Below, one piece after another: positions 1-64,000 of a stretch of DNA of 64,000 nucleotides. The stretch covers positions 930,001 to 994,000 of the forward strand of contig NZ_CP031425.1 of NCBI RefSeq assembly GCF_003367705.1, in the 5' to 3' direction. The notes under the pieces were generated by a model, which ran no database searches, had not been told where the DNA came from, and was given only the letters and a program-made list of their open reading frames with translations. The position numbers were made by a program, and so were the translations under genes. Every line of letters starts with the position of its first letter. Within the stretch, counting starts at the first letter, position 1. This DNA comes from Microbacterium foliorum (GTDB taxonomy: Bacteria; Actinomycetota; Actinomycetes; Actinomycetales; Microbacteriaceae).

Positions 1-200
1 AGGAGAACCTCGGCAAGACGGTGCGCGAGCACGGCTATGCGCTCACGATGAGCGACGATCACACGTACACGCGGTATCGCGTCTTCCGTGGCCACTACGA
101 CTTCGCGACCTCGGTCGGGTTCGAGATCCAGCGTGTGACGACGTTGCCGCAGGGGCTGAGCGATCATCGGCCGATCCTGGTCACCACGCGGTTCGACTGA
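1..200 (+). CDS. C-terminal end of an endonuclease/exonuclease/phosphatase (EEP) family protein
   Basis: Only the last 65 codons are in the window; the reading frame enters at position 3 and stops at TGA 198-200. The tail contains LSDHRPILVTTRF, matching the SDHxP motif near the C-terminus of the DNase I-like EEP fold, whose His is a catalytic base. Substrate cannot be told from this fragment (nuclease, sphingomyelinase-like or lipid phosphatase activity are all possible). It is followed by the separate promoter of rplM, so it is probably the end of another transcription unit. The family call rests on one motif and its position. Confidence 0.6.
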   Translation, partial: ENLGKTVREHGYALTMSDDHTYTRYRVFRGHYDFATSVGFEIQRVTTLPQGLSDHRPILVTTRFD

Positions 201-218
201 TCGCTCGAGGCTGCTCGG

Positions 219-248
219 TTTGGGGGATCGCTCCCGATGACGTAGGCT
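219..248 (+). promoter_or_regulatory. Candidate promoter of the rplM-rpsI-glmM operon
   Basis: TTTGGG at 219-224 and TAGGCT at 243-248 are separated by 18 bp. Transcription from here would begin around 255, just before the first hairpin of the rplM leader. The -35 box is a poor match, so this is tentative. Confidence 0.4.
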
Positions 249-257
249 GTCTCTTTG

Positions 258-360
258 GTACTCGACTGCCGAGTACTAACGAACGTGAGCCCTCCACTGG
301 CGTGTTCCTCCCTGTAGGGAAGAACCACCCCGGAGTGGGATTCACGAACTTCTCCGTTCG
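258..360 (+). promoter_or_regulatory. Structured 5' leader of the L13-S9 operon
   Basis: A perfect 7-bp hairpin (GTACTCG 258-264 with CGAGTAC 270-276) is followed by nested complementary blocks: CGAACG 280-285 with CGTTCG 355-360, GTGA 285-288 with TCAC 342-345 (the G at 285 can pair in only one of these), CCACT 294-298 with AGTGG 334-338, and an inner CCCT/AGGG hairpin around 310-319. This is more organised than an ordinary untranslated region. L13 autoregulatory leaders are known in other bacterial phyla, so feedback control by L13 is a reasonable inference. I do not recognise this as a named family. Confidence 0.5.
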
Positions 361-380
361 AACAAGAAAGCAGCACTATC

Positions 381-827
381 GTGACGCGCACTTACACTCC
401 GAAGGCCGGCGAGGTCCAGCGTGACTGGGTCGTCATCGACGCCACTGACGTCGTTCTCGGCCGCCTGGCCTCGCACGCCGCTACGCTCCTGCGTGGCAAG
501 CACAAGCCCACCTTCGCCAACCACATCGACTCGGGTGACTTCGTCATCATCGTGAACGCCGACAAGGTCGCGCTCACGGGTCAGAAGCTCCAGAAGAAGC
601 TGGCCTACCGTCACTCGGGTTACCCGGGCGGCCTGAAGTCGGTCACCTACGCCGAGCTGATGGAGAAGAACCCGGTCCGTGCCGTGGAGAAGGCCATCCG
701 TGGCATGCTCCCCAAGAACAGCATCGGCCGTCAGCAGCTGTCGAAGCTCAAGGTCTACGTCGGTGGCGAGCACCCGCACGCTGCGCAGCAGCCGAAGACG
801 TACACCCTCGACCAGGTCGCCCAGTAA
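381..827 (+). CDS. rplM: 50S ribosomal protein L13
   Basis: Protein of 148 residues, the usual L13 length, starting with GTG and [13 protein letters not shown]13 is an early-assembling protein of the large subunit that contacts 23S rRNA. The sequence shows the family landmarks: the [16 protein letters not shown] segment near residue 16, the HKPTF.NH region, and the basic GMLPKN segment with the following helix. It is the first gene of an operon with rpsI, 27 nt downstream, a pairing conserved across bacteria, and with glmM behind it. Expression is probably controlled by the folded leader upstream. Confidence 0.97.
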
Positions 828-854
828 GCGCCGTAAAGACTTAAGGACATACTC

Positions 855-1340
855 GTGGCTGACATCCAGGACACCACCGAAACCCCCCAGAACTTCTCGA
901 CGTCGACTCCCGAGACCGATGCAATCGAGGCGGCTCCCCGCCCCGTGCTCAGCGTCCCGGGTGCCGCTGTCGGCCGTCGCAAGCAGGCCATCGCCCGCGT
1001 GCGTCTCGTCCCCGGCTCGGGAACGATCACGGTCAACGGCCGCACGCTCGAGGACTACTTCCCGAACAAGCTGCACCAGCAGCTGATCAACGATCCGTTC
1101 ACGATCCTCAACCTCGCCGGTGGATACGACGTCATCGCGCGCATCTCCGGTGGTGGCCCCTCGGGTCAGGCCGGCGCGCTGCGCCTCGGCATCGCCCGTT
1201 CGCTGAACGGCATCGACGAGGAGAACAACCGTCCGACCCTGAAGAAGGCCGGCTTCCTCTCGCGCGACGCGCGCGTCAAGGAGCGCAAGAAGGCTGGACT
1301 CAAGAAGGCCCGTAAGGCGCCTCAGTACTCGAAGCGTTAA
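855..1340 (+). CDS. rpsI: 30S ribosomal protein S9
   Basis: Protein of 161 residues starting at GTG with a purine-rich AAGGAC about 10 nt upstream. The S9 core begins near residue 37 ([12 protein letters not shown]) and ends with the conserved basic tail APQYSKR, whose last residues reach toward the P-site tRNA in the small subunit. The first 35 or so residues are an acidic, Thr/Glu-rich extension, as seen in many actinobacterial S9 proteins and absent from the short enterobacterial form. It lies between rplM and glmM in the same operon. Confidence 0.97.
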
Positions 1341-1354
1341 GGTCCACCGCTCCG

Positions 1355-2713
1355 ATGCCGATCTTTGGCACGGACGGCGTGCGAGGGCTTGCCAATGGCA
1401 TCCTCACCGCCGACCTCGCGCTCACCCTGGCCCAGGCGACTGCCGTCGTCCTGGGCCAGGGCCGTACTGCGGAGGCTCGCAAGGCCGAAGGCAAGCGGCT
1501 CACGGCCGTCGTGGCCCGCGACCCCCGAGTCTCCGGTCACTTCCTGACGGCCGCCGTCGCGGCCGGTCTCGCCTCCTCCGGCGTCGACGTGCTCGAGGCC
1601 GGCGTCATCCCGACGCCCGCACTCGCCTTCCTCGTCGCCGACCGTGATGCGGATTTCGGCGTGATGATCTCCGCCTCGCACAACGAGGCACCCGACAACG
1701 GGATCAAGATCTTCGCGCGCGGCGGAAGAAAGCTCCCCGACCTCGTCGAGCAGCGCATCGAAGCCGCCATGGGCGCCGAGAAGCTGCGCCCGACCGGCGC
1801 GGGAGTCGGTCGCATCGACCGTTTCTCCGACGCTGAGGATCGCTACGTCGTGCACCTGCTCGGCTCGCTGCCGAACCGCCTGAACGGGCTGAAGGTCGTT
1901 CTCGACTGCGCCAACGGTGCGGCATCGGGCGTCTCCCCGGAGACGTTCCGGGATGCCGGCGCCGACGTCACCGTCATCGGCGCGGAACCCGACGGGTGGA
2001 ACATCAACGACGGAGTCGGCTCCACCCACCTCGACAACCTCGCCGAGGCCGTCGTGCGCCTCGGCGCTGACATCGGCATCGCGCACGACGGCGACGCCGA
2101 TCGGTGCCTGGCCGTGGACGCCGAGGGCAACCACATCGACGGCGACCAGATCATGGCGATCCTCGCGGTGTCGATGAAGGAACGCGGACATCTCACCGAC
2201 GACACCCTCGTCGCGACGGTCATGAGCAACCTCGGACTGCACATCGCCATGCGCGAGCACGGGATCACCGTGCGGCAGACCGCCGTCGGCGACCGCTACG
2301 TGCTCGAGGACATGAACGAGGGCGGTTACGCGCTCGGCGGCGAGCAGTCCGGGCACGTCATCATGAGCGAGTACGCCACCACAGGCGACGGTCTGCTCAC
2401 CGGGTTGCACCTGGTGGCCGAGATGGCACGGCAGAAGAAGTCGATCGCCGAGCTCGCCGCCGTCATGACGGTGTATCCGCAGGTTCTCATCAACGTGCGC
2501 GGCGTCGACAAAGATGCCGTCGACTCCGACGAGGTCGTGCAGGCCGCGGTCCGCGATGTGGTCGCCGAGCTCGGCGAGACGGGCCGGGTGCTGCTGCGCA
2601 AGTCCGGCACCGAGCCGCTCGTGCGGGTGATGGTCGAGGCTGCGGATGCCGACTCGGCGCACACCTACGCCGAGCGCCTGGTCGACGTGGTGCGAGAGCG
2701 TCTCTCGCTCTGA
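1355..2713 (+). CDS. glmM: Phosphoglucosamine mutase
   Basis: Converts glucosamine-6-phosphate to glucosamine-1-phosphate on the way to UDP-GlcNAc and peptidoglycan. The 452-residue protein has the full set of phosphohexomutase signatures: the N-terminal FGTDGVRG substrate loop, the phosphoserine loop SASHNE with the catalytic Ser at about residue 108, the Mg-binding loop DGDADRC, the sugar loop GGEQSGH, and the C-terminal phosphate-binding RKSGTEP. It starts only 14 nt after rpsI, so it is probably cotranscribed with the ribosomal genes. Its pathway partner glmS lies about 10 kb downstream. Confidence 0.97.
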
Positions 2714-3066
2714 CCCTGAGGGCCGTGTCCGCGGTGTCCCCTGACGCCCGCGTCGTGCGCTCGCTGGGCGGGCCTGTTCGGTGACCCCGATGGGCGCGTG
2801 CCTTTCGTGCGCCGGTGCGTCGTGCGCCTGTATCGCGACCCCGATTCGCGCGGGCGCGACGCCCGGGTGAAGCGCGGGGTGAAGTCCGGGGTGAAAAGCC
2901 CGGGCTTCGCCGATCGGCCGGCGCCACGGTGGCCAGTCTTGCGGAGGTCCCGGAAGACAGCAGGGCGTCGACGACCCGACGCCGCGTGACATCCGTCCCT
3001 CTGTTCTCTCCTGGACCTCACCCGCGCGCGCGAACGCCGCGGGCTCGTTTCCAGGGGAGAACACAC
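2714..3066. other. Intergenic region between glmM and the surface-protein gene
   Basis: This 353-nt gap contains no gene I can support; the surface-protein frame is open through part of it but without signal-peptide sense. It holds a tandem GGGGTGAA-type repeat around 2876-2895 and the 12-bp palindrome AAGCCCGGGCTT at 2896-2907, which could be part of a terminator or operator. AGGGGAGAAC at 3052-3061 is the ribosome-binding site for the GTG at 3067. I see no clear -35/-10 pair. Confidence 0.5.
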
Positions 3067-6000
3067 GTGAGATTCCGTGCTGCGCAAGAGCACCATCACC
3101 CATCATCGGATTCGCAGGCCGCGCCGGACGCGCGCCGCTGGCGCGGGCGAGTGAGGAAGGCCGTCGGCCTCCTCTCGAGCGCTGCGGTCCTCGCATCCTC
3201 GCTCGTCGTCGTCGGGGCGGTGGCGACCGCCGCTCCGGCGGCCGCCGCAGACCCCTTCCTGTGCACGCCGGGAGCGGTCTTCGTGCAGAGCTCCACGCAG
3301 GTGCGGGAGTTCGACGTCGCCCTCGACGGCGGCGCGGAGGGCGAAGGCGGTTCGCTGAGCACCGAGACCTTCGGCGCCGATCACTCCGACAACGGACTCG
3401 GCATCTCGGCCGGCGGACGCTACGCGTACACCGTCACGAACAGCTCGTTCGACAAGACGCTCGCCAAGCACGATCGCGTGACGAACGAGACGACCAGGAC
3501 GACCTTCCGGCTCGACTCCGCGGTCCTGCGCGGGGCGGTGCATCCCGAGACGGGCGTCTACTACTTCGCGAGCAACACGACCAACGGCGGCATCAACCTG
3601 TACGCCTGGGACGAGAGCGTCACGCCGCAGACCTATGTGCAGGTCGGCCAGCTGCGGCCCACGACGGGCAGCGGCGCGTTCGGGGCCAACGGCGACATGG
3701 CGTTCAGCGCATCGGGACAGCTCGTGCTGGTCGCCGACAACACCATCTACTCGGCCGACATCCCCGCGACGCTGACCCCGAGCACGGCGGTCATCGGCGC
3801 CAAGCAGGTGCACTTCATGGGTGACGGCGTGCAGGGCAACGGCATCGCCTTCGGCAACCTCGGCCACATCTTCGTGTCTGTCTCGGGCGGCGGCAACCGC
3901 ATCATCGAGGTCGACCTTCCCCGCGGCGTGACGGTGAACAGCACGCCGCTCGGCGACTTCTCGCCCACGGACATGTCGAGCTGCACGTTCCCGAATACCC
4001 TGACGCTGAAGAAGGATCTGCCGGGCGGACGCTCCGCGGGAACAGACCAGTTCGGCCTGCGGGTCGACTCCCCGGACGGATATCAGGTGCCGCGCACCGA
4101 CGCCACCACCGCCGGTGGGGCGACCGGACTGCAGCCCGACTACGCCGGGCCGATCTTCACCAACCAGGGAGATTCGTTCGCGCTGTCGGAATCCGCGGCG
4201 GGAACCGCCGAGCTCGACCGCTACGCGAGCTCGCTGAGCTGCGTGCAGCAGCACGCCGACGGGTCGACCTCCCCGGTCGCCCTCAGCGCCTCGAACACGG
4301 TCGTCCAGCCCGAGGGAAGCCTCGGCACCGACGTCACCTGCGTCTTCGTCAACGACCTGCTCACCCCGGGTCTGGAACTGCGCAAGACCTCGGATCCCGT
4401 CGACGGCACGGTGGCGACCGCGGGTCAGAAGATCACCTACACCGTCGAGGCCGAGAACACCGGCAACACGGTCCTCGATCCGGTCGAGATCTCGGATGAC
4501 CTGACAGGTGTGGTGACGAACGCCACCTATCAGGACGATGTGGTCACCGCCGTCGACGGCGTCGAGATCACGACGGGTGCGGCGACGGTCACGGATGACC
4601 AGCTCTCCTGGGTCGGCACGCTCACGGCCGGTCAGAGCGTCACGATCACCTACTCGGTGATCGTGAACGAGGGCGCGGAGGGCGCGAACATCGAGAACAG
4701 CGTCACCGCATCCGGCACGCCGCCCGCGCCGTTCGATCCGATCGTCCCTCCCACGCAGACCACCCGCAACCCCGTCCCCGGCTTCACCGTGGAGAAGACG
4801 GCCGACCCCGCTTCGGGATCGATCGTCGAGCCCGGTCAGGTCGTCGACTACACCGTCACGGGCACGAACACGGGCGCCACGGTGCTCGACCCCGTACAGC
4901 TCTCCGATGACCTGTCGGCCGTGCTCGCGCACGCCGCATACAACGACGACATCGAGACCCGCATCGACGACACCGTGCTCGACGAGGGCGCGGCATCTCT
5001 CGCCGACGCCGACCTCACGTGGACCGGATCACTGCAGCCCGGCCAGGTCGTCACCATCACCTACTCCGTGACGGTCCACGACGACGCGGCGGGCGAGGTC
5101 CTGCGCAACACCGTCTCGGGCTCCGCCACGCCGACCACTCCTGACCCTGCGGACCCCGACGGTCCTCAGGTGCCCGGCGACACGATCACGCCGCCCGCCG
5201 TCGTGACCGAGCATCCGGTCGTCGGATCAGGCTTCACGATGAGCAAGACCGCGGACCCCGCGACGGGTTCCACGGTGGATCCCGGCGACACCGTCGTCTA
5301 CACCGTCACCGGCACGAACACCGGCGGCACCGTGCTGCGTCCGGTAGAGATCACCGACAACCTCGCGGGCGCTCTCGCCCACGCGGCCTACAACGACGAC
5401 CTCGTCGCCAGCCGGGGGACGGCCGAGATCGACGCTTCCACCCTGCGCTGGACCGGAACCCTCGAGCCCGGCCAGAACGTCGTGATCACCTACTCGGTCA
5501 CGGTCGACGCGGATGCCGGTGGCGAGACCGTCTCGAACTCGGTGTCGGCCACGGCGACGCCGCAGATCCCCGACGACCCCAGCGATCCTGACAGCCCCAC
5601 CACGCCGAGGACTCCGCTGGTGCCGCCGACCGTCACCACCGAGCACCCGGTCAACGAGCCCGGCTTCACGTTCGCGAAGTCGGTGGACCCGGCATCCGGT
5701 GCCGCGGTCGACCCGGGGCAGCGCCTGACGTACAGCCTCGTCGGAGCGAACACGGGAGAGACGTCGCTCGACGTCGATATCGTCGACGACCTCTCGAAGG
5801 TCCTCGCGCACAGCACCTACGGTGCCGACGCGACCGCGATGATCGACGGAAGGGCGGTGACGGCCCCGTCGGTGGTCGACGGCATGCTGACCTGGTCGGG
5901 ATCGCTGGCCGCCGGTGAGGTCCTCACCATCACCTACTCGGTGCGCGTAGCCGCGGATGCCGGGGGCGAGGTGCTGGAGAACTCCGCGACGGGCACGGCG

Positions 6001-7401
6001 ACGCCTCCGGGTGGCGACACCCTCACCCCGCCGCCGGGCACGACGACCAACCCGGTCAACCTCCCCGGATTCTCGCTCTCGAAGAGCGCGGACCCGGCGA
6101 CGGGCACCTCGGTCGACCCGGGCAGCGTCATCACCTACACGGTGACCGGCGTCAACACGGGGGAGACCCGGCTCGACGACGTCACGATCGTCGACGACCT
6201 GTCCGACGTGCTCTCGCACGCCGCCTACAACGACGATGCCATCGCGATGATCGGTGGAGTCGAGGCGGCGGCACCGACGGCCGACGCGGGCGAGCTCACC
6301 TGGGCCGGTGCACTCGAGATCGGCCAGACCGTCACGATCGTCTACTCGGTCACCGTCGACGGTGACGCCGGGGGAGAGCTGATCGAGAACATCGTGAGCG
6401 CGGCGGTCACTCCGCCCGGGGGAGGCACTCCCATCGAGGTGCCGCCTGCCACGACGAGCAACCCCGTCGACGAGCCGGGGTTCGAGATCGTCAAGAGCGC
6501 GGACCCGGCATCCGGGACCCGCGTCGAGCCGGGCAGCGTCATCACCTACACGGTGACCGGCATCAACACCGGCGAGACCGCGCTCGACCCCGTCTCGGTG
6601 TCGGACGACCTCTCCGGAGTGCTGGCTCACGCCGACTACAACGTCGACGTGTCGGCGACGGTCGCCGGCGAGCCGGCGACCACGCCCACGATCACCGATG
6701 AGCAGCTGACCTGGGTCGGTGACCTGGGCGTCGGCGAGCGCGTCACGATCGTGTACTCCGTGACCGTGCGGGGCGATGCCGGCGGCGAGCTGCTGACGAA
6801 CACCGCCTCGGGGACCGCGGTTCCGCCCGGCGGCGTCGAGCTGACGCCTCCGCCGGCGGTGACGGAGCACCCGGTCGCCCAGCCCGCCTTCTCGTTCGCG
6901 AAGACGTCGGACCCCGGGTCGGGATCCGCGGTGGCGGCCGGTGACCTCGTCACCTACACGCTCACGGGGATCAACACCGGTGAGACGGGACTCGACGAGG
7001 TGGTCATCGCCGATGACCTGAGCGGCGTGCTGAACGCGGCACGGCTCACCGGAGGCATCACGGCGACGGTCGGCGGCCACGAGGTCGCCGCTCCCACGGT
7101 CGAGGGCACGCAGCTCCGCTGGGTCGGCTCGCTCGCGCAGGGTGAGACCGTGACCATCACCTATGCGGTGACCGTCTCGCAGAGCGCTGAGGGTCATTCG
7201 CTGCGGAACGTGGCGCTCGCGACCGCGACGCCTCCCGGCGGAGCGACGATCCCGCCGGTGTCGAGCGAGACCGTGAACCCGGTCCTGCCGCCGCTCGCGG
7301 TCACGGGTGGTGAGCTCGCGCCGTGGGTCATCGTCCTGGCCGTGCTGCTGCTGCTCGCGGGAGGTCTGCTGCTGACGCGCAGGCGCCTCGCCCGCGACTG
7401 A
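3067..7401 (+). CDS. Large wall-anchored surface protein with seven DUF11-type repeats
   Basis: The GTG at 3067 is chosen because AGGGGAGAAC precedes it and it yields a signal peptide: basic n-region to residue 31, hydrophobic stretch about 32-55, Ala-rich cleavage site near 61. The product has 1444 residues. Residues about 63-320 resemble a beta-propeller-like exported domain. A SpaA-like segment follows (TLTLKKDLPGGR), then seven repeats of roughly 135-150 residues. The C-terminus has LAVTG at 1410-1414, a hydrophobic helix and RRRLARD, the layout of a sortase substrate; LAXTG is the motif used by class E sortases. The role is probably adhesive or a surface stalk. It has its own promoter region and no sortase gene nearby. 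Confidence 0.85.
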   Translation: MRFRAAQEHHHPSSDSQAAPDARRWRGRVRKAVGLLSSAAVLASSLVVVGAVATAAPAAAADPFLCTPGAVFVQSSTQVREFDVALDGGAEGEGGSLSTETFGADHSDNGLGISAGGRYAYTVTNSSFDKTLAKHDRVTNETTRTTFRLDSAVLRGAVHPETGVYYFASNTTNGGINLYAWDESVTPQTYVQVGQLRPTTGSGAFGANGDMAFSASGQLVLVADNTIYSADIPATLTPSTAVIGAKQVHFMGDGVQGNGIAFGNLGHIFVSVSGGGNRIIEVDLPRGVTVNSTPLGDFSPTDMSSCTFPNTLTLKKDLPGGRSAGTDQFGLRVDSPDGYQVPRTDATTAGGATGLQPDYAGPIFTNQGDSFALSESAAGTAELDRYASSLSCVQQHADGSTSPVALSASNTVVQPEGSLGTDVTCVFVNDLLTPGLELRKTSDPVDGTVATAGQKITYTVEAENTGNTVLDPVEISDDLTGVVTNATYQDDVVTAVDGVEITTGAATVTDDQLSWVGTLTAGQSVTITYSVIVNEGAEGANIENSVTASGTPPAPFDPIVPPTQTTRNPVPGFTVEKTADPASGSIVEPGQVVDYTVTGTNTGATVLDPVQLSDDLSAVLAHAAYNDDIETRIDDTVLDEGAASLADADLTWTGSLQPGQVVTITYSVTVHDDAAGEVLRNTVSGSATPTTPDPADPDGPQVPGDTITPPAVVTEHPVVGSGFTMSKTADPATGSTVDPGDTVVYTVTGTNTGGTVLRPVEITDNLAGALAHAAYNDDLVASRGTAEIDASTLRWTGTLEPGQNVVITYSVTVDADAGGETVSNSVSATATPQIPDDPSDPDSPTTPRTPLVPPTVTTEHPVNEPGFTFAKSVDPASGAAVDPGQRLTYSLVGANTGETSLDVDIVDDLSKVLAHSTYGADATAMIDGRAVTAPSVVDGMLTWSGSLAAGEVLTITYSVRVAADAGGEVLENSATGTATPPGGDTLTPPPGTTTNPVNLPGFSLSKSADPATGTSVDPGSVITYTVTGVNTGETRLDDVTIVDDLSDVLSHAAYNDDAIAMIGGVEAAAPTADAGELTWAGALEIGQTVTIVYSVTVDGDAGGELIENIVSAAVTPPGGGTPIEVPPATTSNPVDEPGFEIVKSADPASGTRVEPGSVITYTVTGINTGETALDPVSVSDDLSGVLAHADYNVDVSATVAGEPATTPTITDEQLTWVGDLGVGERVTIVYSVTVRGDAGGELLTNTASGTAVPPGGVELTPPPAVTEHPVAQPAFSFAKTSDPGSGSAVAAGDLVTYTLTGINTGETGLDEVVIADDLSGVLNAARLTGGITATVGGHEVAAPTVEGTQLRWVGSLAQGETVTITYAVTVSQSAEGHSLRNVALATATPPGGATIPPVSSETVNPVLPPLAVTGGELAPWVIVLAVLLLLAGGLLLTRRRLARD
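4361..7290 (+). repeat. Seven tandem DUF11-type protein repeats
   Basis: Copies start near 4361, 4774, 5221, 5656, 6061, 6472 and 6883. Each opens with a K(T/S)xDPxxG phrase, then TYTVTGxNTG, then a DDLSxVLxHAxY phrase, and ends with TITYSVTV before a Pro/Thr-rich linker closing in NPV or HPV. The period is about 405-450 nt. Copies are clearly homologous but diverged, so they are not a very recent duplication. Confidence 0.9.
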
Positions 7402-7426
7402 TCACAGGTCCCGGATCACGGGCACT

Positions 7427-7460
7427 GAGGGCGTCATCTCCGAGAGGAGGTGGCGCCCTC
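7427..7460. terminator. Possible shared terminator between convergent genes
   Basis: GAGGGCG at 7427-7433 pairs with CGCCCTC at 7454-7460. The hairpin lies at the junction of the surface-protein gene and the convergent MFS gene and overlaps the last codons of the latter. There is no T-run, so the call is weak. Confidence 0.35.
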
Positions 7461-8759
7461 GTTCGCGTCGTCGGACGACGAGGCAACCGGGGCGCCGGAG
7501 TCGGCCAGGTCGGAGTCGGTCAGGTCGGGGCCGCCGCCGTGCGCCGCCCGGCGCAGAGCCGGGATCGCCGCGAGGCTCAGCACCGCGACCACCGCGCCGG
7601 TGAGGTACAGGAGCATGTAGTCGTCGGCGGCCCCCGAGATCGGGTCGCCTGCACCCACGTGCAGGAGCATCGCCGCGACCATGGGGGCGAAGATCTGAGG
7701 GATGGTCTCGGCCGCGTTGAGCACGCCGAGGTACGCGCCGCCCCGGCCCTGCGGGATCACCCGCATGGCCAACGCCAGGTTGACGGCGAGATAGACCCCG
7801 ACCGCGAGCCCCCCGAGCGTGGTCGCCGTCCAGAGCGCGACCGGGGCATCGGCGAAGGCGCGGATCGTCGCGGCACCGGCGAGTCCGAGCGCGCCCGCGA
7901 CCAGGAAGGCGAGGTACCGTCCGCGTCTCGACGCCCAGGCGCCGCCTGCACCGGCACCGACGACGACGCCCGCGCCGCCGAGCAGCGTGGCGATCATGGC
8001 GACGGGCGTGGCGCCGACCGCATCACCCGTCATCCGGTCGATCACCATGTAGAGCGTGAAGGCGGTGGTGAGGCCCAGCGCGGACTGCATCCCCAGCCGC
8101 TGCAGCCAGAGAGCGACGAAGGTCGGCGACATCGCCGCCCGGAGATCGAGGCGTGCGCGATCACTCGCCGCCGACTCCCGGATCGTCAGTGCGACCCCGA
8201 CGACCGCGATGGCCAGGGCCGGCATGACCAGCGCGATGAGGTCGACCTGGCGAGGCAGCAGGGCGGTGAGCACGAGCGGCGGCAGGACACCGAGGAACGC
8301 CGCCGCGGTGAAGATCCCCGAGGCGGCCGCGCGCCGCTCCTCCGGCACGACGTCGGCCAACAGCGCCGCGGCCGCCGCCAGGGTGGCGTTGAACGCCACC
8401 TGCGCGCACACCCAGGCCGCGATGATCGCCGCGAACGACTCCGCCGCCGACAGCCCGACGATGCCGATGATGCCCGCGACCGCACCGGCCAGCATCCAGG
8501 GCCTGCGGCGCCCGAAGCGGCCGCGGGTGCGGTCGGAGAGGGCGCCGAAGACCGGGTTCGCGATCAGAGCGGCCACGCTTCCGATCGCGAGCACGAGCGC
8601 CAGCGCTCCGGCGCGCTGGTCGGCGCCGAACAGCGCGTCGATCTTCAGCGGGATGCCGGCCATGACCGGCGTCGTGAGCGACCCGAGCCCCACCAGATTG
8701 ACAGCGGCGAGGAGGAGGACCGTGCGCCTCTCCGACCGGTTCGAGCGCTCGCGCGGCAT
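7434..8759 (-). CDS. MFS transporter
   Basis: Predicted 12-helix major facilitator permease of 441 residues. The cytoplasmic loop after helix 2 contains GALSDRTRGRFGRRRPW, a good match to MFS motif A, in the form often seen in sugar/cation symporter-like members. The ATG at 8759 is preferred because GAAGGGAA lies just upstream; an in-frame ATG at 8789 would lie inside the palindrome of the divergent promoter. It is transcribed away from the LuxR-type regulator, which may control it. The substrate cannot be predicted. Confidence 0.8.
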   Translation of the reverse strand: MPRERSNRSERRTVLLLAAVNLVGLGSLTTPVMAGIPLKIDALFGADQRAGALALVLAIGSVAALIANPVFGALSDRTRGRFGRRRPWMLAGAVAGIIGIVGLSAAESFAAIIAAWVCAQVAFNATLAAAAALLADVVPEERRAAASGIFTAAAFLGVLPPLVLTALLPRQVDLIALVMPALAIAVVGVALTIRESAASDRARLDLRAAMSPTFVALWLQRLGMQSALGLTTAFTLYMVIDRMTGDAVGATPVAMIATLLGGAGVVVGAGAGGAWASRRGRYLAFLVAGALGLAGAATIRAFADAPVALWTATTLGGLAVGVYLAVNLALAMRVIPQGRGGAYLGVLNAAETIPQIFAPMVAAMLLHVGAGDPISGAADDYMLLYLTGAVVAVLSLAAIPALRRAAHGGGPDLTDSDLADSGAPVASSSDDANEGATSSRR

Positions 8760-8786
8760 GCCGTTCCCTTCATCGTGACCCCCCAG

Positions 8787-8802
8787 CACTCTAGCTAGAG
8801 TG
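8787..8802. promoter_or_regulatory. 16-bp perfect palindrome in the divergent MFS/LuxR promoter region
   Basis: CACTCTAG at 8787-8794 is followed directly by its complement CTAGAGTG at 8795-8802. The site overlaps the TAGAGT box before the regulator start and sits 28 bp upstream of the MFS start. A dimeric repressor or autoregulator could bind here and control both genes. No binding evidence exists in the sequence itself. Confidence 0.55.
8796..8801 (+). promoter_or_regulatory. -10 box for a leaderless luxR-type transcript
   Basis: TAGAGT ends 6 nt before ATG 8808, so transcription would begin at or near the start codon. The box lies inside the palindrome 8787-8802. Confidence 0.45.
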
Positions 8803-8807
8803 ATCAG

Positions 8808-11084
8808 ATGTCATCGGGGCGGTGGGAACAGCACTTGGCGCGCCCGCGCCTGCTCTCGGCGCTGTCGATCCCCTCTCGTGCGGTGGTGGTCGTGGGCCCG
8901 TCCGGCGCCGGGGCCTCGACTCTGCTGAGGAACTGGGCGCAGGGGCGCGCAGCGCAGTGGGCGGTCCGCGGCGACATCCCCGACCCGACAGAGGGCGTGC
9001 TCGTGGTGGACGACGCCGACACTCTGTCGGATGACGACTGGACGCGAATCCACGGGCTGCTCGCCGCTGATCCTCTGCTGCTGCTGCGTGCTGCCGTGCA
9101 CGATCGGCGGGCGGTTCCGGCGGAGCTGCAGGCGGACTTCGTGACAGAGCTCTGCTTCACCGCCGAGGAGACCCGTGCGTACCTGGCGCTGATCGGGTCC
9201 CCGCTCGATGCCGCGGGTGCGCACCGGGTCACCGGAGGGCTGCCGGCGGCCGTGCGCGCGATCGGACAGCTCAAGAACCTGCGCGCCGAGCAGGTGAGCG
9301 CCGCGCTGCGAGACCTGCATCCGCAGCCCCTCGATGCGCCCGACGCGCACCTCGCCGTGCCAGAGGTGCTCACCCGGGAGGTCGTCGCCGCGCTCGGCGG
9401 ATCCCCCGGGGTCCTCGACCGCGCGGAAGCCGCAGGGCAGGGAGAGTGGGCCGGTGACCCCGGGCATCCGTTCTTCGTCCTCTCCGCGCCGGTGCGCGCG
9501 GCCACCGCCGCGGCACACCCGACGCCTGGCTCCCCGTCGGTGCACGCCCGCGCGGGGCGCACGCTCCTCGCGCAGAGAGCCTGGTACGGAGCGCTGCTCG
9601 AGGGCGCGTCCGCCGGGTCGCTCGACCTCGTGGACGCGGCGTTGAAGGGCGGCGGCCTCACCCTCATCCGTGCTCACGGCGCGTCGATCTCGACAGCGCT
9701 GCGCGACATCCGCCTCCTCGACCTGCGCACCTGGCCGGTGATCGCGATGGCTCAGGCGCTGATCTTCAACGCCCGGCGCGAGCACCGGCTGCGAGCGGTC
9801 GAGCTCATGGGCATGGCGCTGATCGGCGCCAGACGGGCGCCGGCGGACGGCGCGGACCGCGCACTGCTGCGGGTCATCGAAGCGGTCGTCCGCCGTCTGC
9901 TGGGCCTGGGTGACGACGGGGTCGACGCGGCCCTGACCGCGGCGAGGATCCTCCGAGGCCTCTCGCCCGACGAGCTGCGAAAGATCGACGGCCTGGTCGA
10001 GGACCTGCACTCGCACAGCGCGATCACCCTGATGTACGGCGACCGCCCCGAGGATGCGCTCGCGGAGTTCGAGCGGGCGTTCGCGACGGCGCGTCGGCCC
10101 AGCGGTCAGCTGGTCGCCATCGGCGGGGCCGCGATGGTGCACGCCTCGTCCGGTGACCTCGTCGCCGCGCAGACCTGGGTGGACATCGCCGGGTCCCGGT
10201 CATGGCCGGAGGTGCTGCTCAACGAGTACCAGGGCACTCCGCTGCGCATCGCCGAAGCGAAGATCGCCCTCGAGCGCGATGATCTCGACGGGGCCGAGGT
10301 CGCCCTGAACAGCGTCTGGCACATCATCGAGACTGTCGAGCACTGGCCCACGCTCGCGCACCTGCGCGCGCTGCTCGACATCCGCCTCGGCCGCGCCGAG
10401 GTCGGGCTCGAGGAGTTCCGGGCGCTTCGGCGCCGCAGGGGACGACGCAAGCCGCGGTCCCAGCGGCGGCTGCTCGACCTCACCGACTCCGCGCTCGCCC
10501 TCGCAGCCGGCGACATGGCGTCGGCCCGCAGACTGGTCGACCAGGGCGGCGATGCGGCGATGCTCACACTCGGGGTCGCCAGAGTCGAGATCTTCGACGG
10601 ACGCCACGAACGCGCCCAGCGCAGGCTCGCGGGCATCGAGGTCGAGGCGCCCGAGGCGCGGGCGCACCTCGCGGTGCTCGAAGCGCTGATCCTCCGACGT
10701 GCCGGCCGGCCCGAGGAGGCCGCGACGGCCGCGCGTCGTGCCAGGGCGATCGCCGACGCCCACGGTCTCCGCACGCCGTTCCTCCTCGTTCCCGCCGAAG
10801 ACAGGGCGCTGTTCGGGCCCGAGGTGATCGATGTCGCGACGCCGAGCCTGACTGCGCGACCTGCCGTGCCGCGCCTGACCTCGCGGGAGCGCGTGATCCT
10901 CACAGAACTGCGCGGGACCGCCAGCGTCGGCGAGATCGCCGAACGCCTGCACGTCTCGGAGAACACCGTGAAGTCGCAGCGCAGATCGCTGTACCGCAAA
11001 CTCGGGGTGTCCTCGCGCGACGAGGCCATCGCCGTCGCGATGGGTCAGGGCCTGTTCGAGGCGGGGACCGAACGGGGCCGATGA
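8808..11084 (+). CDS. Large LuxR-family transcriptional regulator with N-terminal P-loop (LAL/MalT-like)
   Basis: 758 residues. A Walker A motif GPSGAGAS is at residues 30-37 and a Walker B-like VLVVDDAD about 30 residues later, so the N-terminus is an ATPase module, although shorter than the classical STAND NACHT/NB-ARC domain. The middle is helical and probably TPR-like. The C-terminal 65 residues are a LuxR helix-turn-helix (LTSRERVILTEL, then IAERLHVSENTVKSQRR, then YRKLGVSSRDEA). The gene is divergent from the MFS transporter with only 48 bp between them, which suggests it regulates that transporter in response to a bound ligand. The inducer is unknown. Confidence 0.85.
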   Translation: MSSGRWEQHLARPRLLSALSIPSRAVVVVGPSGAGASTLLRNWAQGRAAQWAVRGDIPDPTEGVLVVDDADTLSDDDWTRIHGLLAADPLLLLRAAVHDRRAVPAELQADFVTELCFTAEETRAYLALIGSPLDAAGAHRVTGGLPAAVRAIGQLKNLRAEQVSAALRDLHPQPLDAPDAHLAVPEVLTREVVAALGGSPGVLDRAEAAGQGEWAGDPGHPFFVLSAPVRAATAAAHPTPGSPSVHARAGRTLLAQRAWYGALLEGASAGSLDLVDAALKGGGLTLIRAHGASISTALRDIRLLDLRTWPVIAMAQALIFNARREHRLRAVELMGMALIGARRAPADGADRALLRVIEAVVRRLLGLGDDGVDAALTAARILRGLSPDELRKIDGLVEDLHSHSAITLMYGDRPEDALAEFERAFATARRPSGQLVAIGGAAMVHASSGDLVAAQTWVDIAGSRSWPEVLLNEYQGTPLRIAEAKIALERDDLDGAEVALNSVWHIIETVEHWPTLAHLRALLDIRLGRAEVGLEEFRALRRRRGRRKPRSQRRLLDLTDSALALAAGDMASARRLVDQGGDAAMLTLGVARVEIFDGRHERAQRRLAGIEVEAPEARAHLAVLEALILRRAGRPEEAATAARRARAIADAHGLRTPFLLVPAEDRALFGPEVIDVATPSLTARPAVPRLTSRERVILTELRGTASVGEIAERLHVSENTVKSQRRSLYRKLGVSSRDEAIAVAMGQGLFEAGTERGR

Positions 11085-11095
11085 TCACGGCGTGA

Positions 11096-12037
11096 TCAGG
11101 CGGAAACACCCCACGGGAGCGACTCGATGTACCGCAGCAGCACCCCTTCGCGCAGCGCCCACGGCGACACCTCGAGCTCGTCGACCTCGAGAGCTGTCAT
11201 CGCGGTGTGGAGCGAGACGGCGGCGGCCACGATCTGGAAGGTGCGGTCGGCGGTGATCCCCGGCAGCTCCTGGCGCGCACCTGCGGGGAGGCGGGCGAGC
11301 CGGGGGATCCACGACCCCAGCGACGCGCGCGGCAGCACCATGCGCTGAATGCCCGACCATCCGGGCACGGGGTATCCGGCGAGCTTGGCGAGCGAGCGGA
11401 TCGCCTTGGACGAGCCGACCACGTGGTCCGGCCGCGGCAGGGCCGCGAACCGGGGGCGGATCTCGGCGAGCGTCGCCGTCGCGTGCTCCCGGAGGCGCTC
11501 CACGTCGTCTTCGCCGGGAGGATCGTGGGGCAGGAACTGCACGGTCATCCGCCCCGCGCCGAGAGGAACGGATGCCGCCGCATCGGGCACCTCGTCGTCG
11601 CCCGCTGCGATCTCCAGCGATCCGCCGCCGATGTCGAGGAGCAGCAGCTGACCGGCCGACCAGCCGAACCAGCGGCGGACGGCGAGGAAGGTGAGCTCCG
11701 CCTCCGTCTCGCCGTCGAGCACCTGCAGCGGTTGACCCAGCGCCCGCTCGATCCGGGCGATCACCTCAGCGCCGTTGCGGGCGTCGCGCACGGCGCTGGT
11801 CGCGGTCGCCAGCAGCTCGTCGACGTTCTCGGCCTCGGCGACCCGACGAGCCTGGTGCACAGCCGACTCGAGTGCCACCACGCCCTCTTCGGAGATCGCG
11901 CCGTCCGGCGTCAGGTACCGCATCAGCCGCAGCACGGAGCGATCGCTGGTCGTCGCGAGCGGCCGCCCTCCCGGCCGGACATCCGCGGCGAGCATGTGGA
12001 CGGTGTTGGAACCGATGTCGAGGACTCCGAGGCGCAC
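11096..12037 (-). CDS. Ppx/GppA-family exopolyphosphatase
   Basis: 313 residues, the short actinobacterial Ppx/GppA form consisting only of the two actin-like (ASKHA) lobes. The N-terminus LGVLDIGSNTVHML is the phosphate-1 loop; LLLDIGGGSLEIA near residue 140 is the phosphate-2 loop; GSSKAIRSLAKL follows the second lobe. These proteins hydrolyse inorganic polyphosphate or pppGpp; which one is preferred here cannot be decided. The gene converges with the LuxR-type gene and diverges from coaA. The start is GTG with a TAGTCT box 6 nt upstream. Confidence 0.88.
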   Translation of the reverse strand: MRLGVLDIGSNTVHMLAADVRPGGRPLATTSDRSVLRLMRYLTPDGAISEEGVVALESAVHQARRVAEAENVDELLATATSAVRDARNGAEVIARIERALGQPLQVLDGETEAELTFLAVRRWFGWSAGQLLLLDIGGGSLEIAAGDDEVPDAAASVPLGAGRMTVQFLPHDPPGEDDVERLREHATATLAEIRPRFAALPRPDHVVGSSKAIRSLAKLAGYPVPGWSGIQRMVLPRASLGSWIPRLARLPAGARQELPGITADRTFQIVAAAVSLHTAMTALEVDELEVSPWALREGVLLRYIESLPWGVSA

Positions 12038-12043
12038 GGGTAG

Positions 12044-12049
12044 AGACTA
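12044..12049 (-). promoter_or_regulatory. -10 box for a leaderless ppx transcript
   Basis: On the minus strand TAGTCT ends 6 nt before GTG 12037. It faces the coaA box 13 bp away on the other strand, so the two promoters are nearly back to back. Confidence 0.45.
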
Positions 12050-12061
12050 CTGCCGCGCCGT

Positions 12062-12067
12062 TACGAT
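12062..12067 (+). promoter_or_regulatory. -10 box for a leaderless coaA transcript
   Basis: TACGAT ends 6 nt before GTG 12074, and no Shine-Dalgarno-like sequence is present in the short gap. Confidence 0.45.
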
Positions 12068-12073
12068 GTATCC

Positions 12074-13018
12074 GTGACCACCGCCGATCCCACGCTGCCG
12101 CTGTCTCCGTACCGAGAGATCGGCCGTGAGGAATGGGCGCGGTTGGCCGCGGGACTCGACCAGCCGCTGACCGAGACCGAGGTCGTGGAGCTGCGCGGCA
12201 TCGGCGATCGACTCGACCTCACCGAGGTGCGCGAGGTCTATCTGCCGCTGAGTCGCCTGCTCAGCCTCTATGCGACCTCGACCAAGCGACTGGGGGCGGC
12301 GACGAGCTCGTTCCTGCAGGAGGACGACACCACCACGCCCTTCGTGGTGGGGGTCGCGGGTTCGGTCGCCGTGGGCAAGTCGACCATCGCCCGTCTGCTG
12401 CGGGAGCTGATGAGCCGCTGGCCGGGTACGCCGCGGGTCGAGCTGGTGACGACGGACGGATTCCTCTACCCGAACGCAGAGCTCGCGCGCCGCGGCCTCA
12501 TGGATCGCAAGGGATTCCCCGAGTCCTACGACCGCCGAGCCCTCATCGACTTCCTCACCGAGGTCAAGAGCGGCGCCGCCGAGGTGCGTGCCCCGTTCTA
12601 TTCGCATATGCGATACGACATCGTTCCCGACGCCCGCGTGGTCGTGCGTCGACCCGACGTGGTGATCGTCGAGGGGCTCAACGTGCTGCAGCCGCCCGCG
12701 GCGCCCAACGACGTCGCGGTGAGCGACCTCTTCGACTTCTCGATCTTCGTCGACGCCGACACCTCGCACATCGAGAAGTGGTACGTCGACCGCTTCCTCG
12801 CGCTGCGGCAGGGCGCCTTCTCGAACCCGTCGTCGTACTTCAACGTGTTCGCTCACCTCACCGACGAGGAGGCGATCACGACGGCACTCGGATACTGGAA
12901 CGAGATCAACATGCCGAACCTCGTCGAGAACGTGATGCCGACCAAGCACCGCGCGCGCCTGGTGCTCAACAAGGGTGTCGACCACAGCGTCGAGAGCGTG
13001 CTGCTGCGCAAGCTCTGA
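12074..13018 (+). CDS. coaA: Type I pantothenate kinase
   Basis: Phosphorylates pantothenate, the first and usually rate-setting step of coenzyme A synthesis. The 314-residue length fits type I (CoaA) enzymes. The P-loop GSVAVGKST lies near residue 95 and is followed by [13 protein letters not shown], the RKGFPESYD segment and [10 protein letters not shown], all characteristic of the family. The start is GTG with a TANNNT box immediately before it and no leader. It stands alone, divergent from ppx and followed by the separate glmS promoter. Confidence 0.95.
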
Positions 13019-13083
13019 GACGCCGCATCCGCGTCGCCCCGGCTCGGGCGGGTTCGTTCGGCACCTTCGCAAACTCCCGCGCT

Positions 13084-13089
13084 TATTCT
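13084..13089 (+). promoter_or_regulatory. -10 box for a leaderless glmS transcript
   Basis: TATTCT ends 7 nt before ATG 13097. There is no room for a ribosome-binding site, and no glmS-ribozyme-like leader can exist on such a transcript. Confidence 0.45.
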
Positions 13090-13096
13090 TGACCCC

Positions 13097-14944
13097 ATGT
13101 GTGGAATCGTCGGATACGTGGGCCCGCGGCCCAGCCAGGACATCCTTCTCGCGGGCCTCGCCCGTCTCGAGTACCGGGGCTACGACTCCGCCGGCGTCGC
13201 CGTGATCGACCGCGACGGAACCCTCGGTATGCGCAAGAAGGCAGGCAAGCTCGCGATGCTGCGGGACTCCCTCGCCGACGCCCCGCTGCCTGACGGAAGC
13301 ACCGGGATCGGACACACCCGCTGGGCGACGCATGGTGGCCCCACCGACGAGAACGCGCACCCGCACCTCGCCGACGATGACCGGCTCGCGGTCATCCACA
13401 ACGGCATCATCGAGAACTTCGCCGTCCTGCGCGACGAGCTGCTCGCCGACGGCGTGCGTTTCCGCAGCGAGACCGACACCGAGGTCGCGGCCGCTCTTCT
13501 CGGTCGCGAGTACCGCTCGAACGGCGGCGACCTGCAGCTCGCCTTCCGCGGCGTCGTCAACCGTCTGGAGGGGGCGTTCACGCTCCTCGCGATGCACCAG
13601 GACCACCCCGGACTGGTCGTCGGGGCCCGCCGCAACTCTCCGCTGGTGATCGGTCTCGGCGAGGGCGAGAACTTCCTCGGATCCGACGTGGCCGCCTTCA
13701 TCGAGCACACCCGCAAGGCGCTGGCCATCGGTCAGGACCAGATCGTCTCGATCACCCCGGATGCCGTCACCGTGACCGACTTCGGCGGCACCCCCGTCGA
13801 GGCCGAGCCGTTCGACGTCTCGTGGGACGCCGCCGCCGCCGAGAAGGGCGGCTGGTCGAGCTTCATGGCCAAGGAGGTCTCCGAGCAGCCCGAGGCCGTC
13901 GCGAACACGATCCGTGGCCGCATCCGCGGCGATCAGGTCGTGATCCCGGAGCTCGAGGGACTCGACGACCTGTTCCTCGGCATCAACCGCATCATCATCA
14001 CCGCCTGCGGCACCGCATCGTACTCGGCGCTCGTCGGCAAGTACGCGATCGAGCAGTGGGCGCGCGTGCCCGTCGACGTCGAGCTCGCCCACGAGTTCCG
14101 CTACCGCGACCCGGTGATCGGGGCCGACACGCTCGTCGTGTCGATCAGCCAGTCGGGCGAGACCATGGACACCCTGATGGCCGTGAAGTACGCGCGGGAG
14201 CGCGGCGCCCGCACCCTGTCGATCTGCAACACCCAGGGGGCCACGATCCCGCGCGAGTCGGATGCCGTGGTCTACACCCACGCCGGCCCCGAGGTCGCGG
14301 TCGCCTCCACGAAGGCGTTCTCGGCGCAGATCACCGCTCTGCTGCTGCTCGGTCTGCACATGGGTCGTGTGCGCGGCGCCGTCGAGGACGCATCGGCGGA
14401 CGTCGCCGAGCTGCTGGCCCTTCCCGAGAAGATCGCGAAGGTGCTCGAGAGCGAACACGATCACGTCAGCCAGCTGGCGGGCTGGATGGCGGACACCCGC
14501 TCGGTCCTCTTCCTCGGCCGCCACGTGGGCTTCCCGATCGCCCTCGAGGGTGCGCTCAAGCTCAAGGAGATCTCCTACATCCATGCGGAGGGCTTCGCGG
14601 CGGGCGAGCTCAAGCACGGCCCGATCGCCCTGATCGAGCCGGGGCAGCCGGTCTTCGTCCTCGTGCCGTCGCCGCGGCACTCCGCAGTGGTGCACTCGAA
14701 GGTGGTCTCCAACATCCAGGAGATCCGCGCTCGCGGCGCTCGCGTGATCGTCGTCGCCGAAGAGGGCGACGCGGCCGTTCTGCCGTTCGCCGACGAGGTC
14801 ATCCGCATCCCGCTCGCCGGTGCGATGTTCGAGCCGCTGCTCGCGGTCGTGCCGCTGCAGGTGTTCGCGATGGCGCTCGCGACGGCGAAGGGCCTCGATG
14901 TCGATCAGCCGCGCAACCTCGCGAAGTCCGTCACGGTCGAGTAG
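13097..14944 (+). CDS. glmS: Glutamine-fructose-6-phosphate aminotransferase (isomerizing)
   Basis: Makes glucosamine-6-phosphate from fructose-6-phosphate and glutamine. 615 residues. The N-terminus MCGIVGYVG carries the catalytic Cys2 of the class II glutaminase domain (to about residue 220), with HTRWATHG and HNGIIENF around its glutamine pocket. Two SIS sugar-isomerase domains follow: TACGTASYSALVGKY with SQSGETMDT in the first, and LFLGRHVGFPIALEGALKLKEI in the second. The C-terminus DQPRNLAKSVTVE is the conserved flexible tail. It supplies the substrate for GlmM encoded upstream. Confidence 0.97.
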   Translation: MCGIVGYVGPRPSQDILLAGLARLEYRGYDSAGVAVIDRDGTLGMRKKAGKLAMLRDSLADAPLPDGSTGIGHTRWATHGGPTDENAHPHLADDDRLAVIHNGIIENFAVLRDELLADGVRFRSETDTEVAAALLGREYRSNGGDLQLAFRGVVNRLEGAFTLLAMHQDHPGLVVGARRNSPLVIGLGEGENFLGSDVAAFIEHTRKALAIGQDQIVSITPDAVTVTDFGGTPVEAEPFDVSWDAAAAEKGGWSSFMAKEVSEQPEAVANTIRGRIRGDQVVIPELEGLDDLFLGINRIIITACGTASYSALVGKYAIEQWARVPVDVELAHEFRYRDPVIGADTLVVSISQSGETMDTLMAVKYARERGARTLSICNTQGATIPRESDAVVYTHAGPEVAVASTKAFSAQITALLLLGLHMGRVRGAVEDASADVAELLALPEKIAKVLESEHDHVSQLAGWMADTRSVLFLGRHVGFPIALEGALKLKEISYIHAEGFAAGELKHGPIALIEPGQPVFVLVPSPRHSAVVHSKVVSNIQEIRARGARVIVVAEEGDAAVLPFADEVIRIPLAGAMFEPLLAVVPLQVFAMALATAKGLDVDQPRNLAKSVTVE

Positions 14945-15011
14945 CCCACGCCGGCGCCGGCGCCCGTTCCCGCTCTCGTTCTCGGCCCTCCGTCTGCGGT
15001 GCCCCGGCCGT

Positions 15012-15083
15012 ATGGCTGACAGTTCCCCGCCTGGCTGAACCGGAGTGTGCTCGAGGTCAGCCATGGGGGAATCCTCCAGCCAT
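15012..15083. repeat. 72-nt imperfect palindrome, left copy (GGCTGA/TTCCCC repeat family)
   Basis: Three blocks pair across the element: ATGGCTG 15012-15018 with CAGCCAT 15077-15083, TTCCCC 15023-15028 with GGGGAA 15066-15071, and TGGCTGA 15032-15038 with TCAGCCA 15057-15063, leaving a loop of about 18 nt. It ends 6 nt before the stop codon of the DUF559-type gene. A second element of the same length lies on the other side of that gene at 16024-16095. Confidence 0.7.
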
Positions 15084-15088
15084 CCGGC

Positions 15089-15937
15089 TCATGAGCGCGC
15101 CCGAGCGAGCGCGCCCGAGATCGCGGCGATCACGACGCTCCACTCGTGGATGATCATGGCGTAGTCGAAGCGGAGCGTCTCGAATCCCAGACGGGATGCC
15201 GCGGCATCCCGAATCAGGTCACGATGGCGTTCGGAACGGCCGGCGTGGTTGTCCTTGCCATCGGCTTCGAGGATGACGCGCCTCTCCACGACGAAGTCGA
15301 CTCGCCCGACCCCGTCGATCGACACCTGTGTCTCCACCCGGATGCCGAGCAGATGCAGCCGCAGTCGGACGATGGACTCGAGCCCGCTGTCTGCATCATG
15401 GCGTGCGATGTCGGCAAGCCACCGAGCGCGCACCGGAAGAGCTGCACGGATGCGGCGCCTCGCGTCTGCGCCGATCAGGCCCAGCGCCCACGCCGACTCG
15501 TATGCGGCGAAGAAGAACTCCTCGCCGTGACATCCGAACGCCTGCACGAGCGCCTGTTCGACCGGGGCGAGTCCCAGTCGCATCGAGCCCGCACGGTAGT
15601 GCTCGACGCACTCGCAGTGGGCATGCGGATGCCTTCGTCCGGCGAGACCGAGCCACACATGAGGATGCTCGTCGTCGGCGAGAACCCAGACCCCGTGCAT
15701 GCGCAGCGCGCCGGAACAGGAGAGCGCACCCCCGTGCAGGGCGGCGGTTCGCACACTCCCTGCGCATGACGGCGCCGCGAACACCCCGGCGCGCACCCGG
15801 GACAGCGCGCCGCGCCGCACCGCGTCGGAGAGGTCCTTGCGTGTGCATCCGAATCGCGCGAGCCGTGACCCGCGGGCGACTCCGCCCTGCAGTTCGACGA
15901 GCATCAGAGGTGTGGGCATCCGCCGATCCTCGTTCAT
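15089..15937 (-). CDS. AbiEi-antitoxin-like/DUF559 (Vsr-fold endonuclease-like) protein
   Basis: About 282 residues from the ATG at 15937 (AGGGG lies upstream); ATG 15919 is an alternative and 15997 is also open. The N-terminal 50 residues (TRKDLSDAVRRGALSRVRAGVF) resemble the winged-helix domain found at the start of AbiEi-type antitoxins. The C-terminal 110 residues match DUF559-type PD-(D/E)XK nucleases: ESIVRLRLHLLG, then VGRVDFVVERRVILEADGK with the candidate catalytic Asp and E-x-D-G-K, then RHRDLIRDAA and LRFDYAMI. Such genes are common singletons in Microbacteriaceae and their role is unproven. Two palindromic repeats of one family flank it. Confidence 0.7.
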   Translation of the reverse strand: MNEDRRMPTPLMLVELQGGVARGSRLARFGCTRKDLSDAVRRGALSRVRAGVFAAPSCAGSVRTAALHGGALSCSGALRMHGVWVLADDEHPHVWLGLAGRRHPHAHCECVEHYRAGSMRLGLAPVEQALVQAFGCHGEEFFFAAYESAWALGLIGADARRRIRAALPVRARWLADIARHDADSGLESIVRLRLHLLGIRVETQVSIDGVGRVDFVVERRVILEADGKDNHAGRSERHRDLIRDAAASRLGFETLRFDYAMIIHEWSVVIAAISGALARARS

Positions 15938-16023
15938 CCGTCGACCCCTGGTCACGGAGAATGCCGTGATCTGGGGACACTCTCTGCGGCCGTGCATCTG
16001 GGGAGGAGCCGTGGCACGGCCGG

Positions 16024-16095
16024 ATGGCTGAACATCCCCCGATTGGCTGACGTATGACGCCGACAGGGGCCGCCCACCGGGGAATTGTCAGCCAC
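16024..16095. repeat. 72-nt imperfect palindrome, right copy (GGCTGA/TTCCCC repeat family)
   Basis: The outer arms TGGCTGA 16025-16031 and TCAGCCA 16088-16094 pair, as do CCCC 16036-16039 or 16037-16040 and GGGG 16079-16082; the inner TGGCTGA at 16044-16050 has lost most of its partner. GGGGAATTGTCAGCC at 16079-16093 matches the reverse complement of 15014-15028 in the left copy at 14 of 15 positions. The middle of the two copies has diverged. Confidence 0.7.
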
Positions 16096-16097
16096 CC

Positions 16098-16130
16098 GGG
16101 CGAGGGAGGGCGAGGGCGAGGGCGAGGGCG
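16098..16130 (+). repeat. GGGCGA hexanucleotide tandem repeat
   Basis: About five units of GGGCGA, one of them shortened to GGGA, lie 40 nt upstream of acpS. The G-runs could form a quadruplex and the tract could vary in length by slippage. It lies outside any coding region. Confidence 0.7.
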
Positions 16131-16160
16131 CCGTGTCGGGGGAGCGGCGGATGCCGCGAC

Positions 16161-16166
16161 TAGGCT
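16161..16166 (+). promoter_or_regulatory. -10 box for a leaderless acpS transcript
   Basis: TAGGCT ends 6 nt before GTG 16173. This would be the promoter of the whole acpS-alr-tsaE cluster. Confidence 0.5.
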
Positions 16167-16172
16167 GAACGG

Positions 16173-16532
16173 GTGATCATCGGGACCGGCATCGACCTCG
16201 TGGACATCCCGCGATTCGAGCGGACACTCGATCGCACGCCACGACTTCTGGAGCGTCTCTTCGCGCCGAGCGAGCGCGGTCTGCGGCTGCCCTCGCTCGC
16301 TGCCAGGTACGCGGCGAAGGAGGCGCTCATCAAGACCCTCGGCGGATCCGACGGGGTGCACTGGATCGAGATCGAGATCGCCTCGGAGTCGTCGGGCCGC
16401 CCGCACTTCGTCCTGACCGGGAGCACCGCCGACGTCGTCGCCGAGCGGGGCATCACCCGACTGCACCTGACCCTCACCCATGACGCGGGACTCGCCGCGG
16501 CATTCGTCGTCGCCGAAGGAGAGCCGCTGTGA
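16173..16532 (+). CDS. acpS: Holo-[acyl-carrier-protein] synthase
   Basis: Transfers 4'-phosphopantetheine from CoA to acyl carrier protein. 119 residues, typical AcpS length. The N-terminus IIGTGIDLVDIPRFE contains the metal-binding Asp, and RYAAKEALIKTLGG contains the second acidic ligand (Glu) and the adjacent Lys. LTLTHDAGLAAAFVVA is the family C-terminal strand-helix. GTG start, first gene of an overlapping cluster; it shares 4 nt (GTGA) with alr, suggesting translational coupling. Confidence 0.95.
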   Translation: MIIGTGIDLVDIPRFERTLDRTPRLLERLFAPSERGLRLPSLAARYAAKEALIKTLGGSDGVHWIEIEIASESSGRPHFVLTGSTADVVAERGITRLHLTLTHDAGLAAAFVVAEGEPL

Positions 16533-17635
16533 CCGTCCCGTTCCGCGAGGCACGCATCGAGCTGGATGCGATCACCGACAACGTCCGCCACTTCCGTCGC
16601 CTCACCGGCGTCGAGGTCATCGCCGTCGTCAAGGCGAACGCCTACGGTCACGGCGCTGCGCCTGCAGCCGTGGCCGCGCTCGCCGGGGGCGCCACGCGGC
16701 TCGGGGTCGCCGAGATCCCCGAGGCGCTCGATCTGCGCCGGCAGGGGATCACCGCCCCGATCGTGGCGTGGCTGCACGCTCCGGGTGAGAGGTTCGATCA
16801 GGCGGCGGCGCACGACATCGAGGTGGGCATCTCGTCGTTCGACCAGCTGGAGGCGGCGGGTGCCGTCGCCTCGGTCGACCGTCCGGTGGGTGTGCACCTC
16901 AAGTTCGAGACCGGGCTGTCACGCAACGGCATCGCTCCGGCGGACTGGCGTCGTGTGCTGGCCGAGGCGGCGCGGCTCGAGCGCATCGGACGGCTGCGGA
17001 TCATCGGTCTCTTCAGCCACCTCTCGAACACGTCGCCGCAGGACGACCGTGAGGCGCTGGCGAAGTTCGAGCAGGGGGTGGAGGTCGCGGCCTCGTTCGG
17101 CATCCATCCCGAGATCCGCCACATCGCGGCCACCGCCGCGGCCATAGACCTGCCCGAGATGCGACTGGACGCGGTGCGGATCGGCGTCGGCATCTACGGA
17201 CTCTCGCCCTTCGAGGACCGCTCGTCGGCCGAGCTGGGTCTGCGTCCGGCGATGACGCTGCGTGGCGCGGTCGCAGCCGTGCGCCGCGTTCCGGCAGGGA
17301 CCGGGGTGTCGTACGGGTACGACCATCGCGCCCCGCACGACACGACGCTGGTGCTGGTGCCTCTCGGGTATGCCGACGGCGTGCCCCGTCAGGCCTCGGG
17401 GCGACTGCCGGTCTCGATCGCCGGTCGGCGCCATCTCAACGTCGGACGCATCGCGATGGACCAGTTCGTCGTGGACGTCGGCGACACCCCCGTCTCGATC
17501 GGCGACGAGGTGGTGCTGTTCGGCGACCCGACCCTCGGCGTGCCGTCGGCGGCGGAGTGGGCCAACGCCGCCTCGACCATCAACTACGAGATCGTCACGC
17601 GCATCGGCGCCCGCGTGCCCCGGCGGTCGGCATGA
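16529..17635 (+). CDS. alr: Alanine racemase
   Basis: Interconverts L- and D-alanine for peptidoglycan synthesis. 368 residues. The PLP-binding lysine is K35 in VVKANAYGHG. The second catalytic residue is the tyrosine in GVSYGYDHR, contributed across the dimer, and NYEIVTRIGARVPR closes the C-terminal beta domain. It overlaps acpS by 4 nt upstream and tsaE by 4 nt downstream, an order seen widely in actinobacteria. GTG start. Confidence 0.96.
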   Translation: MTVPFREARIELDAITDNVRHFRRLTGVEVIAVVKANAYGHGAAPAAVAALAGGATRLGVAEIPEALDLRRQGITAPIVAWLHAPGERFDQAAAHDIEVGISSFDQLEAAGAVASVDRPVGVHLKFETGLSRNGIAPADWRRVLAEAARLERIGRLRIIGLFSHLSNTSPQDDREALAKFEQGVEVAASFGIHPEIRHIAATAAAIDLPEMRLDAVRIGVGIYGLSPFEDRSSAELGLRPAMTLRGAVAAVRRVPAGTGVSYGYDHRAPHDTTLVLVPLGYADGVPRQASGRLPVSIAGRRHLNVGRIAMDQFVVDVGDTPVSIGDEVVLFGDPTLGVPSAAEWANAASTINYEIVTRIGARVPRRSA

Positions 17636-18129
17636 GCGTGGATCCGGCGTTCCTCGGACATCACGAGATCGACACGTCCGCCGCGATGGAGCAGCTCGGG
17701 GTGCGCATCGGCGAGGGGCTGACCGCCGGCGACCTGCTCATCCTCACCGGGCCGCTCGGCGCGGGAAAGACGACCTTCACGCGCGGGCTCGCGCGAGGGC
17801 TGGGTGTGCGCGGCCCCGTGCAGAGTCCCACGTTCGTGATCGCCCGCACGCACCCCTCGCTCGTCGGACGCGCCCCGCTGGTGCACGTCGACGCCTATCG
17901 GCTGGGATCGGATGCCGAGCTCGATGACCTCGATCTCGACCTCGCCCGTTCGGTCGTCGTCGTGGAGTGGGGGCGCGGGATGGCGGAGGAGCTCGCCGAC
18001 ACCTGGTGGGACATCGAACTCGAGCGGCCGGTCGGCGGAGACGAGCAGCTCGACCCGTCCGAGCTCGACACGGATGCTCCGCGCCGCGTGACGATCACCC
18101 GCGAAGGACGCTCGACGAGCGCGGGGTGA
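17632..18129 (+). CDS. tsaE: tRNA t6A37 threonylcarbamoyltransferase complex ATPase subunit TsaE
   Basis: ATPase that supports the TsaB-TsaD complex in making t6A at position 37 of ANN-decoding tRNAs. 165 residues from the ATG at 17632, which overlaps the alr stop. The P-loop GPLGAGKTT is at about residues 40-48, followed by SPTFVIARTH and VHVDAYRLGSDAELDDLDLD, the family's switch and Asp-rich segments, and VVVVEWGRG. An acidic C-terminal extension of about 35 residues is probably disordered. Confidence 0.95.
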   Translation: MSVDPAFLGHHEIDTSAAMEQLGVRIGEGLTAGDLLILTGPLGAGKTTFTRGLARGLGVRGPVQSPTFVIARTHPSLVGRAPLVHVDAYRLGSDAELDDLDLDLARSVVVVEWGRGMAEELADTWWDIELERPVGGDEQLDPSELDTDAPRRVTITREGRSTSAG

Positions 18130-18137
18130 ACCCCGGC

Positions 18138-18143
18138 TACCCT
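18138..18143 (+). promoter_or_regulatory. Possible internal -10 box before tsaB
   Basis: TACCCT ends 6 nt before GTG 18150. The gap GGAGAG could also serve as a ribosome-binding site, so read-through translation from the upstream operon and a leaderless internal transcript are both possible. Confidence 0.35.
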
Positions 18144-18149
18144 GGAGAG

Positions 18150-18797
18150 GTGATCCTCGCCGTCGACACCTCTCTGGGCACCGCCGTCGCCCTCATCGAC
18201 GATGACGGCGTCCGCCTCTCCGACGCCTCGGCGGCGGATCCCCTCGGGCATGCCGAGGTGATCGGCGAGATGCTCGTCCGTGCCCTCGACGAGGCCGCGG
18301 GCGACGAGAGCATGGGCGACGGAGCTCCCCTGATCGGCCACGTGGTCGCCGGCATGGGACCGGGCCCCTTCACCGGACTCCGGATCGGCATCGCGGCGGC
18401 ACGCGCATTCGCGATGGGCCGCGGCATCCCGGTCGTCCCTGTGCCGAGCCACGCCGCCGCCGCACTCACCGCGATCGAGCACGACCGGATCGCCGGGCCT
18501 TTCGCGATCGTCACCGATGCCCGACGTCGCGAGGTCGCGATCACGGTCTTCGACGGAACCGATGCCGACGGACTCCCGGTCGTGATCGCCGACACCGTGC
18601 TCGTGCCGCGCGTCGATGCCGACGAGCATCTGGGAGCCACGCGCCGCATCGACGTCGAGACGCTCTCCGCCGTCGATCTCGCGCGGGTGGGCGCGCGATC
18701 CGTCGCCGCCGGGCGGATCCTCATGGCCGACGAACCTCTCTACCTGCGCCAGCCCGATGTCACCGTCCCCGGCGCGCCGAAGAAAGTCGGGCGATGA
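18150..18797 (+). CDS. tsaB: tRNA t6A37 threonylcarbamoyltransferase complex dimerization subunit TsaB
   Basis: 215 residues from GTG 18150, chosen because it gives the family N-terminus ILAVDTSLGTAVAL. TsaB is a catalytically silent ASKHA paralogue of TsaD that scaffolds the t6A complex. GMGPGPFTGLRIGIAAARAFAMG near residue 70 is the signature of the family. The gene sits 20 nt after tsaE and overlaps rimI by 4 nt. It ends in a short basic tail. Confidence 0.93.
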   Translation: MILAVDTSLGTAVALIDDDGVRLSDASAADPLGHAEVIGEMLVRALDEAAGDESMGDGAPLIGHVVAGMGPGPFTGLRIGIAAARAFAMGRGIPVVPVPSHAAAALTAIEHDRIAGPFAIVTDARRREVAITVFDGTDADGLPVVIADTVLVPRVDADEHLGATRRIDVETLSAVDLARVGARSVAAGRILMADEPLYLRQPDVTVPGAPKKVGR

Positions 18798-19300
18798 CGC
18801 TGCGCGCGGCGACGCCCCACGATCTGGACGCGATCATGGCGGTGGAGCGACGCTCCTTCCCGACCGACGCCTGGAGCCCCCAGGCGATGGCCGACGAGCT
18901 CTCCAGCCCGCATGGCCGCTACCTGGTCGACGAGCACGAGGGCAGCGTCATCGGCTACGGGGGAGTGCGCGCGCTGCAGGGGTCCCGCGACGCCGACATC
19001 CAGACCATCGCCTTCGACGAGAGGCATCGGGGCGCCGGCCGCGGGCGCGCGCTGCTGCGCGCGCTGCTCGCCGCGGCGGCCGAGCGGGGCGCGCGAGAGG
19101 TCTTCCTCGAGGTGCGGGCCGACAACCCCGGCGCCGAGGGGCTCTACCTCTCCGAGGGGTTCGAGGAGATCGGGCGACGCCCGCGCTACTACCAGCCGGA
19201 TGACGTCGACGCGATCGTGATGCGGCTCGCGCTGCCTGATCGCCGCGCGCACGACGAGACCGGACCTCTGCAGGATGCCGCGAAGGAGGGCGCCGAATGA
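18794..19300 (+). CDS. rimI: GNAT N-acetyltransferase, RimI type (ribosomal protein S18 alanine acetyltransferase)
   Basis: 168 residues. The N-terminus [21 protein letters not shown] is typical of RimI; the acetyl-CoA loop is [18 protein letters not shown] near residue 75 and [27 protein letters not shown] is the conserved C-terminal strand-helix. Bacterial RimI acetylates the N-terminus of ribosomal protein S18 and probably other proteins. Its position between tsaB and tsaD is a standard actinobacterial arrangement. It overlaps both neighbours by 4 nt. Confidence 0.92.
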
Positions 19301-20367
19301 CCGAGCCGCTGGTGCTGGGCATCGAGACGAGCTGCGACGAGACCGGGATCGGCATCGTCCGCGGCCGCACTCTGCTGTCGAACACGATCGCCTCGAGCAT
19401 GGACGAGCACGCCCGCTACGGCGGCGTCGTGCCCGAGGTCGCCGCGCGCGCGCACCTCGAGGCGCTGCAGCCGTCGATCGACGCCGCGCTCGCCGAGGCG
19501 GGCGTGCGACTCGACGAGCTCGACGCCGTGGCCGTGACCAGCGGCCCCGGCCTGGCCGGCGCCCTGATGGTCGGGGTCGGCGCTGCCAAGGGCCTCGCGG
19601 TGTCCCTCGGCACGCCGCTCTATGCCGTGAACCATCTCGTGGGGCATATCGCCGCCGACATCCTGACCCCCGACTCCGATCCTCTGGAGTACCCGACGAT
19701 CGCGCTGCTGGTCTCCGGCGGGCACACGTCGCTGCTGCACGTGCGCGACCTCACCACCGACGTCGAGATGCTCGGCGAGACCATGGACGACGCCGCCGGC
19801 GAGGCGTTCGACAAGGTCGCGCGGCTGCTGTCGCTGCCCTACCCGGGTGGGCCGGAGATCGATCGCGCGGCGCGGGAGGGCGACCCGAACGCCATCCGCT
19901 TCCCGCGGGGCCTGTCCCGCGCCTCCGATCTGGCCGCCCACCGCTACGACTTCTCGTTCTCGGGTCTCAAGACGGCGGTCGCCCGCTGGGTGGAGCGCTG
20001 CGAGGCCGACGGTGTGCCCGTACCGGTCGCCGATGTCGCGGCGAGCTTCCGCGAGGCCGTGGTCGACGTGCTCGTGACGAAGGCGCTCGCCGCCTGCGCC
20101 GATCTCGGGGTGCCCCGTCTGCTGCTGGGCGGAGGCGTCATCGCCAATCGCCGCCTGCGTGAGGTCGCACTCTCCCGTGCGGCGGCGGCCGGGGTCACGG
20201 TCCGCATCCCGCCGTTGTCGCTGTGCACCGACAACGGGGCCATGATCGCCGCCCTCGCCGCCGAGCTGATCTCGTCGGGACGCCGCCCGTCGACGCTCGC
20301 CTTCGGCGCCGATTCGACCCTGCCCGTGACCGAGATCCAGGTCGCGGAGCGGAGCGTGGTGTCGTGA
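19297..20367 (+). CDS. tsaD: tRNA t6A37 threonylcarbamoyltransferase TsaD
   Basis: Catalytic subunit that transfers threonylcarbamoyl from TC-AMP to A37 of tRNA. 356 residues. [15 protein letters not shown] opens the ASKHA fold; the metal-binding histidines lie in [39 protein letters not shown] and [14 protein letters not shown] are family blocks; the last ligand Asp is in [10 protein letters not shown]. The stop overlaps the ATG of the next gene by one base. The operon thus supplies the t6A enzymes except TsaC, which is not in the window. Confidence 0.96.
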
Positions 20368-20885
20368 TGAGCGATGCGACACGGGGAGCCGACGCCGCGG
20401 GCACCGATCCGGCGGCGGGCAGGGTCGTGCCGCCGGCCCGCATCGACATCCCCAGCGGTGAGGTGGAGCGCCCGACGGGTGCCGCTCGACTGCCGGGTGC
20501 CCGACGCGACGGCTACACGCGGCTGCCCACCGGGCCGGTCGGTGTCGAGCCGGTGATCGTGACCGGTCCGATGCTCGACGAGGTCAGGCGCGACACCGAC
20601 TGGCAGCCCTCGACCGACACCGGGACGGTGACTGCCGCGGTCGACGACACCCGGCTCGCTCCCTGGGCGCTGATGGCGGCGATCGTGGCACTGGCCAGCT
20701 CGTTCTTCGTCGGCTGGGGGCTGCCGATCGCGGTGATCTCGGTCGTCGCCGCGATCATGTCGCTTCGGCGTCCCGTCGAGAGTCGTTCGATCGCGCGCTG
20801 GGCGCTCGTGCTCGGGCTGTGCGCGACGGTCTACAGCCTGGGATGGCTCGTCTGGGCGGGTATGCAGTTCGAAAGGCTCGGATAG
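20367..20885 (+). CDS. Small two-helix membrane protein (DUF4190-like)
   Basis: 172 residues from the ATG at 20367, which overlaps the tsaD stop (TGATG). The first 95 residues are polar, Pro/Gly/Asp-rich and probably cytoplasmic and disordered. Two hydrophobic helices follow: LMAAIVALASSFFVGWGLPIAV-type residues around 97-130 and a second around 140-165, separated by SLRRPVESRSIARWALVLG. The Gly-rich double hairpin with a basic loop resembles DUF4190-type proteins. The function is unknown; the stop is 3 nt before the next gene. Confidence 0.6.
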   Translation: MSDATRGADAAGTDPAAGRVVPPARIDIPSGEVERPTGAARLPGARRDGYTRLPTGPVGVEPVIVTGPMLDEVRRDTDWQPSTDTGTVTAAVDDTRLAPWALMAAIVALASSFFVGWGLPIAVISVVAAIMSLRRPVESRSIARWALVLGLCATVYSLGWLVWAGMQFERLG

Positions 20886-20888
20886 CGG

Positions 20889-21956
20889 ATGCTCGGTGCC
20901 GAGGAGGCGCTCGAGCTTCGTGCGCTGCAGGAGCGTGCGTATGGCCGCGACGGGGCGTTGCGGGTCGACGAGGTGGCTCGGCTGCGCCGACTCGAGGCGC
21001 AGAGACGGGCATCCTCGTCAGGTGCGGAATCCGAGCAGCCGACGGCTCAGGGTCCCTCGGGCGCTGATGGTGCATCATCCGTCTCGGTCGATCCGGCGCC
21101 AGAGTCCGCCCCTGCGCCCGCGCCGCGCTCGCAGGACGACGGCGCGGAGGGATCCGCACCGTCTTCGCCTCGGACGCGCGGGCGCAGCGCTCTGCTGCTG
21201 GCGTCGGTATGCGTGGTGCTCGGCCTGGGGGCGGGATGGCTGCTGTTCGCCGATCGGGGCATCTCGTCGATGTCGCTGACGTCGACGCAGCAGGAATGGC
21301 AGAACGCGATCGTGGCCTCGGGGCGGTACGACCCCGGCTCGGTGCGCGCGCTGCGCGAGGAGCGGGGCGTGGTGGTCTGGTACGCCACGAAGGATGACGG
21401 CACGCAGGTGTGCGTGGTGCTGGGGGATGCCGAGTCGACGGCCCCCGCCTGCACGACTCGTGAGCAGGCGCTGGCGCAGGGGGTGAGCGCCAGCCTCGTG
21501 ACGGTGGTCGACGACTCGCAGACCTTGGATGTCGACGCGTACATGTACCTGACCGATGACGGCGCACCTGCGATCGTCACCAGCAGCTACATGTCGATGC
21601 CGCAGTCGTCGGCCCAGTTCGCGACTCCCGAGGAGGCGGCTGTCGCGGTCTCCCTCGCAGAGGATGTCGGCCTCGACCGGCGCTCGATCATGGTCGTCGG
21701 CTACGACGGCGAGACGCCGATCTGGGTCGGCGTCGACAAGGCGACGCAGCGCTACTGTCTGGTCATCGACGGCTCGAGTCCCTCGCCGCCGATGGTGTGC
21801 GACGACAGTCTGATGCTGGCCGAGACCGACAGGTCGCTCGGACTCGTCGTCGACGACGGCGACGGGATCACCCGCTACGAGTACCGGTTCGGCTACGGTC
21901 AGGGATACCTCACGGTCACGAGGGACGGGGAGGGCGACGATGCCGCACGAGAGTGA
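20889..21956 (+). CDS. Single-pass membrane protein of unknown function, paralogue of the next gene
   Basis: 355 residues. The cytoplasmic N-terminus (EALELRALQERAYGRDG, then DEVARLRRLEAQ) is a short helical motif shared with the following protein. A Pro/Ser-rich linker leads to one membrane helix at about residues 99-120, then a large extracellular part with W-Q-N-A-I and YDPGSVRALREERGVVVWYATKDDG, again shared with the paralogue. Four cysteines in the exported part could form disulphides. It overlaps the next gene by 17 nt. Probably a sensor or accessory envelope protein. Confidence 0.6.
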   Translation: MLGAEEALELRALQERAYGRDGALRVDEVARLRRLEAQRRASSSGAESEQPTAQGPSGADGASSVSVDPAPESAPAPAPRSQDDGAEGSAPSSPRTRGRSALLLASVCVVLGLGAGWLLFADRGISSMSLTSTQQEWQNAIVASGRYDPGSVRALREERGVVVWYATKDDGTQVCVVLGDAESTAPACTTREQALAQGVSASLVTVVDDSQTLDVDAYMYLTDDGAPAIVTSSYMSMPQSSAQFATPEEAAVAVSLAEDVGLDRRSIMVVGYDGETPIWVGVDKATQRYCLVIDGSSPSPPMVCDDSLMLAETDRSLGLVVDDGDGITRYEYRFGYGQGYLTVTRDGEGDDAARE

Positions 21957-23076
21957 CGCTGCCGAACTGCGAGCGCTGCAGGCCAGGGCCTACGGGCGCG
22001 GCGGTGGACTCTCCGACACGGATGCCGCGCGTCTGGCCGCCCTCGAATCGGCCCGTGTCGTACGGACCGCAGGAGACGCCGGCGACGCCGGCGATCCTGT
22101 GCCCCTCGACGATGCGATTTCTGCCGTCGATCCGACCCTTGACGGTGATGCCGTGCCTGCTGCTGGTGCCGCGACTCCTGCTGGTGACGCGATTCCTGAC
22201 GATGCCGCGACTCCTGGTGATACCGCGACGCCTGCCGCTCCGGCCGACACCGTGCCGCCTGCGGGGAGCCGCAGGAGGTGGACCTCGCTCGTCGCCGCCT
22301 CGGCCGCCCTTCTGCTGGTCGGGCTCGGCGTGGGCTGGGCGGTGTTCGCGGAGAAGGGCGACGGGATCTCCCTCACCGCGGCGCAGCAGGAGCGGCGGGC
22401 GGCGCTCCAGGACGACGGCGGGTACGACCCGGGGAGCCTCAGGGCGATCGGCCAGGACGACGATGCGCTGGTCTGGCTCGCCACGAAGGATGACGGTGAG
22501 CTGAGCTGCCTCACCCTCGACGTCGCGGCGGAGTCGTCGACGCAGTGCGCTCCCACCGAGGATCTCGAGAGAGGCTGGGGATTCGGAGTGAGCGTCGTCA
22601 CCCCGGCGGGCGACGACGACGAGCCTGCGCAGCAGCTCTCTGCGACGGCGGCGCGCGCGACCACGGGTGAGTTCGTGGCGGTCGTGCAGCGCTGGGACAC
22701 GAGCGGGAACGACTGGATGTCGCAGTTCGAGGGGGCGGAGCGGGATCGGGCGGAGCAGCTCGCGGACGAGGGGTTCGACGAGTACACCTATTCGATCGTC
22801 GGCGACTTCCAGGAGCAGCCCGTCTGGTTCGGTCAGCGCACCACGGGCGCGGTGACCGAAGACTGCCTGGTCGTCGACGCCCTCGACGCGACCCAGTGCG
22901 TGCGCGCCGGCGAATCCCGCGAGGCCGGGATCGGCATCAGAACGGTGACGTTCGACGAGGGGGCGGGCCGGACCGTCACGTCGGATGTGCTCCTCTCGTT
23001 CACCCGCAGCGGCACCCCGTACCTCGTGGTGAGCGACGACGCGCCGGCGTCCGCCTCTGGCACGGATGCCGGCTGA
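21940..23076 (+). CDS. Single-pass membrane protein of unknown function, paralogue of the preceding gene
   Basis: 378 residues. It keeps the same plan as its upstream neighbour: ELRALQARAYGRGGGLSDTD near the start, a low-complexity Ala/Asp/Pro linker (nucleotides about 22100-22260, built from near-repeats of GATGCCGCGACTCCTG), one membrane helix at about residues 115-138, and an exported domain with YDPGSLRAIGQDDDALVWLA and paired cysteines. The two genes must come from a tandem duplication. ATG start inside the end of the previous gene, so translation is probably coupled. Confidence 0.6.
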   Translation: MPHESDAAELRALQARAYGRGGGLSDTDAARLAALESARVVRTAGDAGDAGDPVPLDDAISAVDPTLDGDAVPAAGAATPAGDAIPDDAATPGDTATPAAPADTVPPAGSRRRWTSLVAASAALLLVGLGVGWAVFAEKGDGISLTAAQQERRAALQDDGGYDPGSLRAIGQDDDALVWLATKDDGELSCLTLDVAAESSTQCAPTEDLERGWGFGVSVVTPAGDDDEPAQQLSATAARATTGEFVAVVQRWDTSGNDWMSQFEGAERDRAEQLADEGFDEYTYSIVGDFQEQPVWFGQRTTGAVTEDCLVVDALDATQCVRAGESREAGIGIRTVTFDEGAGRTVTSDVLLSFTRSGTPYLVVSDDAPASASGTDAG

Positions 23077-23087
23077 CCGCGCTCCGG

Positions 23088-24296
23088 CTATCCGGCCGCG
23101 GGAACCCGGTCGGCGAGGATCGCCCGTCGCTGGTCGCCCACTCGGGTGAGGATCAGGGTGGCAGCGGCATCGCCTCTGAGCGCGAGCTTCTTGCGGAAGG
23201 CGGCGGGGTCGATGTCCATCCCGCGCTTCTTGATCTCGAGGGTGCCGATCCGGTGGGACTTGAGGACGGCGCTGATGGCCTTCGGGTTGGCCGGCATCGT
23301 CTCGCGCACCCGGAAGCTCTGCACGAACGGGCTGGTCAGCGCTGAGTCCGAGGTCAGGTACGCGATGCGCTCGTCGAGCATCCCCGCCTCGAGGGAGCGC
23401 GCGACGTCGCCGATGAGACGGGCGCGGATCACCGCCCCGTCGGGTTCGTGCAGGAACGCCCCGAGCTCGCGCACCGGCGCATCGTCGGCGTCGGCACCGG
23501 CGGTCAGCTCGTGCGAGCGCTCGCCGCGGATGACCAGTGCTGCGCGGCGCACCCCTTCGCGTGCGAGTGCCCCCGTCCACAGGACGAGCTCGACGACGCT
23601 GCCCTCCGCGCTCACCCACTGGGCCTCGGCATCGGCGGGGAGGGCGTCACGGTCGTGCCCCGGGCCGAGCTTGATGCCGGAGGGGACGCGGGAGGCGAGC
23701 TCGAACGCCCAGTCCAGCGGTGGGGAGTAGTCGTCGGACGAGACGCGGCGGGTCTCGCCGTGTCCTGCGGTGCGGCGGGCGGGGTCCATCCAGATCGCCG
23801 TCGTGCCGTCCGTCTCCGTCGGCGCGTGCTCCTGCGCCGTCCCGTGCGCGACCGTGGCGCTGTCGGCGAAGGGCGCGAGGTTGTAGGCGGCGATGGCCGC
23901 GGTGACCTCGTCGGCATCGACCGCCGACACGTCGAGCCCGGCACCGGCGAAAGCGAGGGAGTCGCCGCCGATGCCGCAGCCCAGGTCGGCGACGGCGGTG
24001 ACGCCGGCGCGGCGCATCCGCTGGGCATGCCGCGCGGCGACGCCGAGGCGCGTCGCCTGCTCGAGACCCGCGCGCGTGAACAGCATCCGCGCGGCGAAGT
24101 CGCCGAACTTCGCCTGGCCGCGCGAGCGCAGCGCAGCCTGACCCACCACGGCCGACACGAGGTCGGGGGAGTGGCCCGCCGCGCGCAGGCGCGACACGGC
24201 CCTGGCGACATCGGCGCCCTGTTCGATCGGGCCGAGAGCGTCCAGCAGCTCCAGGCCCTCGGGGGTCAGCAGTGCACGCAGCTCGGACATCTCCAC
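23088..24296 (-). CDS. Class I SAM-dependent methyltransferase with THUMP-like C-terminal domain
   Basis: 402 residues. The SAM-binding motif VADLGCGIGGDSLAFAGAG is at about residue 103-121 with the acidic VDAD at the end of strand 2, and IWMDPARR resembles the motif IV region of rRNA/tRNA base methyltransferases. The C-terminus (MDIDPAAFRKKLALRGDAAATLILTR) is the THUMP-like segment that presumably binds RNA. The substrate is unknown; a structured RNA is most likely. GTG start with TAAGCT 6 nt upstream; ATG 24290 is an alternative. It is convergent with the paralogue pair and divergent from groES. Confidence 0.82.
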   Translation of the reverse strand: MEMSELRALLTPEGLELLDALGPIEQGADVARAVSRLRAAGHSPDLVSAVVGQAALRSRGQAKFGDFAARMLFTRAGLEQATRLGVAARHAQRMRRAGVTAVADLGCGIGGDSLAFAGAGLDVSAVDADEVTAAIAAYNLAPFADSATVAHGTAQEHAPTETDGTTAIWMDPARRTAGHGETRRVSSDDYSPPLDWAFELASRVPSGIKLGPGHDRDALPADAEAQWVSAEGSVVELVLWTGALAREGVRRAALVIRGERSHELTAGADADDAPVRELGAFLHEPDGAVIRARLIGDVARSLEAGMLDERIAYLTSDSALTSPFVQSFRVRETMPANPKAISAVLKSHRIGTLEIKKRGMDIDPAAFRKKLALRGDAAATLILTRVGDQRRAILADRVPAAG

Positions 24297-24302
24297 CCGG
24301 CA

Positions 24303-24308
24303 AGCTTA
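24303..24308 (-). promoter_or_regulatory. -10 box for a leaderless methyltransferase transcript
   Basis: On the minus strand TAAGCT ends 6 nt before GTG 24296. This supports the GTG over the internal ATG as the start. Confidence 0.45.
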
Positions 24309-24330
24309 GGCGGCGGCGAGGCCGGCGCGA

Positions 24331-24357
24331 TTGGCACTCGCATTGCATGAGTGCCAG
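24331..24357. promoter_or_regulatory. CIRCE operator 1 (HrcA site)
   Basis: TTGGCACTC-N9-GAGTGCCAG, with the arms GGCACTC/GAGTGCC perfectly complementary. The spacing of 9 equals the CIRCE consensus TTAGCACTC-N9-GAGTGCTAA. It overlaps the proposed -35 box of the groES promoter, so HrcA binding would block RNA polymerase. Confidence 0.88.
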
Positions 24358-24372
24358 CCGACGCCCTACACT
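24344..24372 (+). promoter_or_regulatory. groES promoter
   Basis: TTGCAT at 24344-24349 and TACACT at 24367-24372 are separated by exactly 17 bp. One CIRCE overlaps the -35 box and the other begins 5 bp after the -10 box, at the expected transcription start. Confidence 0.7.
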
Positions 24373-24377
24373 GGGTG

Positions 24378-24404
24378 TTAGCACTCTCGGGTTGAGAGTG
24401 CGAA
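24378..24404. promoter_or_regulatory. CIRCE operator 2 (HrcA site)
   Basis: TTAGCACTC-N9-GAGTGCGAA: the left arm is identical to the CIRCE consensus and the right arm differs at two positions. It lies at the predicted transcription start, 40 nt before the groES start codon, and would also be present in the 5' end of the mRNA. Confidence 0.92.
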
Positions 24405-24443
24405 AAAGTCTTCCTGTCAGCGTCAAGAAAGAAGAGGTAGACC

Positions 24444-24740
24444 GTGTCGGTTTCCATCAAGCCGCTCGAGGACCGCATCGTCATCAAGCAGGTCGAGGCC
24501 GAGCAGACCACCGCGAGTGGCCTGGTCATCCCCGACACCGCCAAGGAGAAGCCCCAGGAGGGCGAGGTCGTGGCCGTTGGCCCCGGCCGCATCGATGACA
24601 ACGGCAACCGCGTTCCGCTCGACGTCGCCGTGGGCGACCGTGTCCTGTACAGCAAGTACGGCGGCACCGAGGTGAAGTTCGGCGCAGACGAGTTCCTCGT
24701 CCTGTCGGCACGCGACGTGCTCGCGGTCGTCGTCCGCTGA
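24444..24740 (+). CDS. groES: Co-chaperonin GroES (Hsp10)
   Basis: 98 residues, standard GroES length. Forms the heptameric lid of the GroEL cage. [16 protein letters not shown] opens the beta-barrel, [24 protein letters not shown] residues form the mobile loop with its hydrophobic tip, and [14 protein letters not shown] closes the barrel. GTG start with AAAGAAGAGG upstream. No groEL follows: a terminator is 12 nt after the stop and rarD comes next, so the chaperonin partner must be encoded elsewhere. Control is by HrcA through two CIRCE sites. Confidence 0.97.
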
Positions 24741-24753
24741 GACAACGTCTTCG

Positions 24754-24788
24754 AAAGGGCCCGGATGCATCTCGCATCCGGGCCCTTT
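24754..24788 (+). terminator. Rho-independent-type terminator of groES
   Basis: AAAGGGCCCGGATGC at 24754-24768 pairs perfectly with GCATCCGGGCCCTTT at 24774-24788 around the 5-nt loop ATCTC. Only the stem's own T triplet follows, as is usual in high-GC actinobacteria. Confidence 0.9.
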
Positions 24789-24888
24789 CCGTGTGCGTGA
24801 CGAGTCCGGCGCCCGCCAGGTCTGCGCGCTTTCCTGCCATTCTCCGGCCGTGCACGATGCCGCGCCGATGGCCGAGGTGACGCGGCAC

Positions 24889-24894
24889 TAGGGT
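24889..24894 (+). promoter_or_regulatory. -10 box for a leaderless rarD transcript
   Basis: TAGGGT ends 6 nt before GTG 24901. Confidence 0.45.
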
Positions 24895-24900
24895 TGTCCG

Positions 24901-25836
24901 GTGACCCCCACGAGCACCGCCACCCGCGCCACGCAGACGGCCGGTGTCGCCTACGCGGGCGGCGCCTATCTGCTCTGGGGCGTGCTGCCCCTGTACTTCC
25001 TGCTGCTCGCACCGACAGGACCGTGGGAGGTCGTCGCCTGGCGGGTGCTCCTGTCGCTCCTGTTCTGCGTCATCCTGCTCACGGTGACCCGAGGATGGCA
25101 GGCCTTCGGTGCCATCGTGCGTCAGCCCCGGCTGCTGGGATGGACGGCCCTGGCCGGCGTGCTGATCTACGTCAACTGGCAGGTCTTCGTGTTCGGCACG
25201 CTCAGCCACAACGTGGTCGAGACCAGCCTCGGCTACTTCATCAACCCGATCATGACGGTGCTGCTCGGGGTGTTCGTGCTCAAAGAGCGCATCCGCCGGC
25301 TGCAGTGGGTGGCCGTCGGCATCGCCTCGGCCGCGGTGATCGTGATCGTGGTGCTGTACCGTTCGTTCCCCTGGATCGCACTCTCACTCACCGTCTCCTT
25401 CGGGGTCTACGGGCTCATCAAGAAGAAGATCGGCCCGGCCGTCGACGCGATCAGCGGGCTGACCCTCGAGTCGTTCTGGTTGATCCCCATCGCCGTGGTC
25501 CAGCTGGTGCTCGTCGCCACCGGCTCCGGCCTCACGATGGGGGCCAACGGCGCGGGGCACGCCGTGCTGCTGGCTCTCGCCGGCGTCGCCACCGCGGTGC
25601 CCCTGCTGCTGTTCGCCGCGGGGACCCGGCGGATCGACCTGACGGTCATCGGGATGATCCAGTTCGTGACGCCCGTGATGCAGTTCATCATCGGCGCCGT
25701 GGTGCTCGGCGAGCCCATGCCGATCGAGCGCTGGGTGGGTTTCGTCTTCGTCTGGGTCGCGATCGCCGTCTTCCTCGTCGACCTCGTGATCGCCACCCGT
25801 CGCGGGCGTCGGAACGGGCGCTCGAAACCGATCTGA
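24901..25836 (+). CDS. rarD: RarD-type EamA-family transporter
   Basis: 311 residues with about ten hydrophobic segments, the standard ten-helix drug/metabolite transporter layout of two EamA halves. GVAYAGGAYLLWGVLPLYFLLL at the N-terminus, NWQVFVFGTLSHNVVETSLGYFINP in the first half, and MIQFVTPVMQFIIGA in the second are characteristic of RarD. The substrate is not established for the family. It ends with a short basic tail. It is a single gene between the groES terminator and the livJ-like gene. Confidence 0.88.
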   Translation: MTPTSTATRATQTAGVAYAGGAYLLWGVLPLYFLLLAPTGPWEVVAWRVLLSLLFCVILLTVTRGWQAFGAIVRQPRLLGWTALAGVLIYVNWQVFVFGTLSHNVVETSLGYFINPIMTVLLGVFVLKERIRRLQWVAVGIASAAVIVIVVLYRSFPWIALSLTVSFGVYGLIKKKIGPAVDAISGLTLESFWLIPIAVVQLVLVATGSGLTMGANGAGHAVLLALAGVATAVPLLLFAAGTRRIDLTVIGMIQFVTPVMQFIIGAVVLGEPMPIERWVGFVFVWVAIAVFLVDLVIATRRGRRNGRSKPI

Positions 25837-25981
25837 ACGGCGGAATCATGCGGCGCGTGACCCGGTGGCGGATCGTTAACGCACCGAAACATCGGCGACC
25901 CCTATGCGAAGCCTTTCAGTCCTAGTGTTAGAGCCACCCGACCGTGGTCACAATCCACGGCCAGTCACGCAAGGGAGCATC

Positions 25982-27244
25982 ATGACCTCATTCACGCGCT
26001 CGCGCAGCGCCCGATTCCTCGCGGGAGTCGCGCTGCTCAGCGTCTCGGCGATCGTCGTCGCAGGCTGCAGCAGCACCCCCTCGGATGACTCGTCCGACGG
26101 CGGCGGCAGCACTTCCGCCGCCGATCTGACTCTCAAGCTGGGCTCGCTGCTTCCGCAGACCGGCTCGCTGGCGTTCCTGGGCCCGCCCATGGAGTCCGGC
26201 GTGGGCCTCGCGGTCAAGGAGATCAACGACGCCAAGGCGGGTGTGACCATCGACCTCACCGCCGAGGACGAGGGCGACACCGACACCAAGGCCTACGAGA
26301 CCTCGATCACCAAGCTCCAGGGTGCCGGCGTCTCGGCCATCGTGGGTGCCGCGGCATCCGGTGTCTCCAAGCTGATCCTCGACGGAAACGTCAGCGCAGG
26401 CATCCTGCAGATCTCCGCCTCGAACACCTCGCCCGACTTCACCGCGTGGGACGACGACGGACTCTACTTCCGCACCGCCCCCAGCGACCTGCTGCAGGGT
26501 GAGGTGCTCGGCAACCTGATCGCCGAGGACGGCGCCAAGTCGCTCGGCATCATCTACCAGAACGACGCGTACGGCACCGGCCTCGACGCGGCGATCAAGG
26601 AGACGTTCGAGGGCACCGGCGGCGAGGTCGTCGCCGAGGCGTCGTTCAACGTCGGCGACGCGCAGTTCGACGCACAGGTCGAGACGATCAAGGCGCAGAA
26701 CCCCGACGCGGTCGCGATCGTGTCGTTCGACCAGTTCAAGACCCTCGCGCCGCTGCTGGTGAACGCCGGCATCTCCGCCGACAAGTTCTACCTCGTCGAC
26801 GGAAACCTGTCGGACTACGGCGACGAGATCCCGGTCTCGCTCGAGGGTGCACAGGGCACGAAGGCCGGCCCCGCGCTCGCCGACGACTTCACCGACCGTC
26901 TGCAGACGTACTGGACGGGTGAGGGCAACAGCGAGGTCAAGGACTTCACCTACGCGGCCGAGGCGTACGACGCCGTCGTGCTCGTGGCGCTGGCGTCGCT
27001 GGCCGCAGACTCCACCGAGGGCGCGGACATCGCGGCCAAGATGCAGGAGGTCTCGGGCGGTTCGGGCGACGGCGAGAAGTGCACCAGCTTCGCCGACTGC
27101 GCCAAGATCATCAACGACGGCGGAACGGCCGACTACGACGGCTACTCCGGTGACGTCACGTTCGACGAGGCGGGCGACCCCCAGGGGGCCTCGATCGGCA
27201 TCTACAAGTACGGTGCCGACAACATGATCGAGCGCACCAACTGA
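25982..27244 (+). CDS. Branched-chain amino acid-type ABC transporter substrate-binding lipoprotein (LivJ/LivK-like)
   Basis: 420 residues from ATG 25982, preceded by AAGGGAG. The signal peptide ends in the lipobox VAGC with Cys29 as the lipidated residue, followed by a Ser/Asp/Gly linker. KLGSLLPQTGSLAFLGPPMESGVGLAVKEIN is typical of the Leu/Ile/Val-binding (type I periplasmic-binding) fold. It is probably the receptor for the permease/ATPase operon livH-M-G-F, which lies immediately downstream but on the opposite strand, converging on it. Ligand may be branched-chain amino acids or a related compound such as urea. Confidence 0.85.
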   Translation: MTSFTRSRSARFLAGVALLSVSAIVVAGCSSTPSDDSSDGGGSTSAADLTLKLGSLLPQTGSLAFLGPPMESGVGLAVKEINDAKAGVTIDLTAEDEGDTDTKAYETSITKLQGAGVSAIVGAAASGVSKLILDGNVSAGILQISASNTSPDFTAWDDDGLYFRTAPSDLLQGEVLGNLIAEDGAKSLGIIYQNDAYGTGLDAAIKETFEGTGGEVVAEASFNVGDAQFDAQVETIKAQNPDAVAIVSFDQFKTLAPLLVNAGISADKFYLVDGNLSDYGDEIPVSLEGAQGTKAGPALADDFTDRLQTYWTGEGNSEVKDFTYAAEAYDAVVLVALASLAADSTEGADIAAKMQEVSGGSGDGEKCTSFADCAKIINDGGTADYDGYSGDVTFDEAGDPQGASIGIYKYGADNMIERTN

Positions 27245-27275
27245 TCATCGGTCACCGCACCTGCTGATCGCACAT

Positions 27276-27310
27276 ACGAAGGCCCCGGACGCTGCATCCG
27301 GGGCCTTCGT
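27276..27310 (+). terminator. Terminator of the livJ-like gene
   Basis: ACGAAGGCCCCGGA at 27276-27289 pairs with TCCGGGGCCTTCGT at 27297-27310 around a 7-nt loop. It is symmetric and could act in both directions between the convergent units. Confidence 0.85.
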
Positions 27311-27370
27311 CGTGCGTGCCCGCGTAGGGACCGCCCGCCGTCGGGACACGTCCGGCGTCGGGACACGCGA

Positions 27371-27400
27371 GAGGGGCGGATGCCGCAGCATCCGCCCCTC
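27371..27400 (-). terminator. Terminator of the livHMGF operon
   Basis: GAGGGGCGGATGC at 27371-27383 pairs with GCATCCGCCCCTC at 27388-27400 around the loop CGCA, 15 nt after the livF stop on the minus strand. Confidence 0.85.
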
Positions 27401-27414
27401 TTCGTCTGTGCCGC

Positions 27415-28170
27415 TCAGGCGGCGTCGGTGCCCAGCGTGCCCAGGTACAGACCGATCACCTTCGGGTCGTTGAGCAGGTCGCGTCCGCTGCCCTCGTAGG
27501 CGTCCCTGCCCTGGTCGAGCACGTAGCCGCGGTCGCAGATCTGCAGGCAGCGCCGGGCGTTCTGCTCGACCATGATGGTGGTGACTCCGGCCTTGTTGAT
27601 GTCGGAGACCCGGATGAACGCGTCGTCCTGACGCACCGGGCTGAGACCGGCCGACGGCTCGTCGAGCAGCAGCACCGACGGGTTCATCATCAGGGCGCGC
27701 GACATCGCGACCATCTGCCGTTCACCGCCCGACAGAGAGCCCGCGCGCTGCTTGAGGCGCTTCCCCAGCTCGGCGAAGATGCCGGTGACGAACTCGAGCC
27801 GCTCTGCATACGCCTTGGGGTTCTGGTAGAGCCCCATCTGCAGGTTCTCCTCGATGGAGAGCGAGGGGAACACGTTGTTCGTCTGAGGGACGAACCCGAC
27901 GCCGCGTCTGACGAGCTTGTCGGCCTTGAGGCCGACGATGCTGTCGCCGTTCAGGGTGATCTCGCCGTCGCGGACGTTCACGAGGCCGAAGATCGCCTTC
28001 AGCAGAGTCGATTTGCCGGCGCCGTTCGGACCGATGATGCCGATCAGCTCGCCCTTGCGGGCGACGAGGTTGGCGCCGTTGAGGATGTTCACCCCCGGGA
28101 GGTACCCGGCGTGCACGTCCTTCAGCTCGACGACGACGTGGTCGTTCTTCACAGATGCGTCATCGCTCAT
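27415..28170 (-). CDS. livF: ABC transporter ATP-binding protein LivF
   Basis: 251 residues. Walker A GPNGAGKST near residue 49, Q-loop VPQTNNVFPSLSI, signature LSGGERQM, Walker B LLLDEPSAGLSP and the H-loop region replaced by IMVEQNARR, which is the LivF form. It is the last gene of the operon and overlaps livG by 4 nt. It powers import together with LivG. ATG start. Confidence 0.92.
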   Translation of the reverse strand: MSDDASVKNDHVVVELKDVHAGYLPGVNILNGANLVARKGELIGIIGPNGAGKSTLLKAIFGLVNVRDGEITLNGDSIVGLKADKLVRRGVGFVPQTNNVFPSLSIEENLQMGLYQNPKAYAERLEFVTGIFAELGKRLKQRAGSLSGGERQMVAMSRALMMNPSVLLLDEPSAGLSPVRQDDAFIRVSDINKAGVTTIMVEQNARRCLQICDRGYVLDQGRDAYEGSGRDLLNDPKVIGLYLGTLGTDAA

Positions 28171-29169
28171 GCGCGTCCCTCCTGGGTGTCTTCGGCGGCG
28201 CCGAGCTCTGCCTCGGCCTCTGCTTCGATCTGCTCGCGCAGCTTCACGGCCGCGGTGTCGGCGAGCACCGGGATGCGGCCGGTCACCGCACCGAGATCGA
28301 CGTCCTGGTGCGCACCGAGGTACGCGTCCACGACGGCCGGATCCTCCATGACCTCCTCGGGCGGGCCCTCGGCCACCACGCGCCCCTCGGCCATCACGAC
28401 CACCCAGTCGGCGATATGACGCACCATGTGCATGTCGTGCTCGACGAAGAGCACGGTCATGCCCTGGTCCTTGAGGTCGAGGATGTGGTCGAGCAGCGAC
28501 TGCGTCAACGCCGGGTTGACGCCGGCCATCGGCTCGTCGAGCATCACCAGCGTCGGGTCGCTCATCAGCGCCCGTGCCATCTCGAGCAGCTTCCGCTGGC
28601 CTCCCGACAGCGCGGCGGCGAAGTCCTTCTCCTTGGCGTCGAGCTTGAAGCGGGCGAGGAGCTCACGCGCCTTCACCTCGATCTCCTGGTCCTGCTTTCG
28701 CCACAGGAACGGGAACAGGCTCGACCAGAATCCCTCGCCGCGCTGATTCGGGGCGCCGAGCTTCATGTTCTCGAGCACCGTCAGCAGCGACAGCGACTTG
28801 GTCAGCTGGAACGTGCGCACCTGGCCCATCCGCGCCACCTTGAAAGAGGGCACGCCCGACAGATTCGTGCCGTCGAACGACCACGACCCGCTGTTCGGCT
28901 TGTCGAACCCGCACAGCAGGTTGAACAGGGTCGTCTTGCCCGCGCCGTTCGGTCCGATCAGGGCGGTGATGGCGCCGCGCGGGATCTCGACGTGATCCAC
29001 GTCGACCGCGGTCAGGCCGCCGAAGCGGCGCTGTACGGCATCGACGACGAGGATCGGGTCGACCTTCGCGACCCCGGGGGCTGCAGGCCCCTTCGTGAGT
29101 CCCGTGGTCTTGGGGCGCCGGATGCTGCCGGTGGAGGGCGCCACTGCGGCGCTCTCGTCGGGGGTCAGT

Positions 29170-29180
<11 letters not shown>
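28167..29180 (-). CDS. livG: ABC transporter ATP-binding protein LivG
   Basis: 337 residues with the LivG pattern: Walker A GPNGAGKTTLFNLLCGF, signature LSGGQRKLLEMARAL, Walker B MLDEPMAGVNP and VLFVEHDMHMV. Extra residues are present at both ends: about 38 at the N-terminus before the ATPase core and about 50 acidic residues at the C-terminus. The proposed start is a rare TTG at 29180 overlapping the livM stop, with GGGAG upstream. A later start is not excluded, because the first 35 residues are low in conserved sequence. Confidence 0.9.
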
Positions 29181-33269
<4,089 letters not shown>

Positions 33270-33280
33270 GCGACACGAAG

Positions 33281-33312
33281 AAGGGGCCGGATGCGATCGC
33301 ATCCGGCCCCTT
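33281..33312 (+). terminator. Terminator of guaB
   Basis: Bases 33281-33312 form a perfect 32-bp palindrome whose arms read AAGGGGCCGGATGCGA and its complement, beginning 11 nt after the guaB stop. Confidence 0.9.
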
Positions 33313-33362
33313 CGTCGTTGCCCGCGAAGACGCCCGTATATGCGAGTATCTAGTTACAACCG

Positions 33363-33440
33363 CTCGACTTCCCCTCGAGCTCCCGGCGCGAAGAGCGCAG
33401 GGGGTGGCACGCCGGATCCCCAGTCCGGCAGGGGACCTCC
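33363..33440 (+). promoter_or_regulatory. Possible structured leader of the REC-deacetylase/glycosyltransferase operon
   Basis: Three consecutive hairpins can be drawn: CTCGA 33363-33367 with TCGAG 33375-33379; GCGC 33386-33389 with GCGC 33395-33398; and GGGGGT 33400-33405 with ACCTCC 33435-33440 enclosing CCGGA 33412-33416 with TCCGG 33424-33428 and a symmetric 6x6 internal loop. The first loop (TCCCC 33370-33374) can also pair with GGGGA 33431-33435 as a pseudoknot. I do not recognise a riboswitch class, and chance folding in GC-rich DNA is possible. Confidence 0.4.
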
Positions 33441-33458
33441 CCATTGAGAGCCGCACAC

Positions 33459-34502
33459 ATGCCTCAGGATGCCCCACGCGTCCTGGTCGTCGATGACGAC
33501 CCCGACGTCGCCCTTCTTGTGAAGACCGTTCTCGAGAGACGAGCCGGATGCGAGGTCGTGCTCGCCCACGACGGACGCACCGCCGTCGAGCGACTCTCGA
33601 CGTTCACTCCCGATGTGGTCGTGACCGACATCGAGATGCCCGGCCTCGACGGACTCGAGCTGCTCGCCGAGCTGCGCCAGGCCGATCCGCGCCTTCCCGT
33701 GATCGTGATGACCGCCCACGTCTCCGTCGAGTACGCGGTCTCGGCGCTCCGCGCCCAGGCCGACGAGTTCCTCACCAAACCGCTCGACAACGCCCGTCTG
33801 GTCGAGGCCGTCACGCGGCTCGTCGCGGAGGGACGCGCGCGCAAGGAGGCGAGCCGCCCGCGCGAGGTCGTGCTCGCGATCGGTGCGCACCCCGACGACG
33901 TCGAGATCGGCGTGGGCGGCCTGCTCGCCGCCCACGCCCAGGCGGGCGACGAGATCACGATCCTCACGCTCTCCCGCGGGGCACGCGGCGGAGACGCCGA
34001 GAGCCGCCAGCACGAGTCGCTCGCCTCCGCCGAGATGCTCGGGGCGAGACTGTTCGTCAAAGACCTCGTCGACACGGAGATCTCCGGCGGCGGCGCCACC
34101 GTGCGGCTGATCGAGGAGGTCGTCGCGGAGGTCCAGCCGACCATCGTCTACACGCACTCCTCGAATGATCGGCACCAGGACCACCGCGCCGTCAGCGAGG
34201 CGACCATCGCGGCCACCCGCCGCGTCGGGACCGTCGCGTGCTACCAGAGCCCCTCTGCCACCATCGACTTCCGCCCGACCCGCTTCGTGCGCATCGATCA
34301 GTACATCGGGCACAAGCTGCGTCTGCTCGAGTGCTTCGGATCGCAGACGGCGACCCGCGACTACCTCGAGCCGGAGTTCGTCACCGCGACGGCGCGATAC
34401 TGGTCGCGCTTCGGCGGGGGAGTGGCGATCGAGCCGCTGGAGGTCATCCGAGAGACCGCCGAGTTCATCGGCGCCCACGAACTCACACGTCTGGAGAACT
34501 GA
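33459..34502 (+). CDS. Response-regulator receiver domain fused to a PIG-L-family deacetylase
   Basis: 347 residues from ATG 33459 (TTG 33444 is also in frame). Residues 7-125 are a complete receiver: acidic pocket D12-D14, phosphoacceptor D57 in VVVTDIEMPGLDG, T85 and K107. No DNA-binding domain follows. From residue 135 the protein is a PIG-L/GlcNAc-deacetylase-type zinc hydrolase with AHPDD at 143-147 and HQDH at 239-242, the family metal ligands. Such enzymes remove acetyl groups from GlcNAc-containing substrates. Phosphorylation of D57 presumably switches the hydrolase. First gene of a seven-gene overlapping operon that also encodes a kinase. Confidence 0.85.
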   Translation: MPQDAPRVLVVDDDPDVALLVKTVLERRAGCEVVLAHDGRTAVERLSTFTPDVVVTDIEMPGLDGLELLAELRQADPRLPVIVMTAHVSVEYAVSALRAQADEFLTKPLDNARLVEAVTRLVAEGRARKEASRPREVVLAIGAHPDDVEIGVGGLLAAHAQAGDEITILTLSRGARGGDAESRQHESLASAEMLGARLFVKDLVDTEISGGGATVRLIEEVVAEVQPTIVYTHSSNDRHQDHRAVSEATIAATRRVGTVACYQSPSATIDFRPTRFVRIDQYIGHKLRLLECFGSQTATRDYLEPEFVTATARYWSRFGGGVAIEPLEVIRETAEFIGAHELTRLEN

Positions 34503-35491
34503 TGACCGCACGCGTACTCGTCACCGGAGCAGGCGGACCCGCCGGTGTCGCGGTGATCCGCTCGCTGCTTCGGCGCTCCGACCTCGAGGTCTTCGCCGCC
34601 GACATGGACGGCTGGGCGAGCGGGATCTACCTGGTGCCCGCGTCGCACCGGCGGCTCGTCCCCCCGGGTCGCGACGAGGACTTCGTCCCCGCGATCACGC
34701 GGATGGTCGCCGACGACCGCCTCGATCTCGTGATCTCGACGGTGGACGTCGAGCTGATCGCCCTCGCCGGACGCCGAGACGAACTCGCTCCCGCCGTGCT
34801 CGCCGCCCCCTCGCAGGACACCCTCTCGGTGGCACTCGACAAGATGCTCCTCGCCGAGCGGTGCGCGCCGACCGGGCTCACCCCGCGCACGGTGCTCGCC
34901 GGACCCGATGCGCAGGCTGTGGACTGGGAGTTCCCGGTGTTCGCCAAGCCGCGCCAGGGCGCGGGCAGCCGAGGGATCCGGCTGGTTCCCGACCGTGCCG
35001 CCCTCGACGAGCTCCCGACCGATGAGGGACTCATCGTGCAGGACTTCCTCCCCGGCGAGGAGTACTCGGTCGATGTGATCGCCGACGCCTCGGGAGCGGT
35101 CGTCGCCGCGGTGCCGCGCACCCGTGCCAGGGTCGACTCCGGTGTCGCGATCGCCGGACGCACGGTGCACGACGCCGAGCTCGAGGATGCCGCCGCCGAG
35201 ATCGCCAGGGCGATCGGTCTGGTCGGTGTGGCCAACGTGCAGCTCCGCCGCGATCGCGCCGGGCGTGCCGTGCTGCTCGAGGTCAATCCGCGATTCCCCG
35301 GAGCGCTCCCGCTCACCATCGCGGCGGGCGTGGACATCCCCTCGCTGGTCGCCGACCTGTTCCTCGGCCGCGACCTCCCCGCGACGGTCGCGTTCCGCGA
35401 GGTCGCCTCGGTGCGGTACCTGGAGGACATCATCGTCGAGGTCGACGACATCCTCATCTCCGATCACGCGGGGCACCAGGAGGAGCTGTGA
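34502..35491 (+). CDS. ATP-grasp family ligase
   Basis: 329 residues from ATG 34502, overlapping the previous stop by one base (TGATG). The N-terminal ARVLVTGAGGPAGVAVIRSLL is a Rossmann-like pre-ATP-grasp domain; the middle has VFAKPRQGAGSRGIRLV (ATP-binding lysine and Gly-rich loop) and LIVQDFLPGEEYSVDVI; the metal site is VLLEVNPRFPGALPLTIAAG with the E-x-N-x-R motif. It resembles carbamoyl-phosphate-synthase-like ligases that join a carboxylate to an amine via an acyl phosphate. The substrate is unknown; a role in decorating a glycan or its precursor is inferred from context. Confidence 0.82.
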   Translation: MTARVLVTGAGGPAGVAVIRSLLRRSDLEVFAADMDGWASGIYLVPASHRRLVPPGRDEDFVPAITRMVADDRLDLVISTVDVELIALAGRRDELAPAVLAAPSQDTLSVALDKMLLAERCAPTGLTPRTVLAGPDAQAVDWEFPVFAKPRQGAGSRGIRLVPDRAALDELPTDEGLIVQDFLPGEEYSVDVIADASGAVVAAVPRTRARVDSGVAIAGRTVHDAELEDAAAEIARAIGLVGVANVQLRRDRAGRAVLLEVNPRFPGALPLTIAAGVDIPSLVADLFLGRDLPATVAFREVASVRYLEDIIVEVDDILISDHAGHQEEL

Positions 35492-36201
35492 CCCACCCCC
35501 TGCTGCGCGGCGACCACCACGTCCACTCGACGTTCTCGGACGACGCCGTCTCGACGCTCGCCGAGAACGTCGCGGCGGCCGCTGCGGTGGGACTCGAGAC
35601 CGTCCGCCTCGTCGATCACGTGCGCCGGTCGACGACCTGGGTTCCCGAGTACCTCGAAGCCGTGCACGCGCTGCAGGTGCCCGAGGGGCTGACGGTGCTC
35701 ACGGGCGTCGAGGCGAAGATCCTCGACGCGTCGGGCGAGCTCGACATCCCCGCGCTGCCTCGCGGAATCGACCGCATCCTGATCGCCGACCATCAGTTCC
35801 CCGGGCTCGACGGGCCCCTCGGCCCGTCGGCGGTGCGGGAGCGCATCGCCGAGGGCTGGTCGACCGACGACGTGCTCGACCAGTTCGTCGCGGCGCTCAT
35901 CGCGGCGATGCAGCGCCACCCGGGCAATCAGCTCGCGCACTGCTTCTCGCTCCTGCCCAAGATCGGTCTGTCCGAAGACGATCTGGGGGTCGAGCGCATC
36001 GGCGCGTGGGCGGCGGAGGCCGCCCGGACCGACACGATGGTCGAGGTCAACGAGAAGTGGGTGTGCCCGGGGGTGACCGTGCTCGATGCGCTGCGCGACG
36101 CCGGAGCCGTCATCGTGGCATCGACCGACAGCCATGTCGCCGCCGACGTCGGTCGCTATCCGCGTCTCACCGCACTCCTCGACGGCGGGGACGCACCCTG
36201 A
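35488..36201 (+). CDS. PHP-domain metal-dependent phosphoesterase
   Basis: 237 residues, GTG start overlapping the ATP-grasp gene by 4 nt. The PHP metal ligands are present: GDHHVHSTFSDD at residues 8-19, LVDHVRR, TGVEAKIL, ADHQFPG, and near the end STDSHVAADVG. The layout matches histidinol-phosphatase-like PHP enzymes that cleave phosphomonoesters. His biosynthesis is unlikely here given the neighbours, so a sugar-phosphate or glycan precursor is a better guess. Confidence 0.82.
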   Translation: MTHPLLRGDHHVHSTFSDDAVSTLAENVAAAAAVGLETVRLVDHVRRSTTWVPEYLEAVHALQVPEGLTVLTGVEAKILDASGELDIPALPRGIDRILIADHQFPGLDGPLGPSAVRERIAEGWSTDDVLDQFVAALIAAMQRHPGNQLAHCFSLLPKIGLSEDDLGVERIGAWAAEAARTDTMVEVNEKWVCPGVTVLDALRDAGAVIVASTDSHVAADVGRYPRLTALLDGGDAP

Positions 36202-37688
36202 TGCCCGTCCTGAACGGTGTCGAGACCGCGGTCGTGGTCGTCCTGCTCCTGTGTGTGCTGGTGGGCACGCTCCCGGTGATCAACACCGCGCTGCAGTTCC
36301 TCGTCCTGCCCCTGCACGCATTCCGCAACCACTACGGCAAGGCCGTGCCGTACCACCCGACGGTCGCGGTCCTGATCCCCGCGTGGAACGAGGGTCTGGT
36401 ACTCGGCCAGGCGATCGATCGACTGACCCAGCTGGAGTACCCGGCAGATCGACTGCGCATCTTCGTCATCGACGACGCCTCGACCGATGACACTCCCGCA
36501 GTGGTCGCGGCCAAGGCTGCGGCGTACCCGGGGCGCGTGGTGCATCTGCGGCGAGACCAGGGCGGTCAGGGCAAGGCGCATACCCTGAACCACGGCCTCG
36601 ATGTCGTGCTCTCGGACGACTGGACCGAGGCCGTGCTCATCATGGATGCCGACGTCATCTTCGCGCGCGACTCGCTGCGGAAGATGAGCAGGCACCTCGC
36701 TGATGAGAAGGTCGGGGCGGTGACCGCGTACATCGCGGAGGGCAGCCGCGACCGCAACTACCTCACGCGCTTCATCGCGATCGAGTACGTGATCAGCCAG
36801 CTCTCGGCGCGCCGCGCCCAGAACGTGGGCGGCGCGATCGCCTGCCTCGCCGGCGGAGCGCAGCTGCACTCGCGCGCGAACCTCGAGGCGATCGGCGGAC
36901 GGATCCCGGTCGGCACTCTCGCCGAGGACACGATGACCACCTTCGAGGGGCAGCTGGCCGGGCGGCGGATGGTCTTCGAGCCGCACGCGGTGGTGCTGGC
37001 AGAGGAGCCGCGCGCCATCGACGGCCTCTGGAAGCAGCGCCTGCGCTGGGCCCGTGGCAACGTGCAGCTGACATCGATCTACCGGCATCTGTGGTTCCGC
37101 CCGAGCACGGTGCACAACCTGGGCAGCTTCGCGTTCGGGCTCGCGTGGTTCACGATCCTGCTCCTTCCGGCGTTCATGATCCTCGCGGCCTCCGCACTGC
37201 TCGTGCTGCTGCTCCTGCACAGCGACATCGCAGAGTTCGTCTTCCGGTTCATGTGGATCTTCGCCGCCTGCGTCCATCTCTTCTCGATGCTGTTTGCGGT
37301 GCAGCTCGACGCCCGGATCGGTCGCCAGTCCTGGCGCGAAGCCCTCATGTTCCCCGGCCTCGGTGCGCTGTTCCTGATGGCGGTAGCCCTGTTCCCGTGG
37401 CTCTTCGAAGCGGGGCTGAGCGAGCTCGGATTCGCGTTCACCGACGAGACGCGGTGGGGCTGGGCGGTGGTGTTCTATCTGTGGGGGCCACTCTCGCTGC
37501 TCGGGGTCTGGCTCGCGCGCGCGGTCGAGCCCCTGCCGGGCGGACGGTTCTTCGCGGGACTGCTGATCTATGTCTGCGGATACGGCTCGCTGCTGTGCGC
37601 CATCACCGTCGACTCGTACATCAAGGAATGGCGTCACGCCGACGCCGTATGGATCAAGACCGAGAAGATCGGACGGGTCGACTCATGA
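36201..37688 (+). CDS. Membrane GT2 processive glycosyltransferase (PgaC/IcaA/cellulose-synthase-like)
   Basis: 495 residues from ATG 36201, overlapping the PHP stop by one base. One N-terminal helix (about 8-35), then a GT-A domain with LIPAWNE, DD 91-92, the DAD motif 149-151, the catalytic base in AEDT 241-244 and QRLRW at 279-283. Four or more helices follow from about residue 295. D, DxD, ED and QxxRW together define processive polysaccharide synthases. With a PIG-L deacetylase in the same operon, a partly deacetylated GlcNAc-type polymer is an attractive but unproven product. Confidence 0.87.
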   Translation: MPVLNGVETAVVVVLLLCVLVGTLPVINTALQFLVLPLHAFRNHYGKAVPYHPTVAVLIPAWNEGLVLGQAIDRLTQLEYPADRLRIFVIDDASTDDTPAVVAAKAAAYPGRVVHLRRDQGGQGKAHTLNHGLDVVLSDDWTEAVLIMDADVIFARDSLRKMSRHLADEKVGAVTAYIAEGSRDRNYLTRFIAIEYVISQLSARRAQNVGGAIACLAGGAQLHSRANLEAIGGRIPVGTLAEDTMTTFEGQLAGRRMVFEPHAVVLAEEPRAIDGLWKQRLRWARGNVQLTSIYRHLWFRPSTVHNLGSFAFGLAWFTILLLPAFMILAASALLVLLLLHSDIAEFVFRFMWIFAACVHLFSMLFAVQLDARIGRQSWREALMFPGLGALFLMAVALFPWLFEAGLSELGFAFTDETRWGWAVVFYLWGPLSLLGVWLARAVEPLPGGRFFAGLLIYVCGYGSLLCAITVDSYIKEWRHADAVWIKTEKIGRVDS

Positions 37689-37828
37689 CCGAAGCACCTT
37701 CACGCAGCGCCGAAGAGGAGGAGATCGCGACGGATGCCCGCCGCGAGAAGCGCCTCATCCCGCAGGCGCTTCGCGCTCTCGGCATCGTCGTGGTGATCGT
37801 CATCGTGCGAGAGCTGCTGCTCCGATGA
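37685..37828 (+). CDS. 47-residue single-helix membrane protein
   Basis: ATG 37685 overlaps the glycosyltransferase stop by 4 nt, and the TGA at 37826-37828 overlaps the next start by 4 nt, so translational coupling argues for a real gene. The first 27 residues are charged (SAEEEEIATDARREKRL); the rest is one hydrophobic helix (ALGIVVVIVIVRELLLR), probably with the acidic end in the cytoplasm. It may be a small subunit of the glycosyltransferase or a link to the kinase, similar in concept to accessory subunits of PNAG and cellulose synthases. No homology is claimed. Confidence 0.65.
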   Translation: MTEAPSRSAEEEEIATDARREKRLIPQALRALGIVVVIVIVRELLLR

Positions 37829-38172
37829 GCGAGCGGCCGCTGGCCCTCGTCGTCGAGGACAGCCCGGACCAGATGGCTCTGCTGCGGAGGTACCTGGACC
37901 GCGAGGGCTTCGACGTGCTCTCCGCGGTCGATGCCGAATCCGCGATCTCGGCCTTCGCGGACATCTCGCCCCTCGTGGCCGTGATCGATCTGCTGCTTCC
38001 CGGCATCACCGGCGCCGAGTGCGCACGCCTCGTGCGGGCGCGCTTCCCCGAGTGCTATCTGATCGTGAGCTCGGTGCTCGATGAGGCCGACTATCCCGAT
38101 GCGGATGCCGCGCTGCCGAAGCCGATCGTCGGCGCGGACCTTCGACGACTGCTCGCAGAGGTACGCCGATGA
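37825..38172 (+). CDS. Stand-alone response-regulator receiver protein
   Basis: 115 residues, a receiver domain and nothing else. Acidic pair E11-D12 in LVVEDSPDQ, phosphoacceptor D55 in VAVIDLLLPGITG, and the conserved Lys in ALPKPIVG near residue 97. Single-domain receivers usually relay phosphate or act allosterically on a partner. It overlaps the kinase gene by 4 nt, which makes that kinase the likely phosphodonor. It may work in a relay with the receiver fused to the deacetylase in this operon. Confidence 0.87.
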   Translation: MSERPLALVVEDSPDQMALLRRYLDREGFDVLSAVDAESAISAFADISPLVAVIDLLLPGITGAECARLVRARFPECYLIVSSVLDEADYPDADAALPKPIVGADLRRLLAEVRR

Positions 38173-39953
38173 GGACCACCGCCCTCGTCCAGGCGAAGGT
38201 GGAGCGCGGCTGGCGACGGTACTTCGACGACCCGACGCCGCTGATGAAGCAGGCGCCGACCGCGATCGCTGTGGGCGTCGCCGCGGTTCTCGTCGCGAGC
38301 CTGCCGGGATCCCTGGTGACCTACCTCGACGCGGTGATCGTCGGGGTGTCGCTCGTCGGCCTCATGACCGTGCTCGCCGCGGTGCTGAGCGCCCGCGGCG
38401 TCTACGACGGCTGGGTGGTGATGCTGGTCCCGATGATCGACCTGCTCGGCATCGGCGCACTGCGGGCCGGCACCGGCGGGGCCACGTCGATGCTGGGTTC
38501 GCTGGTGCTGCTCCCGGTGATCTGGATCGCCGCAGCGCCGGGCTTCCGCCAGGTCTTCATCGTCGCGGGTTTCACCTCGATCGCTCTGCTGATGCCGTAC
38601 CTGGTCGATCCGCCCGTCGACCCGATCGAGTGGCTCCGCGGCATCATCGGACCGTTCGTCTTCGCCACCGTCGGGGCCATCGTGAACGAGATGTCACGGC
38701 TGCAGCGGCTGCGCACCTCGCAGGCGGAGGCGCTCGTCACCGAACGCACCGCGGCCCTCGTCGCGAACCAGGCGATGCTCGAGAAGCTGAGCGCCAGCGA
38801 GCAGCAGTACCGAACCCTGTCGGAGTCCTTCACCAGCGTCTGGAACTCGATCACCGGGCAGGCCGTGATCGCCATCGACAGCGGCGGCATGGTCTCGGCC
38901 TGGAATCCCGGTGCCGTACGTCTGCTCGGTCTGTCCGAGCACGAGGCGCTCGCAGGGGTCCGTGTCGAGCGGTTCCTCCAGCCGACGGTGCTCCGGCAGT
39001 TCGCGCCCGCGGGGGCCGAGCGTGCCGCCGATCAGGTGCATCCGGGGCTGCGGGCGCTCTTCGACGAGGCGGATGCGGGGCTGACGGTCGACACCCGCGT
39101 CGACGTCTCGACCGCGGCGGGCTCGACCGTGCCCGCGCGGGTGACGCTGACCTCGCACCAGGACACCCACGGCTCGCAGCACGGGTACCTGCTCGTCATC
39201 ACCGATGAGACACGGGCCGTCGAGGTCGCGCGCATGAAGGATCAGTTCGTGGGCATGATCTCGCATGAGCTGCGGACGCCGCTGAGCGCGATCATCGGCT
39301 TCCTCGACCTTCTGCAGAACGATCCGGCGCAACCGCTGACGGCCGACCAGCAGGAGTTCGTCGACATCATCGAACGCAATGCGCAGCGACTGCTGAACCT
39401 CGTCGGCGATCTGCTCTTCACCGCTCAGGTGGATTCGGGACGCTTCCCGCTGGAGCGCCGGGAGACCGACGTCGTCGATCTCGTCCGCGAGGCGGTGGCG
39501 TCCTCCGGGCCGCACGCGCAGCGCGAGGGGATCGACATCACGGCGGAGGTGCCTGATGCGCCCGTGTGGATCTCGGTCGACGCGGGACGGATCGGCCAGG
39601 CGCTCGACAACCTGCTCTCCAACGCGATCAAGTTCACCGGCGACGGCGGGCGCGTGAGCGCGGCCGTGCGCGTGCTCGACGGCACGGTCGAGCTCGCCGT
39701 GCGCGACACCGGCGTCGGCATCCCCGAAGACGAGCAGGGCATGCTGTTCACCCGCTTCTTCCGGGCGTCGACCGCGACCCGCAATGCCGTGCCCGGTGTC
39801 GGCCTCGGACTCACGATCACGCGCGCCATCGTGCTCGCCCACGGCGGATCGATGGAGGTGGCGAGCAGCGAAGGCGTCGGCACGGAGTTCCGGATGCTGC
39901 TCCCCGCCACCCCGCGCACCGAGGTCGTCAAGGTGGTCGACTACCGGGAGTGA
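38169..39953 (+). CDS. Membrane histidine kinase with PAS domain
   Basis: 594 residues. Five or six hydrophobic helices at about residues 29-180 form a MASE-like membrane sensor without a large extracellular loop. A short coiled region (to about 215) precedes a PAS domain (about 215-330), then HisKA with H366 in MISHELRTPLS, and a HATPase_c domain with N-box DNLLSNAIKF, G1 DTGVGIPEDE and G2 GVGLGLTIT. It is the last gene of the operon and the likely phosphate source for both receivers. The signal is unknown; PAS may bind a cofactor or small ligand. Confidence 0.9.
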   Translation: MRTTALVQAKVERGWRRYFDDPTPLMKQAPTAIAVGVAAVLVASLPGSLVTYLDAVIVGVSLVGLMTVLAAVLSARGVYDGWVVMLVPMIDLLGIGALRAGTGGATSMLGSLVLLPVIWIAAAPGFRQVFIVAGFTSIALLMPYLVDPPVDPIEWLRGIIGPFVFATVGAIVNEMSRLQRLRTSQAEALVTERTAALVANQAMLEKLSASEQQYRTLSESFTSVWNSITGQAVIAIDSGGMVSAWNPGAVRLLGLSEHEALAGVRVERFLQPTVLRQFAPAGAERAADQVHPGLRALFDEADAGLTVDTRVDVSTAAGSTVPARVTLTSHQDTHGSQHGYLLVITDETRAVEVARMKDQFVGMISHELRTPLSAIIGFLDLLQNDPAQPLTADQQEFVDIIERNAQRLLNLVGDLLFTAQVDSGRFPLERRETDVVDLVREAVASSGPHAQREGIDITAEVPDAPVWISVDAGRIGQALDNLLSNAIKFTGDGGRVSAAVRVLDGTVELAVRDTGVGIPEDEQGMLFTRFFRASTATRNAVPGVGLGLTITRAIVLAHGGSMEVASSEGVGTEFRMLLPATPRTEVVKVVDYRE

Positions 39954-40021
39954 TCGTCGTCGTCGCCCGATCCTGATAGCCTGGTCGGCTCGCCAGGCGG
40001 GCGGAAGGACGGCCACGCACG

Positions 40022-41710
40022 GTGGGATACATAGATGTGACGGGGGTCTCGCTGACCCTCCCCGACGGCAGACCTCTGCTGGACGAGGTGACGTTCCGCG
40101 TCGGCTCGGGGTCGACGAGCGCGCTGATCGGTCCGAACGGCGCGGGCAAGACCACGCTGCTGCGCATCATCCGCGGTGACCTGGCACCGGATGAGGGCGT
40201 CGTCACGATCGACGGCGGTCTCGGCGTGATGGACCAGTTCGTCGGGCACGGTGAGCCCGGCCAGACCGTGCACGAACTGCTGGTGCGGGTCGCTCCGCGT
40301 CGGATCCGTCAGGCGGCCGAGGCTCTGGAGGCTGCCGAGAACGCGCTGATCGCGCGCGACGAGCACGACACGCAGATGGCGTACGCCACGGCGATCGCGG
40401 AGTACGCGGACGCCGGAGGATACGAGCACGAGACCGTCTGGGACCAGTGCACGGTCGCGGCCCTCGGGGTGTCGTTCGATCGTGCCCGCTACCGCGAGCT
40501 CACCACGCTGTCGGGCGGAGAGCAGAAGCGTCTCGCTCTGGAGGCGCTGCTGCGCGGTCCCGACGGCGTGCTGCTGCTCGACGAGCCGGACAACTACCTC
40601 GACGTGCCGACCAAGCGCTGGCTCGAGGAGCAGCTGCGCCAGACGCCCAAGACGGTGCTGCTGGTGTCGCACGATCGAGAACTGCTCGCGCGCGGCGTCG
40701 ATCGGCTGGTGACCCTCGAGCCGGGCGGCGCCGGGGCCACGGCGTGGGTGCACGGCGGCGGCTTCTCGACGTACCACCGTGCACGCGCAGACCGGATGGA
40801 CCGCCTCGACGAGCTGCGTCGTCGCTGGGACGAACAGCACGAGAAGCTGCGCACCCTGGTGGCCACGCTCAAGGTGAAGGCGTCGGCGAACGACGGCTTC
40901 GCGTCGAGGTATCAGGCGGCCCAGACGCGTCTTCGGCGGTTCGAGGATGCCGGCCCGCCGGAGGAGAGGCCGCCCGCGCAGGACTTCGACATGCGATTGC
41001 GCGGCGCGCGCACCGGCAGACGCGCGGTGGTCGCGCAGGGGCTCGAGCTCACCGACCTGATGCGGCCCTTCGACGCCGAGATCTGGTACGGCGACCGTGT
41101 CGCCGTGCTGGGGTCGAACGGATCGGGCAAGTCTCATTTCCTCCGCCTGCTCGCCCGTGGCGGCACCGACCCCGACCCCGCGCGAGGACATGTCACCTCG
41201 ACGGGGGAGCAGCTCGAGGCCGTCCGTCACACCGGCAGGGTCACGCTGGGGGCGCGGGTCGTTCCCGGGCTGTTCGCGCAGACGCACGCGCATCCGGAGT
41301 TCGTCGGCCGCACCCTGCTCGAGATCCTGCATCGCGGCGACGAACGGCGTGCGGGGATGCCGCGCGATGCCGCCAGCTCGGCGTTGGACCGCTACGGTCT
41401 CGTGCGTCAGGCGCAACAGGGATTCGAGTCCCTGTCCGGCGGGCAGCAGGCGCGGTTCCAGGTGCTGCTGCTCGAGCTCTCGGGCGCCAGTCTGCTGCTG
41501 CTCGACGAACCCACCGACAACCTCGACATCGAGTCGGCCGAGGCGCTCGAGGATGCGCTGACCCGGTTCGACGGCACCGTGCTGGCGGTCACACATGATC
41601 GCTGGTTCGCGCGGTCCTTCGATCGGTTCCTGGTGTTCGGCTCCGACGGGGAGGTGTACGAGGCCGACGCCCCCGTGTGGGACGAGGGGAGGGTCGTGCG
41701 CAGCCGCTGA
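40022..41710 (+). CDS. ABC-F family ATPase
   Basis: 562 residues with two nucleotide-binding domains and no membrane helices. First domain: GPNGAGKTTLLR, LSGGEQKR and LLLDEPDNYLD; second: GSNGSGKSHFLR, LSGGQQARFQ and LLLDEPTDNLDIE. A charged linker of about 70 residues between them, rich in Arg/Glu, is the P-site tRNA interaction motif of ABC-F proteins. These act on the ribosome in translation rescue or antibiotic protection, not transport. The subtype is not clear. GTG start, single gene, convergent with the oxidoreductase gene. Confidence 0.88.
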   Translation: MGYIDVTGVSLTLPDGRPLLDEVTFRVGSGSTSALIGPNGAGKTTLLRIIRGDLAPDEGVVTIDGGLGVMDQFVGHGEPGQTVHELLVRVAPRRIRQAAEALEAAENALIARDEHDTQMAYATAIAEYADAGGYEHETVWDQCTVAALGVSFDRARYRELTTLSGGEQKRLALEALLRGPDGVLLLDEPDNYLDVPTKRWLEEQLRQTPKTVLLVSHDRELLARGVDRLVTLEPGGAGATAWVHGGGFSTYHRARADRMDRLDELRRRWDEQHEKLRTLVATLKVKASANDGFASRYQAAQTRLRRFEDAGPPEERPPAQDFDMRLRGARTGRRAVVAQGLELTDLMRPFDAEIWYGDRVAVLGSNGSGKSHFLRLLARGGTDPDPARGHVTSTGEQLEAVRHTGRVTLGARVVPGLFAQTHAHPEFVGRTLLEILHRGDERRAGMPRDAASSALDRYGLVRQAQQGFESLSGGQQARFQVLLLELSGASLLLLDEPTDNLDIESAEALEDALTRFDGTVLAVTHDRWFARSFDRFLVFGSDGEVYEADAPVWDEGRVVRSR

Positions 41711-41763
41711 GCGCACTGGGGGCGCCCGCTCCACCGCAGTGGTGAGGATGCTCGAGGTGCGGT

Positions 41764-42843
41764 TCAGCGCAGGCGGAAGGGCTCGGCCGCCCGCGCCGAC
41801 GGATCCACGACCAGATCGGCCAGGACGCCGCCGATGGCGGGAGCGAACTTGAAGCCGTGTCCCGAGAACCCCGCCCCCACCACGATGCGCCCGCGGCGAT
41901 CGAGTACGAAGGCGCTGTCGTCGGTCGAGGTGTACGTGCAGCTGATCGGCACGGCGGATGCCGGGTCGAGGCCCGGCATCCACTCGCCGACGTAGTCGGC
42001 CAGCGACTCCGCGTGGGTCGTCATGTGCGGTCTGCCGTCGGGATCCACGACGTCGCCCACGCCGTGGAACCCCACCTTCACCCCCTCGCCGGGAGTCGGC
42101 ATCCCGTAGACGGTCCCGGGATACCGGCCGGCGTCGAGATAGTGATTGAGCGAGGGCCAGTCGGCGCGACCGACGGGGAAGAAATGCGCCGGAGTCTCCT
42201 CGGTCACCCGGAGCCGGGGGAGCGGGAGGTCGGGCAGCATCCGCCGCGTCCACGCGCCGGCCGTCACCACGACGGTCTCGGCGCGGATCGTGCCGGTGTC
42301 GAGCACGAGGTCGACACCGGCGTCCGTCTCCTGCACCCGGGACACCGGGGTGCCCCATCTCACCTCGCCCCCGCCCTGCGCGATCCGACGCTCGAGCTCG
42401 ACGAGCGTGGCGCTCGCCCGCGCGACACCGGCGTCCTGTGAGAACAGCACCGGGGCATCGAACCGCATGCCCGACCAGCGGGAGGCCGCATCCCGCGCAG
42501 ACAGGATGCGGGCGTGGATGCCGCGCTCGTCCAGCCGCTGCGCGATGCGGGCGATGTCCACCGCACCGTGCGTGACCAGCCCGTGCAGACGCAGCAGCGG
42601 CGCGCCGTCGACGTCGCCGAGGGCGTCCCAACCGGCCTTCGCGCGCACGAGCAGATCGAGATAGTGCTCCTCGTCGTACGCGTTGTTGAAGTTGCGGGTC
42701 GCGCCGTGGGACGCGCCCTGGTGATGCCCCCGCGTGAATCTCTCGAAGACGACGGGGGAGAGACCGCGGCGGGTGAGCTCCCAGGCCGTCGCGAGTCCCA
42801 TCACGCCGCCGCCGACGACCGCGACCTCCACCGCATCCGACAT
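41764..42843 (-). CDS. FAD-dependent amine oxidoreductase, monomeric sarcosine oxidase/N-methyl amino acid oxidase type
   Basis: 359 residues, close to the roughly 385 of monomeric sarcosine oxidase. The N-terminal VAVVGGGVMGLATAWELTRRG binds the FAD ADP moiety; GASHGATRNFNNAY is the conserved Gly/Ser-His-Gly stretch; Cys302 in SCTYTSTDD aligns by motif with the cysteine that holds FAD covalently in sarcosine oxidase, and GAGFSGHGFKFAP follows as in that enzyme. It probably oxidises an N-methyl amino acid to formaldehyde and the free amino acid. ATG start with GGGAGG upstream. Confidence 0.83.
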   Translation of the reverse strand: MSDAVEVAVVGGGVMGLATAWELTRRGLSPVVFERFTRGHHQGASHGATRNFNNAYDEEHYLDLLVRAKAGWDALGDVDGAPLLRLHGLVTHGAVDIARIAQRLDERGIHARILSARDAASRWSGMRFDAPVLFSQDAGVARASATLVELERRIAQGGGEVRWGTPVSRVQETDAGVDLVLDTGTIRAETVVVTAGAWTRRMLPDLPLPRLRVTEETPAHFFPVGRADWPSLNHYLDAGRYPGTVYGMPTPGEGVKVGFHGVGDVVDPDGRPHMTTHAESLADYVGEWMPGLDPASAVPISCTYTSTDDSAFVLDRRGRIVVGAGFSGHGFKFAPAIGGVLADLVVDPSARAAEPFRLR

Positions 42844-42901
42844 GGTGCCTCCCGTCCTCGCCTCCAGTCTTCCAGCCGTGGGCGGTGTCTCGCGCGCCCG
42901 G

Positions 42902-42907
42902 TAGGCT
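42902..42907 (+). promoter_or_regulatory. -10 box for a leaderless guaB3 transcript
   Basis: TAGGCT ends 6 nt before GTG 42914. The in-frame ATG at 42920 would then be internal. Confidence 0.45.
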
Positions 42908-42913
42908 TACGGG

Positions 42914-44035
42914 GTGACCATGGAGATCGAGCTGGGCCGAGGCAAGCGCGCGCGTCGCGCGTACACGTTCGACGACATCGCGGTGGTGCCCTCGCGGCGC
43001 ACCCGCAACCCGGAGGATGTGTCGACGGCCTGGACCATCGACGCGTTCGGCTTCGGCATCCCCGTGCTCGGTGCCCCGATGGACTCGGTCGTCAGCCCGC
43101 AGACCGCGATCATGCTCGGGCAGCTGGGCGGACTCGGCGTCCTCGACCTCGAGGGGCTGTGGACGCGGTACGACGACCCCGAGCCGCTGCTGGCGGAGAT
43201 CGCCGGCCTCGACGAGGGGCAGGCGACGGCGCGCATGCAGGAGCTGTATGCCGAGCCGATCAAGCCGACCCTGATCACGCAGCGCCTCGCCGAGGTCCGT
43301 GAGGCCGGCGTGACGGTCGCCGGCTCCCTCACTCCGCAGCGCACGCAGGAGTTCTACGACACCGTCGCGGCGGCCGGGGTCGACCTGTTCGTGATCCGCG
43401 GCACCACGGTGTCCGCCGAGCACGTGTCGAGCGTCGACGAGCCGCTCAACCTGAAGAAGTTCATCTACGACCTCGACGTTCCCGTGATCGTCGGCGGCGC
43501 GGCCACATACACCGCCGCCCTTCATCTGATGCGCACCGGCGCCGCCGGCGTGCTCGTCGGCTTCGGCGGGGGAGCGGCCTCGACCACGCGGGCGACCCTC
43601 GGCATCCACGCGCCGATGGCGACGGCCGTGTCCGACGTCGCCGCCGCCCGGCGCGACTACCTCGACGAATCGGGCGGACGCTACGTGCACGTCATCGCCG
43701 ACGGTGGCGTCGGCACCTCGGGCGACATCGTCAAGGCGCTCGCGATGGGCGCCGATGCCGTGATGCTCGGCGTCGCCCTCGCCCGGGCCACCGATGCCCC
43801 CGGCCGCGGGTTCCACTGGGGTCCCGAGGCCCACCACCCGAAGCTCCCGCGCGGGCGTCGCGTCGAGGTCGGCGGCATCGGCACGCTCGAGGAGATCCTC
43901 TACGGTCCCGCGCCCGTCGCCGACGGCACCGCGAACCTGATCGGCGCGCTGCGCAAGTCGATGGCCACCACCGGATACTCCGACCTCAAGGAGTTCCAGC
44001 GGGTCGAGGTCGTCCTCGCACCCTACGAGGCCTGA
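42914..44035 (+). CDS. GuaB3-family IMP dehydrogenase-related protein
   Basis: 373 residues, shorter than GuaB because the CBS pair is missing, which is typical of GuaB3. The TIM barrel starts with KRARRAYTFDDIAVVPSRRTRN and VLGAPMDSVVSPQTA. The IMPDH catalytic loop has no GSICTT motif: at the corresponding place the chain reads GFGGGAASTTRATLG, so the Cys nucleophile of classical IMPDH is absent. [25 protein letters not shown] is retained. Actinobacteria often carry this protein beside guaB; its activity is debated. The next gene starts 17 nt downstream. Confidence 0.9.
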   Translation: MTMEIELGRGKRARRAYTFDDIAVVPSRRTRNPEDVSTAWTIDAFGFGIPVLGAPMDSVVSPQTAIMLGQLGGLGVLDLEGLWTRYDDPEPLLAEIAGLDEGQATARMQELYAEPIKPTLITQRLAEVREAGVTVAGSLTPQRTQEFYDTVAAAGVDLFVIRGTTVSAEHVSSVDEPLNLKKFIYDLDVPVIVGGAATYTAALHLMRTGAAGVLVGFGGGAASTTRATLGIHAPMATAVSDVAAARRDYLDESGGRYVHVIADGGVGTSGDIVKALAMGADAVMLGVALARATDAPGRGFHWGPEAHHPKLPRGRRVEVGGIGTLEEILYGPAPVADGTANLIGALRKSMATTGYSDLKEFQRVEVVLAPYEA

Positions 44036-44052
44036 GGGTCCTGCACGACGCC

Positions 44053-44847
44053 GTGAGTGCTCCCGCTCTGTTCCCGCCGACCCTCCGCGAGGTCATGCTC
44101 CGCGGACGCTGGATCGGGATGCTGGTGCTGTGCCTGGTCGTCGCCGGCGTGTTCGCGTGGCTCGGTCAGTGGCAGCTCGAGCGCGCGATCGAGACCGATC
44201 CGCCCCCGGCGGGCGTGACCGAGGAGCTGCGTCCGCTGACCGACGTGGTCGAACCAGGCGTCTATCTTCCCGAACCCCTGGTCGGCCAGCAGGTCGAGAC
44301 GTCCGGAACCTGGATCGCCGACGACTTCCTCGTCGTGTCGAGCCGGTTCAACGACGGCGTCGAGGGGTACTGGGTGACGGGGCAGCTCCGGGTCGCGGAG
44401 CGCACGTCGATCGCGGTCGCGATCGGCTGGACCGCTGACCGCGAGGTCGCGGAATCGGCGATCGACGAGCTGGATTCCGGCCCGTCGTCGGCGACGATCA
44501 TCGGACGTCTCATCTCCGACGAGGGCACGACGCTGCCGCCCGCGGACGATCCGCAGCGCATGGACCGGATGTCACCCGCCGCTCTGCTCAGCCACTGGCA
44601 CGACACGGACCAGCTCGACGTGTACCGGCCCTACCTCGCCTCGGTGACGGCCACGGCGGGCCTCGCCGACATCGCCTCCCCGGCGCCCGAGGAGCTGTCG
44701 CCGGTGAACTGGCTCAACGTCTTCTACGCGGTGGAGTGGGCGATCTTCGCCGGCTTCGCGTTCTACCTCTGGTACCGGTTGGCGAAGGACGCCTGGGAGC
44801 GCGAGGTCGAGGAGTTCGACGACGCGGCCGCGGGCGAGACGACCTGA
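44053..44847 (+). CDS. SURF1 family protein
   Basis: 264 residues with the SURF1 plan: one helix near the N-terminus (MLVLCLVVAGVFAWLGQWQLER, residues about 21-42), a large extracytoplasmic domain with TGTW-like SGTWIADDF and GYWVTGQLR, and a second helix near residue 220-240 (LNVFYAVEWAIFAGFAFYLWYR). SURF1 assists assembly or haem insertion of cytochrome c oxidase. GTG start, 17 nt after guaB3 and probably cotranscribed. The acidic C-terminal tail is variable in the family. Confidence 0.9.
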   Translation: MSAPALFPPTLREVMLRGRWIGMLVLCLVVAGVFAWLGQWQLERAIETDPPPAGVTEELRPLTDVVEPGVYLPEPLVGQQVETSGTWIADDFLVVSSRFNDGVEGYWVTGQLRVAERTSIAVAIGWTADREVAESAIDELDSGPSSATIIGRLISDEGTTLPPADDPQRMDRMSPAALLSHWHDTDQLDVYRPYLASVTATAGLADIASPAPEELSPVNWLNVFYAVEWAIFAGFAFYLWYRLAKDAWEREVEEFDDAAAGETT

Positions 44848-44969
44848 CCGACCGCGCGTCTGCGCGACCTCGGTTGCGCATCCGAGCGGGGATGCGTCCG
44901 GTATTCCACCTTCGTCGGGGGTGTCTTCCGACGTTCGGTGAGGGCTTGGTTACCAATCGGGAAACTCCG

Positions 44970-44998
44970 TTGAGGTTGTCCGAGGGCCTCCGTAGGCT
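44970..44998 (+). promoter_or_regulatory. Candidate promoter of the secreted nuclease gene
   Basis: TTGAGG at 44970-44975 and TAGGCT at 44993-44998 are exactly 17 bp apart. Transcription would start near 45005, leaving a leader of about 78 nt with GAGGAGA before ATG 45083. Confidence 0.55.
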
Positions 44999-45082
44999 CG
45001 CTCACATGTGCGTCAGCTGAGTGCGCGCAGCCGCGGTTTCACGAGAGCCGCCGCCGGAAGATACCCCGAGGAGACAACACAG

Positions 45083-48000
45083 ATGATGTCCGCTCCCGAC
45101 GCCGTGAACCACGAGGTTCCCGGGTCTGATCGCAGAAGTCGGGGGCGTCTCGGCGTTCTCGCCGCCACCTGCGTCGCCGCCCTGGGCGCCAGCGCCCTGA
45201 TCGCCGCGCCCGCCTCCGCCGATGTCGCGGGCACAGGGGTGGTCATCAACGAGGCGTACCTCTCCGGCGGCAGCGCCGGTGCCGCGTTCACCAACAAGTT
45301 CGTCGAGCTCTACAACCCGACTGCCGCTCCCGTGACCCTCGACGGTCTCTCGCTGCAGTACCGGTCCGCGACCGGCACGGGTGCCTCCAACGGCGTCGCG
45401 CCGTTGACCGGCGTCATCCCGGCGGGCGGGCACTACCTCGTGCAGGCGGGCAGCAACGGCGCGAACGGCGCGGCTCTGCCGGCCGCCGACGCGGTGAGCA
45501 CGCTGAACCCGAGCGGCACCAACGGCACTCTGGCCCTCGTCGAGGGAACCGCCGCCGTCACCTTGACCCCGGGCTCGATCACGGGCGTCGACGGCGTCAT
45601 CGACGTGCTCGGCTACGGCACCTCGAACACCTTCGAGAAGACCGCGGCGACGCCCCCCACCGGCAACACCGACGTCAAGTCGCTGAACCGCACCGAGGGC
45701 AAGGACACCGACGACAACCGCGCGGACTTCGCGCTCTCGGCGACCATCACTCCGCAGAACTCCGGAGGCACGGATCCCGGCACCGACCCGGGAACCGACC
45801 CCGGCACCGACCCGGCCGCCGTGTCGATCGCCGAGGTGCAGGGCACGACCGATGTCTCGCCGCTGAACGGCCAGACCGTCACGGTGCAGGGCATCGTCAC
45901 GGCCGACCACCGCACCGGCGGGTACAAGGGCATCGTCATCCAGACCCAGGGGTCGGGCGGCGCCACCGATGCGACCCCCGGTGCCTCCGACGGTGTCTTC
46001 GTGTTCCTGAACGCCCTGGCCCCCACGCTCGAGATCGGCGATCTCGTGTCGGTCACCGGAGGGGTCAGCGAGTACTTCGGGCAGACGCAGATCAACCCGA
46101 CCGCGCTCTCCGGCATCTCGGTCGTGCAGGCCGCGGTGGGCGTTCCCGAGGTGACGCCGCTCCCCGACACCGTGGTGGGCGCCGACCGCGAGCAGTTCGA
46201 GAACATGCTCGTGGCTCCCGAGGGCACGTACCGCGTGGCCTCCAGCCACCAGCTCTACAACTTCGGGGCGCTGTGGCTCAACGCCGGTGCAGACCTGAAC
46301 GTCAAGAGCACCGAGCTCGCGCGTCCGGGCGACGAGGCGGCGGCGATCGCCGCCGCCAACCGCGCCAACCGCATCCTGCTCGACGACGGATGGTCGATCC
46401 AGGTCACCAACAACGGCCACCCCAATGACCAGCCGTACTTCACGAAGGACCTCGTGGTCCGCAACGGTGACACCGTCGACTTCAGCGACCGCGGCTACGT
46501 GCTGCAGTACGGCTTCGACGACTGGCGCCTGCAGCCGGTGGTGCCGATCGACAGCACCTCGCCCGCCGACCTGAAGGCCGGCTTCACCGCGACCAACCCG
46601 CGCAGCGACTCGGCTCCGTCGGTCGGCGGTGACGTGCAGGTGGCGTCGTTCAACGTCTTCAACTACTTCACGACGCTGAAGAGCACGAACTCGAACGCCA
46701 GAGGCGCGGCGAACGCGGCGCAGTTCGAGATCCAGAAGTCGAAGATCGTCGCCGCCATCAACGGCCTCGACGCCGAGATCGTGTCGCTGATGGAGATCGA
46801 GAACTCGATCAAGCTCGGAGGCTCTCTCGACGAGGCACTGGCCGACCTGGTCGACGGTCTCAACGACGCACTCGGCGACGACGTGTGGGACTACGTGCGC
46901 ACCCCCGCCGAGTTGAACGACGCGGCGACGACCGACTTCATCACGAGCGCCATCATCTACAAGAAGGGTGCGGTCGACACGGTCGGCGACAGCCTGACGG
47001 TCAGGGATGAGAGCGTCTGGGGCAACGCCCGCGAGCCGATCGCGCAGGCGTTCGACATCGACGGACGCATCGTCACCGTGGTGGCGAACCACTTCAAGTC
47101 GAAGTCGGCGCCCGAGGGCGGCGGTGCGGAGCCGGCCGATGGTCAGGGCTTCTTCAACGCCGATCGTGTGAAGCAGGCGAACTCGCTCAAGGCCTTCACC
47201 GACGAGATCGAGCAGACCACCGGCAGCGCCGACATCCTGCTCATCGGCGACTTCAACGCCTACGCCAAGGAAGACCCGATCGACGTCTTCACCTCGGCGG
47301 GGTGGAGCGATGTCGCGCGGGAGAAGGCACCGGACCAGCACACGTACTCGTTCGACGGCGAGCTCGGCTCGCTCGACCACGTGCTGGCATCGCCGTCGCT
47401 CTCGGCATCCATCACCGGTGCGGGAGTGTGGAGCATCAACTCCCCGGAGTGGAGCGATCGCGGCTACGCGTTCGGCGCCACCGAGGCGGGGACGCCGTTC
47501 CGCTCCAGCGACCACGATCCGATCATCGTGGGCGTCTCGTCCGCGGTGCCGCCCGTCAGCATCGACGTCGTGACGATCAACGACTTCCACGGTCGTATCG
47601 AGGCCGACGGTGCCGCCGCGGGTGCCGCGGTCGTCGCCGGAGCCGTCAAGCAGTTCCGCGAGGCGAACCCGAACACGATCTTCGCCGGTGCCGGCGACCT
47701 GATCGGCGCGTCGACGTTCACGTCCTTCATCAACGACGACAACCCGACCATCGACGCGCTCAACGCGGCCGGTCTCGATGTCAGCGCGGCGGGCAACCAC
47801 GAGTTCGACCAGGGCTGGGAGGACCTGCGCGACCGTGTGCAGGACCGCGCGGACTGGGAGTACATCTCGTCGAACGTCTTCCTGACCGAGACGGGCGAGC
47901 CCGCGCTCGCACCGGCCTGGGTCAAGGAGCTCGACGGCGTGCGCGTCGGCTTCGTCGGAGCCGTCACCGAGGATCTCGACTCGCTCGTGTCGCCCGAGGG

Positions 48001-49723
48001 CATCGCAGGGCTCGAGGTGCGCAGCATCGCCGACTCGGTGAATGCGGTGGCCGACGACCTGCGCGACGGCGACGACTCCAACGGCGAGGCGGATGTCGTC
48101 ATCCTGCTCGTGCACGAGGGCGCCGAGAGCACCGAGCTGTCGGCGATCACCCCGACCTCGCCGCTGGGCGAGATCGTGTACGGGGTCGACGACGATGTGG
48201 ACGCGATCGTCTCGGCGCACACCCACCTCGCGTACAACCACGTCATCGACGGTCGCCCCGTCGTGTCGGCGGGGCAGTACGGCGAGAACCTGGGTCTGAT
48301 GAACCTCCAGGTCGACCCGAAGACGAAGGAGCTGCTCTCGATCACCAACGAGATCAAGCCGCTCACCTCGGCCGGCCAGCCGCTGTACCCGGCTGTTCCG
48401 GAGGTGGCCGACATCGTCGCCAAGGCGAAGGCCGAGGCCGATGTTCTCGGAGCGGTGAAGGTCGGAGACATCACGGCCGACTTCAACCGCGCCCGTCAGT
48501 CGAACGGCTCCGAGAACCGCGGTGGAGAGTCCACCATCGGGAACTTCGTCGCCGACGTGCAGAAGTGGTCGACCGGGGCCGACATCGCTCTGATGAACCC
48601 GGGTGGAATCCGCGCCAACCTCACGTACGCGTCGTCGAACGCGAACGACCCGGCGGGCAACGTCACCTATCGCGAGGCGGCGACGGTGCAGCCGTTCGCC
48701 AACACGCTGGTCACGCTGGCGCTCACCGGAGCGCAGCTGAAGGGCGTGCTCGAGGAGCAGTGGCAGCCGGCGGGATCGGCTCGTCCGTTCCTCAAGCTGG
48801 GGGTGTCCGAGGGGCTGGTCTACACGTACGACCCCGCGGCCGCTCAGGGCTCGCGCATCACGTCGATCACTCTCGACGGCACCGCGATCGACCCGACCGC
48901 GAACTACACGGTGGCCGCCAACTCGTTCCTCGCGGCGGGTGGCGACAACTTCGGCACCTTCAAGTCCGGAGCGGGCAAGCGCGACACCGGCAAGATCGAC
49001 CTGCAGTCCATGGTCGACTGGTTCGATGCGAACAAGACCGCGACTCCCGATCTCGCGCAGCGAGCGGTGGGCGTCTCGGTCAGTGCTCCGGATGCCGACG
49101 GCTACCGCGCCGGCGACCAGGTGACCGTCGCTCTCTCGTCGCTGGCCTTCAGCGCGGGTGAGCAGGCGCCGGGAGAGGTGACGCTGTCTCTCGGAGAGGC
49201 GCAGCTCGCCTCGGGTGCCGTCGATCCGACGATCGTCGACACCACCGATGAGGCGGGGCGTGCGTCGCTGACCTTCGCGGTCCCCTCGGGGATCTACGGG
49301 GCACAGCAGCTCACGGTCTCCGTGGCCGGCACGGGCACGACCGTGCAGGTGCCGTTCACGATCGCCGGCGAGGAGGAGCCCGAGCAGTTCGCGGGCACCA
49401 TCGAGCTCGGGTCCTCGAAGGTGGCGGCGGGCAAGAAGCTGCAGATCAACGGAGAAGGCTATGTGGCGGGTGAGACCGTGACCATCGAGCTCCAGCCCAA
49501 GAAGGGCAAGCCGGTCGAGGTCGGCACCGTCCAGGTGGGCGTCGACGGCACGTTCAGCACCTCGGTGACCGTGCCGAAGAGCGCGCCGTCCGGCAAGTAC
49601 ACCGTTTCGGTGGCGCAGGCGGACGGCGATGCGGCGACCGCCACGGTCACCGTGAACCGTCCAGGCGGCATCATCGGCGCGATCCTGGACTGGCTCTGGG
49701 ACCTGCTCACACGGTGGTTCTGA
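45083..49723 (+). CDS. Giant secreted bifunctional nuclease/5'-nucleotidase
   Basis: 1546 residues from ATG 45083 (ATG 45086 adjacent). Signal peptide with cleavage after ASA near residue 46. In order: lamin-tail domain (about 50-225, VVINEAYLSGGS, KFVELYNPT); a DPGT linker; an OB-fold region (about 245-370); an EEP nuclease domain (about 514-820: ASFNVFNYF, SLMEIEN, LIGDFNAY, SDHDPIIVG); a 5'-nucleotidase metallophosphatase (about 827-1113: TINDFHGR, AGNHEFDQG, VSAHTHLAYN); its C-terminal substrate domain (about 1127-1303: LMNPGGIRANL); and Ig-like modules. It could degrade extracellular DNA to nucleosides and phosphate. No sortase motif is visible. Confidence 0.88.
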   Translation: MMSAPDAVNHEVPGSDRRSRGRLGVLAATCVAALGASALIAAPASADVAGTGVVINEAYLSGGSAGAAFTNKFVELYNPTAAPVTLDGLSLQYRSATGTGASNGVAPLTGVIPAGGHYLVQAGSNGANGAALPAADAVSTLNPSGTNGTLALVEGTAAVTLTPGSITGVDGVIDVLGYGTSNTFEKTAATPPTGNTDVKSLNRTEGKDTDDNRADFALSATITPQNSGGTDPGTDPGTDPGTDPAAVSIAEVQGTTDVSPLNGQTVTVQGIVTADHRTGGYKGIVIQTQGSGGATDATPGASDGVFVFLNALAPTLEIGDLVSVTGGVSEYFGQTQINPTALSGISVVQAAVGVPEVTPLPDTVVGADREQFENMLVAPEGTYRVASSHQLYNFGALWLNAGADLNVKSTELARPGDEAAAIAAANRANRILLDDGWSIQVTNNGHPNDQPYFTKDLVVRNGDTVDFSDRGYVLQYGFDDWRLQPVVPIDSTSPADLKAGFTATNPRSDSAPSVGGDVQVASFNVFNYFTTLKSTNSNARGAANAAQFEIQKSKIVAAINGLDAEIVSLMEIENSIKLGGSLDEALADLVDGLNDALGDDVWDYVRTPAELNDAATTDFITSAIIYKKGAVDTVGDSLTVRDESVWGNAREPIAQAFDIDGRIVTVVANHFKSKSAPEGGGAEPADGQGFFNADRVKQANSLKAFTDEIEQTTGSADILLIGDFNAYAKEDPIDVFTSAGWSDVAREKAPDQHTYSFDGELGSLDHVLASPSLSASITGAGVWSINSPEWSDRGYAFGATEAGTPFRSSDHDPIIVGVSSAVPPVSIDVVTINDFHGRIEADGAAAGAAVVAGAVKQFREANPNTIFAGAGDLIGASTFTSFINDDNPTIDALNAAGLDVSAAGNHEFDQGWEDLRDRVQDRADWEYISSNVFLTETGEPALAPAWVKELDGVRVGFVGAVTEDLDSLVSPEGIAGLEVRSIADSVNAVADDLRDGDDSNGEADVVILLVHEGAESTELSAITPTSPLGEIVYGVDDDVDAIVSAHTHLAYNHVIDGRPVVSAGQYGENLGLMNLQVDPKTKELLSITNEIKPLTSAGQPLYPAVPEVADIVAKAKAEADVLGAVKVGDITADFNRARQSNGSENRGGESTIGNFVADVQKWSTGADIALMNPGGIRANLTYASSNANDPAGNVTYREAATVQPFANTLVTLALTGAQLKGVLEEQWQPAGSARPFLKLGVSEGLVYTYDPAAAQGSRITSITLDGTAIDPTANYTVAANSFLAAGGDNFGTFKSGAGKRDTGKIDLQSMVDWFDANKTATPDLAQRAVGVSVSAPDADGYRAGDQVTVALSSLAFSAGEQAPGEVTLSLGEAQLASGAVDPTIVDTTDEAGRASLTFAVPSGIYGAQQLTVSVAGTGTTVQVPFTIAGEEEPEQFAGTIELGSSKVAAGKKLQINGEGYVAGETVTIELQPKKGKPVEVGTVQVGVDGTFSTSVTVPKSAPSGKYTVSVAQADGDAATATVTVNRPGGIIGAILDWLWDLLTRWF

Positions 49724-49746
49724 CGCTGAACGCACGGTGACACAGG

Positions 49747-49780
49747 CGAAGGCCGCCGGGAGCGATCCCGGCGGCCTTCG
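49747..49780 (+). terminator. Terminator between the nuclease and DeoR genes
   Basis: CGAAGGCCGCCGGGA at 49747-49761 pairs perfectly with TCCCGGCGGCCTTCG at 49766-49780 around a 4-nt loop. The segment GTGCCCGGCGGCC then occurs twice (49783-49795 and 49802-49814), a short direct repeat that could form alternative stems and serve the convergent gene. Confidence 0.85.
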
Positions 49781-49821
49781 TCGTGCCCGGCGGCCTTCTT
49801 CGTGCCCGGCGGCCCAGCGGC

Positions 49822-50625
49822 TCAGCCGCTGATGACCTCGACCTCCGCCTGTGCGAGCGCAGCGGCGAAGTCGGACGTCGGCGCGGTGTCCGTCACGAGG
49901 TAGTCGACGCGGTCGAGCGTCGTCACCTGTGCGAAGAGCCGGCGACCGAACTTCGACGAGTCGGCGAGGATCGCCGTGCGCTCCGCCCGCTGGATCATCT
50001 CGGCCATCATGTTCGCGTCGCCCATGTTCGACGTCGAGAACCCGGCCTCGTCGATCGCGCCCACCGCGATGAGTGCGAGATCGCACCGGATGTCGACCTC
50101 GGGCCCTCCCGGCGTCATGGTGAACGTCACCGGTCCCGTCGTCGCCTGGGTGATCGCCCGCACGGCCCCGCCGAACACGTACAGGTCGCGGAATGCGGAG
50201 GGCGGGATCTCCGCGGGGATGCGGAGATTGTTCGTGGCGATCGTGAGGTCGCGGTGCGAGCGCAGCGCGCGGGCGAGGGCGAGAGTGGTCGTGCCGGCGT
50301 TGATCATCACGACCGCACCGTCGTCGATCAGGCCGGCGGCGAGGCGCGCGATCTTCTCCTTCTCCTCGGTCTGCATCCGCAGACGCACGTCGAGCGCGCG
50401 ATCCTTGAGCTGGCCTTCCGCGCTCATCGCGCCGCCGTGGGTGCGGATCACGACGCCTTCGCGGTCGAGCTGATCGAGGTCGCGCCTGATGGTGTCGATC
50501 GAGACGTTGAAGTGCTCGGCGAGCCCGCCGACGGTGACTTCGCCCACCTGCTCGACGTAGGCGGCGAGATCTGCCTTGCGGCCGGCGGGGAGTCGGCGCT
50601 TCGGCGTCGATGCGGTTGCTTCCAT
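49822..50625 (-). CDS. DeoR/GlpR-family transcriptional regulator
   Basis: 267 residues from ATG 50625. The N-terminal helix-turn-helix is GRKADLAAYVEQVGEVTVGGLAEHFNVSIDTIRRDL followed by the DeoR signature DREGVVIRTHGGA. The remainder is the DeoR sensor domain (ISOCOT fold) with INAGTTTLALARALR and DIRCDLALIAVGAI, which bind phosphorylated sugars in known members. It is divergent from the sugar ABC transporter and metabolic genes and is the obvious candidate to repress them until a sugar phosphate accumulates. Confidence 0.9.
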   Translation of the reverse strand: MEATASTPKRRLPAGRKADLAAYVEQVGEVTVGGLAEHFNVSIDTIRRDLDQLDREGVVIRTHGGAMSAEGQLKDRALDVRLRMQTEEKEKIARLAAGLIDDGAVVMINAGTTTLALARALRSHRDLTIATNNLRIPAEIPPSAFRDLYVFGGAVRAITQATTGPVTFTMTPGGPEVDIRCDLALIAVGAIDEAGFSTSNMGDANMMAEMIQRAERTAILADSSKFGRRLFAQVTTLDRVDYLVTDTAPTSDFAAALAQAEVEVISG

Positions 50626-50633
50626 GCACACAT

Positions 50634-50751
50634 CTGTAGCACATCGCCGCACGGAACGCCGCAGATCAACGCAGAAAGCTGCAATCGTCGACGTACAGTA
50701 ATGGGGGCCCGAGAGTGACCACGACGGGGCTACAGTCGAGGAAATCTGTAG
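50634..50751. promoter_or_regulatory. Candidate DeoR operator sites (CTGTAG half-sites)
   Basis: CTGTAG occurs at 50634-50639 and 50746-50751, and its complement CTACAG at 50730-50735. The last two form an inverted repeat with a 10-bp spacer, 30 bp upstream of the transporter -35 box; the first lies 9 bp before the regulator's start codon. This is consistent with repression of both directions by the divergent DeoR protein. Confidence 0.45.
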
Positions 50752-50780
50752 TTACAACTCGGATATCCGCAGGAAAACTC

Positions 50781-50810
50781 TTGACTATCTTGCAAATGTC
50801 GGCATAACAT
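50781..50810 (+). promoter_or_regulatory. Promoter of the sugar-utilisation operon
   Basis: TTGACT at 50781-50786 and TAACAT at 50805-50810 are separated by 18 bp. This is the best sigma-70-like promoter seen in the window; the surrounding DNA is also AT-rich compared with its neighbours. Confidence 0.7.
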
Positions 50811-50874
50811 GGCTCAAAACCGCACGAACAAGCATCGAAGCGCGTGTGCGGCACGATCTCGAAGAGGAGAAGTG

Positions 50875-52167
50875 ATGATCACAGTGGGGCGAGGGCGACG
50901 CATTCTGAAGCTCGCCGGCGCAGCGACGGCAGCCGTGACGGTTCTGGCCGTGGCAGGGTGCGCGGCGGGCGACAGCGGAACCGGCGCGAGCGACGGCGAC
51001 GTGACGATCGAGTTCGCGCAGTGGTGGGAGCCCGAGCTCCCCGACGGCGAGTTCCAGGGGCTCATCGACGAGTTCGAGGACGCGAACCCGGGGATCACGG
51101 TCAAGCTCGTGAGCGGTCCGTACGCCTCGACCAAGGAGCAGCTGTTCGCCGGCGCCGCCTCGGGCACGATGCCCGACGTCGTCGGACTCGACGGCGCGTG
51201 GGTGAACGACTTCGCCTCGCAGGGGGTGATCGCCGATCTCAGCGCACTGATGAAGGAGAACGACTACGACGACAGCGAGCTGGCGAGCCAGATCCAGGTC
51301 GACGGCAGCACCTACATGATCCCGGTCGTCAACTTCGTGTACCCGATGTTCACGAACGACACGCTGCTGGCCGAGGCCGGCGTCACCGCGCCCCCGACGA
51401 CCCGCACGGAGTTCGCGGATGCCGCGGCGAAGGTCTCCGCTCTGGGCGACGACGCCTCCGGCTGGGTTCTTCCGCTGTCGCTCGAGGCGCCCAACGGCGT
51501 GCAGAACGACGTCATGTCGTGGGTGTGGGCATCCGGTGGTTCGATGCTCAAGGACGGTCAGCCCGACCTGACGAACGCCGATGTCACCTCGGCCGTCGAC
51601 TTCATCGGCGACATGTGGGACGCGGGATCGATCGCCTCGGGCTCCTTCACGATGAAGGAGCAGGACAAGGTCGAGGAGTTCACCAACGGCCGCGTCGGCA
51701 TGATGATCGACTCCCTCGCGCACATCAACCTCATCCGCGAGACCAACCCGGATCTGAAGTTCTCGATCTCCGCCCTCCCGGCGGAGGACGGCTACGACGG
51801 CGAACGAGGCATCCCCTACGCATCCTGGGGCATCGGCGTCGCCGAGAACTCCGAGCACAAGGACGCCGCGTTCAAGCTCGTGTCGTTCCTGATGAGCGAG
51901 AAGACCAACTCCGAGCTCTCGACGATGGCGAAGGCGTTCCCCGGCAACTCGAAGTCGGTGCCGGATTTCGTGAACGACGACGAGCTGTTCAAGACGGCCT
52001 TCGACATCTACCAGGCGGGCTACCCCGCCAACGAGTTCACCGGACTCCCGGTCGCCGAAGAGCTGATGCGTCAGCTCGGGGAGCAGCTGCAGTCGGCCTT
52101 CGACGGCCAGCAGTCGATCGACGACGCGCTCGACAAGGCGCAGGAGTCCTGGAAAGCGGAGTTCTGA
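50875..52167 (+). CDS. Sugar ABC transporter substrate-binding lipoprotein
   Basis: 430 residues from ATG 50875 with GAGGAGAAG upstream. Signal peptide and lipobox VAGC, Cys29 lipidated. The body is a family 1 (MalE/UgpB-type) binding protein: VTIEFAQWWEP, LIDEFEDANPGITVKL, LFAGAASGTMPDVVGLDG and GRVGMMIDS. The terminal helix carries IDDALDKAQESW, usual for this family. It delivers a carbohydrate to the two permeases encoded next. The sugar is unknown. Confidence 0.92.
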   Translation: MITVGRGRRILKLAGAATAAVTVLAVAGCAAGDSGTGASDGDVTIEFAQWWEPELPDGEFQGLIDEFEDANPGITVKLVSGPYASTKEQLFAGAASGTMPDVVGLDGAWVNDFASQGVIADLSALMKENDYDDSELASQIQVDGSTYMIPVVNFVYPMFTNDTLLAEAGVTAPPTTRTEFADAAAKVSALGDDASGWVLPLSLEAPNGVQNDVMSWVWASGGSMLKDGQPDLTNADVTSAVDFIGDMWDAGSIASGSFTMKEQDKVEEFTNGRVGMMIDSLAHINLIRETNPDLKFSISALPAEDGYDGERGIPYASWGIGVAENSEHKDAAFKLVSFLMSEKTNSELSTMAKAFPGNSKSVPDFVNDDELFKTAFDIYQAGYPANEFTGLPVAEELMRQLGEQLQSAFDGQQSIDDALDKAQESWKAEF

Positions 52168-52250
52168 GTCTTCCGCTTCCCGTCTGAACGGGGTGCCGCA
52201 TCGTCCCCGATGCGATGCGGCACCCGACCAATCAAGGAGCCACGCGTCCC

Positions 52251-53174
52251 ATGAGTCTGAGAACGTCCGACGACACCGAGGTGATCGTCACCGGGGTCCC
52301 GCTGTCGCGCCGCCGGCGCCAGCTGCGCAAGACCACCGAGTCGTACGCCTTCCTCTCGCCCACGATCATCCTGCTGTTCGTGCTGATGATCGTTCCGATC
52401 GTCATGGTGATCGGGTACTCCTTCCAGGACAACGTGATCCTGAACAAGTCCCCCGAGTTCGTCGGCATCGCGAACTATGTCGAGATCCTGTCCGACCCGC
52501 GCTTCTGGAAGGCCACGGGCAACACGATCCTCTTCACGGTGACGAGCGTGGTCGCGCACCTCGTCCTCGGACTCACCTTCGCGATGATGCTGAACAGCCC
52601 GCTGCTCGGCCGCTTCTCGAGGTCGTTCTTCCGGGCCCTCTACATCCTGCCGTGGCTGTTCACGGTCGCCGTGATCGCCGTGCTCTGGCGGATGCTGCTC
52701 GCCCCCAACGGCGTGGTCAACTTCCTCCTCAACACGGACATCGAGTGGCTCGCCTCACCGCAGCTCGCGCTGGGCACCATCATCTTCATCAACATCTGGG
52801 CCGGCTACCCGTTCTTCATGGTGAGCCTTCTCGCCGGTCTCCAGGGCATCCCGAACGAGCTCAACGAGGCGGCGACCGTCGACGGCGCCGGCGCCGTGCA
52901 GAGGTTCTGGAACGTCACCATCCCGCAGCTGCGCCCCATCATCGTCAGCCTCGTGCTGCTCGATCTGATCTGGACCTCCCAGCAGTTCGCGCTCATCTGG
53001 ATGACGACCGGTGGCGGCCCCATCGACGTCACCGAGGTGCTCAGCACCTTCACCTACAAGCTGGCCTTCGCCAAGTACGACTTCTCGCTCGCCGCCACGT
53101 CGGCCGTGCTCGTCCTGCTCATGTCGATGGTCCTCGCCGTCTTCTACGTCCGTCACCAGAAAGCGAGGGACTGA
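52251..53174 (+). CDS. Sugar ABC transporter permease (MalF type)
   Basis: 307 residues from ATG 52251, chosen because AAGGAG precedes it. Six hydrophobic helices. The ATPase-docking EAA loop reads NELNEAATVDGAGAVQRFWNVTIPQLRP. The second permease gene begins 2 nt after the stop. No ATPase gene is present in the operon, so a shared MsiK-like ATPase encoded elsewhere is expected, as in other actinobacterial sugar importers. Confidence 0.92.
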   Translation: MSLRTSDDTEVIVTGVPLSRRRRQLRKTTESYAFLSPTIILLFVLMIVPIVMVIGYSFQDNVILNKSPEFVGIANYVEILSDPRFWKATGNTILFTVTSVVAHLVLGLTFAMMLNSPLLGRFSRSFFRALYILPWLFTVAVIAVLWRMLLAPNGVVNFLLNTDIEWLASPQLALGTIIFINIWAGYPFFMVSLLAGLQGIPNELNEAATVDGAGAVQRFWNVTIPQLRPIIVSLVLLDLIWTSQQFALIWMTTGGGPIDVTEVLSTFTYKLAFAKYDFSLAATSAVLVLLMSMVLAVFYVRHQKARD

Positions 53175-53176
53175 TC

Positions 53177-54022
53177 GTGGCTCTCACCATCGTTGCCCAG
53201 CGCCGCGTCGCGAAGACCGGCGTGACGATCGGACTGATCCTCGGGGCGGTCTTCGCCGCCGGCCCCGTGCTGTGGATGCTGTCGAGCTCGTTCAAGTCGA
53301 ACACGCAGATCTTCGAGCTGCCGCCGCGACTGATCACCGACACGTTCTCGTTCGACGCCTACGTCGCGATCTTCACCAACCCCGAGACGATGCGATTCTT
53401 CCTGAACAGCTACATCGTCGCCGGCGCGGTCACCATCCTCACCCTCCTCGTGGCGATCCAGGCGGCGTACGCGTTCAGCCGCTTCGACTTCCGCGGCAAG
53501 CGCATCCTGAACGTGGTGATCGTGAGCGTGCAGGCCGTGCCGCCCATCACCCTGCTCATCCCGTACTTCGGACTCATGGTGGCCCTCGGGCTCTACAACT
53601 CGTACCTCGGGCTGATCCTCACGTACATGGTGTTCACGCTGCCCTACGCGATCATCATGATGACCGGGTACTTCAACACGCTGCCCAAGGAGCTCGACGA
53701 GGCCGTGCGGGTCGACGGTGCGGGGTCGATGACCGCGCTGTGGCGCATCCTGGTGCCGATCTCGATCCCCGGCATCGTCTCGGTCGGCATCTACACGTTC
53801 ATGATCGCGTGGAACGAGTACCTGTTCGCGCTGACGCTGACGCGCACGATCGACATGCGCACGGTGCCCATCGGCATCCAGCTGCTCATGGGGCAGCACT
53901 CGTACGAGTGGAACCAGATCATGGCCATGAGCGTGCTCGGGTCGATCCCGGTGCTCGTGCTCTTCCTCTTCTTCCAGCGCTACTTCATCGGCGGCCTCAC
54001 GGCCGGTTCCGTGAAGAGCTGA
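53177..54022 (+). CDS. Sugar ABC transporter permease (MalG type)
   Basis: 281 residues, GTG start 2 nt after the first permease. Six helices; the EAA loop is KELDEAVRVDGAGSMTALWRILVPISIPG and the C-terminus FFQRYFIGGLTAGSVKS is the standard MalG ending. It pairs with the preceding permease to form the channel. The downstream aldolase gene follows after 43 nt with its own AACAGGAGAA ribosome-binding site. Confidence 0.92.
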   Translation: MALTIVAQRRVAKTGVTIGLILGAVFAAGPVLWMLSSSFKSNTQIFELPPRLITDTFSFDAYVAIFTNPETMRFFLNSYIVAGAVTILTLLVAIQAAYAFSRFDFRGKRILNVVIVSVQAVPPITLLIPYFGLMVALGLYNSYLGLILTYMVFTLPYAIIMMTGYFNTLPKELDEAVRVDGAGSMTALWRILVPISIPGIVSVGIYTFMIAWNEYLFALTLTRTIDMRTVPIGIQLLMGQHSYEWNQIMAMSVLGSIPVLVLFLFFQRYFIGGLTAGSVKS

Positions 54023-54065
54023 TCCGTCCGACCTCGACTTCACCCCCACGAAACAGGAGAAACAC

Positions 54066-54929
54066 GTGCTCTACACCGGCAAATCCATCCTCGACGTCGC
54101 CAACGAACACAACTTCGCGATCCCCGCGTTCAACATCAGCGACTGGGCGATGTTCACCGGCATCATCGACATCAGCGAGGAGCTGGATGCCCCCGTGATC
54201 ATCGCCATCCACCCCGACGAGGTGTCGCACGTCACGACGGATCTGATCGCCGCCATGCACTCGCGCGCGCACCGGGCGAGCGTCCCCGTGGCGATCCACT
54301 GGGACCACGGCGGCACGTACGAGCAGATGATCACCGCCATCAAGTCCGGCTTCACCTCGGTCATGATCGATGCCTCTCTGCTGCCGTTCGAGGAGAACGT
54401 CGCACTGACGCGCAAGGTCGTCGAGGCGGCGCACGCCGTGGGCATCCAGGTGGAGGGCGAGCTCGGCACCATCGGCGCGAACGACAGCTACGGCGAGTCG
54501 GGAGCGGCCGAGATCATCTACACGAACCCGGACGACGCGGTGCGCTTCGTGCAGGAGACGGGCGTCGACAGCCTGGCGATCGCGATCGGCACCTCGCACG
54601 GGCTGTACCCGAGTGACAAGAACCCCGAGCTGCGCCACGACCTCCTCGAGCAGATCAAGGCGGCCGTCGGCATCCCCCTCGTGCTGCACGGCGGGTCGTC
54701 GAACCCCGATGCAGAGCTCAAGCGCGCGGTCGAGCTGGGTGTGAACAAGATCAACATCTCGAGCGACATCAAGGTCTCGTACCACAACCGCATGCGCGAG
54801 ATCCTCGGCACCGATGAGCGTCTGCGCGAGCCGAACGCGATCCAGCCCGAACCGATCGCCGCCATGAAGGCGACCGCGGCGGAGAAGATCAGACTGTTCG
54901 GCGCAGACGGCAAAGCCGAGCTGTACTGA
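54066..54929 (+). CDS. Class II ketose-bisphosphate aldolase (FbaA/GatY/KbaY family)
   Basis: 287 residues, the length of the GatY/KbaY and short FBA type. Cleaves a ketose-1,6-bisphosphate to DHAP plus an aldehyde. HWDHGG carries the catalytic Asp and first zinc His; GEVEGELG is represented by VEGELGTIG; the other zinc histidines are in GTSHGLY and LHGGS; NISSDIKV binds the DHAP phosphate. Which stereoisomer is used (fructose, tagatose or another) cannot be told. GTG start. It lies between the importer and the sugar kinase. Confidence 0.88.
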   Translation: MLYTGKSILDVANEHNFAIPAFNISDWAMFTGIIDISEELDAPVIIAIHPDEVSHVTTDLIAAMHSRAHRASVPVAIHWDHGGTYEQMITAIKSGFTSVMIDASLLPFEENVALTRKVVEAAHAVGIQVEGELGTIGANDSYGESGAAEIIYTNPDDAVRFVQETGVDSLAIAIGTSHGLYPSDKNPELRHDLLEQIKAAVGIPLVLHGGSSNPDAELKRAVELGVNKINISSDIKVSYHNRMREILGTDERLREPNAIQPEPIAAMKATAAEKIRLFGADGKAELY

Positions 54930-54957
54930 CCAGGGCCACGAGGAGGACGATCGTCGG

Positions 54958-56181
54958 ATGATCGGTGAAGCGGGCGTGGCAGCACGCGACAGGCAGCTCG
55001 TGCTCGGACTCGGCGGAACGGTCGACTTCGAGCTCCGGTGGGATTCCGCCGTGGTCGAGCGACTCGCGCGCGAGCTGCGCGTGCGTCGACACGAGCTGAC
55101 GCCCTCGGCGCCGATCACCGACGAGCGCTCCCTTCTGGTGACCATCCTCGCCTTCGTGGCGGCCGGCACGGGCGCGGAGCGGTTCGTCGCCTCGTCCGAG
55201 ATCCTGGAGCGGTTCGCGGGGCACTTCGCCTACGACGTGACCCTCGGCGGCACGGGGGTGCGGGCGGGGCTGGTGCTCGACAGTCTCGGCATCCCCAGCG
55301 TCCAGCATCTGGTGAGCATCGACGACAACGTGCGACGGCTGCTGCCGTCCACCATCACCGTGCTGTCCTCCGCCACGCACGACACGCTCGACCCCCACCT
55401 GATCGTGCAGTATCCGGTGGGGGCGACCGTGCGCCTCGTCGACGGAGACATCGTCTCGCCTGCAGCCAATCGGCTGATCTTCGCGAACGATCCGCCGAAC
55501 CGCGAGATGGTGATCGCGGAAGGCCTTGCGGATGCGCTCGCCACGGCATCCGCGTTCCTGATCTCCGGGTTCAACACGATGCAGGACCATTCCCTGCTCG
55601 AGGCGCGTCTCGACGACATCGCTCGCGCGCTGCCTCGACTCCCCGCGGACGCGCTGGTCTACTACGAGGACGCGGGCTTCTACACGCGCGCGTTCGCCGA
55701 GACCGTGCGCGGGCGGCTGCTGCCGAGCATCCACGTGTACGGGATGAACGAGGACGAGCTGCAGGAATACGTCGGGCATCCGGTGAACCTGCTCGATGCG
55801 GCCGACGTCACGCGCGCGCTGGAGGAGGTGCAGCGGATCATCCCGGTCCCGGCGCTCGTCGTGCACACCCGGTACTGGGCGATCGCCGTCGGCCCGCAGT
55901 CCGCACGTCATCGAGAGGCGCTCGAGAGCGCCGTCCGCGTCGCCGCCACGCGCTACCGCGTCGGCGACGGCTTCACGCCGGAGGAAGCAGCGGCGACGGC
56001 GTCGATGCCGCAGCATTCCGGCGGCGCGCAACTGGTCGCAGAGGTCGAGAAGAGCATCACGGATGCCGTCGGCGTGCCCGCCTTCTCGCTCGACGTCGCG
56101 CATCCCACGACGATCGGCCTCGGCGACAGCTTCGTCGGGGGATTCCTCGCCGTGCACGCCGTCGAGGGAGCGCGCCGGTGA
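54958..56181 (+). CDS. ADP-dependent phosphofructokinase/glucokinase-family sugar kinase
   Basis: 407 residues. The fold family is recognised from LVLGLGGTVDFEL at the start, DVTLGGTGVRAGLVLDSLG, FLISGFNTM, YGMNEDELQEYVG and, at the end, TTIGLGDSFVGGFLAVHA with the GLGDS anion hole and catalytic Asp. These residues match the ADP-dependent ribokinase-like group, known from archaeal modified glycolysis and less often found in bacteria. It probably phosphorylates a hexose or hexose phosphate to feed the aldolase. ADP as donor is inferred from the family only. It overlaps the next gene by 4 nt. Confidence 0.75.
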   Translation: MIGEAGVAARDRQLVLGLGGTVDFELRWDSAVVERLARELRVRRHELTPSAPITDERSLLVTILAFVAAGTGAERFVASSEILERFAGHFAYDVTLGGTGVRAGLVLDSLGIPSVQHLVSIDDNVRRLLPSTITVLSSATHDTLDPHLIVQYPVGATVRLVDGDIVSPAANRLIFANDPPNREMVIAEGLADALATASAFLISGFNTMQDHSLLEARLDDIARALPRLPADALVYYEDAGFYTRAFAETVRGRLLPSIHVYGMNEDELQEYVGHPVNLLDAADVTRALEEVQRIIPVPALVVHTRYWAIAVGPQSARHREALESAVRVAATRYRVGDGFTPEEAAATASMPQHSGGAQLVAEVEKSITDAVGVPAFSLDVAHPTTIGLGDSFVGGFLAVHAVEGARR

Positions 56182-57170
56182 ACCCGATACTGCTGCCCTC
56201 CAACCGTCCGCCCGAGCGCTTCTACCGCGGCGGGGCGCGGATCGACGCCTTCCGCCGCGAGCACGGAGCCGCCGAGCGGGTCCCGGAGGACTGGGTGGGA
56301 TCGACCACCACCATCCGCGGGGAGGAGACGCTCGGACTCACGACGCTCCCGGACGGACGTGTGCTGCGCGACGCCGTGGAGGCGGATCCGGTCGGGTGGC
56401 TGGGCGCCGCGCACGTCGAGCGGTGGGGCGCCGACACCCGGCTGCTGGTGAAGATCCTCGATGCCGGTCAGCGCTTGCCCGTGCATGCGCATCCGCATGA
56501 CGACTTCGCCGCGAGCCACCTGGGTCGCGCGCACGGCAAGGCCGAGGCGTGGTACATCCTCGAGGGCGGCACCGTGCACGTCGGTCTGCGTGAGGACGTC
56601 GACCTGACCCGCCTCTCGACGCTGGTGTCGGGGCAGGACGTCGAGGTGCTGCTCGGTCTGCTGCACGCGATCGACGTGGCGCCGGGCGATGTCGTCTGGG
56701 TGCCTCCCGGCGAGCTCCACGCGATCGGCGCCGGAGTGCTGCTCCTCGAACTCCAGCAGCCCGAGGACCTGTCGATCCTGCTCGAGTGGCACGGCTTCGC
56801 GATCGACGGACCGGCTCTCGGCCATCTCGGGCTGGGCTTCGATCTCGCCCTCACCGCCGTGAACACCCGGGCGCGCAGTCTCGAGGGCATGCGCGATCTC
56901 GTGCGGTCCGCGCCGGCGAGCGGGTCCGTGTTCCCGCACGACGCGGATCCGTACTTCCGACTCGAACGGATGCGGGTCGACGGGGCCGCGGTGGTGGACC
57001 GGGGGTTCTCGATCGTGGTCGTCACGGACGGGGCACTCGAGATCGGTGTCGCGGGGGCGGCGGGGGAGCGGCTCCGCTCCGGCAGCACTCTCCTCGTCCC
57101 CTGGAGTGCGGGAGACCTCGACGTCGCCGGCGTCGGCGAGCTGCTGATCGCCCGACCCCCGGCCGCGTAG
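56178..57170 (+). CDS. Class I mannose-6-phosphate isomerase-like protein
   Basis: 330 residues, GTG start overlapping the kinase stop. Cupin metalloenzyme: zinc ligands in LPVHAHPHDDFA and GKAEAWYIL (Glu), and the distal His in VPPGELHAIG. PVGWLGAAHVERWG and LLVKILDAGQRLPVH are ManA blocks. In this operon it may interconvert an aldose phosphate and a ketose phosphate so that the aldolase can act after a second phosphorylation. It is shorter than the classical ManA of about 390 residues. Confidence 0.85.
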   Translation: MNPILLPSNRPPERFYRGGARIDAFRREHGAAERVPEDWVGSTTTIRGEETLGLTTLPDGRVLRDAVEADPVGWLGAAHVERWGADTRLLVKILDAGQRLPVHAHPHDDFAASHLGRAHGKAEAWYILEGGTVHVGLREDVDLTRLSTLVSGQDVEVLLGLLHAIDVAPGDVVWVPPGELHAIGAGVLLLELQQPEDLSILLEWHGFAIDGPALGHLGLGFDLALTAVNTRARSLEGMRDLVRSAPASGSVFPHDADPYFRLERMRVDGAAVVDRGFSIVVVTDGALEIGVAGAAGERLRSGSTLLVPWSAGDLDVAGVGELLIARPPAA

Positions 57171-57179
57171 TGAGGGGCG

Positions 57180-57575
57180 TCATACCCAGTCGGCGCAGGA
57201 CACCTCGGGATACTCCAGGATTCGCCGGTCTGCGGTGACGAGGATCAGCCCGTCGAGCTGCGCCTGAGCGACGAGCATCCGATCGAAGGGATCTCGGTGC
57301 TCCCAGGCGAGTTCGCCGGCGAGTCGCATGTGCGCGGAGGTGAGGGGGAGTTCCGTCGCGAACATCAGGTCCATCAGGGTCTGCCATCGGGTGAGCACTC
57401 TCCCGCCGTGCGGCAATCGCCCGAGGCGGGTCTTCTGCGCGATCTCGAAGGAGCTGGCCGCGGAGACCACGACGGAGTCGGCCGCGGCGAGGTCGTCACG
57501 AACGGCACGGGGCACCCGCTCCGGATCCGTCGCCAACCACAGCACGACGTGCGTGTCGAGAAGGAACGCGCTCAC
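57180..57575 (-). CDS. PIN-domain toxin, VapC family
   Basis: 131 residues from GTG 57575, which overlaps the antitoxin stop by 4 nt (GTGA). The PIN acidic residues are all present: D7 in FLLDTHVVLW, E44 in SSFEIAQKT, D95/D98 in HRDPFDRMLVAQA and D116 in VTADRRIL. These hold the metal of an endoribonuclease. The subgroup with DTHVVLW is usually paired with Phd/YefM-type antitoxins, as here. Confidence 0.92.
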   Translation of the reverse strand: MSAFLLDTHVVLWLATDPERVPRAVRDDLAAADSVVVSAASSFEIAQKTRLGRLPHGGRVLTRWQTLMDLMFATELPLTSAHMRLAGELAWEHRDPFDRMLVAQAQLDGLILVTADRRILEYPEVSCADWV

Positions 57576-57847
57576 CGCGGTGCCGAGGTCAGAGGGTCGT
57601 CGCCGTGGCCGACCTCCCAGTCCGCCAGTTCGCTGTGCGGTGCATCGTCGAACAGCGCCTCGCCGGAGATCGGCGGGATCTCGGGGAGCAGAGCCGTCTC
57701 GAAGGTGCGGCGCCGCGGAGTGGCCGCACTGATCCGGGCGATCGGCGCTCCTGCGCGCGCGATCACGATCTCCTCTCCGGACTCCACCCGCCTCAGCAGC
57801 TCCGAGAGGCGCGTCTTGGCGTCCTGCACGTTCACGATCGTCGTCAT
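57572..57847 (-). CDS. Phd/YefM-type antitoxin
   Basis: 91 residues, ATG start. The N-terminal DNA-binding part reads VNVQDAKTRLSELLRRVESGEEIVIARAGAPIARI, the Phd/YefM signature. The C-terminal half is acidic and probably disordered until it wraps around the toxin. Upstream are a TATCCT box at 6 nt and a 31-bp palindrome, which together suggest autoregulation by the antitoxin-toxin complex. Confidence 0.93.
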   Translation of the reverse strand: MTTIVNVQDAKTRLSELLRRVESGEEIVIARAGAPIARISAATPRRRTFETALLPEIPPISGEALFDDAPHSELADWEVGHGDDPLTSAPR

Positions 57848-57853
57848 TCGCCA

Positions 57854-57859
57854 AGGATA
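57854..57859 (-). promoter_or_regulatory. -10 box for a leaderless toxin-antitoxin transcript
   Basis: On the minus strand TATCCT ends 6 nt before ATG 57847 and begins 1 nt after the 31-bp palindrome, so a bound repressor would sit directly on the promoter. Confidence 0.55.
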
Positions 57860-57860
57860 C

Positions 57861-57891
57861 GCCTGGTCTGGTCAAGGTGACCAGACCAGGC
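57861..57891. promoter_or_regulatory. 31-bp palindromic operator of the toxin-antitoxin operon
   Basis: Two perfectly complementary 14-bp arms, GCCTGGTCTGGTCA at 57861-57874 and TGACCAGACCAGGC at 57878-57891, flank a 3-bp spacer. Each arm contains CTGGT twice, 5 bp apart, so several antitoxin dimers could bind side by side. It lies where the -35 region of the operon should be and also close to the divergent DUF3817 promoter. Confidence 0.85.
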
Positions 57892-57925
57892 CGACTCTCT
57901 CGTTCATCCGGAATTCCACGCCGAC

Positions 57926-57931
57926 TAGACT
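57926..57931 (+). promoter_or_regulatory. -10 box for a leaderless DUF3817-guaA transcript
   Basis: TAGACT ends 6 nt before ATG 57938. The toxin-antitoxin operator is 34 bp upstream, so cross-regulation is possible. Confidence 0.45.
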
Positions 57932-57937
57932 GAGGGC

Positions 57938-58444
57938 ATGCCCGAACCGAAAGTCGCCAGCTTTCCGGCGATCCGCGGTGCGCTGAAGTTCTACCAGATC
58001 GCGTCGATCATCACCGGAGTCATGCTGCTCCTGCTGCTGACCGAGATGGTGCTGAAGTACACGCCGATCCACCTCGAACTCTTCCTCGGGGGCTCCGGAG
58101 GACCGCTCTGGTTCGCGGGCGTCCTCGCGGGGCCGGACTGCCAGTGGTGGTCGCTGTTCGCTCCGATGACCAATTCCTGCGAGATGACCTCGCTGGGTGA
58201 CGGGTTCAACCTGTCGCTGTTCATCCTCGTCGCGCACGGCTGGTTCTACGTGGTGTACCTCTTCGCGTGCTTCCGCATGTGGAGCCTGATGCGCTGGCCG
58301 TTCCCCCGCTTCATCCTCCTGGCCCTCGGTGGTGTGATCCCGCTGCTCTCCTTCTTCATGGAGAACGTGGTCGCCCGCGAGGTCAAGACCTATCTCTCCA
58401 CTCGAGAGGCCGCACAGGCCCCCGCCCCGGAAGGTGTCCGTTGA
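57938..58444 (+). CDS. DUF3817-domain membrane protein
   Basis: 168 residues with three or four hydrophobic helices. [24 protein letters not shown] and [22 protein letters not shown], followed by [24 protein letters not shown], match the DUF3817 family of actinobacterial integral membrane proteins of unknown function. The insert around residues 60-90 ([19 protein letters not shown]) with two cysteines is probably extracytoplasmic. It overlaps guaA by 4 nt, a common actinobacterial pairing. Confidence 0.85.
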
Positions 58445-60027
58445 CCGAGCAGTCAGAGACCCAGCAGCGCCCCACGCTCGTCGTCGATTTCGGCGCGCAG
58501 TATGCGCAGCTGATCGCCCGCCGAGTGCGTGAAGCCGGCGTGTACAGCGAGATCGTGCCGCACACGGCCACCGCCGAGGAGATCGCGGCGAAGAACCCGG
58601 TCGCGATCATCCTCTCCGGCGGGCCGTCGTCGGTGTACGAGGAGGGGGCTCCGCGCCTCGATCCCGCGGTGTTCGAGCTCGGGGTTCCGACGCTCGGCAT
58701 CTGCTACGGCTTCCAGTACATGGCGCAGACCCTCGGCGGCGAGGTGGCGAACACCGGCCTGCGCGAGTACGGCGCGACCGATGCGGTCATCACGGGCGAC
58801 GGCGGCACGCTGCTCGGCGGCCAGCCTGCAGAGCAGAACGTGTGGATGAGCCACGGCGACCAGGTCGCGAAGGCTCCCGAGGGCTTCGAGGTGCTCGCGA
58901 CCACCGAGGCGACCAAGGTCGCCGCCTTCGCGGATCCGGCGCGCGGGTTCTACGGCGTGCAGTGGCACCCCGAGGTGAAGCACTCCGACCACGGCCAGCA
59001 GGTCATCGAGAACTTCCTGCACCGCGGTGCGGGTCTCGCCTCCGACTGGAATCCCGACAACGTGATCGCCGAGCAGGTCGCACGCATCCGCGAGCAGGTG
59101 GGCGACGCCCGCGTGATCTCCGCGCTCTCGGGCGGCGTCGACTCCGCCGTCTCGACCGCGCTCGTGCACAAGGCCATCGGCGATCAGCTCACGGCGGTGT
59201 TCGTCGACCACGGCCTGCTGCGCAAGGGCGAGCGCGAGCAGGTCGAGAAGGACTACGTCGAATCGACCGGCGTCCGCCTCATCACGGTCGACGCGGCCGA
59301 GACGTTCCTGGGGCACCTCGCCGGGGTCACCGACCCCGAGGAGAAGCGCAAGATCATCGGTCGCGAGTTCATCCGCGCGTTCGAGAAGGTGCAGCTCGAC
59401 CTCGTCGCCGAGGCCAAGGCCGCGGGCGGCGCACCGGTCAAGTTCCTCGTGCAGGGCACGCTCTACCCCGACGTCGTCGAGTCCGGCGGCGGAGCGGGTA
59501 CCGCCAACATCAAGTCGCACCACAACGTGGGCGGACTGCCCGACGACCTCGACTTCGAGCTGATCGAGCCGCTGCGGGCGCTCTTCAAGGACGAGGTCCG
59601 TGCGATCGGCCGTGAGCTCGGCATCCCCGAGGCGATCGTCGGACGCCAGCCGTTCCCCGGGCCCGGTCTCGGCATCCGGATCATCGGCGAGGTCACGCAG
59701 GATCGCCTCGAGATCCTGCGTGAAGCCGATGCGATCGCGCGGGAGGAGCTCACCAAGGCGGGACTCGACCAGGACATCTGGCAGTGCCCGGTGGTGCTGC
59801 TCGCCGACGTGCGCTCCGTGGGCGTGCAGGGCGACGGACGCACGTACGGGCACCCCATCGTGCTGCGCCCGGTCTCGAGCGAAGACGCCATGACCGCCGA
59901 CTGGACGCGCCTGCCGTATGACGTGCTGTCGAAGATCTCGAGCCGCATCACCAACGGCGTCCGTGACGTCAACCGCGTGGTGCTCGATGTCACATCGAAG
60001 CCGCCGGGAACCATCGAGTGGGAGTGA
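58441..60027 (+). CDS. guaA: GMP synthase (glutamine-hydrolysing)
   Basis: Converts XMP to GMP. 528 residues from a TTG at 58441 overlapping the DUF3817 stop (TTGA). Class I amidotransferase domain with [19 protein letters not shown] and the nucleophile Cys in [11 protein letters not shown]; catalytic His in QWHPEVKH. The ATP-pyrophosphatase P-loop is [12 protein letters not shown] and the C-terminal dimerisation domain ends [21 protein letters not shown]. Together with guaB it completes GMP synthesis. The start is set by homology; no ATG is available at that place. Confidence 0.97.
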
Positions 60028-60044
60028 TCTCTCGCGGATGACGC

Positions 60045-60081
60045 CGAACGGGCACGGACCAGCACGGTCCGTGCCCGTTCG
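60045..60081 (+). terminator. Terminator of guaA
   Basis: CGAACGGGCACGGACC at 60045-60060 pairs perfectly with GGTCCGTGCCCGTTCG at 60066-60081 around the 5-nt loop AGCAC. Confidence 0.9.
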
Positions 60082-60093
60082 CGTCTCATCCGG

Positions 60094-60099
60094 CAGGAT
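60094..60099 (+). promoter_or_regulatory. Weak -10 box before ldh
   Basis: CAGGAT ends 6 nt before ATG 60106. It has the leaderless spacing but lacks the first T of the box. Confidence 0.3.
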
Positions 60100-60105
60100 G
60101 AGCGT

Positions 60106-61044
60106 ATGACCACGGCGCGGACGAAGATCACGGTTATCGGTGCAGGGAGCGTAGGGGTGAGCGTGGCGTATGCGGCGCTGATCCGGGGGAGTGCGGCCGA
60201 GGTCGCGCTCTACGACATCGCGACCGACAAGGTGGATGCCGAGGTGCTCGATCTCGCGCACGGCACCCAGTTCACCTCTGCCTCGGTCAGCGGTGGTTCC
60301 GATCTCTCGGTCGTCGACGGCAGCGATGTGATCGTGGTGACCGCCGGGGCGAAGCAGCAGCCGGGGCAGACTCGCATGGAGCTCTCCGGCATCAATGCGC
60401 GGCTGCTCGAGACGCTCATGCCGCAGCTCGTCGAGCGTGCGCCCCAGGCAGTGTTCCTCGTCGTGACGAATCCGGCCGATGTCATGACCGTGGTCGCCCA
60501 GCGCGTCTCCGGGCTGCCTCCCCACCGGGTGCTCGGATCCGGCACCGTCCTCGACACCTCCCGACTGCGCTGGCGTCTCGCGCACCGGGCGAACGTGAGC
60601 ACGGCGAGTGTGCACGCCGACATCGTGGGCGAGCACGGCGACACCGAGTTCCCGCTGTGGTCCAATGCGACGATCGGATCCGTGCCGATCCTCGACTGGC
60701 CCGCCGACGAGCCGTTCACGGCCGAGGAGCTCGACCGGATCGCGATCGAGGTGCGTGATGCGGCCTACGCCGTCATCCGCGGCAAGGGCGCCACCAACCT
60801 CGCCATCGGCGTCAGCTGCGCCCGCATCGCCGAAGCGGTCCTGCGGGACGAGCGGGCTGTCCTCCCGGTCGCGACCGTGCTCGACGGCCAGTACGGCATC
60901 GACGGCGTCGCGCTGTCCGTACCCTCTGTGGTGGGCGCGGCGGGTGCAGTGCCGCTGGGGGAGACCCCGATGAGCGCGCACGAGAGGGCTCAGCTGCACG
61001 CATCCGCCGCGGCGATCCGCGCGGCGATCGACGAGCTCGGATGA
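60106..61044 (+). CDS. ldh: L-lactate dehydrogenase
   Basis: Interconverts pyruvate and lactate with NAD(H). 312 residues. The NAD loop is [19 protein letters not shown], the substrate loop contains [20 protein letters not shown] follows, and the catalytic His is in [12 protein letters not shown]. Gln rather than Arg at the KQQPG position is the lactate-dehydrogenase form, and RLRWRLA and GSGTVLDT also fit LDH rather than malate dehydrogenase. Single gene after the guaA terminator. Confidence 0.92.
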
Positions 61045-61081
61045 ACCGGTCGCAGAGAATCCGGGATTTCTTCGACGGCGA

Positions 61082-61108
61082 TGTCGATCTGAGGTGTTCC
61101 CGTTCGAC
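61082..61108 (+). promoter_or_regulatory. Candidate ECF42-type promoter of the YciI-sigma operon
   Basis: TGTCGA at 61082-61087 is followed after 17 bp by CGAC at 61105-61108 (CGTC follows at 61108-61111). This fits the TGTCGA / CGAC-or-CGTC promoter form that I recall being proposed for ECF42 sigma factors, which would mean the downstream sigma factor drives its own operon. I cannot check that recollection here. Confidence 0.55.
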
Positions 61109-61158
61109 GTCCTGAATGAGAGGGTCGAGAGACGGCCCCACCCACCGAGGAGAACACC

Positions 61159-61587
61159 ATGAAGTACATGCTGATCATGCGATCGAACGACGACGCGGTC
61201 GCGGCCTACAAGGAGACGCCCTTCGAGGAGGTCATCGCGGCCATGGGCGCGTACAACGAGTCGCTGATCAAGGCCGGTGTGCTGCTCGCCGGCGAAGGAC
61301 TCAGCGACGCCGCGGAGGGCTTCGTCGTCGACTTCAGCGCCGAGAAGCCGCTCATCACCGACGGCCCCTACGGCGAGACCAAGGAGCTCTTCAACGGCTT
61401 CTGGATCATCGAGGTCGCATCCCGCGAGGAGGCCGCCGAGTGGGCCAGTCGTGCTCCGCTGGGCGCCGGGTCGTTCCTCGAGGTGCGACGGGTGACCGAC
61501 GAATCCGACTTCCCGGCCGACAACGAGTGGATCGAGAAGGAGAAGGGCTGGCGCGCGGACGAAGAGGCGCGCCGCGCTCAGCAGTGA
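61159..61587 (+). CDS. YciI/DGPF-domain protein
   Basis: 142 residues, ATG start with GAGGAGAA upstream. KYMLIMRSNDDAVAAYKET opens the small ferredoxin-like YciI fold; the DGPF signature is TDGPYGETKELFNGFWIIEV. Genes of this type are the standard neighbours of ECF42 sigma factors in actinobacteria. The catalytic role is unclear. It ends one base before the sigma gene. Confidence 0.9.
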   Translation: MKYMLIMRSNDDAVAAYKETPFEEVIAAMGAYNESLIKAGVLLAGEGLSDAAEGFVVDFSAEKPLITDGPYGETKELFNGFWIIEVASREEAAEWASRAPLGAGSFLEVRRVTDESDFPADNEWIEKEKGWRADEEARRAQQ

Positions 61588-61588
61588 G

Positions 61589-62878
61589 ATGACAGACGCT
61601 CACGACCGCGAGCAGGCCCGCCCCGCCCCTGACGAGGGTGCGCGGCGGGCCGTCGCCGCCGTGTGGCGCATCGAGTCGGCGAAGATCGTCGCCACGCTCA
61701 CGCGCATGGTCGGCGACTTCGGTCTCGCCGAGGACCTCGCCCAGGAGGCGCTGCTGGATGCGCTGCGCCAGTGGCCGATCGACGGCGTGCCTCGCAACGG
61801 AGCCGCGTGGCTGACGGCGGTGGCCAGACGCAAGGCGGTCGACGGATGGCGTCGGCGCGAGCGGCTGGACGAGCGGATGGCGGTGCTCGCCCACGATCTG
61901 GAGCGCGAGCGGCATGCGACGACCGATGCTCTGCCGTGGGACCCGGATGCCGTCGACGACGACGTGCTCCGGCTGATCTTCATCTCCTGCCATCCCGTGC
62001 TCTCCCGCGAAGCCCAGGTCGCCCTGACGCTGCGTGTCGTGGGCGGCCTGTCGAGCGAGGAGATCGCTCGGGCCTTCCTGGTCCCGACGGCCACAGTGCA
62101 GCAGCGGATCGTGCGCGCGAAGAAGACCCTCGCCGCCGCGCACGTGCCGTTCGAGATCCCCCCGCGCGAGCAGCATGCGGAGAGGCTGGGTGGCGTCCTC
62201 GGGGTGCTCTATCTCATCTTCAACGAAGGTCATGCGGCCAGCAGCGGTTCGGACTGGATGCGCCCCGAGCTGAGTGCCGAGGCGATCAGACTCACGCGGG
62301 TGCTCGTGGCGCTGATGCCGCGCGAGCGCGACCCGCTCAGCCTGCTCGCCCTGATGGAGCTCACGGCCGCACGCTTCGCCGCGAGGGTCGACGCGAACGG
62401 GGACCCCGTGCTGCTCGCCGATCAGGACCGGCGGCGCTGGGACCGCGGCCGGATCGTGCGCGGGCGCGACGCGCTCGCCCGCGCAGACTCGCGCGGAACA
62501 GGTCGCGGCGCGTACGGACTGCAGGCCGCGATCGCGGAATGCCATGCGGTGGCGGCCTCGGTGCAGGAGACCGACTGGGACCGCATCGTCGTGCTCTATG
62601 AGGCACTCGGCCGTATCGCACCGTCACCCGTGGTCGAGCTCAACCGGGCGGCGGCCGTGGCGATGGCTGTGGGTCCGGCATCCGCACTGCAGATCGTGGA
62701 TGCTCTCGCGGCCTCGGGCGCCCTGGCCGGGTATCACCTGCTTCCTGCGACCCGAGCGGAGCTGCTGCTGCGCCTCGGTCGTCGGGACGAGGCCCGAGGC
62801 GAGTTCGCCGTCGCTGCGGCGCTGGCCGGGAACGAGCGCGAGCGCGCGCTGCTCGCCGCCAAGGCCGCGGAGAGCTGA
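61589..62878 (+). CDS. ECF RNA polymerase sigma factor with C-terminal TPR-like extension (ECF42 type)
   Basis: 429 residues, more than twice a minimal ECF sigma. Region 2 spans about 20-90 (LTRMVGDFGLAEDLAQEALLDALRQWP), region 4 about 120-175 (ALTLRVVGGLSSEEIARAFLVPTATVQQRIVRAKKTL). From about 190 a helical extension (LGVLYLIFNEGHAAS, LSLLALMELTAARF, VVLYEALGRIAPSPVVELNRAAAVAMA) is the SnoaL-free, TPR-like domain characteristic of ECF42, which in that group is needed for activity instead of an anti-sigma factor. None is encoded beside it, consistent with this. Confidence 0.9.
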   Translation: MTDAHDREQARPAPDEGARRAVAAVWRIESAKIVATLTRMVGDFGLAEDLAQEALLDALRQWPIDGVPRNGAAWLTAVARRKAVDGWRRRERLDERMAVLAHDLERERHATTDALPWDPDAVDDDVLRLIFISCHPVLSREAQVALTLRVVGGLSSEEIARAFLVPTATVQQRIVRAKKTLAAAHVPFEIPPREQHAERLGGVLGVLYLIFNEGHAASSGSDWMRPELSAEAIRLTRVLVALMPRERDPLSLLALMELTAARFAARVDANGDPVLLADQDRRRWDRGRIVRGRDALARADSRGTGRGAYGLQAAIAECHAVAASVQETDWDRIVVLYEALGRIAPSPVVELNRAAAVAMAVGPASALQIVDALAASGALAGYHLLPATRAELLLRLGRRDEARGEFAVAAALAGNERERALLAAKAAES

Positions 62879-62899
62879 CGACGCACCGCGCACACGAAG

Positions 62900-62940
62900 A
62901 ACCGCCCTCGCCCACAGCAGTGCTGTCGACGAGGGCGGTT
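62900..62940. terminator. Terminator after the sigma factor gene
   Basis: AACCGCCCTCG at 62900-62910 pairs with CGAGGGCGGTT at 62930-62940, and inside the loop ACAGCA 62914-62919 pairs with TGCTGT 62921-62926. The nested hairpin ends in TTCTGTT and lies between convergent genes, so it may serve both. Confidence 0.85.
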
Positions 62941-62967
62941 CTGTTCACCGCGCGAGGCGCGATGTGG

Positions 62968-63240
62968 TCAGCTGCGGGCCTTGTTGCCGCGGCCGACGAT
63001 CAGGCCGTAGATGAGCAGCACGATGATCGAGCCGCCGATGGCGAGGAGCCAGCTGCTGATCTCGAAGAAGCTGTCGACGCCCACACCGAAGATGGCGGAA
63101 CCGATCCATCCACCGAGGAGAGCTCCGACGACACCGAGCAGAAGAGTGACGAGCCAGCCGCCACCCTGCTTACCGGGGAGGATGAGCTTTGCGATGGCGC
63201 CTGCGATCAGGCCGAGAAGAAGAAATCCGAGAAAACCCAT
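62968..63240 (-). CDS. GlsB/YeaQ/YmgE-family stress-response membrane protein
   Basis: 90 residues, ATG start with AAGGAG upstream. Three hydrophobic helices with many small residues: FLGFLLLGLIAGAIAKLILPG, the Gly-rich middle GWLVTLLLGVVGALLGGWIGSAIFG, and a third helix after SFFEISSW. This is the transglycosylase-associated-protein (DUF, YeaQ) family, induced by stress in several bacteria but without a known activity. Confidence 0.9.
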   Translation of the reverse strand: MGFLGFLLLGLIAGAIAKLILPGKQGGGWLVTLLLGVVGALLGGWIGSAIFGVGVDSFFEISSWLLAIGGSIIVLLIYGLIVGRGNKARS

Positions 63241-63355
63241 GGTCTGCTCCTTGCTTACTGTGTAAAACCCCTGGGGTGCCGGGGGTTCGTGTGACCACTA
63301 TTCCTCAGCTGAGTATTTCCCGCATCCCCTTGCGCGGAGGGGGCATCGTATGGCA

Positions 63356-63391
63356 AGAGGCCCGCCTTCCCTTGCGGGGAGACGGGCCTCT
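63356..63391 (-). terminator. Terminator of the YccA-family gene
   Basis: AGAGGCCCG at 63356-63364 pairs with CGGGCCTCT at 63383-63391, with a smaller TCCC/GGGA pairing inside. It lies 16 nt past the stop codon on the minus strand. The rest of 63241-63355 holds the upstream region of the GlsB-type gene; I see no clear promoter there. Confidence 0.75.
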
Positions 63392-63407
63392 CGACGAACT
63401 CGCTCGG

Positions 63408-64000
63408 TCAGTTGTTTCCGCGCACGATCGCGATGATGCGCAGGATCTCGACGTACAGCCACACGACGGTGACCATGATGCCGAAGGCCCCGAGCCAGCC
63501 GTACTTGCGGGGAGCGCCGTTGCGCACGCCCTGCTGGATCTGGTCGAAGTCGAGCACCAGGGAGTAGGCGGCCATGATGACGACGAGGACGCCGATGATG
63601 AGACCCAGCGGGATACCCAGGATCTCGACCTTGCTGAGAAGACCGAAGGCCGCGCCCTCGCCGAGGACGCCGGTCCAGGTGAGCACGAGGTTGATCAGCG
63701 AGAAGACCAGGTAGCCGACCATGGCGATCATGAAGATCTTCGTGGCCTTCTTCGACGCGCGGATCTTGCCGCTGGCGAAGAGCGCCAGCGTGACGCCGAC
63801 GACCGAGACCGTCGCCAGAGTCGCCTGGAAGACGATGCCGGGGTAGAGGACCTCGAAGAACGCCGAGATGCCACCGATGAAGAGACCCTCGAAGGCGGCG
63901 TACGCGAAGATCAGCGCGGGGCGCACCTTCTTGCGCGAGGTGAACGAGATGACCATCGCGAGGACGAATCCGACGAGGGCGCCGACGATCCACGGCAGCA
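63408..64000 (-). CDS. Bax inhibitor-1/YccA family membrane protein (5' end beyond window)
   Basis: The frame is open to the window edge; the part present encodes about 196 residues and the N-terminus is missing. LPWIVGALVGFVLAMVISFTSRKK-type sequence at the edge continues into RPALIFAYAAFEGLFIGGISAFFE, and the chain has about six hydrophobic helices, ending WLYVEILRIIAIVRGNN. The pattern fits the YccA/BI-1 (TMBIM) fold, whose members are thought to act as proton or calcium leak channels. The ATG at 63956 is internal because the upstream residues are clearly part of a helix. Confidence 0.82.
   Translation of the reverse strand, partial: LPWIVGALVGFVLAMVISFTSRKKVRPALIFAYAAFEGLFIGGISAFFEVLYPGIVFQATLATVSVVGVTLALFASGKIRASKKATKIFMIAMVGYLVFSLINLVLTWTGVLGEGAAFGLLSKVEILGIPLGLIIGVLVVIMAAYSLVLDFDQIQQGVRNGAPRKYGWLGAFGIMVTVVWLYVEILRIIAIVRGNN

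What the first reader, a model, noticed from the sequence alone, without database searches (positions are those of the whole stretch)
33363..39953. Seven-gene overlapping operon joining a two-component system to glycan synthesis and deacetylation
Every junction between 33459 and 39953 overlaps by 1 or 4 nt, so these genes are made as one unit. The content is unusual: a receiver fused to a PIG-L deacetylase, an ATP-grasp ligase, a PHP phosphoesterase, a processive GT2 synthase, a 47-residue membrane peptide, a lone receiver and a membrane PAS kinase. No transcription factor is encoded, so the kinase probably controls enzymes directly after translation. A plausible model is a surface polymer (GlcNAc type) made by the GT2 and tuned by a phosphorylation-gated deacetylase. 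I know of no named system with this set; this is my best candidate for the undescribed system.
Basis: partly seen in the sequence, partly recalled or inferred. Interest (0 to 1): 0.85.

Follow-up and report, generated by a model that had tools for sequence, protein, structure and literature searches.

The report
Kinase-linked putative surface-glycan operon
A tightly packed set of seven genes in an actinobacterium joins a sensor kinase directly to sugar-modifying enzymes and a membrane sugar-polymer synthase, and the same core recurs in distant bacteria, so it is probably an undescribed way of making and controlling a surface sugar coat.

Summary
In detail: seven genes at 33459-39953 overlap by 1 or 4 nt at all six junctions, with the content listed. 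The host is probably Microbacterium.

It is a conserved system. In 31 of 31 family loci chosen by PHP, receiver-PIG-L, ATP-grasp and PHP keep their order; GT2 adjoins in 26, a kinase lies in 30. The core recurs in other Actinomycetota and in proteobacteria. Of 9 proteobacterial loci none has PHP, 6 have a histidine phosphatase and 8 a TPR protein, with a predicted outer-membrane barrel in the one modelled: an exported polymer is likely. A small membrane peptide follows GT2 in 58 of 64 loci, controls 12 of 300. A kinase lies within 9 kb of 69 of 73 unique loci with an intact receiver and 0 of 8 with an altered one.

Best reading: a synthase-dependent surface glycan whose precursor is made by a kinase-gated de-N-acetylase, a phosphatase and a ligase. 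Polymer, substrates and direction of gating are unknown. Ten paper searches listed no description. New variant of a known kind; interest 0.72.

The parts
33283..33310 (+). 28-nt perfect inverted repeat after the IMP dehydrogenase gene (guaB); possible upstream boundary
   Evidence: position; the terminator scan did not list it, so its role is a guess
33459..34502 (+). gene 1: receiver domain fused to a PIG-L (LmbE) de-N-acetylase
   Evidence: both domains in all 120 rows listed (of 3023 hits); AlphaFold2 model pLDDT 91.9, pTM 0.77
33627..33629 (+). codon of Asp57, predicted phospho-acceptor of the receiver
   Evidence: invariant in A1 (21 rows) and A2 (66 rows)
33888..33899 (+). PIG-L metal motif H144-P-D-D147
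   Evidence: six PIG-L site residues complete in 82 of 85 loci; exceptions L099 and L107 (Asn for one His) and L126 (cut by contig end)
34173..34184 (+). PIG-L motif H239-Q-D-H242
34502..35491 (+). gene 2: ATP-grasp enzyme, carboxylate-amine ligase-like
   Evidence: PF15632 110.4 bits; the 3 solved sequences matched are 2pn1, carbamoyl-phosphate synthase and PylC
35488..36201 (+). gene 3: PHP-family phosphoesterase with the HxH, DH, E, H, H and DxH motifs expected of metal ligands (pattern recalled)
   Evidence: PF02811; motif positions, conservation in 66 loci; YcdX is the only solved sequence matched
36201..37688 (+). gene 4: membrane GT2 synthase with DAD, AED and QRLRW motifs and a conserved C-terminal KTEK
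37685..37828 (+). gene 5: 47-aa single-span membrane peptide with an R-x-E-x-x-L stretch before the span
   Evidence: 58 of 64 GT2 genes of related loci are followed by such an ORF; controls 12 of 300; the stretch was judged by eye
37825..38172 (+). gene 6: stand-alone receiver (Asp55, Lys99)
38169..39953 (+). gene 7: membrane histidine kinase, five predicted spans, PAS, HisKA (His366), HATPase

Best explanation
The operon encodes a synthase-dependent surface-glycan system controlled by a two-component system at the level of enzyme activity. Proposed steps: (a) the membrane kinase (gene 7) senses a signal at the envelope and phosphorylates Asp57 of the receiver-PIG-L protein, with the lone receiver (gene 6) as second target or phosphate sink; (b) phosphorylation changes the activity of the PIG-L de-N-acetylase; (c) the de-N-acetylase, the phosphatase (PHP here, a histidine phosphatase in most proteobacterial loci) and the ATP-grasp ligase make a sugar precursor: a phosphate and an N-acetyl are removed and the freed amine is joined to a carboxylate; (d) the GT2 synthase, with the small membrane peptide, polymerises and exports the product, and in Gram-negative relatives a TPR/beta-barrel protein takes it across the outer membrane. 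Shown by sequence: gene content, conserved order, active-site and phospho-site residues, kinase-receiver co-occurrence, exclusive phosphatases, peptide conservation; predicted: barrel fold. Inferred: every chemical step, the order of steps, the direction of gating, the nature of the polymer.
Against: No biochemical evidence for any step. Five of 46 loci (L099, L102, L107, L110, L114) have no ATP-grasp and no GT2 within 9 kb, four of the five with a kinase or kinase-receiver set beside the PIG-L gene and the fifth (L114) with one at about 6 kb; L091 has ligase and kinase but no PHP or GT2; L108 has only weak ligase and GT2 matches on the other strand. So the signalling half can exist without an adjacent polymer half. 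L058 and L093 have an intact receiver and no kinase in the stretch seen. Three of the eight altered receivers (L113, L116, L118) keep acceptor Asp, Thr/Ser and Lys and lack only the second acidic residue; on the looser rule (acceptor Asp plus Lys) the contrast is 69 of 76 against 0 of 5. The eight come from about three lineages, and L118 and L122 lie on short contigs. L106 and L113 have neither phosphatase. The peptide stays with the signalling genes, not with the relocated GT2, in five genomes. The histidine-phosphatase profile was built from 5 of the 6 loci it found and the TPR-barrel profile from 4 of the 8. Tree correlations also reflect shared ancestry of the organisms.
Confidence: 0.55

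Rival explanations
1. The soluble enzymes make a small molecule (a mycothiol- or bacillithiol-like GlcNAc conjugate: phosphatase, de-N-acetylase, ligase), and the GT2 glycosylates a membrane lipid rather than making a polymer.
Against: BshB1 score is under its cut-off of 182.5. A TPR protein, with a predicted outer-membrane barrel in the one modelled, accompanies 8 of 9 proteobacterial loci, which a cytosolic thiol would not need. The GT2 has the QxxRW motif of processive enzymes (meaning recalled).
Confidence: 0.15
2. A PNAG-like poly-aminosugar is made by the GT2, and the PIG-L acts on the chain or a lipid-linked chain at the cytosolic face, so that the kinase tunes the degree of N-acetylation.
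Against: Scores are under a third of the PgaC cut-off of 422.3; no PF01522 deacetylase among the seven proteins; it leaves the ATP-grasp and phosphatase without a role.
Confidence: 0.2
3. Neighbouring genes of unrelated function, co-located by chance or in a variable site.
For: Patchy presence: 8 of 59 genus genomes and 31 of 299 family genomes, host included; in L161 guaB and the ABC-F gene are neighbours without the cluster.
Against: Same order across genera whose flanking gene sizes differ, and across phyla; mutually exclusive phosphatases; overlapping starts; congruent trees.
Confidence: 0.03

Closest known systems
PNAG/PIA systems (PgaABCD, IcaADBC)
   Same: GT2 synthase next to a small membrane partner; a de-N-acetylase; a TPR/beta-barrel outer-membrane protein in Gram-negatives
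   Different: Synthase far under the PgaC/IcaA cut-off; deacetylase is a PIG-L with a receiver, not PF01522; ATP-grasp and phosphatase added; kinase in place of c-di-GMP control (Pga/Ica details recalled; of PMC7112194 I saw passages and section 11)
Response regulators with enzymatic output (CheB, PleD and the like; recalled)
   Same: Receiver in front of a catalytic domain, kinase near by, no DNA-binding domain
   Different: Output is a PIG-L de-N-acetylase; two searches listed no paper and the listings showed none on such an output
BshB/MshB de-N-acetylases of thiol biosynthesis
   Same: PIG-L fold and active-site residues; phosphatase and ligase as partners in the pathway logic (recalled)
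   Different: Receiver fusion, membrane synthase, barrel protein in Gram-negatives; score under the BshB1 cut-off
ATP-grasp of the Ter-associated biosynthetic pathway (PF15632)
   Same: Gene 2 is over the PF15632 cut-off
   Different: No Ter family among the seven proteins or the eight neighbouring ORFs scanned

Membership tests
PNAG/PIA synthase system (Pga/Ica) | synthase over the TIGR03937 PgaC/IcaA cut-off (422.3 bits) | tested here: not met
   124 bits for the window GT2; 121.6 for the L119 GT2
PNAG/PIA synthase system (Pga/Ica) | PgaB/IcaB-type PF01522 deacetylase in the operon | tested here: not met
   no PF01522 among the seven proteins; the rest of the genome was not searched for it
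PNAG/PIA synthase system (Pga/Ica) | PgaD/IcaD-type small membrane partner | tested here: not met
   no Pfam or NCBIfam hit for the 47-aa peptide, though its position is analogous
PNAG/PIA synthase system (Pga/Ica) | PgaA-like TPR/beta-barrel exporter in Gram-negatives | tested here: inconclusive
   TPR plus beta-barrel predicted for the L119 protein; PgaA is not among the 50 rows shown, which proves nothing
Response regulator with enzymatic output | receiver with acidic pair, acceptor Asp, Thr/Ser and Lys | tested here: met
   present in the window and in 76 of 85 loci
Response regulator with enzymatic output | phosphorylation alters enzyme activity | not testable with these tools
   needs protein; indirect support from kinase co-occurrence
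PIG-L/LmbE de-N-acetylases | PF02585 over cut-off and HPDD plus HxDH motifs | tested here: met
   89.8 bits against 28.2; site residues complete in 82 of 85 loci
Bacillithiol BshB1 | score over TIGR04001 cut-off 182.5 | tested here: not met
   87.8 bits
Mycothiol pathway in the host | MshC over TIGR03447 cut-off 485.1 | tested here: not met
   best match in the genome 269.1 bits
Cellulose synthase (BcsA/CelA) | score over TIGR03030 cut-off 699.1 | tested here: not met
   64.4 bits

The most novel reading that the evidence does not exclude
A new class of kinase-gated exopolysaccharide machine spread over at least Actinomycetota and Proteobacteria, whose monomer is an amide-modified aminosugar built in the cytosol by a phosphorylation-switched de-N-acetylase, a phosphatase and an ATP-grasp ligase, and whose synthase needs a dedicated single-span peptide; two-component control acts on the building block itself and not on gene expression or c-di-GMP.
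Probability: 0.35. Interest if true: 0.87.

Novelty: new variant of a known kind. Interest (0 to 1): 0.72.

Why it matters
If right, it adds a synthase-dependent glycan system to the few known kinds, present in Gram-positive and Gram-negative bacteria, and gives a case in which a histidine kinase switches a sugar-modifying enzyme directly. Relatives with altered receivers and no kinase near by are a ready natural control for testing the gating. It also offers a role for receiver-PIG-L proteins that databases name only as 'response regulator' or 'LmbE family' (names seen).

Tried and rejected
Mycothiol reading: no MshC over cut-off and one PIG-L match in the genome; kept as a rival only. PgaC membership: rejected on cut-offs. 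Plasmid spread: no GT2 match in 72,556 plasmid records at E 1e-60. Promoter/terminator scan: nothing useful. PgaA was not among the 50 rows shown for the barrel model; told here as an absence only. Empty site: of ten genus genomes without gene 1 that I searched for the ABC-F gene, four gave a match, and in one of these four (L161) guaB lies in the 1.5 kb flank; in the other three it does not. Even L161 has a reverse-strand ORF between the two genes (judged by eye).

Searches found 0 papers. Searches (1 listed of 1; 20 of 30; 8 of 8; 15 of 108; 12 of 82; 12 of 45; 12 of 32) gave listings that showed no description of this gene set; unlisted papers were not seen. I read passages and section 11 of PMC7112194, nothing else. 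The library holds open-licence papers only.

My own gene caller failed in several high-GC loci (for example L082-L084, L092-L094, L098, L112, L125). I replaced it by profile search of stop-to-stop translations; the locus counts come from that. The gene 1 to 4 and kinase profiles were built from the family loci, so those loci match them by construction.

Weak points of counts: the searches scored few candidates per genome (up to 9, up to 8, up to 5), so absences are not firm. The 31 family loci were chosen by PHP, so PHP in 31 of 31 is by construction. The five-residue rule for an intact receiver was set in the script before the result was seen; a looser rule is given. In one search, 8 of the 12 control hits follow PHP genes; seven loci without an adjacent GT2 show the peptide there (L048, L049, L050, L052, L054, L086, L125), so most of the control hits are probably the same gene.
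Full report
What is there. The seven reading frames run from 33459 to 39953 on the + strand and overlap at every junction by 1 or 4 nt. Pfam assigns receiver + PIG-L, ATP-grasp, PHP, GT2, nothing for the 47-aa peptide, receiver, and PAS-HisKA-HATPase. Upstream lies an IMP dehydrogenase gene, downstream a gene with two ABC domains that I call ABC-F (the label is mine). The host genome is one contig of 3.57 Mb. Its genus is probably Microbacterium: the two best hits of gene 1, at 91% and 88% identity, bear that name, and named Microbacterium loci such as L090 and L097 carry the same order.

How far it reaches in the family. Counts include the host. Gene 1 is present in 8 of 59 genus genomes at E 1e-40. 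The PHP gene is present in 31 of 299 family genomes at E 1e-15, in 15 of 85 genera, and in 2 of 346 phylum genomes at E 1e-10. I fetched all 31 family loci (the window serves for the host). PIG-L, ATP-grasp and PHP are in order on one strand in 31 of 31, GT2 adjoins in 26, a kinase is in the stretch in 30; the fused receiver is seen in 31 of 31. The five without GT2 are of one genus, and a GT2 at 56-59% identity lies elsewhere in each of the five genomes. In one genus genome without the cluster (L161) guaB at 97% identity and the ABC-F gene at 91% lie about 0.7 kb apart, with a reverse-strand ORF between them by eye. This fits gain or loss as a block; it is one case, as three other genomes with the ABC-F gene did not have guaB in the flank.

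Beyond the family. The 46 loci L081-L126 score at least 253 bits with the PIG-L profile. In 41 of 46 the receiver profile matches directly in front; within 9 kb 41 have the ATP-grasp, 35 the GT2, 29 PHP, 6 a histidine phosphatase, 8 the TPR-barrel profile, 35 a kinase (some contigs are short, and the L108 matches are weak and on the other strand). PHP and the histidine phosphatase never occur together (0 of 46). In the other 34 loci, L127-L160, no fused receiver was found. Of the 9 proteobacterial loci none has PHP, 6 have the histidine phosphatase, L106 and L113 have neither, and L105 is cut by its contig end. One of the six is PF00300 by Pfam (L119). The histidine-phosphatase profile was built from 5 of those 6 loci. 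I read this as replacement of one phosphatase by an unrelated one, which argues that dephosphorylation is a needed step in most of these loci.

The peptide is a real gene. After 58 of 64 GT2 genes an ORF of 43-92 aa with one hydrophobic span starts in the stretch tested; in 56 of the 58 the overlap is 4 nt (L056 and L117 differ). The same test after other genes of the loci gives 12 of 300 (after ATP-grasp 1 of 74, PIG-L 1 of 82, PHP 8 of 66, kinase 2 of 66, TPR-barrel 0 of 7, histidine phosphatase 0 of 5). The misses were L081, L103, L111, L112, L113 and L116; L103 has a 62-aa candidate that starts outside the stretch tested. In the five genomes with a relocated GT2 the peptide stays with PHP and the signalling genes, and no such ORF follows the relocated GT2 in 5 of 5. 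So it belongs to the system; a physical tie to GT2 is not shown.

The kinase link. Over 85 loci the five phospho-site residues of the fused receiver are intact in 76, and 72 of these have a kinase within 9 kb. Exceptions: L058, L093, and L105 and L109 on short contigs. Eight loci depart from the rule (L113, L116, L118, L119, L120, L121, L122, L124) and none has a kinase in range; L126 is cut by the contig end and was set aside. Three duplicate pairs leave 69 of 73 against 0 of 8, Fisher p = 1.5e-8. L113, L116 and L118 keep acceptor Asp, Thr/Ser and Lys and lack only the second acidic residue; if they are counted as intact the table is 69 of 76 against 0 of 5, p = 3.1e-5. Both p values ignore relatedness: the eight stand for about three lineages (Legionella; Rhodospirillales and other Alphaproteobacteria; Occultella and Serinicoccus), and L118 and L122 have short flanks. 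PIG-L loci without a fused receiver have a kinase in 4 of 34. The kinases differ in their sensor half: in L081, L101 and L117 only the catalytic profile matches, not the N-terminal one. I read this as selection for phosphorylation of the deacetylase where a kinase is kept.

Against the reading. L099, L102, L107, L110 and L114 have neither ATP-grasp nor GT2 within 9 kb though a kinase is in range of each; in L102, L107 and L110 receiver-PIG-L, lone receiver(s) and kinase stand in a row. L107 and L099 also lack one active-site histidine. L091 has ligase and kinase but no PHP or GT2. Whether their polymer genes lie elsewhere was not tested. Nothing here identifies the polymer.

Verdict. Real and conserved. 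None of the ten paper searches listed a paper on this set; the library is open-licence only and five of the listings were partial. It works like a synthase-dependent exopolysaccharide system with a response regulator of the enzymatic-output kind, but it fails three of the four Pga/Ica features tested, the fourth being inconclusive. I rate it a new variant of a known kind, with a bolder reading at probability 0.35.

Noticed in passing
L102 5819-9339; L107 10004-13535; L110 7908-17380: Receiver-PIG-L followed by lone receiver(s) and kinase, without ATP-grasp, PHP or GT2 in range; L110 has four kinase matches in a row.
   Followed up: partly
22 of 82 unique loci, e.g. L088 9002-9823, L110 6982-7797: A carbon-nitrogen hydrolase (best NCBIfam match deaminated glutathione amidase, under cut-off) lies within 9 kb and in all 22 on the strand of the PIG-L gene; it was not found near the window operon.
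   Followed up: partly
G000 (whole genome of the window): Only one PIG-L-family match and no MshC over cut-off, so the host may lack mycothiol although it is an actinobacterium.
   Followed up: partly
L127 and L129: Receiver-less PIG-L, ATP-grasp and a GT with a kinase and receiver close by (Actinotignum sanguinis and a Propionibacteriaceae record): possibly a cousin system.
   Followed up: no
L081 12990-15999: Two GT2 copies of this family in tandem.
   Followed up: no
P0157: A 496-aa protein with an extra receiver in front of receiver-PIG-L (alignment).
   Followed up: no
window 42914-44035: A second IMP dehydrogenase-like gene (PF00478) about 10 kb downstream of guaB.
   Followed up: no
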